A DNA stretch of 40,652 nucleotides, taken from positions 4,289 to 44,940 of IMG/VR virus record IMGVR_UViG_3300030419_003974; one strand, given 5' to 3'. This document shows positions 1 through 40,652 of the stretch, piece by piece. The notes under the pieces are model-generated. The model saw only the letters and a program-made list of their open reading frames with translations. It was not told the origin of the DNA and did no database searches. A program made the translations under genes and the position numbers. Origin of the DNA: a virus. Every line of letters begins with the position of its first letter. Position 1 is the stretch's first letter.

Positions 1-428
1 TAGATGTGTCCACCACCACCTACGAATTGTTTCATTCCAACTATTTCACCAAAGATACTTGGGTTAATCCATCTTCTTCCACTCTCATCAGGTACAGAAC
101 CTAAGTCTTCAGTTCCAGCAATTAATACTTTACCTTGAATTTCAAGAATAATACCACCACTTGTTTGAACACCACCACCCATTGATAAACTTGTATTCTT
201 TAATGCTGTATATGTTGATATTGATTTTTTCTTACCAAGAACTTTAGGTAACATTACTTTGGCATTATACCAATCAATGTTATGAAGTGCGGTAATAGGA
301 ACATCACCCAATACTTGTTTCATTATTTTTGGATACATAGGTATAAAACCTTGTGCAACCCATTGTAATGATTTCTGAGTGTGTGCTACTTTGGTTTCTA
401 ATAATATGTCTTTTAATTTAGGTATCAT
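1..428 (-). CDS. Partial hypothetical protein (5' end of gene; 3' end beyond window)
   Basis: Reading the minus strand from the ATG at 428-426 gives an open frame of 142 codons that runs off the left edge without a stop. It begins MIPKLKDILLETK and has Gly-rich stretches (LSMGGGVQTSGG and FVGGGGHI) and the segment DESGRRWINPS. No signal peptide or membrane segment is visible. A second upstream ATG at 433-431 is out of frame and meets a stop at once, so 428 is the best start. It is the only minus-strand gene here and is divergent from the phosphatase gene at 545. I do not recognise the family; a conserved phage protein of unknown role is the most that can be said. Confidence 0.75.
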   Translation of the reverse strand, partial: MIPKLKDILLETKVAHTQKSLQWVAQGFIPMYPKIMKQVLGDVPITALHNIDWYNAKVMLPKVLGKKKSISTYTALKNTSLSMGGGVQTSGGIILEIQGKVLIAGTEDLGSVPDESGRRWINPSIFGEIVGMKQFVGGGGHI

Positions 429-476
429 ATCATTTATAAATATCAAATGGTAGTAAAATATATGTAAATAAATCCT

Positions 477-539
477 GTTACAAACTGTTACAATTTAATT
501 AAAAAAACATTAGGTTTTCTCATATATTATTCGTAGCTT
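477..539 (+). promoter_or_regulatory. Composite promoter module, copy 1
   Basis: Two GTTACAA direct repeats (477-483 and 487-493) start exactly 10 bp apart, one helical turn. They are followed by an A-tract, a -35-like TAGGTT (511-516) and, after 17 nt, TAGCTT (534-539). The ATG at 545 follows after ATAGT. The block matches the module at 1246-1310 almost base for base on the upstream side, so the conservation is regulatory and not coding. The GTTACAA pair is a possible activator site or UP-like element; that role is inferred. Confidence 0.6.
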
Positions 540-544
540 ATAGT

Positions 545-1024
545 ATGATAAAAAAGGATGATATGAATAAAATAGTAATTTTTGATTTAGACGGAACTTT
601 GGCTCTTATAGATAAACGGAGAGCTTTAGCTACCAAAGACAATGGTAAAATGGATTGGGATGTATTCTTTCATAGAGATAACATCAAATTAGATGTTCCC
701 AATACACCAGTTATAAAAATGGCACAGATGTTGAAATCACAGGGTTTCACTATTGTTATATTTAGTGGTCGTTCTAAAGTTTCATATAGAACAACACGAC
801 AATGGTTGATTCAGAATGATATTCCATTTGATGATTTACATATGAGACCAACAGATGATTACCATCATTATATGAAAGATTCAGATTTAAAACAAATGTG
901 GTTGGATACAGCTACATTTGATAAAGATGATGTATTTGCAGTATTTGACGACAGACAACAAGTTGTTGATATGTGGAGAAAAAATGGATTAACTACATTT
1001 CAAGTTGCAGATGGAGATTTTTAA
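545..1024 (+). CDS. Stand-alone PseT-type 3'-phosphatase (HAD superfamily)
   Basis: The protein has the HAD motif IVIFDLDGTLA near the N-terminus, IVIFSGR as motif II, and a C-terminal segment with DDRQQVVDMWR and a final QVADGDF. That ending closely matches the C-terminal phosphatase half of T4 polynucleotide kinase/phosphatase (PseT), which removes 3'-phosphates from RNA or DNA ends. There is no P-loop kinase half; at 159 aa only the phosphatase is present. In T4 this activity works in repair of nicked tRNA. The start is uncertain. ATG 545 lies 5 nt after a -10-like box without a ribosome site, whereas ATG 563 has AAGGA at 554-558. A leaderless start at 545 and a normal start at 563 are both possible. 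Confidence 0.85.
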   Translation: MIKKDDMNKIVIFDLDGTLALIDKRRALATKDNGKMDWDVFFHRDNIKLDVPNTPVIKMAQMLKSQGFTIVIFSGRSKVSYRTTRQWLIQNDIPFDDLHMRPTDDYHHYMKDSDLKQMWLDTATFDKDDVFAVFDDRQQVVDMWRKNGLTTFQVADGDF

Positions 1025-1025
1025 A

Positions 1026-1121
1026 ATGAGTTATGAATTAATAATGGCTTGTTTGTGTTTTACTGGTTGCTTTATAGGTTTTTTTATAGTATGGTGGTTA
1101 TCAGATATGGAGGATTTTTAG
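1026..1121 (+). CDS. Small single-pass membrane protein (31 aa)
   Basis: ATG at 1026, 1 nt after the phosphatase stop, opens a 31-codon frame ending in TAG at 1119-1121. The product is one hydrophobic helix (residues 5-25, with CLCFTGCFIGFFIVWW) followed by an acidic tail SDMEDF. The tight spacing suggests translation coupled to the phosphatase. Too short for family assignment; support is the coupling, the clean membrane-helix composition and the absence of any other gene in the gap. Confidence 0.45.
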   Translation: MSYELIMACLCFTGCFIGFFIVWWLSDMEDF

Positions 1122-1226
1122 TTGAGGGGTTGCGTCCTCAATATAAGTGAAGGTATACAACGGACAAGGCTTTGGCGTATGAAACAAGACGGTGGGATGC
1201 GAGTGGTTGACCAATACCTTCACTTA
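1122..1226 (+). ncRNA. Candidate structured RNA
   Basis: Directly after the small membrane gene lies a hairpin TTGAGG (1122-1127)/CCTCAA (1136-1141). It is followed by a 13-bp perfect stem formed by 1144-1156 and 1214-1226 (core AAGTGAAGGTAT paired with ATACCTTCACTT). The 57-nt interior can extend with CAAC (1158-1161)/GTTG (1206-1209) and is noticeably richer in G than its surroundings. A frame can be read through it (from TTG 1122), but it has no start context and no recognisable protein features. It could be a riboswitch-like leader of the downstream gene, although a promoter lies between them, or a free-standing small RNA. Class unknown. Confidence 0.5.
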
Positions 1227-1245
1227 AAGTATTACTTTAAAAGTT

Positions 1246-1310
1246 GTTACAAACTGTTACAATTTAATTCAAAAAAACACTTGACTTATATTGCAATTTA
1301 TTTGTAGCTT
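1246..1310 (+). promoter_or_regulatory. Composite promoter module, copy 2
   Basis: GTTACAA repeats at 1246-1252 and 1256-1262 (10-bp phased) are followed by an A-tract, TTGACT (1281-1286), an 18-nt spacer and TAGCTT (1305-1310). The ATG at 1316 lies 5 nt further on. The upstream half matches 477-509 with a single 1-nt insertion, and the last 14 bases (GTAGCTTATAGTAT) before and into the ATG are also shared. Confidence 0.65.
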
Positions 1311-1315
1311 ATAGT

Positions 1316-3439
1316 ATGAAGAAAAGGAAAAAAAAGGATAATAATTTTATGAGTTTTAATTCAAGAGATTTTAAGGGTTTTACTTTTAGGAGTGGGCCTG
1401 TTAGTAAAACAAAAAAGTCATTTTCAACATTTTGGGATAATCAATCTGATGATGTTGATGTTGATAATTTTTTAGGTTTAGATGATGATAAACCTAAAGG
1501 TAAAGATTTGGTTGCTTTGGCTGGTTACAAAAGAGCCATTAGTAACTTTGTTAATATTGTTACTGGTGATAATATACCAGTTGTTTTCAATTCAAAAGAT
1601 GAAAGTTATACTGATGGTAAAAAAGTTGTTATCGGTTCTAATATCGATGACAAGAAATTTGATGTGGCTGTTGGACTTGCTCTTCACGAGGGTTCTCACA
1701 TTAAACTTTCAGATTTCACTTTGTTAAAGAATTTAGAAACATCAATACCAGCTGAACTTTATGTTCTTGCTGAGAAAGTTGGTGTTACAAAATTTCAAGT
1801 TATTTCTACTGTTAAAAATATTCTTAACTATGTTGAAGATAGAAGAATTGATTCATTCATCTTCAGAACTTCTCCTGGTTATAAAGGTTATTATCACTCT
1901 ATGTATGACAAGTATTTCTACTCAAAGAATGTAGATAAAGGTTTGTTGTCTTCAGAGTTCAGAACTGAAACTATTGAGTCTTATATGTTTAGAATTATTA
2001 ACTTACATAATAAGAATAGACAGTTAGGTGCTCTTAAAGGTTTAAAAGAAATTTATGAGACTATTGATTTAGGTAGGATTCAAAGAGGTTTAATGAGAGA
2101 TACTAATGAGGCTTTCAATATTGCATGTGATGTTATGGGTATTATTCTTCTTAACATTGATAAGATTGAAACTCCTGATTCTGATGGTGGTTCTGATTCA
2201 CAGAATGGTGATTCTCAAGAGGGTAATGGTTCAGGTGAGGGTAACACTATCTCTGATGAAGAACTTCAAGATATGATTGATTCTGATTCTATTGATTCTT
2301 CAACTACTCCAGAAGAAAATCTTTCTAACGATGATGGTTCAGATGCTGTTGAACTTTCAGATAGACAGAAAAAAATGTTAGAGAATCATTTCAAAAAACA
2401 AGAAAAGTTTCTTGATGGTGATGTTCAAAAAACTTTACTTTCTAAAAAAGATAATAAAGATATTAAGGCTATTGAAGAGTCAGGTGCTAGTTATGAGAAT
2501 GTTGGAAATGACATTCCAAAAAATTATTGGAGTAGTACTCCTGGTAAAGGAACAAAATGTTTAGTTGTTAAAAAATTAACTCAATCACTTGTTGATTCAA
2601 ATCAATTCGGTTGTGCGACAAGTTACAATCAAAGTTCTTATGATAGATATGAAAGATACAACTTTGTTGAAGAAGGTTTAAGACTTGGTTCTATGTTGGG
2701 TAGAAAACTTCAAGTTAGAGGTGAGGAATCTCAACTTAAATTTACAAGACAAGATTCTGGTAAGATTGACAAGAGATTGATTTCTGAACTTGGTTTCGGA
2801 AACTCAAATGTTTTCTCTCACACTCTTACTGAAAGATATAACAAAGCTTACTTACACTTGTCTGTTGATGCTAGTGGTTCTATGAGTGGTAAAAAATGGA
2901 ACAAAGCTATGACAAGTTGTGTGGCTATGATTAAGGCTTGTGATATGGCTGGTAACATTGATGTGGTTGTTTCAATCAGAACTACTCATGGTAAAGGAAA
3001 TCAAGATGTACCTTTGATTATGGTTTGTTACGATTCAAGAATTGATAAACTTGTTAAAGTTAAAAATCTTTTCTCGGCTCTTGATGTTCACGGAACTACT
3101 CCTGAAGGATTGTGTTTTGAGGCGATACAAAAAGATTTAATCCCAGGTAACTCCAATCAAGATAGTTACTTTGTTAACTACTCTGATGGACAACCTTACT
3201 ATGGTAACAACGAAATTGATTACTCTGGTAGAGATGCTGAGAGACATACTAAAAAAATGTGTGATGGTATGAGGGCTATGGGAATTAGTGTGTTGAGTTA
3301 TTTTATTGGTGGTGACTATGAGTATGATTCAGATAGAGAATCTTTCACTGGAATGTATGGGAAAGATGCTGAGTTCATAAACGCTACTAATATGATGAGT
3401 GTGGCAAAAACAATGAACAAAAAATTCTTGGAGAAATAA
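1316..3439 (+). CDS. HExxH metallopeptidase-like / VWA-domain protein (CobT/CoxE-like)
   Basis: The 707-aa protein has two parts. Residues about 60-270 carry ALHEGSH (HExxH at 124-128) and a later YVEDRRIDSF, a plausible zinc third-ligand region as in gluzincin peptidases. After a low-complexity acidic Ser/Gly/Asp linker (about 288-345), a von Willebrand A domain begins near 510 with a full MIDAS motif DASGSMS (D518, S520, S522) and the threonine segment GTTPEG. Such VWA proteins are common in T4-like marine phages and are often labelled CobT or peptidase. The substrate is unknown; a role in lysis, host takeover or particle assembly is open. ATG 1316 lacks a ribosome site but sits 5 nt after the -10 box; ATG 1349 with AAGGA at 1334-1338 is the alternative start. 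Confidence 0.8.
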   Translation: MKKRKKKDNNFMSFNSRDFKGFTFRSGPVSKTKKSFSTFWDNQSDDVDVDNFLGLDDDKPKGKDLVALAGYKRAISNFVNIVTGDNIPVVFNSKDESYTDGKKVVIGSNIDDKKFDVAVGLALHEGSHIKLSDFTLLKNLETSIPAELYVLAEKVGVTKFQVISTVKNILNYVEDRRIDSFIFRTSPGYKGYYHSMYDKYFYSKNVDKGLLSSEFRTETIESYMFRIINLHNKNRQLGALKGLKEIYETIDLGRIQRGLMRDTNEAFNIACDVMGIILLNIDKIETPDSDGGSDSQNGDSQEGNGSGEGNTISDEELQDMIDSDSIDSSTTPEENLSNDDGSDAVELSDRQKKMLENHFKKQEKFLDGDVQKTLLSKKDNKDIKAIEESGASYENVGNDIPKNYWSSTPGKGTKCLVVKKLTQSLVDSNQFGCATSYNQSSYDRYERYNFVEEGLRLGSMLGRKLQVRGEESQLKFTRQDSGKIDKRLISELGFGNSNVFSHTLTERYNKAYLHLSVDASGSMSGKKWNKAMTSCVAMIKACDMAGNIDVVVSIRTTHGKGNQDVPLIMVCYDSRIDKLVKVKNLFSALDVHGTTPEGLCFEAIQKDLIPGNSNQDSYFVNYSDGQPYYGNNEIDYSGRDAERHTKKMCDGMRAMGISVLSYFIGGDYEYDSDRESFTGMYGKDAEFINATNMMSVAKTMNKKFLEK

Positions 3440-3440
3440 A

Positions 3441-3605
3441 ATGTATACTTTACTTTTAAAAAATAATACAGAAATTATAGATAAGGTATCTGCTAAAAAT
3501 TTAGAAGAAGCAAAATTCTTTTTTATGAATAGAAAACAAATGAATGAAGAAACATTTAATAACTTATATGAGGTAAAAAAAGAAGATGACAAAAAAAGAA
3601 AATAA
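3441..3605 (+). CDS. Small hypothetical protein (54 aa)
   Basis: ATG 3441 begins 1 nt after the VWA stop and has GGAG at 3430-3433 as ribosome site. The 54-aa product (MYTLLLKNNTEIIDKVSAKN at the start) has a short beta-strand-like N-terminus, then a charged helix with EEAKFFFMNRKQM, ending in a Lys-rich tail. It overlaps the next gene by 20 nt in another frame, typical of packed phage operons. Small soluble phage proteins of this kind are common; no function can be assigned. Confidence 0.6.
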   Translation: MYTLLLKNNTEIIDKVSAKNLEEAKFFFMNRKQMNEETFNNLYEVKKEDDKKRK

Positions 3606-3801
3606 TAATTTATATGAATCAGTAGGCAACTATACTAAATTTAAATTGGTAGAAATGTTAATTGATAAATATAAAGATAAGAAAATGGATAATATGAATC
3701 AGATGGAACAACTAGCTGATGATGTATTAAATATATTATCTATATGTGGTTTAAAATACTATAACGAATTGAAAGGGGAATTTAATGAGAATAGGAATTG
3801 A
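3586..3801 (+). CDS. Small hypothetical protein (71 aa)
   Basis: A 71-aa, mostly helical, highly charged soluble protein with Met-rich middle (KKMDNMNQMEQLADDVLNIL) and one Cys. It starts inside the 3' end of the preceding small gene, with only a weak AAAGAAG ribosome site, and overlaps the following deoxynucleotidase by 17 nt. The overlaps on both sides imply coupled translation in one operon with the VWA protein and the nucleotidase. Family not recognised. Confidence 0.6.
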   Translation: MTKKENNNLYESVGNYTKFKLVEMLIDKYKDKKMDNMNQMEQLADDVLNILSICGLKYYNELKGEFNENRN

Positions 3802-4348
3802 TTGTGATGGAGTGTTAAGAGATTTCATTCCAGCACTTATAGACAGTGTTAAAGAAACTCATCCACAACACGCTGATAAAATAAAAACACCAAACGCTTG
3901 GGAATGGGAATCATGGTTACCATTTTGGACTGAAGAGGAAACGGAGAAATATGTTTTTGAAGATAACTTTTTAGATTTTTTTGGTCCAGAATGTCCACCA
4001 ATTAATACATCAATTGAAGATTGGCCCAAACTAAAACAATGGGCAAAAGAAAATGGTCACGAATTAGTTTTAGTATCAGCTCAAAGACCACATTGTGAAG
4101 AACCAACTACTGAATGGTTAAAGAAATATGGTTTTGATTTTGATGAAATACATTATACTAAACATAAATGGTCTATTGATGTTGATGTATTGATTGATGA
4201 CTCACCAGAAAAGTTAGAACAATTTTCAGATAGAAGCGTAAACTATGGTTCTGCAATTTGTTATAAACAAACTTGGAATACACAATGTCAGAATAAAGGT
4301 ATGGCCATTGACAGATTGTCAGATATTATAGGTAGAGTATTTGGATAA
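3785..4348 (+). CDS. HAD-family 5'(3')-deoxyribonucleotidase-like protein
   Basis: The start MRIGIDCDGVLRDF is a HAD motif I (DxDGV). VLVSAQRP fits motif II and VLIDDSPEKL fits motif IV with paired Asp. The length (187 aa) and order of motifs match NT5C-type 5'-nucleotidases, which remove the phosphate from deoxynucleoside monophosphates and are common in phages as nucleotide-pool enzymes. AAAGGGGAA just upstream is a good ribosome site for ATG 3785. It is the last gene before the foldable hsp20 leader. A different phosphomonoester substrate cannot be excluded. Confidence 0.75.
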   Translation: MRIGIDCDGVLRDFIPALIDSVKETHPQHADKIKTPNAWEWESWLPFWTEEETEKYVFEDNFLDFFGPECPPINTSIEDWPKLKQWAKENGHELVLVSAQRPHCEEPTTEWLKKYGFDFDEIHYTKHKWSIDVDVLIDDSPEKLEQFSDRSVNYGSAICYKQTWNTQCQNKGMAIDRLSDIIGRVFG

Positions 4349-4423
4349 TTAGTTTGGTACAATTATTGTACTATATATAGTATAGATTGTTGCTCAAGGT
4401 GAGGACAATCGTAATTAGACTAA
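4349..4423 (+). promoter_or_regulatory. Foldable leader upstream of hsp20
   Basis: Immediately after the nucleotidase stop, TTAGT (4349-4353) can pair with ACTAA (4419-4423), enclosing two hairpins. One is GTACAA-TTA-TTGTAC (4357-4371). The other, at 4385-4410, has GATTGT paired with ACAATC and, inside it, CTCA with TGAG. Between them lies the palindrome CTATATATAG (4371-4380), which may instead be a promoter -10 region. The hsp20 ribosome site (TAGGAG) comes about 20 nt later. The three-stem layout suggests an RNA leader, perhaps responsive to temperature or a ligand; this is inference. Confidence 0.45.
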
Positions 4424-4451
4424 ATAGTTAATTAAACATAGGAGAAATAAA

Positions 4452-4916
4452 ATGACTAAAGTAAGATTCGTAAACCCAAAACATCTCAACCGAGATGAAT
4501 TTTTAACACCATTCGATGCGATATTCGACCAACTTGTAAATAAAACATTTCCAACTTTTAAAGAAGAAACTGGAGTATCCTTCAACAAAGGTGCTTATCC
4601 TAAAGTGAATGTCTATGAGTACGATGACAAAATAGGTATCGTAGCAGAGATTCCTGGATTGGATAAAAAGAATGTAACTGTTGAGGTAGAAGAAGATGTT
4701 CTGATTATATCAGGTGATAAACACGGATTTGATTCTGATGGTGGTAAATGTATAACACGAGAATTAAAACAATCAGCCTTTACAAGATCCTTTAATCTTG
4801 GAGAATATTTAGATGGTACTAATGTATCAGCTAAATTTAAAGATGGTATGTTATCTATATCTATCCCGAAGAAAGAACCAGAACAACCTAAAAAACATTC
4901 TGTTAAAATTTCTTAA
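4452..4916 (+). CDS. hsp20: Small heat-shock protein, Hsp20/alpha-crystallin family
   Basis: The 154-aa protein has a short N-terminal arm (to about residue 48) and an alpha-crystallin domain that starts at YPKVNVYEYDDK and runs through IVAEIPGLDKKNV to the hallmark GMLSISIPK. The C-terminal tail ends SVKIS, resembling the I-x-I anchoring motif. These ATP-independent holdases keep unfolding proteins soluble and are frequent in T4-like marine phages, where a role in scaffolding or capsid folding has been suggested. AGGAG precedes the ATG. It overlaps the next gene through TAATG. The foldable leader upstream could make expression conditional. Confidence 0.92.
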   Translation: MTKVRFVNPKHLNRDEFLTPFDAIFDQLVNKTFPTFKEETGVSFNKGAYPKVNVYEYDDKIGIVAEIPGLDKKNVTVEVEEDVLIISGDKHGFDSDGGKCITRELKQSAFTRSFNLGEYLDGTNVSAKFKDGMLSISIPKKEPEQPKKHSVKIS

Positions 4917-5098
4917 TGTTTGAGAAATTAGAATTTCAAGGTAAGATGTGGGAAGTGAAAGCCAAAGTAGATGGGCGTCGAATTGATGACCCATCTACTC
5001 TTAAAAAAAGTTATGATGCTGATATGGTTATAAGAAATCCTAATAATATTTATTTTGTATTAAATGAAATAATAGATGCGGATTATGAAGAAATTTAA
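4916..5098 (+). CDS. Small hypothetical protein (60 aa)
   Basis: Starts at the ATG of the TAATG overlap with hsp20, so it is almost surely translated by coupling. The 60-aa product is acidic toward its end (DADYEEI) and has an N-terminal segment FEKLEFQGKMWEVKAKV that looks like a small beta sheet. A rho-independent terminator follows 28 nt later, making this the last gene of the hsp20 unit. No known family recognised. Confidence 0.65.
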   Translation: MFEKLEFQGKMWEVKAKVDGRRIDDPSTLKKSYDADMVIRNPNNIYFVLNEIIDADYEEI

Positions 5099-5126
5099 AT
5101 AGGTTATATTATGTTATCTTCGTCAC

Positions 5127-5156
5127 AAAAAGGTTCTGTTTTTCAGAACCTTTTTT
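5127..5156 (+). terminator. Rho-independent terminator after the hsp20 unit
   Basis: AAAAAGGTTCTG (5127-5138) pairs perfectly with CAGAACCTTTTT (from 5144) around a 5-nt T loop, and the T run continues to 5156. The 3' T-tract lies on the + strand, and the flanking genes are both +. Confidence 0.93.
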
Positions 5157-5203
5157 GTTTTCAGGTATTGTGATACTATTTATTATAAAGGCCGGAGAAT
5201 ATT

Positions 5204-5599
5204 ATGTTAATAAAAGTCTTAATAGTTTTATTACTAATTTCAATGGCTCACACCGAATGGCGATGGGCCAATGATACATCAGAATTTACAATGGATAAAC
5301 AAGCACACTTTGCTGGTAGTTTTGGACTTTACTTTATGTTCAGACACAAGGACTTCTCTGAATTAGATTCTTTTAAATACACTTTATATTGTGGATTAGC
5401 AAAAGAAGTATTTGATGCGTATGTTCCTTATGAAAAAAATGGTAAGTGGGGTGGTGATGGATTCTCAAAATATGATTTAGCCTATGACTTATTTGGTATA
5501 GGAGTAGCTTATGGTGTAGATAAGTTATGGGATAAAATATGGAAAAATAAAAAAAAGAAAAAACCTTTTGATTTAACCATTTCTTTGTATAGATATTGA
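5204..5599 (+). CDS. Exported YfiM/DUF2279-like protein
   Basis: The first 17 residues (MLIKVLIVLLLISMAHT) form a signal peptide. The mature part has DKQAHFAGSFGLYFMFR, then AKEVFDAY and a Gly-rich YDLAYDLFGIGVAYGVDKLW, the pattern of the YfiM/DUF2279 periplasmic proteins (DK..HF followed by K(E)..D and D...N/D.....G). The C-terminus is Lys-rich. No lipobox Cys is visible, unlike the YfiM lipoproteins, so it may be soluble in the periplasm or anchored by the uncleaved signal. GGAG precedes the ATG. Role unknown; a host-envelope effector fits with its neighbours. Confidence 0.55.
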   Translation: MLIKVLIVLLLISMAHTEWRWANDTSEFTMDKQAHFAGSFGLYFMFRHKDFSELDSFKYTLYCGLAKEVFDAYVPYEKNGKWGGDGFSKYDLAYDLFGIGVAYGVDKLWDKIWKNKKKKKPFDLTISLYRY

Positions 5600-5630
5600 T
5601 ATTTATTAATATAACCAACGGAGAACTGAT

Positions 5631-5978
5631 ATGGAAGAAGCAATCCAAAATCAGGTTTCATTTTTAATAGGTAAGTATGGATGGTTATTTATAGTAGGTG
5701 TTATAACATTACTTTTTAGATCTACGATTGAGAAAGGTGTAGCTGGATTTATGGTATTTATGGGTAATGATTATAACGAAGATGATGTTGTTGAGGTAGA
5801 TGGTAGACCCGGTAGAATAGTCCGCTGTGGAATATGGACAACAACATTTTTCTTGTATGATGTAGTAGATGGAAACATAGTAGGTGGTAGCAAACTCGTC
5901 ATACAAAATGATAAGTTAAAAGACTTAAAAATAGAAAAACCCTTATCTAAATTAGACCTCACAAAATACAAAAAATAA
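5631..5978 (+). CDS. Miniature MscS-like protein (one membrane helix plus beta domain)
   Basis: Residues about 16-30 and 36-45 are hydrophobic (YGWLFIVGVITLLF, then GVAGFMVFMG). From residue 46 the chain reads NDYNEDDVVEVDGRPGRIV, then an aromatic/Thr stretch and a K-LVIQNDKLKDL element. This is the pattern of the MscS beta domain (D-x-I/V-x-V-x-G-x-x-G-x-V ... I-P-N-x-x-L), which follows the pore helix in mechanosensitive channels. Channel proteins of this family are normally over 280 aa; here only the pore-proximal helix and the beta domain remain in 115 aa. It may assemble as a small pore or interfere with the host channel. GGAG precedes the ATG. Confidence 0.6.
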   Translation: MEEAIQNQVSFLIGKYGWLFIVGVITLLFRSTIEKGVAGFMVFMGNDYNEDDVVEVDGRPGRIVRCGIWTTTFFLYDVVDGNIVGGSKLVIQNDKLKDLKIEKPLSKLDLTKYKK

Positions 5979-6002
5979 AAAAAAATAAAAAAAAAATAAA
6001 GC

Positions 6003-6032
6003 TTGACATATATATGCAATAATTACTATATT
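6003..6032 (+). promoter_or_regulatory. Promoter, TTGACA-N18-TATATT
   Basis: TTGACA at 6003-6008 and TATATT at 6027-6032 are separated by exactly 18 nt and preceded by a long A-rich stretch and AAAGC, as at 9845. The ATG at 6048 follows 15 nt after the -10 box. Spacing and boxes match the promoters at 9845 and 11235. Confidence 0.8.
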
Positions 6033-6047
6033 AAAAGGTGATACAAT

Positions 6048-6452
6048 ATGTCAACAAAAAAGAAAATAGAAAGACATTCATTTGTCGATGAAAATGGACA
6101 ACGATGGTTACAATGTAAGTATTGTTATGACTATAAAGAAGTCGAACCAGAAATTGGTGCTATAACTTGTGGGAATTGTGTTGTTAAGATAGATATGATA
6201 AAGTTTCCAGGAACTATAAAAAAACAAAAAGTATCGAGTGGTAGACCAGCAGGTTGGCATTTTATGAATGAGTATGTTGACAAAGATGGTAATGTGTTTC
6301 ATAAAGGTAAAGAACAACCTGACTTAAAGGGAACTCTTCCACCAACTAAAGTGAAACCAAGAAAGAAGAAAAAGAAATTATCAGCTGATGATAAATTAAA
6401 AAGAGATTTAGATAATTGGAAAAAAAGAAAAAGAGCAAGAAGGGGTAAATAG
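6048..6452 (+). CDS. Zinc-ribbon protein with basic tail
   Basis: WLQCKYCYDYKEVEP and AITCGNCVV give two CxxC knuckles about 20 residues apart, a typical zinc ribbon in the first 45 residues. The middle has HFMNEYVDKDGNVFHKGKEQ, and the last 40 residues are strongly basic (KVKPRKKKKKLSAD and RKRARRGK), which suggests nucleic-acid or ribosome binding. It is the first gene after the promoter at 6003 and overlaps the deformylase by one base (TAGTG). The product is hypothetical; pairing with a ribosome-linked enzyme is suggestive only. Confidence 0.65.
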   Translation: MSTKKKIERHSFVDENGQRWLQCKYCYDYKEVEPEIGAITCGNCVVKIDMIKFPGTIKKQKVSSGRPAGWHFMNEYVDKDGNVFHKGKEQPDLKGTLPPTKVKPRKKKKKLSADDKLKRDLDNWKKRKRARRGK

Positions 6453-7036
6453 TGATTATAAAAGATAAAAATAAACTAAAAGAAAAGTGTACACCTGTAT
6501 CTATAGAAGAAGGTGAAGAAATTGGTGTTAGATTATTACACGAATTAAGAGAATCGGAAAATGGTATTGGTTTGGCTGCAAATCAAATCGGTATCAATAA
6601 AAGAGTTTGTGTAATTAATGTAAAAGAACCATTGGTTTTAATCAATCCTAAAATAGTAAAACATTCAGAAGATAAATTTATATTTCCAGAGGGTTGTTTA
6701 TCCTTTCCTGATAAAAAAGTTAGAACTGCTAGATATAAAGATATAACTGTAGAAGCGGATAATCATAATGGTAAATTATTTTTTACAGCAGATAGTAAAG
6801 AAATAAATGATGCGTTTGAATGTGTTTGTGTTCAACACGAAATAGATCACCTTGATGGTATTACAATGTTTGATAGGGAGTTTAAACAAGAACCAATTGT
6901 TCGTGGTAAAAATGCTCCTGAAAAAATTGGTAGAAATACAAAAGTATTAATTAAAAAAGGTTCTGAAACAAAAACAATTAAATATAAAAAATTCAACAAA
7001 ATGTCGGAGGATGGATGGGTATTAGCAGAAGTATAA
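6452..7036 (+). CDS. def: Peptide deformylase
   Basis: All three deformylase motifs are present: GIGLAANQIG (38-47), EGCLS (80-84, metal-ligand Cys) and QHEIDH (HExxH 129-133). The enzyme removes the formyl group from the initiator Met of new proteins. Phage versions are common in marine T4-like phages and are thought to support synthesis of phage or photosystem proteins. At 194 aa it carries about 45 residues beyond the usual core, starting QEPIVRGKNAPEK and rich in Lys. The start is GTG, placed by the TAGTG overlap with the zinc-ribbon gene. Confidence 0.95.
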   Translation: MIIKDKNKLKEKCTPVSIEEGEEIGVRLLHELRESENGIGLAANQIGINKRVCVINVKEPLVLINPKIVKHSEDKFIFPEGCLSFPDKKVRTARYKDITVEADNHNGKLFFTADSKEINDAFECVCVQHEIDHLDGITMFDREFKQEPIVRGKNAPEKIGRNTKVLIKKGSETKTIKYKKFNKMSEDGWVLAEV

Positions 7037-7167
7037 AAGACTTCTTTTTAATAACACCTTTTTTGATAGCTTTTTTAATTGCTGTGATATTAAACACAAT
7101 TATTTATTTATTCCTTTCTTTAGGTGCTTTTATACTATTTATATATAAGAGGTTAAAATGGAGCTAG
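7015..7167 (+). CDS. Concealed small membrane protein (50 aa) overlapping two genes
   Basis: ATG 7015 lies inside the end of the deformylase gene in another frame, 4 nt after GGAGG (7006-7010). The frame runs through the 121-nt gap and ends in TAG at 7165-7167, inside the next gene. The product has a basic N-terminus (MGISRSIKD), about 35 hydrophobic residues that can form a helical hairpin, and ends FIYKRLKWS (positive-inside at both ends). It fills the gap precisely and has the best ribosome site nearby, so it is probably real. Function unknown. Confidence 0.6.
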   Translation: MGISRSIKDFFLITPFLIAFLIAVILNTIIYLFLSLGAFILFIYKRLKWS

Positions 7168-7550
7168 ATATGAAAAAAGATATTAAGAGTACTGATAAAA
7201 TATCAGAAGGAACTTTACACGAAATATTATTAGACATAAAATATCGATTAGAGCATCTTGAAGATATAGAAGCTGATAATAGAGCATTAATAGTAAAGAT
7301 GATTAAACAAGGTAATTCTATTGTTAAATTTCTAGCTCAAATTGATTTGGAAGCGGATGAACATATAGAAATGGAAGATATGAAACTTCCATCAATACAT
7401 AAACAAGGAACAATTGAATCTGAAAAGATGATGGATTTAAAAGAATTAATTGACGAGTTTATGGAAAAAAGAAAAGATTTACAAGAATTAGAAAAAGAAT
7501 TAAAAAAATACAAAGATGAGATAACACCTGGTCAAGTAGGTGAATCTTAA
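7158..7550 (+). CDS. Hypothetical coiled-coil protein (130 aa)
   Basis: A soluble, charged, helix-rich protein. Residues about 22-75 and 92-122 show heptad-like hydrophobic spacing (LHEILLDIKYRLEHLEDIEA and LIDEFMEKRKDLQELEKEL), so it likely forms a coiled coil. It overlaps the concealed membrane gene by 10 nt. ATG 7158 has AGAGG 5 nt upstream; ATG 7170 with GGAG at 7160-7163 is an equally good alternative start. No family recognised. It is the last gene of the unit that starts at 6048; no clear terminator follows. Confidence 0.65.
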   Translation: MELDMKKDIKSTDKISEGTLHEILLDIKYRLEHLEDIEADNRALIVKMIKQGNSIVKFLAQIDLEADEHIEMEDMKLPSIHKQGTIESEKMMDLKELIDEFMEKRKDLQELEKELKKYKDEITPGQVGES

Positions 7551-7566
7551 AAAAAATTATAGGTTT

Positions 7567-7683
7567 TCACATTTTATGTGATACTTATATACAATGGTTA
7601 TGAAAAAAAATTATATGCAAAAAAACACAAAAGAGATTCTGTCCTAGAATCTTATAATCCCTGGTTAATATACTTGTTATTAA
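7567..7683 (+). promoter_or_regulatory. Structured leader region of the porin-like gene
   Basis: The 219-nt gap before the porin-like gene holds three features. There is a 15-nt inverted repeat TCACATTTTATGTGA (7567-7581), which could be an operator next to TATATA (7586-7591). A hairpin follows, with AGATTCT (7634-7640) and AGAATCT (7646-7652). A second hairpin has TTAATA (7665-7670) and TATTAA (7678-7683). A 17-codon frame (ATG 7594, stop 7645-7647) ends inside the first hairpin, so a leader peptide is conceivable. The long leader and GGAG at 7761-7764 point to post-transcriptional control. Confidence 0.4.
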
Positions 7684-7769
7684 AATAAAATCCTTTGGGA
7701 AAGTTGTCTTTTTTTATGCATATAATATTAGTAAACAAGAGCAAAGTCACTTAATATAGGAGAGACTAA

Positions 7770-8576
7770 ATGAAGAATAGTATGAAAAACCTAATCGTTA
7801 TTACTACAATGTGTTTAGGATTGTTCGGAATAGTTATGGCTGAAGAAACTACTACATTAGCAGATGTTAATATTAGTGGTGAATTGAGTACTGACTTCAC
7901 TTTCGGAGATGAAAACACAACTACTTCACCTTATACAGGGTTAAGTTTTAGTGGTGATAGCTGGGTTATTAGTACAAATCTATCAGATGGTAGTGTAAAT
8001 GTTGAAGAAGCAAAATATAGTTGGAATGTTTCTGATAATGTTTCATTAACATTTGGTAGTCAAGCAGAACCATATGGGTTAGCTTGGGGTCTACATAGAC
8101 CTTCCAACAATTGGTTTGTATCGTCACCAAGAAATCATAGTATTGTAGATGGTATTGGTGTAAATGCTGATGTTGGATTTGTAGGCGTTGACTTCCTTTA
8201 TGGGGGAGGACCAGATGATTATTGGACATCTCGTGTGTCTTTTAATGTTGCTGGGCTTGGGATAGATTCTGAAATTGGACTATCGGTAAATAGTAACGAA
8301 GCTCAACTTTTAGATGTTTCAGTTAATGGTAGTATTTTTGAAACATCGTTTGAGTATGATTTGTCTGAAGAAGCAGACGGAGCGTATTGGGCTAGAGGTG
8401 TTGTAAAACCTTCTAGTTTTCAAGGTGCGTTCCTTCTTGTTGGATATGACTCCAACGAGGAAGTATTATACGGAGTTGGGTATAAATGTAATGATAACTT
8501 TAAATTATCAACGGAGTTTTCATCGGAAGACGAAGATGGTAAAGATATAGTTGTTAGAGCAAGTTATTCATTCTAA
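7770..8576 (+). CDS. Phage-encoded outer-membrane beta-barrel (porin-like) protein
   Basis: The N-terminus (MKNSMKNLIVITTMCLGLFG, cleavage after VMA) is a classic signal peptide. The mature 240 residues alternate polar and hydrophobic positions in strand-sized blocks with aromatic girdles and Gly/Asn turns. The chain ends in VVRASYSF, where the last Phe is the beta-signal read by the BAM complex. This fits a small outer-membrane barrel of about 8-12 strands, resembling host porin-like proteins. Phages rarely carry such genes; lambdoid phages carry a porin that changes receptor use. It could block superinfection or alter nutrient uptake. Family below the fold level is not recognised. Confidence 0.7.
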   Translation: MKNSMKNLIVITTMCLGLFGIVMAEETTTLADVNISGELSTDFTFGDENTTTSPYTGLSFSGDSWVISTNLSDGSVNVEEAKYSWNVSDNVSLTFGSQAEPYGLAWGLHRPSNNWFVSSPRNHSIVDGIGVNADVGFVGVDFLYGGGPDDYWTSRVSFNVAGLGIDSEIGLSVNSNEAQLLDVSVNGSIFETSFEYDLSEEADGAYWARGVVKPSSFQGAFLLVGYDSNEEVLYGVGYKCNDNFKLSTEFSSEDEDGKDIVVRASYSF

Positions 8577-8604
8577 TTAATAAATAAATCGTAGGAGAAA
8601 TATC

Positions 8605-8835
8605 ATGAATGTAAAAAGTATATTCGCAACAATCGGTGAGGTATTAGGTGGTATTAGTGGTGTTTTAGCATCATTAGTATCTGTTTCAATCTTATCAACT
8701 GTAATCTTTGGTTCAGGTTGGTTAGGTATTGATGTTGTAACTAATATCAGTAATCTTGTAGGTTCATTCTTAACAGGTGGAGTTACTGGATTATTAGTAC
8801 TTATTATATTATTGTCTTTATGGGATAATAAGTAA
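8605..8835 (+). CDS. Small two-helix membrane protein (76 aa)
   Basis: Two hydrophobic segments (about residues 11-36, rich in Gly/Ser/Val, and 47-72) are separated by a short Asp-containing loop, with DNK at the end. GTAGGAG precedes the ATG. It follows the porin-like gene by 28 nt and is closed by a strong terminator, so the two are probably one unit. Size and topology would suit a holin-like or envelope-modifying protein, but there is no lysis gene cluster beside it. No firm function. Confidence 0.6.
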   Translation: MNVKSIFATIGEVLGGISGVLASLVSVSILSTVIFGSGWLGIDVVTNISNLVGSFLTGGVTGLLVLIILLSLWDNK

Positions 8836-8862
8836 TAAGTGATATAAATCACATATAATAAT

Positions 8863-8898
8863 AAAATGGGTTTAATTGTAAAAAATTAGACCCATTTT
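8863..8898 (+). terminator. Rho-independent terminator after the porin unit
   Basis: AAAATGGGTTTAATT (8863-8877) pairs with AATTAGACCCATTTT (8884-8898), 15 bp with a single G-U pair, around a short A-rich loop. The A/T arms give a T-run at the 3' side. Confidence 0.85.
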
Positions 8899-8975
8899 AC
8901 ATTTAATTTGAAAGAAACCTAAATATATATTATATTTATAATAAACCAACAGAGGTTAATATAGGAGAAGTTATT

Positions 8976-9836
8976 ATGAGCAAATCAAAAAGTTCTCAAA
9001 AAAAGGTTTCACTTTCCGAATTAAATAATCATTCAATAAATAATAAACGACAAGCACTCAAAGATTTGAAGATGTTAAACTTCGATGAACTACAATTTAA
9101 AAATCCAGCACAGAAAAGATTCTATAAAACTATATCTGATAAAGATATAACATTTGGAATCGGACCAGCTGGTTGTGGTAAAACATATCTTTCTGTACAT
9201 AGAGCTTTAAGAGAGTTAGGTGATAAAGATAATCATATAGATGGTATCGTTATCGTTAAACCTCTTGTAGAAGCTGCGGGTGAAAAGATAGGTTATCTAC
9301 CAGGTGATGTAGAAGAAAAGACAGCACCATTTATGATGTCGTTTTATTACAATATGGAACAGATTATTGGTAAACAAAGATTACAAGTTCTAAAAGAAAG
9401 TAATGTCATTCAAGTAATACCATTAGCATTTATGAGAGGTATTACTCTAGCCAATAAATTCGTTATACTCGATGAAGCACAAAATGCTACACCTGAACAA
9501 ATCAAAATGTTTGTAACAAGAATCGGTGAACATAGTAAATATATAATCACAGGTGACTTGGAACAATCTGATATATCTAAACACAAAAGTGGTTTAGAAG
9601 ATGCAATCAAAAGATTTGCAGGAGTTCACGGAGTTGGGTTAGCATCATTTAAAGAAAAAGATGTTGTTAGACACTCATTAGTAAGAAGATTACTAAAGAG
9701 ATACAAACCATCTTTTAATATAATAGATGATGTTTCAGCCGAAAAAACTATCTCAATGTGGATACACGAAGAGGGATTAAATGCACCTGAAGATGGTTCA
9801 ATCGACAATCATTATTATAAAATGAAAAAAAATTAA
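8976..9836 (+). CDS. phoH: PhoH-like ATPase
   Basis: Walker A GPAGCGKT lies at residues 63-70 and Walker B FVILDEAQN near 161-169, followed by TPEQIKMFVTRIG and a sensor-like IITGDLEQSD. The order and length (286 aa) match the PhoH family, an RNA-linked P-loop ATPase found in most marine myoviruses and often used as a phage marker gene. The residues after about 215 form a C-terminal extension unlike bacterial PhoH. Its exact role in infection is not known. TAGGAG precedes ATG 8976. It lies between the terminator at 8898 and the promoter at 9845. Confidence 0.95.
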   Translation: MSKSKSSQKKVSLSELNNHSINNKRQALKDLKMLNFDELQFKNPAQKRFYKTISDKDITFGIGPAGCGKTYLSVHRALRELGDKDNHIDGIVIVKPLVEAAGEKIGYLPGDVEEKTAPFMMSFYYNMEQIIGKQRLQVLKESNVIQVIPLAFMRGITLANKFVILDEAQNATPEQIKMFVTRIGEHSKYIITGDLEQSDISKHKSGLEDAIKRFAGVHGVGLASFKEKDVVRHSLVRRLLKRYKPSFNIIDDVSAEKTISMWIHEEGLNAPEDGSIDNHYYKMKKN

Positions 9837-9844
9837 AAAAAAGC

Positions 9845-9874
9845 TTGACTTATATTGTATAAATTAGTTATATT
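9845..9874 (+). promoter_or_regulatory. Promoter, TTGACT-N18-TATATT
   Basis: TTGACT (9845-9850) and TATATT (9869-9874) are 18 nt apart, preceded by AAAAAAAAGC as at 6003. The ATG at 9903 follows with an ordinary leader containing GGAG at 9892-9895. Confidence 0.8.
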
Positions 9875-9902
9875 GTTACTATAATTAATATGGAGAATCT
9901 AT

Positions 9903-10403
9903 ATGATTAAATTACGATATGCGATTCTAGGAAGTATTATTCCTATGTTCGTAGTATTTTATTATTCAAATAATATAATCGATGATTTGTATGATGAAAT
10001 AAATACTTTAAAAAATAATGGTTATAGTGAATGTTTTGAACTACAGGAGTTTGATGTTACTGTAACTACTTATAATCCAACAAGAAGTCAAACCGATTCA
10101 ACACCAAATGAATTAGCTGATGGTACAACAATAAAACCCTGGAAAGCGACTCATTATAGATATGTAGCTTTATCAAGAGACTTATTATCTCGATGGGGTG
10201 GTCCATTTGAATATGGTGATTATGTTGTAATAGAAGGAACTGATGGTGGTAAATGGGATGGTGTATATCAAGTAAGAGATACGATGAATCCTAAATGGGT
10301 TAAAAGAGTAGACATACTCACAACAAATAGTAGATTTAAGTATACAGATGTTAAGATGTATAAGTATATAAAAATTAATGAAAGCATGGTGGATAATTCA
10401 TAA
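9903..10403 (+). CDS. Membrane-anchored 3D-domain (RlpA/MltA-like fold) protein
   Basis: A hydrophobic N-terminal helix (residues 6-22) works as anchor or signal, followed by a short coiled region. The rest begins VTVTTYNPTRSQ and has YVALSRDLL, GDYVVIEGT and VYQVRDTMNPKWVKRVDIL. This is the 3D double-psi barrel pattern with conserved Asp residues (candidates D93, D126 and D137), as in the catalytic part of lytic transglycosylase MltA and in cell-wall-active 3D proteins. A role in peptidoglycan cutting in the periplasm, as a lysis or spanin-region factor, is likely but unproven. It overlaps the next gene by TAATG. Confidence 0.65.
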   Translation: MIKLRYAILGSIIPMFVVFYYSNNIIDDLYDEINTLKNNGYSECFELQEFDVTVTTYNPTRSQTDSTPNELADGTTIKPWKATHYRYVALSRDLLSRWGGPFEYGDYVVIEGTDGGKWDGVYQVRDTMNPKWVKRVDILTTNSRFKYTDVKMYKYIKINESMVDNS

Positions 10404-10615
10404 TGAAAAAAATAATAAAAAAAATAAATAAATGGTTAATAACTTTTACTGATTTACTAACAAATGTTTTTGTATTCGCTGTAATATGTGGATTGTTATT
10501 TAATGACCCATTTGGAGTTATAAATACAATAAGTACATTAATTAGTAATGTAGGTGAAAAGGGATTAGCTGGATTTATTTCGTTAACAATAATAATCTTA
10601 ATTTATAGGAGATAG
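10403..10615 (+). CDS. Small membrane protein (70 aa)
   Basis: A basic N-terminus (MKKIIKKINKW) is followed by two hydrophobic segments (about 17-35 and 56-68) and a closing YRR, giving a positive-inside hairpin. Translation is coupled to the 3D-domain gene by TAATG. The pairing of a wall-active domain protein with a small helical hairpin protein is compatible with a lysis pair (holin-like), but no specific holin motif is seen. Confidence 0.55.
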   Translation: MKKIIKKINKWLITFTDLLTNVFVFAVICGLLFNDPFGVINTISTLISNVGEKGLAGFISLTIIILIYRR

Positions 10616-10616
10616 A

Positions 10617-10835
10617 ATGAAAACAATGATGAGTTTGGATGGTACTCAAATAGTTAGAGTATCAGATGAAAAAGCGTCTAGGTTATTTGAAGATGGTTAC
10701 AGATATGTAGCAAAATCAATCTGGAAAGAAAAGGTTCGTGATGTAAATAAATCAACAGAAGAAAAACCAACTAAAAAAACAAAAACAAATAAAATGTCTA
10801 AAGCCCAAAAAAGACATGCACGAAAATCTAAATGA
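10617..10835 (+). CDS. Small basic protein (72 aa)
   Basis: TAGGAG stands 6 nt before ATG 10617. The N-terminal half MKTMMSLDGTQIVRVSDEKA plus RLFEDGYRYVAKSIWKEK looks like a small folded unit. The C-terminal half is Lys/Thr-rich and disordered (KPTKKTKTNKMSKAQKRHAR), suggesting binding to nucleic acid or membranes. It overlaps the next gene by 4 nt (ATGA). Family unknown. Confidence 0.6.
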   Translation: MKTMMSLDGTQIVRVSDEKASRLFEDGYRYVAKSIWKEKVRDVNKSTEEKPTKKTKTNKMSKAQKRHARKSK

Positions 10836-11179
10836 TTAAATCACATTATATCGTATTGACGATATTAATATTCTTTTTAAATAACATAATAATATGGTAT
10901 CAACTAAATGGGCAATTAGTTTGGGGTTTTTGGAAAACTACCAAAGGTATTATTATTATGCTATCAATGGGAATTCCAATTAGTGGTTTATTTTATTTAG
11001 GCACTAAAATAGGTTATGAAGGATTTGGTACTTTATGGCCAGTTAGATTATTAGGATTCGCTACATCAATGGTAACCTTTCCAGCTATGACTTGGTTGTA
11101 TTTGGGTGAAATGGTAACTTTAAAAACAGGAATTTCAATATTATTAGCTATTATTATAATGCTATTGCAACTTATATAA
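10832..11179 (+). CDS. Four-helix membrane protein (115 aa)
   Basis: Four hydrophobic segments are visible: about residues 5-24, 38-57, 68-87 and 97-114, with short polar loops. The size and layout resemble small multidrug-resistance or DMT-type half transporters and other phage-encoded inner-membrane proteins, but no diagnostic motif (for example the SMR membrane Glu) is clear. It is coupled to the previous gene by ATGA and is the last gene before the GC-rich palindrome. Confidence 0.55.
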   Translation: MIKSHYIVLTILIFFLNNIIIWYQLNGQLVWGFWKTTKGIIIMLSMGIPISGLFYLGTKIGYEGFGTLWPVRLLGFATSMVTFPAMTWLYLGEMVTLKTGISILLAIIIMLLQLI

Positions 11180-11200
11180 GCAGCGCTGCAGCGCAGCAGC
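11180..11200. repeat. GC-rich palindromic element
   Basis: A 21-nt block made only of GC-rich triplets sits directly after the stop of the membrane protein, in otherwise very AT-rich DNA. It contains the perfect 12-bp palindrome GCGCTGCAGCGC (11183-11194) and the overlapping palindrome GCAGCGCTGC (11180-11189). No T-run follows, so it is not a normal terminator. Confidence 0.7.
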
Positions 11201-11234
11201 AATTAATAAATAATGAAAAATAATAAAATAATAC

Positions 11235-11264
11235 TTGACTCATATGCAAATTTATTCTTATATT
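11235..11264 (+). promoter_or_regulatory. Promoter, TTGACT-N18-TATATT, adjoining the start codon
   Basis: TTGACT (11235-11240), 18 nt, TATATT (11259-11264), then only 5 nt (AAACT) before ATG 11270. This is the head of the 11270-16862 operon. The -10 to ATG spacing of 5 nt is identical to that at 545 and 1316, and no ribosome site exists, so the transcript is probably leaderless. Confidence 0.8.
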
Positions 11265-11269
11265 AAACT

Positions 11270-12383
11270 ATGTTAAATAATTTTTTCGATATAAAAGACG
11301 ATTTTAATTTTGATACAGAGAAACAAAACTTTGTTGATAATCTTGATATGCTGAAATCAATGTCAGTTCAAGAATCTACTTTATATAAAAAATGGCAGGA
11401 ATTTAATAAAGATGAATATAAGATGAGAACTAAAGCTCATAAGTTTGATATTATCAAATCTAAACTTTGGAAACCAACCGATATCTACAACTATGACTTG
11501 ACTGTAAAGGAGATTCAATCTCTCGAACCAATTGTTGAGTTTACTAAAGATGCTGAAACTTGGACTATAGTCAGAAAACTAATTCACACAATGGATTGGA
11601 ATGCTAATCCAGGTAGAAATCAGAAATATTATGTTAAAGATAAGAATACAGGTAAAATACTTGGATTAATATCTTTAGGTTCAGATGTGACAACAATTAA
11701 AGTTAGAGATGATTACATTGGTTGGAAGAAAGATGACAAGTTTGTTGAACACAAATTAAATAATACAGCTATCGCTTCTACAATAGTTTGTGTTCAACCA
11801 CTTGGATTCAATATGTTAGGTGGTAAACTAATCGCAGCTCTTACCACTTGTTCAGATGTCAGGAATCAATGGAAGAAAGATTATGGCGATACATTAGTTG
11901 GTGTTACTACAACATCATTGTATGGAGCTCACTCTCAATACAATGGAATCCCACATTGGAAAACACTTGGTGAATCAGCTGGTAAGAAAATGGTTAAAAG
12001 AAAATCATCCAGAAGAACATCACAAGGCTGTTACAACAACAGGCCCTAAACAAAATGTTATCAACAGAATATTTAAACATCTTGAAATCAAAGGTAAAGA
12101 TTATGAACACGGATTCAAACGAGGTGTGTTCTTTGCTAATATGTATGAGAATGGTTTAGAGTATTTAAGAAATGAAATAGAAGATAAAGATTTAGTAATG
12201 AAACAAAAATATGTTTTGGATTATGATAGAATTAATTCTTGGTGGAAACCAAAAGCTATCAGAAGATACACAACATTATTTAATGATAATAGAATTAAAC
12301 CTGAGACATTATTTTATGGTGATGTAGTTGGAATGACTTGGGAACAATGTAAAGAAAAATACCTAAAGGAGGTAGGAAGATAG
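11270..12383 (+). CDS. DUF4338 (DruA-like) protein, interrupted by a +1 frameshift
   Basis: Frame 1 (from 11270) contains GKILGLISLGSDVTTIKVRD, YIGWKKDD, IVCVQPLGFNMLGGKLIAAL and TSLYGAHSQYNG followed by HWKTLGESAGK. These match the DUF4338 family, which includes DruA of the Druantia anti-phage system. After GKK at 11989 this frame degenerates and stops at 12049. The frame one base ahead continues sensibly from W (TGG 11991) as KENHPEEHHKAV and then to a stop at 12381-12383. Skipping one A of the AAAA run at 11987-11990 restores a 370-aa protein. This could be a sequencing or assembly error, a real mutation, or programmed +1 shifting. Biochemical role in phages unknown. Confidence 0.7.
12365..12373 (+). 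promoter_or_regulatory. Strong Shine-Dalgarno for the GTG-start DUF262 gene
   Basis: AAAGGAGGT, near-perfect complement of the 16S 3' end, lies 9 nt before GTG 12383 while the upstream frame is still being read. It fixes GTG as the start and suggests high translation. Confidence 0.85.
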
Positions 12384-13774
12384 TGGAATATAGAAAACAA
12401 AAAAACAAATATGACCAAGATTTAGAAACATATGTAGAAAGAAAAATAGGATTAGATTTAAGTTTTCAATCTAAAGGTAGATGGTCAGAATCGGATGAAG
12501 AGGATTTATTTGTAAGTTTAATGGAAGGTGATGTTATATCACAACATGTTTTAGTAAATTTAGAAAAGGCTTCAGTTAACGCTGAAAAAGAAACATCAAA
12601 AAAACTATTTAAAAAACATATGAAAAAAGGTTCAACTGATTTATCAATTGATAGTAATAATAGAAATCAAACATATAAAAAGATTATGAGTGATGAAAGA
12701 ATGTTAAGACCTGGTACATATTTGGATTTGAATGATAATGAATATATTATAAATGAAAAAACACCATTTAGTAAATTACCTAAACCATTACAAATGGTGA
12801 TTCGTAACTATCCAATACCCGTAGTAGAGTATACAAAAATTGAAAGACGGGGTTGTAAAAATGTATTTAAAAGAGTTAATAAAGGTGTTAACTTAAATGA
12901 CCAAGAACAGAGAAATGCTGAGGCTTCAGACATAGCCGAATATGTAAGAAACTATGCTACAAAATATGAAGATACATTTAAAACATTTATGTCAGATAAA
13001 AAAATAATGAGGAGAGGAAACGACCAGTTAATCGCTCAATGTGTTTATTTAGAGGCTATAGGAAATGAAACTAACCCATCAAACGCTCCACTAAATCAGA
13101 TGTATAATCCAGATGACGCTCGTGGAGTTGTGTTAACTAAATCTTGGAATAACACAGAAAAAATATTAAATAAAATTATGAAAATGATTAAAGATAATAA
13201 GTCACAGATAGAAGACAACTTTAAAGGTGTATCTTGGTTTATTGATTTATATAATTTTATATCTTATTTATCAAAAAATAATTTTAGAATTGATAATAAT
13301 AATGAATTATTTATTTGGTTTACGGATTCTCAAGTTGATAGAATAGGTAGTACTGAAGTTCTTTATGAGTGGATTACTAAACCTAAAGGTAAAAAACCAT
13401 ATACAATTAAAGAAACATTTCAATCTATGAGTGGTTCACAAAAAGATTTTTGTTTAATAAATAGAAATGAAAAAATTTTATATGATTTTTATAATACTTC
13501 AAACCTAATTGGAAATGGTATAGTATTTCAAATACCATCTGATGATTATTTTACTTATCAAGATAAATTAGAATTATGGAAAAGACAAGATGGTTTCGCG
13601 TATTGTCCAAAAACAAATAAACCTACAGATGTAAAAATACCAAAGGTTGAATTATTTAATTTTAAAAAATGGCAGGCTGATGCTATTATTCCAAGAGGAA
13701 GAAGTGGATACCATACTCTTGATAATGGACAATTAACAAGTGCATCAGACAACCAATCAGCGGGGTTAAAATAA
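12383..13774 (+). CDS. DUF262 (GmrSD-like) protein with degenerate HNH end
   Basis: Residues about 30-185 follow the DUF262 plan: GRWSESDEEDLFVSLMEGD, then IDSNNRNQT in place of the DGQQR-T loop, LPKPLQMVIRNYPIPVVEY, and VFKRVNKGVNLNDQEQRNAE (R-N-x-x-x-x-Q-E-x-R-N-A). The last 60 residues resemble an HNH nuclease end: QADAIIPRG, then YHTLDNGQL and SDNQSAG. The usual catalytic DH of that motif is DA (A434), and only one Cys is present. GmrSD-type proteins are type IV enzymes that restrict glucosylated DNA. Here the nuclease may be dead. GTG start, TAGTG overlap with the gene before and TAATG with the glycosyltransferase after. Confidence 0.7.
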   Translation: MEYRKQKNKYDQDLETYVERKIGLDLSFQSKGRWSESDEEDLFVSLMEGDVISQHVLVNLEKASVNAEKETSKKLFKKHMKKGSTDLSIDSNNRNQTYKKIMSDERMLRPGTYLDLNDNEYIINEKTPFSKLPKPLQMVIRNYPIPVVEYTKIERRGCKNVFKRVNKGVNLNDQEQRNAEASDIAEYVRNYATKYEDTFKTFMSDKKIMRRGNDQLIAQCVYLEAIGNETNPSNAPLNQMYNPDDARGVVLTKSWNNTEKILNKIMKMIKDNKSQIEDNFKGVSWFIDLYNFISYLSKNNFRIDNNNELFIWFTDSQVDRIGSTEVLYEWITKPKGKKPYTIKETFQSMSGSQKDFCLINRNEKILYDFYNTSNLIGNGIVFQIPSDDYFTYQDKLELWKRQDGFAYCPKTNKPTDVKIPKVELFNFKKWQADAIIPRGRSGYHTLDNGQLTSASDNQSAGLK

Positions 13775-15111
13775 TGAATATATTAAACTTTACAAATGAT
13801 ATTGAAATGGATAAAGAATATAAATATAAAATTCTTGTATATCCAAATATTACATATCAGAAAGATTTAGAAAAAGATTCTTATGTTATTGTTCTCGGTA
13901 ATATAATAAGAGAGTTAAATAAGATTCGAGATGATATTCATTGGACTATATTATCGCCTGGTGGTGAAATAGGTAGTTTATCTTTCGAGAATACAAACCA
14001 ACTTCCGATAGAATTTCCACCATACCCAAACGCTATGAGGTTACATTTTAATCAAAAACAAATTATAAAACAAATTGATTTTAGAAAAAATGATTTTGAT
14101 ATTGTGTACTCTCATTTACCTGAACATACTTTACAATTAAAAAATTTATTTTTAAATGAAACAAATATAGAACCAAAATTTATTGGTTATACTCATTGGA
14201 CAGAATTTCCAGAAATAACAAATTATGCAATGACAGTAATGGATATAAATTTTTTAGGTTTATTAGAAATGGAAAAATGTGGTATTAATACACAAGGACA
14301 GAAAGATTTGATACTAAAAAATGCTAAAACTAATTTTAATGATAATGTTGTAAATAGATTAGATAATATTTTAGAACCACAATATCTTGGTTGGGAAATT
14401 CCAAAATATGAAAAACAAACAACTGATAAAAAAATAATTGTCTTTAATCACAGACCACATAAGTATAAAAACTACGATTGGTTTTTAAAACAAATGGATA
14501 AAATATGGGAGTATAGACAAGACTTTGAAGTGTGGGTGCCACTAACTGATTCAGTTACAAAACCATATATGACAAATGATAAATATGATAGAGTTGGATA
14601 CTTCTCTAAACTATCAAGTTGTTGTGTTGGTGTTTGTGCTAAACAGCGTTACGCTGGTTGGGCTGTATCTGCGACTGATGGTATGAGTGTTGGTGTCCCT
14701 TATTTATTTTATGATGACGGATACTATAGAGAACTAGCAGGTGATGCTGGAATATATTATAAAGAAGAAAAGTTTGAAGAAACTATAAATGAAATATTAG
14801 ATAATCCCACAATAAGAGACAAGTGGTCTGATAAATCATTAAAAAGATTTGATAATGGAAAATGGGAAAATGCTATTAAACCATTTAACAAAATGATAAA
14901 TGAGACAATTGACAATCTACCAACTTTAAAAAGTGATACGGATACATATAAAAAAGTTGTTGACTTTATCCATAAAAAAGGTTCTGTATCTAAAGCTGAC
15001 ATTCTTAACTTTCTAAATTGGGGTGTAAGAATATCATTTAGTGGGTATAGAAATAGATTAAGAAAAGAACCAACAATAAAATTTACAAAAAATAGGTATG
15101 AGGTAAAATGA
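13774..15111 (+). CDS. GT-B glycosyltransferase with extra C-terminal domain
   Basis: The 445-aa chain has a two-lobed GT-B layout. The donor lobe contains KIIVFNHRPHKYKNYDWFL and the GT4-like signature GWAVSATDGMSVGVPYLFYD followed by YYREL and DAGIYY; the second Glu of the E-x7-E pattern is kept (RE), while the first is Asp. Residues about 400-445 (SVSKADILNFLNW, then SGYRNRLRKEP and FTKNRYEVK) look like a small helix-turn-helix or winged domain that could bind DNA. That fusion suggests DNA-base glycosylation, as in T-even phages, but a surface-sugar role cannot be excluded. It is coupled to the DUF262 gene and, by ATGA, to the HD gene. Confidence 0.75.
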   Translation: MNILNFTNDIEMDKEYKYKILVYPNITYQKDLEKDSYVIVLGNIIRELNKIRDDIHWTILSPGGEIGSLSFENTNQLPIEFPPYPNAMRLHFNQKQIIKQIDFRKNDFDIVYSHLPEHTLQLKNLFLNETNIEPKFIGYTHWTEFPEITNYAMTVMDINFLGLLEMEKCGINTQGQKDLILKNAKTNFNDNVVNRLDNILEPQYLGWEIPKYEKQTTDKKIIVFNHRPHKYKNYDWFLKQMDKIWEYRQDFEVWVPLTDSVTKPYMTNDKYDRVGYFSKLSSCCVGVCAKQRYAGWAVSATDGMSVGVPYLFYDDGYYRELAGDAGIYYKEEKFEETINEILDNPTIRDKWSDKSLKRFDNGKWENAIKPFNKMINETIDNLPTLKSDTDTYKKVVDFIHKKGSVSKADILNFLNWGVRISFSGYRNRLRKEPTIKFTKNRYEVK

Positions 15112-15851
15112 AAAAATTAACAGCAGAACAAATACAAATGAATTGGGAAACACTAATGGATATTATTAACAAACACATTAGTGAAGATAGAAAAGAAAAT
15201 CTTATAAAGATGTATGATGACTTCAAAGATAGAATGATGTTTGCACCAGCGAGTGCTAAGGCAGCATTTCACAATGCGATGCCAGGTGGATATGTTGAAC
15301 ACATTCTTCACATTGTAAATCATTCACTTCAATTAAAAGAGTTGTGGGAAAAGAATGGAGCAATGATTAACTTTACAGATGAAGAGTTAGTGTTTGCAGC
15401 TTTACATCACGACTTGGGTAAGGTTGGAGATTTAGAACACGATTACTATGTTCCACAAGATTCAGATTGGCATAGAAAAAATCGTGGTGAGATTTATAAA
15501 CACAATCCACAACTTCAGTATATGAAAGTACCTGATAGAGGGTTGTGGTTACTTCAACACTATGGTGTCAAGGTTACGGATAAAGAATATATTGGAATTA
15601 AATTAACAGATGGTTTGTATGATGATGCTAATACAGCTTATTTAAAGTCATACAATCCTGATTACAATCTTCGTTCCAATATGGCTTACATCTTACACCA
15701 AGCTGATATGATGGCGACTCATATTGAGTTCGACCAATGGAACAGAAGTGATGAGGTTGAAGAACCAATAAATACAAAAGTTCCAAAAACAAAAAATGAA
15801 CAGAAACAAGTAGACAACTTGAAATCAAAATTTGATGAGTTGTTTAATTAG
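15108..15851 (+). CDS. HD-domain phosphohydrolase (YhaM-like)
   Basis: PASAKAAFHNAMPGGYVEHI (HD-family entry with H65), ALHHDLGKVGD (catalytic H101-D102 pair) and a later YILHQADMMATH give the metal-binding set of HD hydrolases. The residues before the first His resemble the nuclease domain of YhaM, a 3'-5' exonuclease, but the OB domain of YhaM is missing and the length is only 247 aa. It may cut nucleotides or nucleic acid; the substrate is open. It starts within the glycosyltransferase stop codon (ATGA). Confidence 0.8.
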   Translation: MKKLTAEQIQMNWETLMDIINKHISEDRKENLIKMYDDFKDRMMFAPASAKAAFHNAMPGGYVEHILHIVNHSLQLKELWEKNGAMINFTDEELVFAALHHDLGKVGDLEHDYYVPQDSDWHRKNRGEIYKHNPQLQYMKVPDRGLWLLQHYGVKVTDKEYIGIKLTDGLYDDANTAYLKSYNPDYNLRSNMAYILHQADMMATHIEFDQWNRSDEVEEPINTKVPKTKNEQKQVDNLKSKFDELFN

Positions 15852-15859
15852 GAGATATT

Positions 15860-16138
15860 ATGTGGATAGGTTTAACAATATTATTTTTCTTAATTAGTAT
15901 CTTTACATCTTTATTGGTGTATTACTCTTTACGAAGAATAACACAATATGAAGAATTGATTTTAGAAATTCAACAAGTGATTAAATTCTCAACAGATAAA
16001 ATGAAACTTGTTGACGCTAAAGGACATTATGAATCAGATGATGAGACTGGTTTTTTCTTTGAACAATTAAAACAAATACAATTATCTCTTGATGGGATAT
16101 TTGAAGAGGAGACAACAAATGCCAAAAAAGAAAACTAA
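15860..16138 (+). CDS. Membrane-anchored small protein (92 aa)
   Basis: One N-terminal membrane helix (residues 2-23, WIGLTILFFLISIFTSLLVY) is followed by a soluble helical part with heptad-like spacing (ITQYEELILEIQQVIKF) and an acidic end. TTAGGAG precedes the ATG. It overlaps the sigma-factor gene by 20 nt. Similar TM-plus-coil proteins are common next to sigma-like genes in T4-like marine phages as far as I recall; no role can be given from sequence. Confidence 0.65.
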   Translation: MWIGLTILFFLISIFTSLLVYYSLRRITQYEELILEIQQVIKFSTDKMKLVDAKGHYESDDETGFFFEQLKQIQLSLDGIFEEETTNAKKEN

Positions 16139-16862
16139 TGATATAAAGGCTGAAATTAAAAAAATAACAAAAAAGAAAAAACGTAAAGTTTATTTTGGAC
16201 AAGAGGTTCAGAACGCAGTTGTAGAATATAATTCATCAACAAGTGATGAAGAAAGAAATCAAATTTATGGTAAAAGGATACACGCTGCTTTTGATAAATT
16301 GGCTGAAAACATAATCAACACTTTTAAATTTACTTATTTTGATTATGGGTTTGAAGATATAAAACATGAGGTTGTTGCATTTATGGTAATGAATATGCAT
16401 AAATATGACCATACAAAAGGTTCAAAAGCATTTAGTTATTTTTCAGTTGTTGCTAAAAATTATTTAATTCTTCATAATAATAACAACTATAAAAAAATGA
16501 AAAGTCACGATGGTATGGATGTTTTGGATAGACATAGAAGTATTGATATTAGTAATCAATCTGATATAATAACATTAACGAATGAAATAATTGAATATTT
16601 CGATTCTAATATGAATACTATATTTAAAAAAGATAGAGATTTAAGAATAGGATATGCTATTATTGATTTGATGAAACAACGAGAAGATATAGAGAACTTT
16701 AATAAAAAAGCATTATATATCTTGATAAGAGAAATGACTGATGTAGAAACAGCTCACATAACATCAGTTGTCAATACCTTAAAAAAACATTATAAAAAAC
16801 TACTTAATACTTACCACAAAAATGGTACAATTATACATAATTTTTCAGGTTCATTCTTTTAA
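16119..16862 (+). CDS. 55: T4 gp55-like late sigma factor
   Basis: The segment IHAAFDKLAENIINTFKFTYF, then EDIKHEVVAFMVMNMHKYD, KAFSYFSVVAKNYLILHN and KKMKSH follows the order and spacing of T4 gp55 (region-2 sigma helices: core-binding then the -10-reading part). gp55 directs host RNA polymerase to T4-type late promoters with the clamp-coupled co-activator gp33. The start at 16119 is chosen because GAGGAG lies 7 nt upstream; an earlier in-frame ATG at 16089 has no ribosome site. The N-terminus is Lys-rich. A terminator follows, and the virion genes start 100 nt later. Confidence 0.8.
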   Translation: MPKKKTNDIKAEIKKITKKKKRKVYFGQEVQNAVVEYNSSTSDEERNQIYGKRIHAAFDKLAENIINTFKFTYFDYGFEDIKHEVVAFMVMNMHKYDHTKGSKAFSYFSVVAKNYLILHNNNNYKKMKSHDGMDVLDRHRSIDISNQSDIITLTNEIIEYFDSNMNTIFKKDRDLRIGYAIIDLMKQREDIENFNKKALYILIREMTDVETAHITSVVNTLKKHYKKLLNTYHKNGTIIHNFSGSFF

Positions 16863-16868
16863 ATAATC

Positions 16869-16892
16869 AACCCTCTTAAATGAGGGTTTTTT
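16869..16892 (+). terminator. Rho-independent terminator after the sigma-factor gene
   Basis: AACCCTC (16869-16875) pairs with GAGGGTT (16882-16888) around TTAAAT, with a T-run to 16892. It closes the 11270-16862 operon. Confidence 0.9.
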
Positions 16893-16915
16893 ATTTCAAT
16901 CAATTTCTTACAAAT

Positions 16916-16934
16916 TTTATATTTATATATGAAT
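16916..16934 (+). promoter_or_regulatory. Candidate late promoter, copy 1 of a 19-nt repeat
   Basis: TTTATATTTATATATGAAT is identical to 37787-37805. Both copies lie 25-30 nt before a virion gene and after a transcription break. A related CTATTTATATATAAG occurs at 7136-7150. The sequence is a fair candidate for the site read by the gp55-like factor, although it is not the canonical T4 TATAAATA on this strand. Confidence 0.5.
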
Positions 16935-16958
16935 AACTACATCTAATGAGGAGATGTT

Positions 16959-17363
16959 ATGTCAGAAAAAAAAGAAATATTCGAAGGTAAAACCTTTCAA
17001 GATTTAACAAAAGATATTTATGAAAACACTACAAAACGTAAAACTCAAATCGATTTGTTAATATCAGAAATACACGGATTCATTACAACCATTGATGATG
17101 TGGTATTGGTTGCACCTATTATAAAAGAATATATGGATACAGCTGTTCGTAATGATGAACATCTGGTTAAATTGGCTGGTGTACTACAAAGAATTATTTC
17201 TAAATCACAAGGTGAATCAGATGAATCAATGTTGTTAAGTGATGAGGAAAAGGCAGAATTAATGGGAACACTTCAAGATACAGTTGATGATTTACAAAAA
17301 GAAAGTCATCGTCTTGAATCCATAAAAGATAAAACAATTCAAAAAGGATTTTCGGAGAGTTAA
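16959..17363 (+). CDS. Hypothetical virion-module protein (134 aa)
   Basis: An acidic, all-helical soluble protein with long amphipathic helices (KTQIDLLISEIHGFITTIDD and KAELMGTLQDTVDDLQKE). It is the first gene of the virion unit after the candidate late promoter and stops directly before the ATG of the spike-like gene (TAAATG). That position would fit a small baseplate or tail-assembly chaperone. No family recognised. GGAG precedes the ATG. Confidence 0.65.
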   Translation: MSEKKEIFEGKTFQDLTKDIYENTTKRKTQIDLLISEIHGFITTIDDVVLVAPIIKEYMDTAVRNDEHLVKLAGVLQRIISKSQGESDESMLLSDEEKAELMGTLQDTVDDLQKESHRLESIKDKTIQKGFSES

Positions 17364-18596
17364 ATGGGTTCAACATTTACAACATTTTCAGGACAGAAAG
17401 TAAAAGGATTTGCTGGTAAAGAATATTCTGTGCCTGTATATTTACAATTTGTTCCTGGTTATTGTGTAGAGGTAGTGCACTCTGTGGAGTCAGTTGGTTA
17501 TAAGGGTGACCAAACCATAAATTCCATTTATGCTGTATCACATATTCAAAACACTACTGGAAAAAGACGACAACAATCTTATAGTGAGGATAATAGATAT
17601 TTTCCTTTACTGAGAAATCACGGGGATGTTCCAACAAAAGGTGACCCAGTTCTACTTTGTACCATTGGTAAAATAAATTATTATTTAGGGCCTTTAAATA
17701 CAATAAATAATAGTCCTACTTGGAATGATGATTTTAATTATAAAAAAGAATTGACTATGAGTAATTCTGATAACTCTACAAATACACCAAGAGGTTTGAG
17801 GGGTGAAAGTCTCAATTTTAACAAAGAAGTTTTATATAGTAGATTACAAAAAATTAGAAAAGAAAATTTAGATTATGGAACATCTTTTAATGAGGTTACA
17901 GGTGATTATTTAATTGAAGGTCGTCACGGTAATAGTGTTCGTGTTGGTAGTAGGAGTAACAATCCCTATATTTTTATTTCAAATGAAAGAGGCGTTTTTA
18001 ATAAATTTGAAACTTTATCAGATGGTAGTTTGATTAGTATAACTTCTAACGGAACATTAGCAGAACATTTTCCAAGTTATGTTGATATTATTGACAAGGA
18101 AGAAAAGTTTGGATTTACATTATCATCTGATGGTGTTGAAGATAATACTTATCCAATTGGTGATATTCAATCTGATTTAAATAACAAGGCTGATATTCAA
18201 GAAACTATTTATGGTTATACTGGAAATCAGATGTTGTTAAATTCTGATAGAATAATAATAAATTCAAAACTTGATGATATTTTTGTATCATCAATAAAAG
18301 ATATTCATATTGGTAGTGGTAGACATTTATCAATAAGTGCACCAAAAAGTTTAAATATTCTATCTGATAATGTTAACATTGGTAACAAAGAAAGAGCATC
18401 AGAGATGCAACCAATGGTTTTAGGTGATATGTTAAAAGAGGTATTGAATGACATAGTGAATTTAGTTCCATCGATTGTAATAACAACTCAGTTAGGACCA
18501 CAATCACCAATGCCACAAATAAATGCAGACATACAAAAAATTACAAATAAAATAGAAAGTATTACAAGCACTAAACATAATATAGAAGGTAACTAA
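17364..18596 (+). CDS. Baseplate hub/spike protein (gp5/gpV-like)
   Basis: Residues about 20-115 read like an OB-fold of gpV/gp5 proteins, with YCVEVVHSVES, IYAVSHI, FPLLRNHGDVPTKGDPVLLC and YYLGPLN. From about 185, short strands with regular hydrophobic spacing (NSVRVGSR, LISITSNG) lead into IIINSKLDDIFVSSIKDIH and LSISAPKSLNILSDNVNIG, a triple-stranded beta-helix type spike. Near the end, QPMVLGDMLKEVLNDIVNLV matches a motif often found in baseplate spikes. There is no lysozyme insert as in T4 gp5. It would puncture the outer membrane. It sits next to gp25 and gp6 homologues as in P2 (V-W-J). Confidence 0.7.
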   Translation: MGSTFTTFSGQKVKGFAGKEYSVPVYLQFVPGYCVEVVHSVESVGYKGDQTINSIYAVSHIQNTTGKRRQQSYSEDNRYFPLLRNHGDVPTKGDPVLLCTIGKINYYLGPLNTINNSPTWNDDFNYKKELTMSNSDNSTNTPRGLRGESLNFNKEVLYSRLQKIRKENLDYGTSFNEVTGDYLIEGRHGNSVRVGSRSNNPYIFISNERGVFNKFETLSDGSLISITSNGTLAEHFPSYVDIIDKEEKFGFTLSSDGVEDNTYPIGDIQSDLNNKADIQETIYGYTGNQMLLNSDRIIINSKLDDIFVSSIKDIHIGSGRHLSISAPKSLNILSDNVNIGNKERASEMQPMVLGDMLKEVLNDIVNLVPSIVITTQLGPQSPMPQINADIQKITNKIESITSTKHNIEGN

Positions 18597-18607
18597 AAGA
18601 GGTAATT

Positions 18608-19006
18608 ATGAAAAAGAAAAAACCAAATATAAAAACTATAATCAGACAAATTGTTAGAGAAGAAGTTGCGATGGCTATCAATGAGGTGATAACTGAATTG
18701 AAACAACCAACTCAATCTAAACCAAAACCTAAAAAAATAGTTGAGAAAAAATCATTTACAGCTAATTCAGTATTAAATGATGTCTTGAATGAAACAGCTC
18801 AAGATGGTGATTGGAAAACATTAGGTGGTGGAGAGTTCACTACTGATAGAATGAATGAATTGGTTGGTGGACAATATGGTGATATGATGAATCAACAACC
18901 ACAAGTTGTTCCATCAAGTGACCCAATGAGTCAATTTTTAAATAAAGATTATAGTGAAGTATTGGAAAAGTCAATAGAAAAATCTAACAAAAAATACGGA
19001 AGATAA
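18608..19006 (+). CDS. Hypothetical virion-module protein (132 aa)
   Basis: The N-terminus is basic and helical (IKTIIRQIVREEVAMAINEV), followed by a Pro/Lys linker (about residues 37-51). The rest is polar with Gln/Asn-rich segments (DMMNQQPQVVPSSDP). The end is Lys-rich. No ordered domain is obvious. It lies between the spike and the 180-aa protein, so a small baseplate or head-core part is possible. AGAGG precedes the ATG. Confidence 0.6.
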   Translation: MKKKKPNIKTIIRQIVREEVAMAINEVITELKQPTQSKPKPKKIVEKKSFTANSVLNDVLNETAQDGDWKTLGGGEFTTDRMNELVGGQYGDMMNQQPQVVPSSDPMSQFLNKDYSEVLEKSIEKSNKKYGR

Positions 19007-19008
19007 TA

Positions 19009-19551
19009 ATGGGATTAAAAGACGACTTAATTGCAGCTAAAGAAAAAGCAGCTAGAGATGTGGGAATAACAAAACCACTCGATACATCCAATGGTTCTTT
19101 CATTGAGAGAGAGGCTGAATACACTAAAGAAGCTATAGTTAATTTTTTAACAGAATGTGAATTTAGGATTACTCAATTAAACGCACCCGTTATTGTAGAA
19201 AAATTTAAAATACCAGAACAATTAGTAAATGTCGAATTAGAAACATTACTTGGTGAGTATGGGCCTATATTAAAAACTTTAAAAAAAATAGGTGACCCTC
19301 TTGGACTTGGAGCAACTATTGATGCCTTAGAGGGTGAGATTGAAAAGGCTGTAACTCCATTATTACAAGGTGGTTCAATATTACCACCTTTAGATTTAGG
19401 TAAAGATGATGGTGGATTAGAATCCACTGGTTATGTATTTATTGGAAATCCACCTGATTCGGAAGATGATTTTGATGTGGAGGATGAAGATGGACAAAGG
19501 GAATTTACAACTGTAAAATTAATTAGAGAAGATATTGAGGACTTATTATAA
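19009..19551 (+). CDS. Hypothetical baseplate-module protein (180 aa)
   Basis: The first half is helical (DLIAAKEKAARDV, then EAIVNFLTECEFRITQL). A Gly/Pro-rich middle (KKIGDPLGLGATIDALEGEI, ILPPLDLG) precedes a very acidic end (SEDDFDVEDEDGQRE). It overlaps the gp25-like gene by one base (TAATG), which ties it to baseplate assembly. The family is not recognised; an adaptor binding the spike or the gp25 wedge is one reading. Confidence 0.6.
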   Translation: MGLKDDLIAAKEKAARDVGITKPLDTSNGSFIEREAEYTKEAIVNFLTECEFRITQLNAPVIVEKFKIPEQLVNVELETLLGEYGPILKTLKKIGDPLGLGATIDALEGEIEKAVTPLLQGGSILPPLDLGKDDGGLESTGYVFIGNPPDSEDDFDVEDEDGQREFTTVKLIREDIEDLL

Positions 19552-20063
19552 TGGCTATTAAAGATACATCAAGAAAACCTTATGTTGAAGATAATGATAC
19601 TAATATAAAAGTTGGTATTGATTTACCAATTCGTAGAGGTGATGACTTAGATGGATTTTTTGCATCAACTTCAACCACCATTGAAGCTGTTAAAAACAAT
19701 ATAAGAAATTTATTACAAACTGAAGAAGGTGAAAGATTTTTTCAACCAAATTTAGGAATAGGTTTAAGGACACTTTTATTTGAACACATAAAAGAAGAAA
19801 ATTTACTTGGTATACAAAATGCTATATTAGACAAGTTTGACTTCTGGTTACCTTTTGTTGAGATAAGAGATATACAAGTTTTAAGTAGAGAAGACTCTGA
19901 TGACATAGGAGCAAATGAAATTAGAATAAAAATAGATTTTAACATTAAACAAGACCCGAACACTTTAGATTCTATTATTTTAGATTTTAGTGGTGGTGAT
20001 GCATCAGCTACAGAATCTACTGGTGGTACAACTAGTGGTGGTACAACTGGTGGTGGATATTAA
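19551..20063 (+). CDS. 25: Baseplate wedge protein, gp25/GPW family
   Basis: NIRNLLQTEEGERFFQPNLG followed by LRTLLFE (about residues 50-78) is the signature of the gp25/gpW family (N-L-L-x-T-x-x-G-E-R-x-x-x-P-x-x-G). gp25 joins gp6 and gp53 in the wedge and nucleates the sheath. The C-terminus is an extra Ser/Thr/Gly-rich tail with TGGTTSGG repeats (residues 156-169), longer than in T4. Next to gp6 as in many contractile tails. Confidence 0.92.
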   Translation: MAIKDTSRKPYVEDNDTNIKVGIDLPIRRGDDLDGFFASTSTTIEAVKNNIRNLLQTEEGERFFQPNLGIGLRTLLFEHIKEENLLGIQNAILDKFDFWLPFVEIRDIQVLSREDSDDIGANEIRIKIDFNIKQDPNTLDSIILDFSGGDASATESTGGTTSGGTTGGGY

Positions 20064-20077
20064 TATGGAGATAAAAC

Positions 20078-22303
20078 ATGCCAACATATGGTAAAGACAA
20101 TTTTAAAGAATCAAATGTAAATTATTTAAACAAAGATTTTGGAGCATTAAAAACATCTTTGATGAATTATGCTAAATCTTATTTTCCAAATACCTATCGT
20201 GATTTTAATGAAACATCACCTGGTATGATGTTGTTGGAAATGAATGCCTATGTTGGTGATGTGTTATCATTTTATATCGACCAACAATATAAAGAAATGT
20301 TATTACCTTTAGCGGAGGAAAGAAAAAATATAATCACTATGGCTAAAATGTTTGGATACAAAGTTAAACCAATTGTCCCAGCATTTGTTGATTTAACTTT
20401 CACATCAGAGGTAAATGCTTCAAGTGGTGATGTTACAAAAGTAGATTATTCAGACGCAGGAACATTTGACGCTGGTATTGAAATAGCTTCTGATACAAAT
20501 TCGGATATTATTTTTACAACATTAGAACCAATTGATTTTAGAATTACAGGTTCTAATGATGGAAACACGATTGGTTCATCTGCTGCTAGTGGTTTAGCTT
20601 CAACTTATACATTATCAAGAACTGTAAAAGCTGTAAGTGCCACTCAGAAAACAATCACATTTCAAGTTGGTATACCTGAAAAATTTAAAACACTTACCAT
20701 ACCTGATACTAATGTGATTGATATTGTTTCTTGTGTGGATTCAAATGGTAGTAATTGGTATGAGGTTGACTTTTTAGCTCAAGATAAAGTTCCTATTTCA
20801 ACTCACTATACTGATGATGTAAATAGAGATTCAGCATACTCAACTGAAACAGGTGCTATAGAATCATCAGCTGCTATTCCATATTCACTAACTTATCTAA
20901 CAACAACAAAAAGATTTACTCGTGAAACGAATGTAGATAACACCACTTCATTGGTGTTTGGTAATGGTGTATTAAAAAATGGACAAGTTGTTGATGAGGG
21001 TTTTATAGATACGGAACAAATTGGAATTATAATTCCAGGTCAAACTAATGATTTAAATTCATCGATAGACCCATTGTTAGGTGATGAGTATTCAACACTT
21101 GGTGAGACACCAAACAATACAACCCTTACAGTAACATATCGTGTGGGTGGTGGAGTTAATTCAAATATTCCAAGTGCTGACATATCAACTACACCATCAA
21201 TAACTGCACAAAGTGGTAATACTTCAGCTACTTTAACAAGTGTTACAAACAATCGTCCAGCTCGTGGTGGTAGAAATGAAGAGGATACTTTAGAAATAAA
21301 AGAAAAAGCTAAGGCTTTCTTCACAACACAAAACAGATGTGTTACAAAAGAAGACTATGAAGCTAGAGTGATGAACATACCAAGTAAGTTTGGTAATATT
21401 GCAAAAGTATATGTTGCGAGACTTCAGTTGGGACAAGCAACAGACCAAATTGAAGTATTGATTAAACAACAACTTAATGATATACAAAGTAATATAAGCT
21501 CTCAACTTGAACAAGTAGTTTCTAACTTACCAGGTCAAAACTTAACAGAAATAGCTGCGGGAATATCAGATGTAAATCAAAGTTTATTCTCTCAAATGTC
21601 TAACATAGAAATTACAGCAGAAAGTTTAGAGTTATTGTCAACTATTAACATTTACATACTTGGATATAATAACAGAAAACAATTAGTAGGAAATCCAAAC
21701 ACTAATTCAACTGGAACTAATGATAATTTACCATTAACTTTGATGACAAACATAAAAAAATATTTAGAAAATTTTAAATTGTTAACAGATACCATTACAT
21801 TAAATGATGGTTACATTGTAAACTTTGGTGTTATTTTTGATGTCATCGCTGAAAAATATGCTAATAAACAAGAAGTTAAATTAAAATGTATTCAAAAAAT
21901 TAAAGACTATTTTAGGATTGAAAAAATGCAATTTAATCAACCTATTTTTAAAAGTGATTTAGAATATGAACTTATGGGTGTAGAGGGTGTTAGGTCAATT
22001 GGACATGTAACCATTACCCAAAAAGATGATTACAATTCTGATATAGCAGACGCTAATTTAAAAGATTCAACTTACACTTATTCATTTAGTACAGCTGGTA
22101 CAGGTGCTGACATAGATGGTGATGGTGTGAGTGATGGTAGTTTTGTAGTAGCGTCTGGTGGTACAACTGGATATGGGTATAAATATAATTTTCAGAATGC
22201 ACTATCAGATGACGGTACAATTATAGTTCCACCACTAATATCAACACCAACGGTTTTTGAATTAAAGAATCCAAATACAAACATACAAGGGAGAGTTAGA
22301 TAA
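20078..22303 (+). CDS. 6: Baseplate wedge protein, gp6/gpJ-like
   Basis: The N-terminus reads NVNYLNKDFGALKTSLMNYA, then FNETSPGMMLLEMNAYVGDV and SFYIDQQYKEMLLPLAEER. This is the typical start of gp6-type wedge proteins. A middle beta domain is followed by RNEEDTLEIKEKAKAFFTTQ and NRCVTKEDYEARV, as in the baseplate J family. Near the end, DIDGDGVSDG (from residue 678) looks like a calcium-binding loop. At 741 aa it is longer than T4 gp6 (660). It works in the baseplate as a dimer that changes shape when the tail contracts. It overlaps the next gene by TAATG. Confidence 0.9.
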   Translation: MPTYGKDNFKESNVNYLNKDFGALKTSLMNYAKSYFPNTYRDFNETSPGMMLLEMNAYVGDVLSFYIDQQYKEMLLPLAEERKNIITMAKMFGYKVKPIVPAFVDLTFTSEVNASSGDVTKVDYSDAGTFDAGIEIASDTNSDIIFTTLEPIDFRITGSNDGNTIGSSAASGLASTYTLSRTVKAVSATQKTITFQVGIPEKFKTLTIPDTNVIDIVSCVDSNGSNWYEVDFLAQDKVPISTHYTDDVNRDSAYSTETGAIESSAAIPYSLTYLTTTKRFTRETNVDNTTSLVFGNGVLKNGQVVDEGFIDTEQIGIIIPGQTNDLNSSIDPLLGDEYSTLGETPNNTTLTVTYRVGGGVNSNIPSADISTTPSITAQSGNTSATLTSVTNNRPARGGRNEEDTLEIKEKAKAFFTTQNRCVTKEDYEARVMNIPSKFGNIAKVYVARLQLGQATDQIEVLIKQQLNDIQSNISSQLEQVVSNLPGQNLTEIAAGISDVNQSLFSQMSNIEITAESLELLSTINIYILGYNNRKQLVGNPNTNSTGTNDNLPLTLMTNIKKYLENFKLLTDTITLNDGYIVNFGVIFDVIAEKYANKQEVKLKCIQKIKDYFRIEKMQFNQPIFKSDLEYELMGVEGVRSIGHVTITQKDDYNSDIADANLKDSTYTYSFSTAGTGADIDGDGVSDGSFVVASGGTTGYGYKYNFQNALSDDGTIIVPPLISTPTVFELKNPNTNIQGRVR

Positions 22304-23436
22304 TGCATCATTTTATTTTTCCATCACAAGACACTTGGATTTCAAGTGGTTCAAGTAAGATAGATGGTACTTCTTTTAAAGACCAAAACTTTGGGAGAGA
22401 CCAGATACTTGAAGTCAAAAAAGAATTTTATAATACCGCTTTTGACCATCCAACGAGAGCGTTGGTCAACTTTAGTGGAACTGAGTTTACTGAACTATCT
22501 AAATCACTTGCTGATGGGACTATATCTCCACTTAGAACTCCCAATGCTGCGAGTGGTACTAAAGTTTATTTAAGACTTTATGAAGCTGAAGGTAACGCTG
22601 AATTGTCTGAAGAATATACATTACATGTTCAACCAATATCACAATCTTGGACTGAGGGTACTGGTAAGTTTGGTGATAGACCAAAAAACACTAATGGCTG
22701 TAGTTGGAAAAACCGTAGTAATCCAATTGGTGGTAATGTAGTGACTTGGGATACACCTGGTGTTTCAGTATTAAGTGTTAGTTCATCAACACAAACATTT
22801 ACAAACCAATCACCTGATGTTAATGTGGATGTGACAGATATGTTTCGTATGTGGTATAACGGACAAGAGGAAAACTATGGAATGTTAATTAGATTTAGTG
22901 GGAGTCAAGAAACTGATGAAACAACATTTGGACACTTAAAATTTTTCTCAAGAAACACACATACAATTTATTCACCACAATTAGAAGTTCGTTGGGATGA
23001 TTCTTCATTCGTTACAGGCTCTTTAAACGAATTAACAATGAGTGGATTAGCTGATAACTTTTTATATATGAAAGGTTTAAGAGAAGAATATAAAGTTGGT
23101 GAACGAGTTAAGTTCAGAGTTGGTGCTAGAAAAAGATACATACAAAAATCTTTTACTACATCAGTTCAAACCATAACTGGTTCATATGTGACTAATACCA
23201 GTGGTTCATATGCGATTAAAGATGTTGCTACTGATGAGTTCATTGTTCCATTTGAAGATATTACAGGAACAAGTTATACAAAACTTAGTTGTGATAGTGA
23301 TTCAAATTATTTTATTCAATACTTGGATGGATTCTATCCTGATAGAGTTTATAAAATATTATTAAAATTAAAATACGATGATGGACAAGAACAAGTGTTT
23401 GATGATGATTTTGAATTTGTAGTGAAAAGGAAATAG
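22303..23436 (+). CDS. DNRLRE-like structural protein
   Basis: The start, FIFPSQDTWISSG, with NFGRDQILEV a little later and TRALVNFSG after it, follows the pattern of the DNRLRE beta-sandwich (a Thr-Tyr/Trp strand, N-F-G-x-x-x-x-L-x-V, then R-x-L-V-x-F). These domains occur in large extracellular proteins and phage tails. LYEAEGNAELSEEYTLHVQP and SQSWTEGTGKFGDRP continue the fold. The C-terminal half (from about 250) is a second beta unit. It lies between gp6 and the LamG protein and is probably a tail-tip or baseplate surface protein. Confidence 0.65.
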   Translation: MHHFIFPSQDTWISSGSSKIDGTSFKDQNFGRDQILEVKKEFYNTAFDHPTRALVNFSGTEFTELSKSLADGTISPLRTPNAASGTKVYLRLYEAEGNAELSEEYTLHVQPISQSWTEGTGKFGDRPKNTNGCSWKNRSNPIGGNVVTWDTPGVSVLSVSSSTQTFTNQSPDVNVDVTDMFRMWYNGQEENYGMLIRFSGSQETDETTFGHLKFFSRNTHTIYSPQLEVRWDDSSFVTGSLNELTMSGLADNFLYMKGLREEYKVGERVKFRVGARKRYIQKSFTTSVQTITGSYVTNTSGSYAIKDVATDEFIVPFEDITGTSYTKLSCDSDSNYFIQYLDGFYPDRVYKILLKLKYDDGQEQVFDDDFEFVVKRK

Positions 23437-23439
23437 GTT

Positions 23440-25134
23440 ATGGGTAATGAAAATTTAGAAAGATTATTAGATTTAATAGCTGAAGCTTTAATAGAAAGTC
23501 CAATAATTAATTCATTGGATGTTGAAAATTCACAAAAGTTTATTCGTAATGGACATTTGAAAACTGGACAAGGTGAGGGTGTTTTAGCTCTTTTTCAAAA
23601 AGATATAAAAGCTAATGAGGAAGATTTAAATACTTCAATAGAAGTTCAAGGGGATGAGAACACAAGTGTACAACAAAGTTTACAAGAAATAGCTGACAAT
23701 ATTAATTTTTCATTAACATCAATTGTAGTTACTGAAGGTGCAAATAATAGTGTAAGTATATCACTATCAGGTGGAGAAGCTCCTTATAATGGACTTAATA
23801 TTACAAATTTAGTTTTTGATGGTAGTGTTAATAATCAATTAAATGTAAGTCAATTTATTCCAATAACAAAACAACAAAGTGTTGTCAATGTGCGTAAAGC
23901 AGAGGAATTTCTTGATACAAATATATTTGAATTACTACCATCAGGTGATACAAGACAATCAAGAATTACAAGATTTTTTCAAGAATTAAATGCATTACTT
24001 CCTCCACAAACACCTGAATTTGAAACTCCTGTTCAAAGAAATCAAGCTGGTGATTGGATTGGTTCTGAACAATACAGTTTAGATAATAGTATTTCAGATG
24101 CTCAACAAAATGGTAATTCGAATATTGATGAAGAGGAAGCTTTCATTCATAGATTATCAGACACTGCAAATGACACAAATAAATTAAGAACCATTGAAGA
24201 AATTTATAATAGAGTAGTTCCATATTTAACAGATATATTAGAAGACCCTATTATACCACAAGATGATAGAGAGGAATATAGAAATCAATCTAGTGGATAT
24301 TTAAAGTTTAGAAATCTAAATCAAGGTATTATTATTAGAAACACAAATCAAGATTTTATTGAGGGATTAAATCCTGATACAAGAAATTATTTACAAACAG
24401 GTTTTACCATTACAATGTGGGTTAGATTTTTGGATAAAGTTTCAAATGGAACTTTATTTAATTTTGGAAATCCATTAAGAGGTGATGGTGATGATACATC
24501 TTTTGGTTTTCGATTAGAAACTTATGTTATAAATGGTGATGAAAATCCCGTTAAATCAAGTTATGGTGGACAAACAGAAGGTGAGTATTTATCTGGATTT
24601 GGTTCGAGTGGACAAACTTGGAAAGAGATATTTCAAGATGGTTCTTTTGAAGGTAATTTATTTCAAGATGGGAATAGACAAGTACCAAACGAAGGATTTT
24701 TTAGTACATCTAATACTGAAAGGTTTGTTAGATTAGTTGTTAATGAAGGTACGGGAATAAATAAAATTAGAGGTTCTCATATGGGAATGCCATTTATGGC
24801 TAGAAGAAGAGGTTTACCTGAGTTTGGTATGTTTGATTATTTAACAGATACTGGTACACCACCATATGACCACGCTTATGGATTGATGACAAATACGAGA
24901 ATACCTGAAGACTTTAATGAATGGTATTTCATATGTGCTTCATATGACCCAACAATTCAAGAAAATGATTTATCAGATGTTGATTATGCATATAATAAAA
25001 ATTATTGGTTAAATCATATTGACCCATATACCACACCACCATCATTTGTAAACAAATCAAATTACGGAAATAGATGTAAAGTAGAAATTATATCACGAAC
25101 TGATTTATTAACAGCTCGTGGTTTTAAGGTATAA
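23440..25134 (+). CDS. Tail/baseplate protein with a LamG-like domain (564 aa)
   Basis: The first third is helical and polar with Gln-rich stretches. Residues about 315-510 form a concanavalin/LamG-type sandwich: GFTITMWVRFLDKVSNGTLF, GFRLETYV and FNEWYFICASYDPT are strands typical of this fold, which often binds sugars. It has no signal peptide. It would be an exposed structural protein that contacts the host surface. It lies 3 nt after the DNRLRE gene and 3 nt before the 1493-aa gene. Confidence 0.65.
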   Translation: MGNENLERLLDLIAEALIESPIINSLDVENSQKFIRNGHLKTGQGEGVLALFQKDIKANEEDLNTSIEVQGDENTSVQQSLQEIADNINFSLTSIVVTEGANNSVSISLSGGEAPYNGLNITNLVFDGSVNNQLNVSQFIPITKQQSVVNVRKAEEFLDTNIFELLPSGDTRQSRITRFFQELNALLPPQTPEFETPVQRNQAGDWIGSEQYSLDNSISDAQQNGNSNIDEEEAFIHRLSDTANDTNKLRTIEEIYNRVVPYLTDILEDPIIPQDDREEYRNQSSGYLKFRNLNQGIIIRNTNQDFIEGLNPDTRNYLQTGFTITMWVRFLDKVSNGTLFNFGNPLRGDGDDTSFGFRLETYVINGDENPVKSSYGGQTEGEYLSGFGSSGQTWKEIFQDGSFEGNLFQDGNRQVPNEGFFSTSNTERFVRLVVNEGTGINKIRGSHMGMPFMARRRGLPEFGMFDYLTDTGTPPYDHAYGLMTNTRIPEDFNEWYFICASYDPTIQENDLSDVDYAYNKNYWLNHIDPYTTPPSFVNKSNYGNRCKVEIISRTDLLTARGFKV

Positions 25135-25137
25135 ACT

Positions 25138-28100
25138 ATGGCCTTATTAGGAACAACAACAATACAATACTCAAGCACCCATTACGGCAGTATTTATGGA
25201 TTTAAACCTGGTGAAGATGATGGACAAAATAATTCTATTTTATATCTTAGTGACCAAGATAGGCACAGAGATTTTGTAGACTACTCATTTCTTGATACTG
25301 ATTCTTCTAGAAGAAATTCAAACAATCAATCTATAGGACATTATATTAATATAGAAAATGAGTGGATGAAAATTACGAATGTTACTTCTCATAAACCACC
25401 TCCATATTGGTTTCAACCTCAGTACACTCGTTGGTTTTTACAAAGAGATATTTTTAATCAAATACAATCTGCTAATTATGTTGGTTATGAAGAGGGAACA
25501 GAAGTAAGATTTTATGATGAACTTCCTGAAGATGTTCAAGAATTTTATGCACAACAAGATATTGATGAAAGAATTATTGCAGAAAGAGCTTTGGTTTTTA
25601 AATCTGAGGAAGAATCAAATAATTTTGGTGTAGATGGTTATACTGTTGAACAAACATTATTGAATCCATTCGACCCATATAGTGGAATGGACATTAATTT
25701 AAATACCTTTCAAAATACTAATCAAGGACTTACAAACTCTAATCAAGATGGTAGAATTGAATTAGGAATGTTTTCATTTGATGATGATAATTTAGCTGCT
25801 GATAATTTTCCTAATATTTTAGGACCACCATTCGTAGGAATAACTAAAACAAATTTAGTTAGTAATGGTGATTGTAAATTTGTAGAACGAAACTTAACAA
25901 CATATGGTGCAATTCCAATCGCTATTCAACCAGAGGGTGATTGGAGATTTTTATCTTTGTATGAAATAGATGATGAAAATTTTATAAACAACTATAATGA
26001 ACCTGATGGTCAGAACTTTCAAGGTTATGGTGGTAGATATAATTATGTTCCTTTATCATTAGAATTATATGATACTGCTGGGATTCAATACTGGTCAACA
26101 GTAGATGACTCTGCTGGACTTCAATCAGTACAGAATTTTTTTTATAGAAATGATTTTTCAGGACAAGATTTTTCCCAAAATATAATTAATACCAACATAG
26201 ATGATTTAAGTTCACTTAGACTAGCTAATACATATGCAGAGACTACTTCTGACCCATTTGATAGACCACACATCGCTATGTGGATGATAACACCAGAAGC
26301 ATATTCAAATGATAGGTGTTTGTGTTTTTTAAATTTTCAAATTTGGAATAGAGATAAAGTATTTGAATACACTAGTACGGTGTTAGGAAAGTATCCTTTT
26401 AATTATTTATTACAAAATTCACTTCATACAGAAGGACAAATAAATGACCCACAAAATATAACTCCAGCTGGTGCAATAGAAGATAATCAATATAGAGTAT
26501 TAAATCAATTTCAAAAAATTTATGATAAATTTAATGATAGTCCTATCAACCCATATAGTTCACTAAAAATAAGATTTAAAATGAAAACCACACATTGTTT
26601 ACCACCAGGTAATTCAATTGGTGATGCGAGTGACGAATCATTGTTTTTACTAAATCCATTAGACGAAAGTTTAGGATACGCACCTGAGATAGAAGTTGGT
26701 GTTTTACAATCACAATTTGAAGAAGCACCAAAAGCTGGTGTCAATGGTATAGGTGACGGACAACATTTTGGAGAGGAGAGATTTAAATCACCTGGAAGTT
26801 TTAATTCTGAAAGGTATCCAAATGGTGGTAGTTTTTTAGAAAAAAAAGATTCAAGATTTGGTGGAATGAGTAGATTTAAAAATTCTATAATAAATGAGTG
26901 GGAAACATTTGAATTTAATTTTAATTTAAGAGATGAACATAATAATAGAGGACGAATTTATGGAGTCCCATACGGTGGTGTGTTTGATGATGAATTTAAT
27001 GGAGGACCTGTAGAAATAATGTTAAATCATTATTCTGATACTAATGGTATTCCAACTCCGAATGTAGGTGAAATTTATTTTAAAGTTCCTAATTATCAAG
27101 ATGAAGATTTAAGGATGGATGGTTTCTATATGAGAGCTCCAAATGGTTTACAAGTTTATTTTGAACATGGTGTTCCTCCAATTGAAAGTTATCAGTCAGT
27201 AGTAAGTGCTTTAGGTGACACTGCGGGTAATACAAACACATATACTGGACTTCAACCAGATGGTAAATTTTTAGAAGCTTATCTAATGTATATTGGTAAT
27301 ATGAATTTATCAATGCAAGATTCATTACCATATGGTGGTTCACTTGTAGAACCTCAAACTGATATGGTAGTAGCGTATTGGGATGGGGAAAAATGGAGTT
27401 ATGATAATAATCAAGGATACAGCACGAGTAGATATTTTACACCAAATGATGAGTGTTTTATTTTAGCAAGGTTATATCGAAGTCCTGAAGCCGAAGATGA
27501 TGGTATAAGTGGAATGGACCAATATATTAGTAATGAATCACAATTTCCAACAACAGGTGTTGGTAATTTATTTTTATTTTTACAATCAGGAAATAATTTT
27601 CAAGGTAGGGTATTGATTGATGATATTGAATGTTATGAATCTTACGAGTTCGTGCCTGAGGTTGATGTTAGAAAAAAGAAATCAGTTGGTAATTATGGTA
27701 CTGCTGATTTGACAAAATATTATGATAAAGATATAGAACCAGAAGAGTATAAAGATTCACAAGCACCATTGGAAGCTCAATTTTATTTTTACCCACAATA
27801 TCCAACCGATGAAACATTTGTGGAAAGACTACCAGTTTATCAAGATTTTAAAATGGGAAGATTTTATATTTATGATATAAATTGGGGTGATGGTAAACCA
27901 AATGACTTTACAGCTGAACCTAAACAAATAGATGAAGACACTGCGTTATATCATACATATGAATCCAATGGTGTGTTTGAAGTTACTGGAACAATGATAC
28001 GAGTAAAAACAAATGAAGATGATGAAATACAAGGTATCGCATACAATAAAAAATTTAAATTAAGAATAAATATAAATCCAGGAAAAGATGAAGATTTTCA

Positions 28101-29619
28101 ATATTTTGGTTCAGATGGTTTTTCTTTCATACCTTATAAAAATACAACTCCAATCATTGGTGGAATTTCAAATCAAAGTAATTATTATAAAATAATAAAA
28201 AGACAACTTGGTTTTCTTGAAAATGAAAAAATTGAAATAGAATTTAAAAATCAAAGTGATAAATTAAAAACAGAATTAGCATTAATAAAAATGGAAAATC
28301 AAAATGAATCTGATTTAGAGGTGTTACCAAATTATACAACTTCAAGAACTGATGAAAATAATAATCTTATATATAAGGGTATAACACCAATTAGAGAGGA
28401 ATTGGGTAAATCACTTGGTGATGCAGATTTAACAAGTGTAAAATTTTATAATAATCCAAAATCAATTTGGGAATTGTTTGGGTTTAATGATAGAGATAGT
28501 GATATAAATTTGGTTACGAGAGATGGTGAATTTATAAATAGAAGAACAGGAGAATTAGTACCAGATGGTACTTTATATCATATTCATCCTGATAATGGCC
28601 CAATGGAGGGTGGTGAACACAACCCAAATATTCAAGGTGGAACAGCAGGACACGATTTTTTTGACAACACTATAGCTAATCCAAATAATAGAAGATATTG
28701 GAAAAATATTATTCCAAAAAATTATTCCGTATTCAATAGAGATGGATTGGGAAGTCAAATTAGTATTAGTATGGCGGGTAGAAAAGATGGAGTAAATGGC
28801 ACACCACCACATTATAATATAATAGTTAATGGTGTAAAGCTTTTTGAAGGATTTATAGATAACCCTAGTAATAATGCGATTGGAGATTTTAAAGATTATA
28901 GATTTTCTATTCCAATTAATTTTGAATTAGATTTTCAAGAAATAGTAGTTAATTTTGATAACAGTAAGAACCCACCAATTATTACTGGACAGAGAAGATT
29001 ATATGTAACCTCAATGACCACAAATGATGTCATTATAGATGGGATGATAAATCCAAATGAATTAGTAGCTGATGAATTTAGTGTGGTTTATGAATCTGAT
29101 GAATTAAATGAATTTTTAAGTAACAATCCAAATCAAACTACTTTTGATTATGACACTGGTTTAACTGATACTGGTTTTATGCCTTTTGATGGTAATATGA
29201 TTTTTAAAATTCCAACAAGTTATTTTAGAAGTGGTATAGATGTTTTTACTGAACAAGATTGGTTAGATTCTAATGGTGATGGGTTACCTGATTATTATTA
29301 TCCTGTATTACCAAAATATGGTGTAGATGGTAGATTTATTGATGATGAAGATAATTTACCTAAAATTAATAATTTTGCTAAAATACCATTTCCAAAACAA
29401 GGAGTCATAACAGAAGAGAATTTATCAGAAAGAGGTTTAGTTCTTAACATAATTAATGAAAAATTAGATGTTGATATTTTTAATGATAAGAGTGGTAATA
29501 AAAATTATGCATTTTCAATAGAAGATTTTAATCCTGAATTTGATGACGAAACATTAAGAGTTAAAAAAGTGAAAAAAAGAAGCATATTTAAAGTATCTAA
29601 AACTAATGGGGCGTTTTAA
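25138..29619 (+). CDS. Large baseplate/tail protein with PKD-like domain (1493 aa)
   Basis: The chain is almost all beta and Asn/Asp-rich. Residues about 905-985 have INWGDGKPND and ALYHTYESNGVFEVTGT, the PKD/Ig pattern (W-G-D-G ... H-x-Y-x-x-x-G-x-x-x-V). Near 1008, PIIGGISNQSNYYKI matches PYTTAVIGGVNNNSKYKT in the next protein. Residues from 1377 (DSNGDGLPDYY) look like a TSP3-type calcium loop. The last 22 residues (VKKVKKR... TNGAF) resemble the end of the next protein. It is most likely an elongated surface-exposed tail protein. Overlaps its neighbour by TAATG. Confidence 0.65.
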   Translation: MALLGTTTIQYSSTHYGSIYGFKPGEDDGQNNSILYLSDQDRHRDFVDYSFLDTDSSRRNSNNQSIGHYINIENEWMKITNVTSHKPPPYWFQPQYTRWFLQRDIFNQIQSANYVGYEEGTEVRFYDELPEDVQEFYAQQDIDERIIAERALVFKSEEESNNFGVDGYTVEQTLLNPFDPYSGMDINLNTFQNTNQGLTNSNQDGRIELGMFSFDDDNLAADNFPNILGPPFVGITKTNLVSNGDCKFVERNLTTYGAIPIAIQPEGDWRFLSLYEIDDENFINNYNEPDGQNFQGYGGRYNYVPLSLELYDTAGIQYWSTVDDSAGLQSVQNFFYRNDFSGQDFSQNIINTNIDDLSSLRLANTYAETTSDPFDRPHIAMWMITPEAYSNDRCLCFLNFQIWNRDKVFEYTSTVLGKYPFNYLLQNSLHTEGQINDPQNITPAGAIEDNQYRVLNQFQKIYDKFNDSPINPYSSLKIRFKMKTTHCLPPGNSIGDASDESLFLLNPLDESLGYAPEIEVGVLQSQFEEAPKAGVNGIGDGQHFGEERFKSPGSFNSERYPNGGSFLEKKDSRFGGMSRFKNSIINEWETFEFNFNLRDEHNNRGRIYGVPYGGVFDDEFNGGPVEIMLNHYSDTNGIPTPNVGEIYFKVPNYQDEDLRMDGFYMRAPNGLQVYFEHGVPPIESYQSVVSALGDTAGNTNTYTGLQPDGKFLEAYLMYIGNMNLSMQDSLPYGGSLVEPQTDMVVAYWDGEKWSYDNNQGYSTSRYFTPNDECFILARLYRSPEAEDDGISGMDQYISNESQFPTTGVGNLFLFLQSGNNFQGRVLIDDIECYESYEFVPEVDVRKKKSVGNYGTADLTKYYDKDIEPEEYKDSQAPLEAQFYFYPQYPTDETFVERLPVYQDFKMGRFYIYDINWGDGKPNDFTAEPKQIDEDTALYHTYESNGVFEVTGTMIRVKTNEDDEIQGIAYNKKFKLRININPGKDEDFQYFGSDGFSFIPYKNTTPIIGGISNQSNYYKIIKRQLGFLENEKIEIEFKNQSDKLKTELALIKMENQNESDLEVLPNYTTSRTDENNNLIYKGITPIREELGKSLGDADLTSVKFYNNPKSIWELFGFNDRDSDINLVTRDGEFINRRTGELVPDGTLYHIHPDNGPMEGGEHNPNIQGGTAGHDFFDNTIANPNNRRYWKNIIPKNYSVFNRDGLGSQISISMAGRKDGVNGTPPHYNIIVNGVKLFEGFIDNPSNNAIGDFKDYRFSIPINFELDFQEIVVNFDNSKNPPIITGQRRLYVTSMTTNDVIIDGMINPNELVADEFSVVYESDELNEFLSNNPNQTTFDYDTGLTDTGFMPFDGNMIFKIPTSYFRSGIDVFTEQDWLDSNGDGLPDYYYPVLPKYGVDGRFIDDEDNLPKINNFAKIPFPKQGVITEENLSERGLVLNIINEKLDVDIFNDKSGNKNYAFSIEDFNPEFDDETLRVKKVKKRSIFKVSKTNGAF

Positions 29620-31880
29620 TGGCTGAACAGAAAAAAATAATATTTGATAAACCTAAAGTTGGTGATGTAAGTCAATATAATTTTGATGAAAATACAGACA
29701 ATTTTAATTACAATAATTCTACAAGTTTACCTCAAAATAATGATAAGTTTCAAAACAAAGATTTATTCACTAAATGTGTGGGTGATGAAGTTAATGAAGC
29801 AATTATTGAAAGAAATCTTAAATTTCAAGGTGACCCTTATGTTAAAATTGAAAATTTATACATTTCAAATGCGGGTGTTGATGGTACGGTAAAAAGTAAT
29901 CACGTTGCTGGTTGGATATTTTCTCAAGAAGCTTATGGTGGTGACCCAACAAAAGACGGATATTCCACTGTAAAAAGTAAAATGAGAGATGAATGGAAAT
30001 TTTATTCACAAGGATTTGGTAGTAGGAATGAGGGAACAGATATTGGAAATATTACTGAAGTAGAGAATACTCCAATCATATCAAATTTTGGAGTAGATTC
30101 TCCTCAAGTTACGATACCTGATTTTGAAGGAATGACAATGGAATTAGAAGACATACCTGAAGCATTTAAACTTTCTCCTATTCCTGAAGTATCATTGTTA
30201 ACCAGCATATTTAATCAAAATCAATACAATCCTATTTACATTGTTATTTATATGAGAGGACATAAAAAAGTAGCTTGGCCTGTTAACACAGATGAGAGAA
30301 AAAGAAGATATGATATTTTTAAAATAACTAATGATGTTCTTTTTGAAAAAGTTGGTGATAATTTTGTAGGTTTAACTTATTCAACTAATTTTACAGGTGC
30401 AACAAAATCAAAAACAGGTGAGGGTGGTGGAGGAGCTCAAGCACCTGCTTGGAAAGTAACATCACTTAAATTATCTATAAACACATCAGCTGGTGTAGAA
30501 AATAACTTTTCTGGTGTTTCAAACTATCAAGAATTTATACCATTAGTTTTACCGAGAAGTAAAGTAAATCCAAATAGTTTTAATAGTATTGAATGGTTAG
30601 GTGCTGTAGACCCAAAAATTCAACTTGATAATACACAAGAAGCTGATTATCCAAATACAAACGCTGGTAGAGGTGAGTATAGACATCCTGATTTTATACC
30701 TTTTACAACATTTGGATTTAGTCAAAACAATTCTTTAGGAGAGACTTATGTTGATTTACAAAGTTATTATGATAATTTTGATTTATTATTGAAATCATCT
30801 GCTCCATTAAATGTTACTTTTAATATTGATGTTAAAGGAATAGAGGGAGAGGATTTATTACATTATCAGTCTTATGATTATTTAGACCTTTTTGATGGTG
30901 AGGACGACCCATCTGATTTTCCTATTGGTGCTGTAGGTGACCAATTATTCTACTATTTTGTAATTGATTGGGATGATACAGAGGATAAATTTAAAACTAT
31001 TCAAGATTGGTTGGATTCAAAACCAGAAAATAATTTTGATTACTTAGAAAAACAAAATCAAAATTTATATAAAGTAAGAAGAATAAATTATACACAAGGT
31101 ACTAACAATGGTTTATTGTCAAATGTATACACATCTCCTGGAATTAAAAATATTAAATACATAATGTTTAGTGTGTTTGATGGTAATGGTTTTAATAATT
31201 ACTCTCCTGACTTTGAAGTGGGAAGATGGAAACTTTGTACATCAAGAATTTATTTAGATATACCACCAAACCAATATCCTGATTTTTCTGATTTAGATGA
31301 AGGTGATTATTCAACACTACCTTGGCCTTATACAACAGCTGTTATTGGTGGTGTGAATAATAATTCAAAATATAAAACAAGTATACAAAATACATTAGGT
31401 GGTGGTAGAATAGGTGAGTTTGATATAATTGATGAAAAATTATTAGTTAATGCTTTAGATAATGATGAAATAGGAGAAGGTATAGAATTGATGGATTTAG
31501 AACAATGTAGATATTTTAACAGAAGCTATGATATGACAGAGTTACTAGGAATACAAATAACTACAGATGGAAGTGATTTTTATCCACATACACTAAGTTC
31601 TTATTATAATGGTATTGTAAATAAATTTCCAATGGAAAGTTCAGTTGGACAGATATTTATAGGTGATAACTCAGATTTAGATTTAAAACAAAGTTGTAAG
31701 TTAGAACTAAATACTGGTGAGTTAACTGGTAAATCTATTTTGGATACAAGTGGTAATTCAAATAAAGGATTGTTAATAGGTGATTATAAAGTTAAAAAAG
31801 TTAAAAAAGGTCAATCTATGAGAAGAGATTCATTCGTTAGAGTTCCGAAAAAAAATAGTAATACAAATGGAGCATTGTAA
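29619..31880 (+). CDS. Large tail protein, paralogue of part of the preceding protein (753 aa)
   Basis: An acidic, beta-rich protein with many Asn/Asp. The segment AVIGGVNNNSKYKTSIQ, the later ILDTSGNSNKGLLIGDYK and the end KVKKVKKGQ...NTNGAL all have counterparts in the 1493-aa protein, so the two share a C-terminal architecture of about 400-500 residues, as judged by eye. It starts in the TAATG overlap and ends the same way. Role inferred only as a virion surface or baseplate part. Confidence 0.6.
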   Translation: MAEQKKIIFDKPKVGDVSQYNFDENTDNFNYNNSTSLPQNNDKFQNKDLFTKCVGDEVNEAIIERNLKFQGDPYVKIENLYISNAGVDGTVKSNHVAGWIFSQEAYGGDPTKDGYSTVKSKMRDEWKFYSQGFGSRNEGTDIGNITEVENTPIISNFGVDSPQVTIPDFEGMTMELEDIPEAFKLSPIPEVSLLTSIFNQNQYNPIYIVIYMRGHKKVAWPVNTDERKRRYDIFKITNDVLFEKVGDNFVGLTYSTNFTGATKSKTGEGGGGAQAPAWKVTSLKLSINTSAGVENNFSGVSNYQEFIPLVLPRSKVNPNSFNSIEWLGAVDPKIQLDNTQEADYPNTNAGRGEYRHPDFIPFTTFGFSQNNSLGETYVDLQSYYDNFDLLLKSSAPLNVTFNIDVKGIEGEDLLHYQSYDYLDLFDGEDDPSDFPIGAVGDQLFYYFVIDWDDTEDKFKTIQDWLDSKPENNFDYLEKQNQNLYKVRRINYTQGTNNGLLSNVYTSPGIKNIKYIMFSVFDGNGFNNYSPDFEVGRWKLCTSRIYLDIPPNQYPDFSDLDEGDYSTLPWPYTTAVIGGVNNNSKYKTSIQNTLGGGRIGEFDIIDEKLLVNALDNDEIGEGIELMDLEQCRYFNRSYDMTELLGIQITTDGSDFYPHTLSSYYNGIVNKFPMESSVGQIFIGDNSDLDLKQSCKLELNTGELTGKSILDTSGNSNKGLLIGDYKVKKVKKGQSMRRDSFVRVPKKNSNTNGAL

Positions 31881-34800
31881 TGCCAGATTTTGAATTTGAA
31901 TTTAGTCAACAAGATAAAGACTTAGTTGTTACCCAAACAAGTGGTGATTTTGGTGGGACAGACTATATTCGTTTAACAATTTATCCATCAGAAGCGATTA
32001 ATAATATTGTAGACTTACCTGATAGCTCAAAAGGTGTAGATGGTAAAGCTATATTCTTTTCTACATTAAGTCAACAAGAAATGTTTATAAATATTTCTCC
32101 GTTTACTGATGAAAATACATTCAGACAAAAAGTAATTGGTGGGTCGTCTAATGGTGACTTTAAAATTTATCAAAATCCAAATGCTGGTATTTATCTAAAA
32201 CCAAATGAAATATTTAATCAATTTGAATTACCAGAAGGTAATTATAAAATACAAATAGATTTTCTTCACCAACTTTCAAAAGGACAATTATTTGAACAAA
32301 ATTTACCAATGCCTTATTGGTTTGAAGAGTTCGACATTACTAATGAAGGAATTCTTAATATACCTGATGTAACGGCTTGGGTTCAAAATCGAAGGACAGA
32401 TATAGCTTTAGCTGTTCAAAGTATTGTAGCGGGTGACACACCTCAACCACCAAAATTTAACGATGATTCAAGTCCTTCTGGTGGACCGGCACCTGGACTT
32501 GGACCAGGTCAACAACCACCATCGGAAGACCAACCTGATTTTAGGGGTTCTGATTTTTTTATTCCTAACATTGATGAAGACATTGTACATTACAAATTTA
32601 TTTTAAAACAAGTATCAACTTCAAGAAAAGAAGTTAGATTAAAAATACTTGGTGAAACTATTATAAATAATTCTGATATTATTGGAAAAATAACAAATGA
32701 ATTAAATAATAGTACGGATGCATATCAATTCAAACATATATTAAATGATGGTACTGGTAATCACATTCCAATAATGAATTATCAATTCGACGCAATAACA
32801 GATGGAAGAGATAACCAATCTTTAATATTAAAACTTTATGATGCTTTACCAACTAATGTTGGAAATCTTTCGTTAGTGACTATTGAAAAAGAAGTTTTAA
32901 CAACACAAACTCAAGACATATTTTATTTTTCTGATGTACCTGATGTATTTTTTGGTGATGGTTTAGTTCCAGATGTATCTGAAAATTGGATAAATCCTGA
33001 TGGTAATGATGTTGGGTTTGAAAGCATAGATGAATTAGCTTATTCTTCTTCAATGAATGAAGTTCAAATTAATTCAATAATATCACAAAGTCAATATGGT
33101 TATCCCAATCTAAATACAAATTTTAATGAATTTGAAAATCACACATTCTTTGGTTCTGCTAAAAAGAAATTACAAAATTTTAAAACAAAAGTAGATACAA
33201 TACAAACTCATTATTCTGAATTATCAGAATCATTGTCAGTTTCATGTTCAATCAATGGTGACTCAAGATTTATAATTCAAAAAAGAAAAAATATATTTAA
33301 TAAAATATATGAAGAATTTAAAACATTTACACCTTATGAAAACTTTTTATATTTCGATGGACAGAGTGAATCAACCGCCTCTGCTCCTAGTTTAAGAAAT
33401 TATGCTAATACAATACCAGTTGCATTATCAGAAAATAGAGGTGATGTATTAAGTCAAACCGATGGATTCAATACTGTTTACAAATATTCATCTGTAAATT
33501 TAAAAGGTACTGGTAGTCATCAAGTTCGTAATAATTTGTTTGGAGGATTATATCAAGGACAAAATAAACCATTTTTTAATTACAGTGGTTCAATTTATTT
33601 ATCATTTTTACTACAAGGTGATAGTGGTAGTTCGTTAATTTGGAAAAATTCTCAACAAGAACACAATCCACCATATCCTGATGATAGTTTATTCCAAAAC
33701 AATATTTTAAATCCAGATATGACATCTAGTAAATATCAAAGATATATTTTTGAAGCGTCTCAATCATACTTTATACCAAGAACTGTAATTAATGATATGG
33801 CTGATTTAAGTTTGAATGATGGTGATTTTGATGCAGGTTCAACAAAAGTACAATTTTTAAGTGGTAGTGTTAAAACAGGCTCTTACCTAATAAAAGATTC
33901 AACGAATTTATATCCAATGACTGTTGTAACACAAAGTGGTGCACCATTCATAGGTTCTGTAATGCCAGGTGGTGAATTGTTTAATATATTTTATGAAAAC
34001 AATTTATCATCAAGTTTAATTGGTTATTATGATTATCAAGGTGTAACGATTGATGATGGTGATTTTGAAGTGTTTGATAGAAGTGGAAACAATAATACCT
34101 TACAATTTAAAGGTGATGGTGGTCAGTCTTTTACTTCAGCTTCAATTTCAGAAGGTGTAGCGGGTGGTGATGGATTCTCACTAACCTTTAGTGGTAGTTC
34201 AGAAGGTACAGTAGGTGCACTACACTTATCAACAGAAGGTGTATCTGTACCTATTGAAAATAACCCAATCGTATTCACAACAGGTTCAGGTGAGGATTTA
34301 GGTTTTGATGGTTTTACTATGACGACTTTTTTCCAAACTACTTCTTCTAAAACAAACACAACTATAATGGCTATGGACATTAAATCATCGGGTAGTTGTG
34401 TTGTAGCTGGTGTAATTACACAATCAAATCAAACTGATAAAAGTGAATTTATAAATGTTGATGGTTTTTATATCTCAAGATTATCAGACACTTTGTCTGG
34501 TGAAATAACAAATCAAGGACATGTTATTGTAGCTCAAAATGATAGTGATAATGGTATAAAAACAGCAGCTACTGATATTAGAGATGGTAATTTTCACCAT
34601 ATAGCGATGACTTATGATAACACCACTGGTACAGCTTCTATGTATTTTGATGGGGTGTTGAAAAAAGAGGGACACGCTGTAAACCTTATGACAGGTAGTA
34701 ATCAAATCAATAGATTAATTGTTGGTTCTGGTCCTGGTTCAGCACAAGGTTATGCTGATGGTGTGTTTGATGAAACAAGATTTTATACAAGAGTGTTAAA

Positions 34801-37759
34801 CGCAAATGAAATAAATCAATTGTTTTTACATCCTGATGGAGTTACAGGAGCAAAACTTACTGATGTAAAAGTAACATTAGATAATCCTACTGATGTTTAT
34901 CCTTTTGACAATATTTTTAGAACTGATTCAAACAAATTTACAGATTGGTATAATAATGCTTTAACACAAGCGGAAACATTTGATACGAACAATATACATT
35001 CATTAGAAAATAATTTACCTCTTTATATGAAAGAAAGTTCTGATTACAATGAAATGAAAGACTTTCTTGGACTACAAGGTGAACAATATGATTTAATTAG
35101 AAATCACATTGATTCAATGGGAACACTTCACGATAGAGGTTATAAAGAAACTAATTCACCACCAAATAATATTCTACCAATGTTATTATCAAATATGGGA
35201 TGGCAAACTATAAATCCATTTGAGGGTGATTTAACAGAAACTTTAGGTGATTATTTAACTGGTATTACTTCAATTGATGATATTAAAAACAACACTTGGA
35301 GAAAAACACTAAATAATTTATTATACATTTATAAATCAAAAGGAACAAAAAATTCAGTTAGAGCTTTATTAAACACTTATGGTTATCCTCCTGATATTTT
35401 AGATTTTAAAGAATTTGGTGGTTCAACGGAAAATCAAATTGGTGATGGTAAATTAATCTCAGACTCACCACCTGTTGAAGATGTTAATAAAGTAGATTTA
35501 AATTTAAGTGTATCAACTGGTAGTTATGGTTTTACCTCAGTAAAACAAAAACAAGGTAGATATATGTTTAGAGGTAAAACAAGTAGAATTTTAAATTTTG
35601 ATTGGTGGATGGATGACGCTAATATTAACACAATTCAATTTGTATACAAACATGTGAAGTCAACAAATACACAAACAATTGTAAGGTCAAGTGGTAGTGC
35701 TGATGAAACACTATGGGATTTAAGATTAGTACCTGATAGTGTTGGTTTGAGTTCATCACTTGAGTTTAGATTAAGTAATGCTCCAAGTACAGCTTCAAGT
35801 GTTACATTGGCCTCAAATGCTGTTTCAATGTCAACACCTTATTCAACTATAACAGATGGTCAGTTATGGAATATAATGTTACAGAGAGTTACAGGTACAT
35901 CTACTCCATTTAATCCAAGTACAACTCACGAATATAGATTACATTTGGCTTTACAAGATAAAGATAAAATCTCAGTATATAATTATACGACAATGTCTTT
36001 AGATGGCTCTACAGCATCTAACAAATTTGCAAACGAAAACTTTCAAAGTTCTGGTTCAAGACAACACACATCATCATCAAACTTATTTATTGGTGGTGAT
36101 GTTACTGGTTCAATCGCTGAATTTAGAGGTTGGTCTACAGCGTTAAGTGCTTCAAGATTTAGACAACATACTTTAAATAAATCTTCAACTGTTGGTAATA
36201 CAATCTTATCACATTGTCACGAATTAGTTTATCATTTTAAATTAGATGAAAATTATGTAAGTGCTTCATTTTCATCATCAGCACAAACATTACCTATTAT
36301 AGATTCATCACCTACTAAAAAGTTTGATGATTATTCCTTTACAAAAACTGGTACTTTTTTTACTGGTTCGTTTATTTATGGTTCTGACCTTATTGATACT
36401 CTTAAAATAAGTTTACAAGATAATGTTAGTCGACAAACTGATAATACGATTTTAATAAATCCAAAACAACCTATAGTAGGTGATTTGAACTCAAAAAATC
36501 CAAGTTTATTACCATCAACAGATTCGGTTGGTAAAAAACCATTATATAAAACATCTACTAAACTTGAGATATATCGTTCACCTCAACAATTTTTAGATAA
36601 TTTTATTTTAGATAAAATATCAGGTTTTAACTTAGAGAAAAAGTATGCTAATCCAATGAACTTTTACTCAGGTTCTTATAATGAACTTGATGAACTTAGA
36701 GAAGAATTTTTTGATTGTTATCCTTTTGATATTGGTGTTAATAAATTTATCAGAGGACATGAGACTATGTTTAATCACTCAATAACTGAGGGTATAAAAT
36801 CATTAGTTCCTGCTCGTTCTACATTTAGTGATAGAGATGCTAACTTTGGAGTAGAGATAAAACCAACAATGTTAGAAAAACAAAAATATGAACATCACGA
36901 CCATTCTGTAGAGACAAATCCAAATACAAGAACTGGTAGTATTAATGTTGATGTTGTAAACATAGCTACTTTTGAAAATCCAAAAACAGGTTCAATATCC
37001 GCTATACCATTAACGACTGGTTCATCTTTTGAGTTACCCAAGTCAGCGTCAATTTCAGTAATTACTGTTGAATCTATAACGACTGGTTCAGTATTGGTAT
37101 TACCTAAATCAGGTTCAATATCAGTCTCACCATCAACATCAGATTCAGCTGTTGTACTACCTAAGTCAGGTACAATTGATTATGCTTCTGAACTTAATAA
37201 ATCATTTGTAAATATACACGATAGTTGGGGTACTGGTGTAAACGATACACATTTTTTAAATTATGCTAATGATATATCAAGTGTTACAGGTGACTATAAT
37301 ACAGACCACATAGACACAAGATTTGTATTTCATTCAATTGGTGATAATGAATATTACTCTGCTTCTAACGCTTCTGATTTTTCAAATTCTGATAATTTTT
37401 ATAATAGAAAAATGATAGATACAGATTTTCACACGAATGTAAGTTATGAGTCTTTAATTGGTACAACTAATACAAATCAGACAGGTAGAATGATGGGTAA
37501 AACAAGATACTTTGTAACAAGTTCAGATGGAAGTATTACTTTACCATCAAATCATGTTCGTAAGTTCAGTCAACCATTTGTTGATAGAATGAACAATGGA
37601 ACACAAAATGAAAATCCAGGACAGTTGAATGTTCAATATGAAGACTATGCTACCTCTTCTTTTTATTCAGTAACTGTTACGGGTGGTGAAAATCAAATTA
37701 GAGTTAATAGTGGTAATCCACAAAGAGGTGGTGGAGATGAGAAAATAATTTATCGTTAA
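31880..37759 (+). CDS. Giant baseplate protein with tail-protein-I/gp7-like core and two LamG domains (1959 aa)
   Basis: N-terminal beta region, then a Pro/Gly linker (residues about 187-222). A LamG sandwich follows at about 793-985 (FDGFTMTTFFQTTS, NFHHIAMTYDNTT, ASMYFDGVLKK, FDETRFYTRVLNANEI). Residues about 1037-1175 read LPLYMKESSDYNEMKDFLGL, NILPMLLSNMGWQ, and TWRKTLNNLLYIYKSKGTKN followed by SVRALLNTYGYP, the pattern of P2 tail protein I and related wedge proteins (K-G-T motif before a helix). A second LamG lies at about 1227-1430. Four short repeats occur near 1700-1766. The core would sit in the wedge beside gp6, with outer domains for adhesion. Coupled by TAATG. Confidence 0.7.
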   Translation: MPDFEFEFSQQDKDLVVTQTSGDFGGTDYIRLTIYPSEAINNIVDLPDSSKGVDGKAIFFSTLSQQEMFINISPFTDENTFRQKVIGGSSNGDFKIYQNPNAGIYLKPNEIFNQFELPEGNYKIQIDFLHQLSKGQLFEQNLPMPYWFEEFDITNEGILNIPDVTAWVQNRRTDIALAVQSIVAGDTPQPPKFNDDSSPSGGPAPGLGPGQQPPSEDQPDFRGSDFFIPNIDEDIVHYKFILKQVSTSRKEVRLKILGETIINNSDIIGKITNELNNSTDAYQFKHILNDGTGNHIPIMNYQFDAITDGRDNQSLILKLYDALPTNVGNLSLVTIEKEVLTTQTQDIFYFSDVPDVFFGDGLVPDVSENWINPDGNDVGFESIDELAYSSSMNEVQINSIISQSQYGYPNLNTNFNEFENHTFFGSAKKKLQNFKTKVDTIQTHYSELSESLSVSCSINGDSRFIIQKRKNIFNKIYEEFKTFTPYENFLYFDGQSESTASAPSLRNYANTIPVALSENRGDVLSQTDGFNTVYKYSSVNLKGTGSHQVRNNLFGGLYQGQNKPFFNYSGSIYLSFLLQGDSGSSLIWKNSQQEHNPPYPDDSLFQNNILNPDMTSSKYQRYIFEASQSYFIPRTVINDMADLSLNDGDFDAGSTKVQFLSGSVKTGSYLIKDSTNLYPMTVVTQSGAPFIGSVMPGGELFNIFYENNLSSSLIGYYDYQGVTIDDGDFEVFDRSGNNNTLQFKGDGGQSFTSASISEGVAGGDGFSLTFSGSSEGTVGALHLSTEGVSVPIENNPIVFTTGSGEDLGFDGFTMTTFFQTTSSKTNTTIMAMDIKSSGSCVVAGVITQSNQTDKSEFINVDGFYISRLSDTLSGEITNQGHVIVAQNDSDNGIKTAATDIRDGNFHHIAMTYDNTTGTASMYFDGVLKKEGHAVNLMTGSNQINRLIVGSGPGSAQGYADGVFDETRFYTRVLNANEINQLFLHPDGVTGAKLTDVKVTLDNPTDVYPFDNIFRTDSNKFTDWYNNALTQAETFDTNNIHSLENNLPLYMKESSDYNEMKDFLGLQGEQYDLIRNHIDSMGTLHDRGYKETNSPPNNILPMLLSNMGWQTINPFEGDLTETLGDYLTGITSIDDIKNNTWRKTLNNLLYIYKSKGTKNSVRALLNTYGYPPDILDFKEFGGSTENQIGDGKLISDSPPVEDVNKVDLNLSVSTGSYGFTSVKQKQGRYMFRGKTSRILNFDWWMDDANINTIQFVYKHVKSTNTQTIVRSSGSADETLWDLRLVPDSVGLSSSLEFRLSNAPSTASSVTLASNAVSMSTPYSTITDGQLWNIMLQRVTGTSTPFNPSTTHEYRLHLALQDKDKISVYNYTTMSLDGSTASNKFANENFQSSGSRQHTSSSNLFIGGDVTGSIAEFRGWSTALSASRFRQHTLNKSSTVGNTILSHCHELVYHFKLDENYVSASFSSSAQTLPIIDSSPTKKFDDYSFTKTGTFFTGSFIYGSDLIDTLKISLQDNVSRQTDNTILINPKQPIVGDLNSKNPSLLPSTDSVGKKPLYKTSTKLEIYRSPQQFLDNFILDKISGFNLEKKYANPMNFYSGSYNELDELREEFFDCYPFDIGVNKFIRGHETMFNHSITEGIKSLVPARSTFSDRDANFGVEIKPTMLEKQKYEHHDHSVETNPNTRTGSINVDVVNIATFENPKTGSISAIPLTTGSSFELPKSASISVITVESITTGSVLVLPKSGSISVSPSTSDSAVVLPKSGTIDYASELNKSFVNIHDSWGTGVNDTHFLNYANDISSVTGDYNTDHIDTRFVFHSIGDNEYYSASNASDFSNSDNFYNRKMIDTDFHTNVSYESLIGTTNTNQTGRMMGKTRYFVTSSDGSITLPSNHVRKFSQPFVDRMNNGTQNENPGQLNVQYEDYATSSFYSVTVTGGENQIRVNSGNPQRGGGDEKIIYR
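36974..37180 (+). repeat. Tandem protein repeat inside the giant baseplate gene
   Basis: Residues about 1699-1766 consist of four imperfect units of 20-25 residues with the core (L/N)PK(S/T)(G/A)(S/T)I(S/D), for example NPKTGSIS, LPKSASIS, LPKSGSIS and LPKSGTID. TTGS-containing linkers separate the units. The DNA of the units is similar but not identical, so this is an old duplication. Confidence 0.75.
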
Positions 37760-37786
37760 TTTAAAATTGAGTATTTTTTCATTTTA

Positions 37787-37805
37787 TTTATATTTATATA
37801 TGAAT
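37787..37805 (+). promoter_or_regulatory. Candidate late promoter, copy 2 of a 19-nt repeat
   Basis: Identical to 16916-16934 over 19 nt; it lies 28 nt before ATG 37834 in the 74-nt gap after the giant gene, and is the only clear break between virion genes. An AGGAG ribosome site follows at 37822-37826. Confidence 0.5.
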
Positions 37806-37833
37806 TAAAGTATTTCGAAATTAGGAGATAAAA

Positions 37834-38538
37834 ATGGGATATTTAGATAATTCATCAATTACGGTTGATGCAGTCTTAACAAAAAAAGGCAGAGAAATTT
37901 TAAAAAATGGTGGTAATTTAAACATTACTAATTTTACATTATCAGACACAGGTGTTGATTATACACTATGGAATCCAGACCACCCAAGTGGTTCAGCTTT
38001 CTATGGTGAGGCGATAGAAAATTTACCAATGTTAGAAGCTAGTGTTCACGCAGAATATAATCTAAGAAATAGATTAGTTAGTCTAAATCAAAATACAATT
38101 GCGGTTCCTGCATTAGTATTAGGAAATTTAGATGTTGCTGGTGGTACTGTTTTAACATTTAATGAAGGTGATGAAAACAAAGGAACAATATCTGTTGACT
38201 TAGTTGGTTATACATCAAGTGGAAATGTAAATCTTGGTGGTTTCCAATACTATTTTGTAATACAAGACCCATCAATTATCTCGACAAATGCCACTAATAT
38301 GGGTGGACTAAGTGGAACAAGTAGACAATTTTTACAAGAACAAGACATCCCATTCGCTCAACAATATGGATTCAATGGTGCAAGTTTTAAAATAAGTCCT
38401 ATTCAACAAGATACTACAGGTAAATCAACAAATGTTTATGTAGTTAATGTTGAGACTGGAGCTTATGATGAATTTACAGTAACCAATAATATTACTAAAA
38501 ACCAAAGAGCAATCTTATCAACTGGTGGTGCTGGATAA
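37834..38538 (+). CDS. Virion structural protein (234 aa)
   Basis: The start reads MGYLDNSSITVDAVLTKKGR and continues EILKNGGNLNITNFTLSDTG, then YTLWNPDHPSGSAFYGEAIE. The arrangement is reminiscent of tail-collar or fibre-base proteins of marine phages. The second half alternates beta strands. There is no signal peptide. It is the first gene of the unit after copy 2 of the 19-nt element. I know similar sequences from marine T4-like phages only as structural proteins of unknown place. Confidence 0.65.
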   Translation: MGYLDNSSITVDAVLTKKGREILKNGGNLNITNFTLSDTGVDYTLWNPDHPSGSAFYGEAIENLPMLEASVHAEYNLRNRLVSLNQNTIAVPALVLGNLDVAGGTVLTFNEGDENKGTISVDLVGYTSSGNVNLGGFQYYFVIQDPSIISTNATNMGGLSGTSRQFLQEQDIPFAQQYGFNGASFKISPIQQDTTGKSTNVYVVNVETGAYDEFTVTNNITKNQRAILSTGGAG

Positions 38539-38560
38539 AATTAAATTAGGAGATTAATAA

Positions 38561-39685
38561 ATGGCTATAGCAGGCGGAAATATACAATTAGATTCAACGG
38601 AAGGAATGGATAAAATATCCCAAACGGATAAGGTAACAAGTCCTTATTTTTCCGATGGTAACACTAACTTAGCAGCTGCAAGTATTGTTTCATCATCTTT
38701 AACAGATACAAATGAGACATACTTTTTCGGTATATCAAATTCATCAACTCCAACAACTGAAGAGTGGAATGTTGCGTTTGGTAGTTTGAATGGATATGGT
38801 TCAGATGATGACGCTGATGCCATTAAGGCTCCTACAGAGGCGATTTATAAACAATACGCTAATTTACTTTTGGCTCCTACAGAAGTAACTGGTGGATTTA
38901 ATATTTCTAAAGGTGCTTCTCATACAAGAGCTTTAACTACTAGAGATGAAGAAATTTATGTTATGTCTGCTAGAAGAAGTAATATGAAAGATAGAATTAA
39001 TAAAGGAACTTGGCAAATTGATTTTAGTGGTTCAAATTCAGCTGGAGCTTTTGGTGTGGTGAATGGGCCAAATGGTAACATGTTACATTTAAAAGATGAT
39101 AGTAGTACAACAGAACCAACTGCAACACCTGCTGGTGATAGATATAATATCGTAAGTTGTTCAAGTGCTGGTGTTATTGCTGGTGCAGCTACAGTTCAAA
39201 ACTTTGGTTTCTTTTATCCTGATGCTGGTGTTTTAGTATTCAGTGCAGCTGAGTTATCAAGTTCAATACCTGGTAAACGTGATGACGAAGATGATGTTGT
39301 TATTTTTGATGACGCTACACATAAAGGATTTGGATACACTAAATCTGTAGTAGATGCAAATTCAAAAACTGCATTAAGACTTATAAATTGTTTACAACCA
39401 ACTGGTGCTAATCTTAAATTCAGAGATGAAGAAGACCAAGTAAGTGCTCAATATTTCTGTAGAATCAAATCAGGACAAATGAACTTTTCAAACAATCCAA
39501 CATTTGTTTCAGGTTCATTGAATGAATTAAGACAAAAAACAATGAAAGGTAATCCAAACACATTTATTTCATCAGTTCAATTATATAACGCTGCTGGTGA
39601 GATGGTGGCTGTTGGAAATCTTTCAACACCATTAAAGAAAAACTTTAGTTCAGAGGCTACGATTAAAGTAAAACTAACTTATTAA
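38561..39685 (+). CDS. Virion structural protein (374 aa)
   Basis: The chain is Ser/Asp/Gly-rich and beta-like. TTRDEEIYVMSARRSNMKDR lies in the middle, followed by a compact beta part. The final 45 residues (FISSVQLYNAAGEMVAVGNL ... EATIKVKLTY) are similar to the end of the next protein. TAGGAG precedes ATG 38561. The place in the virion is unknown; a tail-surface or capsid-decoration protein is possible. Confidence 0.65.
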   Translation: MAIAGGNIQLDSTEGMDKISQTDKVTSPYFSDGNTNLAAASIVSSSLTDTNETYFFGISNSSTPTTEEWNVAFGSLNGYGSDDDADAIKAPTEAIYKQYANLLLAPTEVTGGFNISKGASHTRALTTRDEEIYVMSARRSNMKDRINKGTWQIDFSGSNSAGAFGVVNGPNGNMLHLKDDSSTTEPTATPAGDRYNIVSCSSAGVIAGAATVQNFGFFYPDAGVLVFSAAELSSSIPGKRDDEDDVVIFDDATHKGFGYTKSVVDANSKTALRLINCLQPTGANLKFRDEEDQVSAQYFCRIKSGQMNFSNNPTFVSGSLNELRQKTMKGNPNTFISSVQLYNAAGEMVAVGNLSTPLKKNFSSEATIKVKLTY

Positions 39686-39696
39686 GATGGGTTGCT

Positions 39697-40596
39697 ATGT
39701 ATGTATTCGGAGAGATTGATAAATCATCAGCTACAATTGAAAGTAACTTTGTAAGTTACACTCAAAATTTAGATACATCTTCTAATGGTGTTCAATCATT
39801 TAAAATAGTTTCAGGTTCAACAAATACCAATTATTGGAACTCACTTAATGTTATGTTTTATACAAGTGGTTCTCCAAGATTCCCAAGTGAAAATAAATTT
39901 TTATTAAATAATTTATCTATAAAATCTACAGTTGGTGAACAATTTTTAAAAAAATATCACGGATACCCAAGTAGTTCAGTAATTACAATTCCATCAAAAT
40001 ATTATGGGGAAAAAATAAAAGAGGGAAGTTTTCATTTTACAGATGTATCAGGTTCAAATGTTAGTAGTGATGGTGCTAATCCAATAATTGTAGATGATGG
40101 GTTTGGTAATTTATACTCAACTAATGCAAATAGTAATTTTGGAACTTTAAAAGATTCTAGTAATTCAATATCATCATCAGACAATTATGTAGGAAATATA
40201 TTTTATGATAAAGGATTAGTTGTAATTACAGAAACTGGTTCTTGGAGTGGTAGTGTTAAATACTCTGATTTAGCGACTAATTATAAATTAGCTTTTGATT
40301 CATTTAATACAATTACAACGCATGAGTATAATGTAAATTTAACACCACAATCATATAACTTAACTACAAATTATTCTATTAGAAATGTTTTATCTACAGA
40401 TACAGAACCAGTAAAACTATCTACACCTTTTATTGGTGCTGAATTTACAAGTAGTGATTTTCAACCATACATCACAACAATAAATTTATATCAAGATGGT
40501 GATTATGAAGAACCTGTAATTCAAGCCACTTTACCAAGAGCGATAAGAAAGAGTGATAAGATAAATACAAGATTCAAAATAAGATTAGATATATAG
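39697..40596 (+). CDS. Virion structural protein (299 aa), shares C-terminal domain with preceding protein
   Basis: A beta-rich, Ser/Asn-rich protein. The C-terminus (YITTINLYQDGDYEEPVIQA ... TRFKIRLDI) matches the pattern of the preceding protein's end (S/T-V/I-x-L-Y, charged turn, basic K-x(7)-I/F-K-V/I-K/R-L), so the two appear to share a docking domain. It is preceded by a short gap of 11 nt with no strong ribosome site; coupling with the upstream gene is likely. Place in the virion unknown. Confidence 0.6.
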   Translation: MYVFGEIDKSSATIESNFVSYTQNLDTSSNGVQSFKIVSGSTNTNYWNSLNVMFYTSGSPRFPSENKFLLNNLSIKSTVGEQFLKKYHGYPSSSVITIPSKYYGEKIKEGSFHFTDVSGSNVSSDGANPIIVDDGFGNLYSTNANSNFGTLKDSSNSISSSDNYVGNIFYDKGLVVITETGSWSGSVKYSDLATNYKLAFDSFNTITTHEYNVNLTPQSYNLTTNYSIRNVLSTDTEPVKLSTPFIGAEFTSSDFQPYITTINLYQDGDYEEPVIQATLPRAIRKSDKINTRFKIRLDI

Positions 40597-40603
40597 GAGA
40601 CAA

Positions 40604-40652
40604 ATGGTTATATTAGGATTAGATGCATCAACGACTTGTGTCGGATATGCAT
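40604..40652 (+). CDS. RuvC-like Holliday-junction resolvase, N-terminus (partial)
   Basis: ATG 40604 with TAGGAGA just upstream starts MVILGLDASTTCVGYA, cut by the window edge. The GLD-x-S-x-x-x-x-G pattern with Asp after GL is the first RNase-H-fold motif of RuvC/resolvase proteins (G-I-D-P-G-...-G-x-G/A). It probably processes branched DNA in replication or packaging. Only 16 codons are available, so related RNase-H-fold proteins remain possible. Confidence 0.65.
   Translation, partial: MVILGLDASTTCVGYA

What the first reader, a model, noticed from the sequence alone, without database searches (positions are those of the whole stretch)
11235..15111. Candidate system: DUF4338 + DUF262/HNH-like + glycosyltransferase in one operon
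Three genes with coupled starts share a promoter. DUF262-HNH proteins of the GmrSD type attack glucosylated DNA, and the gene directly after is a glycosyltransferase with what looks like a DNA-binding tail, so the pair may make and handle sugar-modified DNA. With a DruA-like protein at the head, the locus may exclude competing phages, protect the phage's own DNA, or both. The whole set is transcribed together with the late sigma factor. I know of no described system with these three parts.
Basis: inference. Interest (0 to 1): 0.8.

Follow-up and report, generated by a model that had tools for sequence, protein, structure and literature searches.

The report
Swappable DNA-modification/nuclease cassette in marine phages
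In this marine T4-like virus of bacteria, a sugar-transferring enzyme and a DruA-family protein frame a slot in which related viruses keep swapping DNA-cutting and DNA-modifying genes, so the locus probably marks viral DNA and attacks unmarked DNA, although in this copy the DruA gene is broken and the cutter lacks its key histidine.

Summary
The three genes are real, but the trio is one state of a variable locus. In 63 of 134 related phage loci the order is DruA – [slot] – glycosyltransferase (GT) – HD – sigma. In the other DruA loci with the junction visible, DruA runs straight into HD.

Slot genes are mainly DNA-handling: GmrSD-type DUF262+HNH, ParB+PD-(D/E)xK, GIY-YIG+ParB, Mom, DNA methyltransferases, TAGT, endonuclease VII. 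All 32 model-detected ParB/Srx-type nucleases in non-redundant GT-bearing loci lie in the slot.

Two phages with ~100% identical flanks differ from DruA's C-terminal half to exactly the GT stop. Other pairs keep the GT (up to 99%) and swap only the slot gene.

The window's druA has a 41-nt frameshifting deletion (94 other DruA ORFs are intact). The DUF262 protein is GmrSD-like (profile E=1e-19), but its HNH general-base His is Ala, shared by two orthologues, while nearly all of ~25 relatives keep it.

Best reading: a phage modification/restriction locus. GT and DruA (weakly GNAT-like) mark phage DNA, and the slot nuclease destroys unmarked competitor DNA. This copy may be impaired. Glycosylated DNA is unproven; no hydroxymethylase was found. 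Rivals: surface glycosylation, homing-endonuclease hotspot.

The parts
11235..11264 (+). promoter-like site TTGACT-N18-TATATT ahead of druA; same site ahead of the 3D-domain gene (9845-9874) and, in L011, ahead of the slot nuclease
   Evidence: two exact matches in window; up to 1 mismatch expected 1.4 by chance, so suggestive only
11270..12049 (+). druA 5' part (DUF4338/DruA), truncated by frameshift: about 240 native residues that cover the predicted GNAT-like core, then a dozen or so aberrant ones
   Evidence: Pfam DruA 1.1e-17; structure of the intact relative L007 DruA, pLDDT 90, Foldseek hits nearly all GNAT acetyltransferases but weak, best E 6e-3
11987..11988 (.). junction of a 41-nt deletion relative to nine aligned relatives; causes the druA frameshift
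   Evidence: 94 other DruA ORFs intact
12050..12383 (+). remainder of druA (C-terminal helical domain) in the shifted frame (mechanical ORF 11898-12383)
   Evidence: (DruA C-terminal part 0.018)
12365..12373 (+). Shine-Dalgarno-like AAAGGAGGT ahead of the DUF262 gene GTG start
   Evidence: sequence
12383..13774 (+). GmrSD_N/DUF262-HNH protein (slot gene); motif DSNNR in place of DGQQR
   Evidence: hhalign vs slot GmrSD-HNH E=1.4e-19; alignments
13565..13771 (+). HNH domain with D-A-N-N in place of D-H-N-N; Ala codon 13682-13684
13774..15111 (+). GT-B (GT4-like) glycosyltransferase, constant member of the locus
   Evidence: >=566 relatives in IMG/VR, none among named phages by tblastn
14929..15108 (+). 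conserved C-terminal domain of the GT, winged-helix-like by predicted topology; found only in this GT family in the loci held
15108..15851 (+). HD-domain phosphohydrolase-like protein; constant right neighbour of the locus, also present when GT and slot are absent
   Evidence: PHROG metal-dependent phosphohydrolase 2.8e-13
15860..16138 (+). small membrane-type protein in the same operon
   Evidence: no sigma family hit
16869..16888 (+). terminator-like hairpin with T tract

Best explanation
The locus is a phage-encoded DNA modification/restriction cassette of marine T4-like (Kyanoviridae-type) phages. The constant frame is DruA (weak GNAT-like fold, same broad fold class as the DNA-modifying Mom enzyme) and a GT-B glycosyltransferase with a winged-helix-like C-terminal domain. 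Together, or with Mom/TAGT/methyltransferase genes held in the same slot or elsewhere in the genome, they chemically mark phage DNA. The exchangeable slot gene is most often a ParB/Srx-fold protein fused to a nuclease domain (DUF262-HNH, ParB-PD-(D/E)xK, GIY-YIG-ParB), which would use its NTP-dependent ParB/Srx domain to check DNA and cut what lacks the mark, i.e. host DNA or the DNA of competing phages. The slot turns over fast because rivals adapt. In the window's copy the slot protein belongs to a clade whose HNH lost its general-base histidine yet stays conserved, so here it more likely binds or senses DNA, or assists the GT, than cuts; and DruA is truncated. Shown: anatomy, recurrence, cassette exchange, active-site states. 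Inferred: DNA as the GT substrate, DruA as a base acyltransferase, targeting of unmarked DNA.
For: Slot contents are mainly DNA modification/restriction families: GmrSD_N, HNH, ParB, GIY-YIG, Mom, TAGT, EndoVII, D12 and N6/N4 methylases. In non-redundant GT+ loci all 32 ParB/Srx-nuclease hits lie in the slot (84 kb) and none in 713 kb elsewhere. DruA loci without GT have DruA joined to HD (mostly 4-nt overlap) and no nuclease between. Slot gene and GT are translationally coupled. Cassette exchange: L011 vs L013, flanks ~100% identical, difference from DruA codon ~251 to the GT stop; slot-only exchange with GT 99.3% identical, L098/L099. DruA-GT adjacency persists at 31-39% identity in MAG contigs L146, L148. 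GIY-YIG and PD-(D/E)xK active-site residues are invariant. The own record also carries Mom (G000:C1:4-663). Literature parallel: jumbo-phage Mom fused to nucleases, interpreted as protection plus attack on host or superinfecting DNA (PMC7824862); DUF262-HNH proteins sense DNA marks (SspE PMC13251355; GmrSD PMC4619093; BrxU PMC13390438).
Against: No known sugar acceptor base is made: no thymidylate-synthase/dCMP-hydroxymethylase family member in 21 records, and the TET/JBP search is uninformative. The GT's closest solved folds are small-molecule/cell-wall GTs (MshA, BshA). One GIY-YIG-ParB protein sits outside the slot in a GT-less locus (L048). GT and slot gene are not strictly cognate. DruA and Mom profiles do not align. 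The GT has no family-level link to T4 AGT/BGT. Some slot genes have no assigned function (e.g. L007, L138, L132), and one is a GHKL ATPase (L084).
Confidence: 0.5

Rival explanations
1. Homing-endonuclease hotspot: the slot is an insertion site between druA and the GT for selfish free-standing GIY-YIG/HNH/PD-(D/E)xK endonucleases; exchange of slot and flanks is homing with co-conversion, and the GT is a bystander.
For: HNH, GIY-YIG and EndoVII domains are typical of phage homing enzymes (PHROG homing endonuclease 3e-7 for L009_9233); fast turnover; co-converted flanks in L011/L013; a stand-alone GIY-YIG-ParB protein in L048.
Against: The slot also holds Mom, Dam, N6/N4 methylases and TAGT, which are not homing enzymes; slot genes are translationally coupled to the GT; the equivalent DruA-HD junction without GT is not seen invaded by a nuclease; the ParB/Srx NTPase domain fused to each nuclease type is unusual for homing enzymes (general knowledge).
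Confidence: 0.17
2. Surface glycosylation / superinfection exclusion: the GT modifies host LPS or another envelope sugar to stop other phages adsorbing; the DNA-acting slot genes are unrelated neighbours.
For: Published view for pelagimyophage and cyanophage GTs (PMC7029224; PMC7824862); fold nearest to MshA/BshA/PimA-type GTs; a restriction system reported in only one of >100 SAR11 genomes (PMC7029224).
Against: Apparently soluble GT with a conserved winged-helix-like tail; constant neighbourhood with DruA and a DNA-modification/nuclease slot; TAGT (PHROG beta-glucosyl-HMC alpha-glucosyltransferase) occupies the same slot; the annotated neighbours are not sugar-nucleotide genes.
Confidence: 0.2
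3. Anti-restriction only: DruA, GT and slot enzymes decorate phage DNA to evade host restriction; slot nucleases degrade the host chromosome for nucleotides rather than fight other phages.
For: T4-like phages use DNA sugars for evasion and nucleases for host DNA degradation (established); Mom, TAGT and methylases in the slot.
Against: Rapid replacement of the nuclease type between near-identical phages fits diversifying conflict better than housekeeping host degradation; the ParB/Srx-type domain is kept across nuclease types.
Confidence: 0.13

Closest known systems
GmrSD / BrxU type IV restriction enzymes (PF03235 + HNH)
   Same: DUF262 domain with D-x-x-x-R motif plus C-terminal HNH; hhalign E=1.4e-19 with slot proteins that Pfam calls GmrSD_N
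   Different: Phage-encoded and coupled to a GT; DSNNR instead of DGQQR; HNH general-base His replaced by Ala in the window clade
SspE (DUF262 + HNH effector of phosphorothioation systems)
   Same: DUF262-type domain coupled to HNH and linked to a DNA-marking enzyme set (PMC13251355)
   Different: No Dnd/Ssp sulfur genes seen; marking enzymes here would be GT/DruA/Mom
Jumbo-phage Mom-nuclease systems (PMC7824862)
   Same: Phage-borne hypermodification enzyme with an endonuclease thought to attack host or superinfecting DNA; Mom itself occurs in this slot and in the window's own record
   Different: Separate, exchangeable nuclease gene of several fold types; GT and DruA as constant frame
Druantia DruA (DUF4338)
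   Same: Domain family (Pfam 1.1e-17, PADLOC 3.9e-18); DruA-like proteins in Synechococcus phages already noted (PMC12774648)
   Different: No other Druantia component detected in the large window proteins tested; phage setting; paired with a GT
T4 alpha/beta-GT and TAGT DNA glycosyltransferases
   Same: GT-B fold for AGT/BGT; TAGT occurs in the same slot in L009, L014, L100, L120
   Different: No sequence relation of the window GT to them found; no hydroxymethylpyrimidine pathway found

Membership tests
GmrSD type IV restriction enzymes | GmrSD_N/DUF262 domain | tested here: met
   Not called by Pfam directly, met by profile-profile comparison E=1.4e-19
GmrSD type IV restriction enzymes | DGQQR motif, conserved in nearly 100% (PMC4619093) | tested here: not met
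   DSNNR in window, L029 and L064; DGNNR/DGGNR in most other relatives
GmrSD type IV restriction enzymes | HNH catalytic E/D-H-N-N with His as general base (PMC4619093) | tested here: not met
   D-A-N-N in window, L029 and L064; DH (or GH in L160) in the other relatives whose C-terminus is held
GmrSD type IV restriction enzymes | NTP-dependent cleavage of modified DNA | not testable with these tools
   needs biochemistry
Druantia | DruA domain, intact | tested here: not met
   Domain present but gene truncated by a 41-nt deletion in this record
Druantia | DruE helicase or other Dru components nearby | tested here: not met
   No Druantia model hit in ten further window proteins, mostly the large ones, or in the slot proteins tested
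DNA glycosyltransferase | GT catalytic fold | tested here: met
DNA glycosyltransferase | Modified-base acceptor pathway in the genome | tested here: inconclusive
   No PF00303 member in 21 records; TET control did not ring; records are fragments
DNA glycosyltransferase | Transfer of sugar to DNA | not testable with these tools
   needs LC-MS
Mom (PF25680) DNA modification | DruA is sequence-related to Mom | tested here: not met
   hhalign probability 0.9%, 9 columns; fold hits only share the GNAT class, weakly
Phage restriction-modification cassette | Modification enzyme and nuclease genetically linked and co-transferred | tested here: met
   (linkage and co-transfer; that the GT is a modification enzyme is inferred)
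Homing endonuclease insertion | Slot limited to homing-type nucleases | tested here: not met
   Mom, Dam, N6/N4 methylases and TAGT also occupy the slot

The most novel reading that the evidence does not exclude
A widespread phage 'plug-in' weapon: DruA acylates a base (Mom-like chemistry) to make a handle, the GT puts a sugar on that handle with no hydroxymethylcytosine, and the interchangeable ParB/Srx-nuclease reads the mark and destroys unmarked competitor DNA. In the window clade the nuclease domain has become a conserved catalytically silent reader that assists the GT.
Probability: 0.15. Interest if true: 0.85.

Novelty: new variant of a known kind. Interest (0 to 1): 0.62.

Why it matters
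It points to a common but undescribed locus in abundant marine phages (at least 566 GT relatives in IMG/VR, no GT match in named phages by tblastn) where DNA-marking and DNA-cutting genes are swapped between otherwise near-identical genomes. That suggests phage-phage conflict fought with modification/restriction logic, even for hosts such as SAR11 that reportedly have almost no restriction systems. It also gives DruA, a defence protein of unclear chemistry, a testable partner, and it gathers many untested DUF262/ParB nucleases beside a candidate DNA glycosyltransferase.

Tried and rejected
- Fixed three-gene DruA-DUF262-GT system: rejected, the middle gene is exchangeable.
- Single-base sequencing error in druA: rejected; it is a 41-nt deletion. 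A chimeric or faulty assembly of that stretch cannot be excluded without reads.
- DruA as a Mom relative by sequence: rejected; only a weak common GNAT fold.
- hmC-based glucosylation as in T4: no hydroxymethylase family member found; TET search uninformative.
- GT recognised as a DNA GT by sequence or fold: not possible; the best PDB matches are metabolic GTs; the BFVD list includes Bacillus phage SP-15 GTs and one annotated DNA alpha-glucosyltransferase but does not discriminate.
- C-terminal GT domain as a known HTH family: Pfam gives nothing significant; not seen in other proteins of the loci.
- Direct search for the window DUF262 protein in IMG/VR with a single sequence failed; the alignment search worked.
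- Strictly cognate GT-nuclease pairs: not supported.
Full report
WHAT IS THERE. The window is part (4289-44940) of a 44,940-base IMG/VR viral record from a T4-like marine phage; the closest named DruA relatives are Pelagibacter phages HTVC008M and Mosig (41% and 37%). The reported genes are present: DruA/DUF4338 from 11270 (PF14236 1.1e-17), a 463-aa protein at 12383-13774, and a GT at 13774-15111 (PF00534 3.4e-7). They precede an HD protein, a small membrane-type protein and the putative late sigma-factor gene, with 1- to 4-nt overlaps at the main junctions, a promoter-like site at 11235-11264 and a terminator-like hairpin at 16869-16888.

DRUA IS BROKEN IN THIS RECORD. The DruA frame ends at 12049 and continues in another frame to 12383. 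Aligned with nine relatives, the window lacks 41 nt at 11987/11988; 94 other DruA ORFs in the collected loci are intact. The truncation keeps the predicted GNAT-like core and loses the C-terminal helical domain (AF2 of the L007 protein, pLDDT 90). The fold match to GNAT acetyltransferases is consistent but weak (best Foldseek E 6e-3). DruA and Mom profiles do not align.

THE MIDDLE GENE. Pfam does not recognise it, but its profile aligns with slot proteins that Pfam calls GmrSD_N over 352 columns at E=1.4e-19, and its C-terminus matches Cas9-type HNH domains at 7e-7. In the window and its two orthologues (L029, L064; about 52% identical) the HNH reads D-A-N-N: the general-base His is Ala. Nearly all of about 25 more distant relatives keep DH, one having GH. 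By eye the segment is more conserved between window and L029 (26 of 36 residues) than the whole protein (51%), so it is under constraint rather than decaying. The published role of that His as general base in GmrD is from PMC4619093. The DGQQR motif is DSNNR here.

THE GLYCOSYLTRANSFERASE. It is a GT-B, GT4-like enzyme (AF2 pLDDT 84, Foldseek MshA 3e-14) with a conserved C-terminal domain of winged-helix-like topology found only in this GT family among the loci held. At least 566 relatives exist in IMG/VR and none in 50,697 phage records by tblastn.

THE LOCUS IN RELATIVES. From 134 loci that hold DruA or GT, 63 show DruA – [slot] – GT, usually followed by HD and sigma; DruA loci without GT have DruA joined to HD, mostly with the same 4-nt overlap, sometimes with a tandem DruA or Mom genes between. 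Slot proteins fall in many unrelated families: GmrSD_N-HNH (L005/L013, L006, L086, L097, L100), ParB + PD-(D/E)xK with invariant D, E, K, GIY-YIG + ParB-like with invariant Y, YxG, E, N, Mom, TAGT, D12 Dam, N6/N4 methylases, EndoVII, a GHKL ATPase, extra GTs; several have no match. With profile models on non-redundant loci, 32 of 32 ParB/Srx-nuclease hits in GT+ loci lie in the slot and none in 713 kb outside it. Two hits scored as 'slot(GT-)' are on contigs whose GT lies at or beyond the cut (L062, L026/L066); one true exception lies outside the slot in a GT-less locus (L048).

CASSETTE EXCHANGE. L011 and L013 are nearly identical for 8.7 kb upstream and for about 2.5 kb downstream, yet differ from DruA codon ~251 through the slot to exactly the GT stop: ParB-REase in one, Mom + EndoVII + GmrSD-HNH in the other, GTs clearly diverged. 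The left breakpoint falls at the boundary of the DruA core and C-terminal domain. Other pairs keep the GT at 90-99% identity and swap only the slot gene (L098/L099, L082/L084, L115/L116). So DruA C-terminus, slot and GT can move as a unit, but GT and slot gene are not obligate partners. DruA-GT adjacency persists in distant MAG contigs (L146, L148; 31-39% identity).

HOW IT MOST LIKELY WORKS. Shown: anatomy, recurrence, exchange, active-site states. Inferred: DruA and GT (with Mom or TAGT where present; the own record carries Mom at G000:C1:4-663) mark phage DNA, and the slot ParB/Srx-nuclease, when intact, cuts unmarked DNA of host or competitors. The same logic was proposed for Mom-nuclease fusions of jumbo phages (PMC7824862), and DUF262-HNH proteins that read DNA marks are known (SspE PMC13251355; BrxU PMC13390438). 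In this window the cutter lacks its general base and DruA is truncated, so this copy is either partly inactivated or has become a non-cutting reader.

WHAT SPEAKS AGAINST. No acceptor-base pathway was found (uninformative). The fold is closest to metabolic GTs. The published default for pelagimyophage GTs is LPS modification (PMC7029224). Some slot genes could be homing enzymes. All data are sequence-based and the contigs are metagenomic fragments.

Noticed in passing
G000:C1:4-663 (just upstream of the window; L181 1-732): The window's own record encodes a Mom-family (PF25680, 3.5e-49) DNA-modification protein; Mom occurs in 18 of 41 related records, up to four matches in one (G004).
   Followed up: partly
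L030, L031, L033, L034, L057, L058: In GT-less loci DruA is often followed by a second, diverged DruA (360-363 aa, about 38% identical to the first), in L033 with two Mom genes between them.
   Followed up: partly
L009 10660-11463, L014 4737-5558, L100 3-752, L120 504-1316: TAGT-type (TET-associated) glycosyltransferases sit in the DruA-GT slot, next to the GT4-type enzyme.
   Followed up: partly
window 9845-9874, 11235-11264; L011 9171-9202: Recurrent TTGACT-N18-TATATT promoter-like site ahead of the 3D-domain gene, druA and one slot nuclease; possibly the phage's own promoter class.
   Followed up: partly
L001 (Synechococcus phage Sf-FS3) 9686-11173 and L163, L166-L176: Stand-alone DUF262-HNH relatives with intact DH motif in cyanophage-like contigs, not next to this GT.
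   Followed up: no
L007 9199-11274, L063, L117, L127, L138 slot proteins (499-691 aa): Large slot proteins without any convincing family match; some C-termini show DGH/GDH motifs that may be very divergent HNH domains.
   Followed up: no
L084 239-1867: GHKL/HSP90-type ATPase (PF13589 6.7e-14) occupies the slot, unlike the DNA-acting genes elsewhere.
   Followed up: no
window 6452-7036: Phage peptide deformylase (PHROG 3.8e-33), also next to DruA in Pelagibacter phage Mosig.
   Followed up: no
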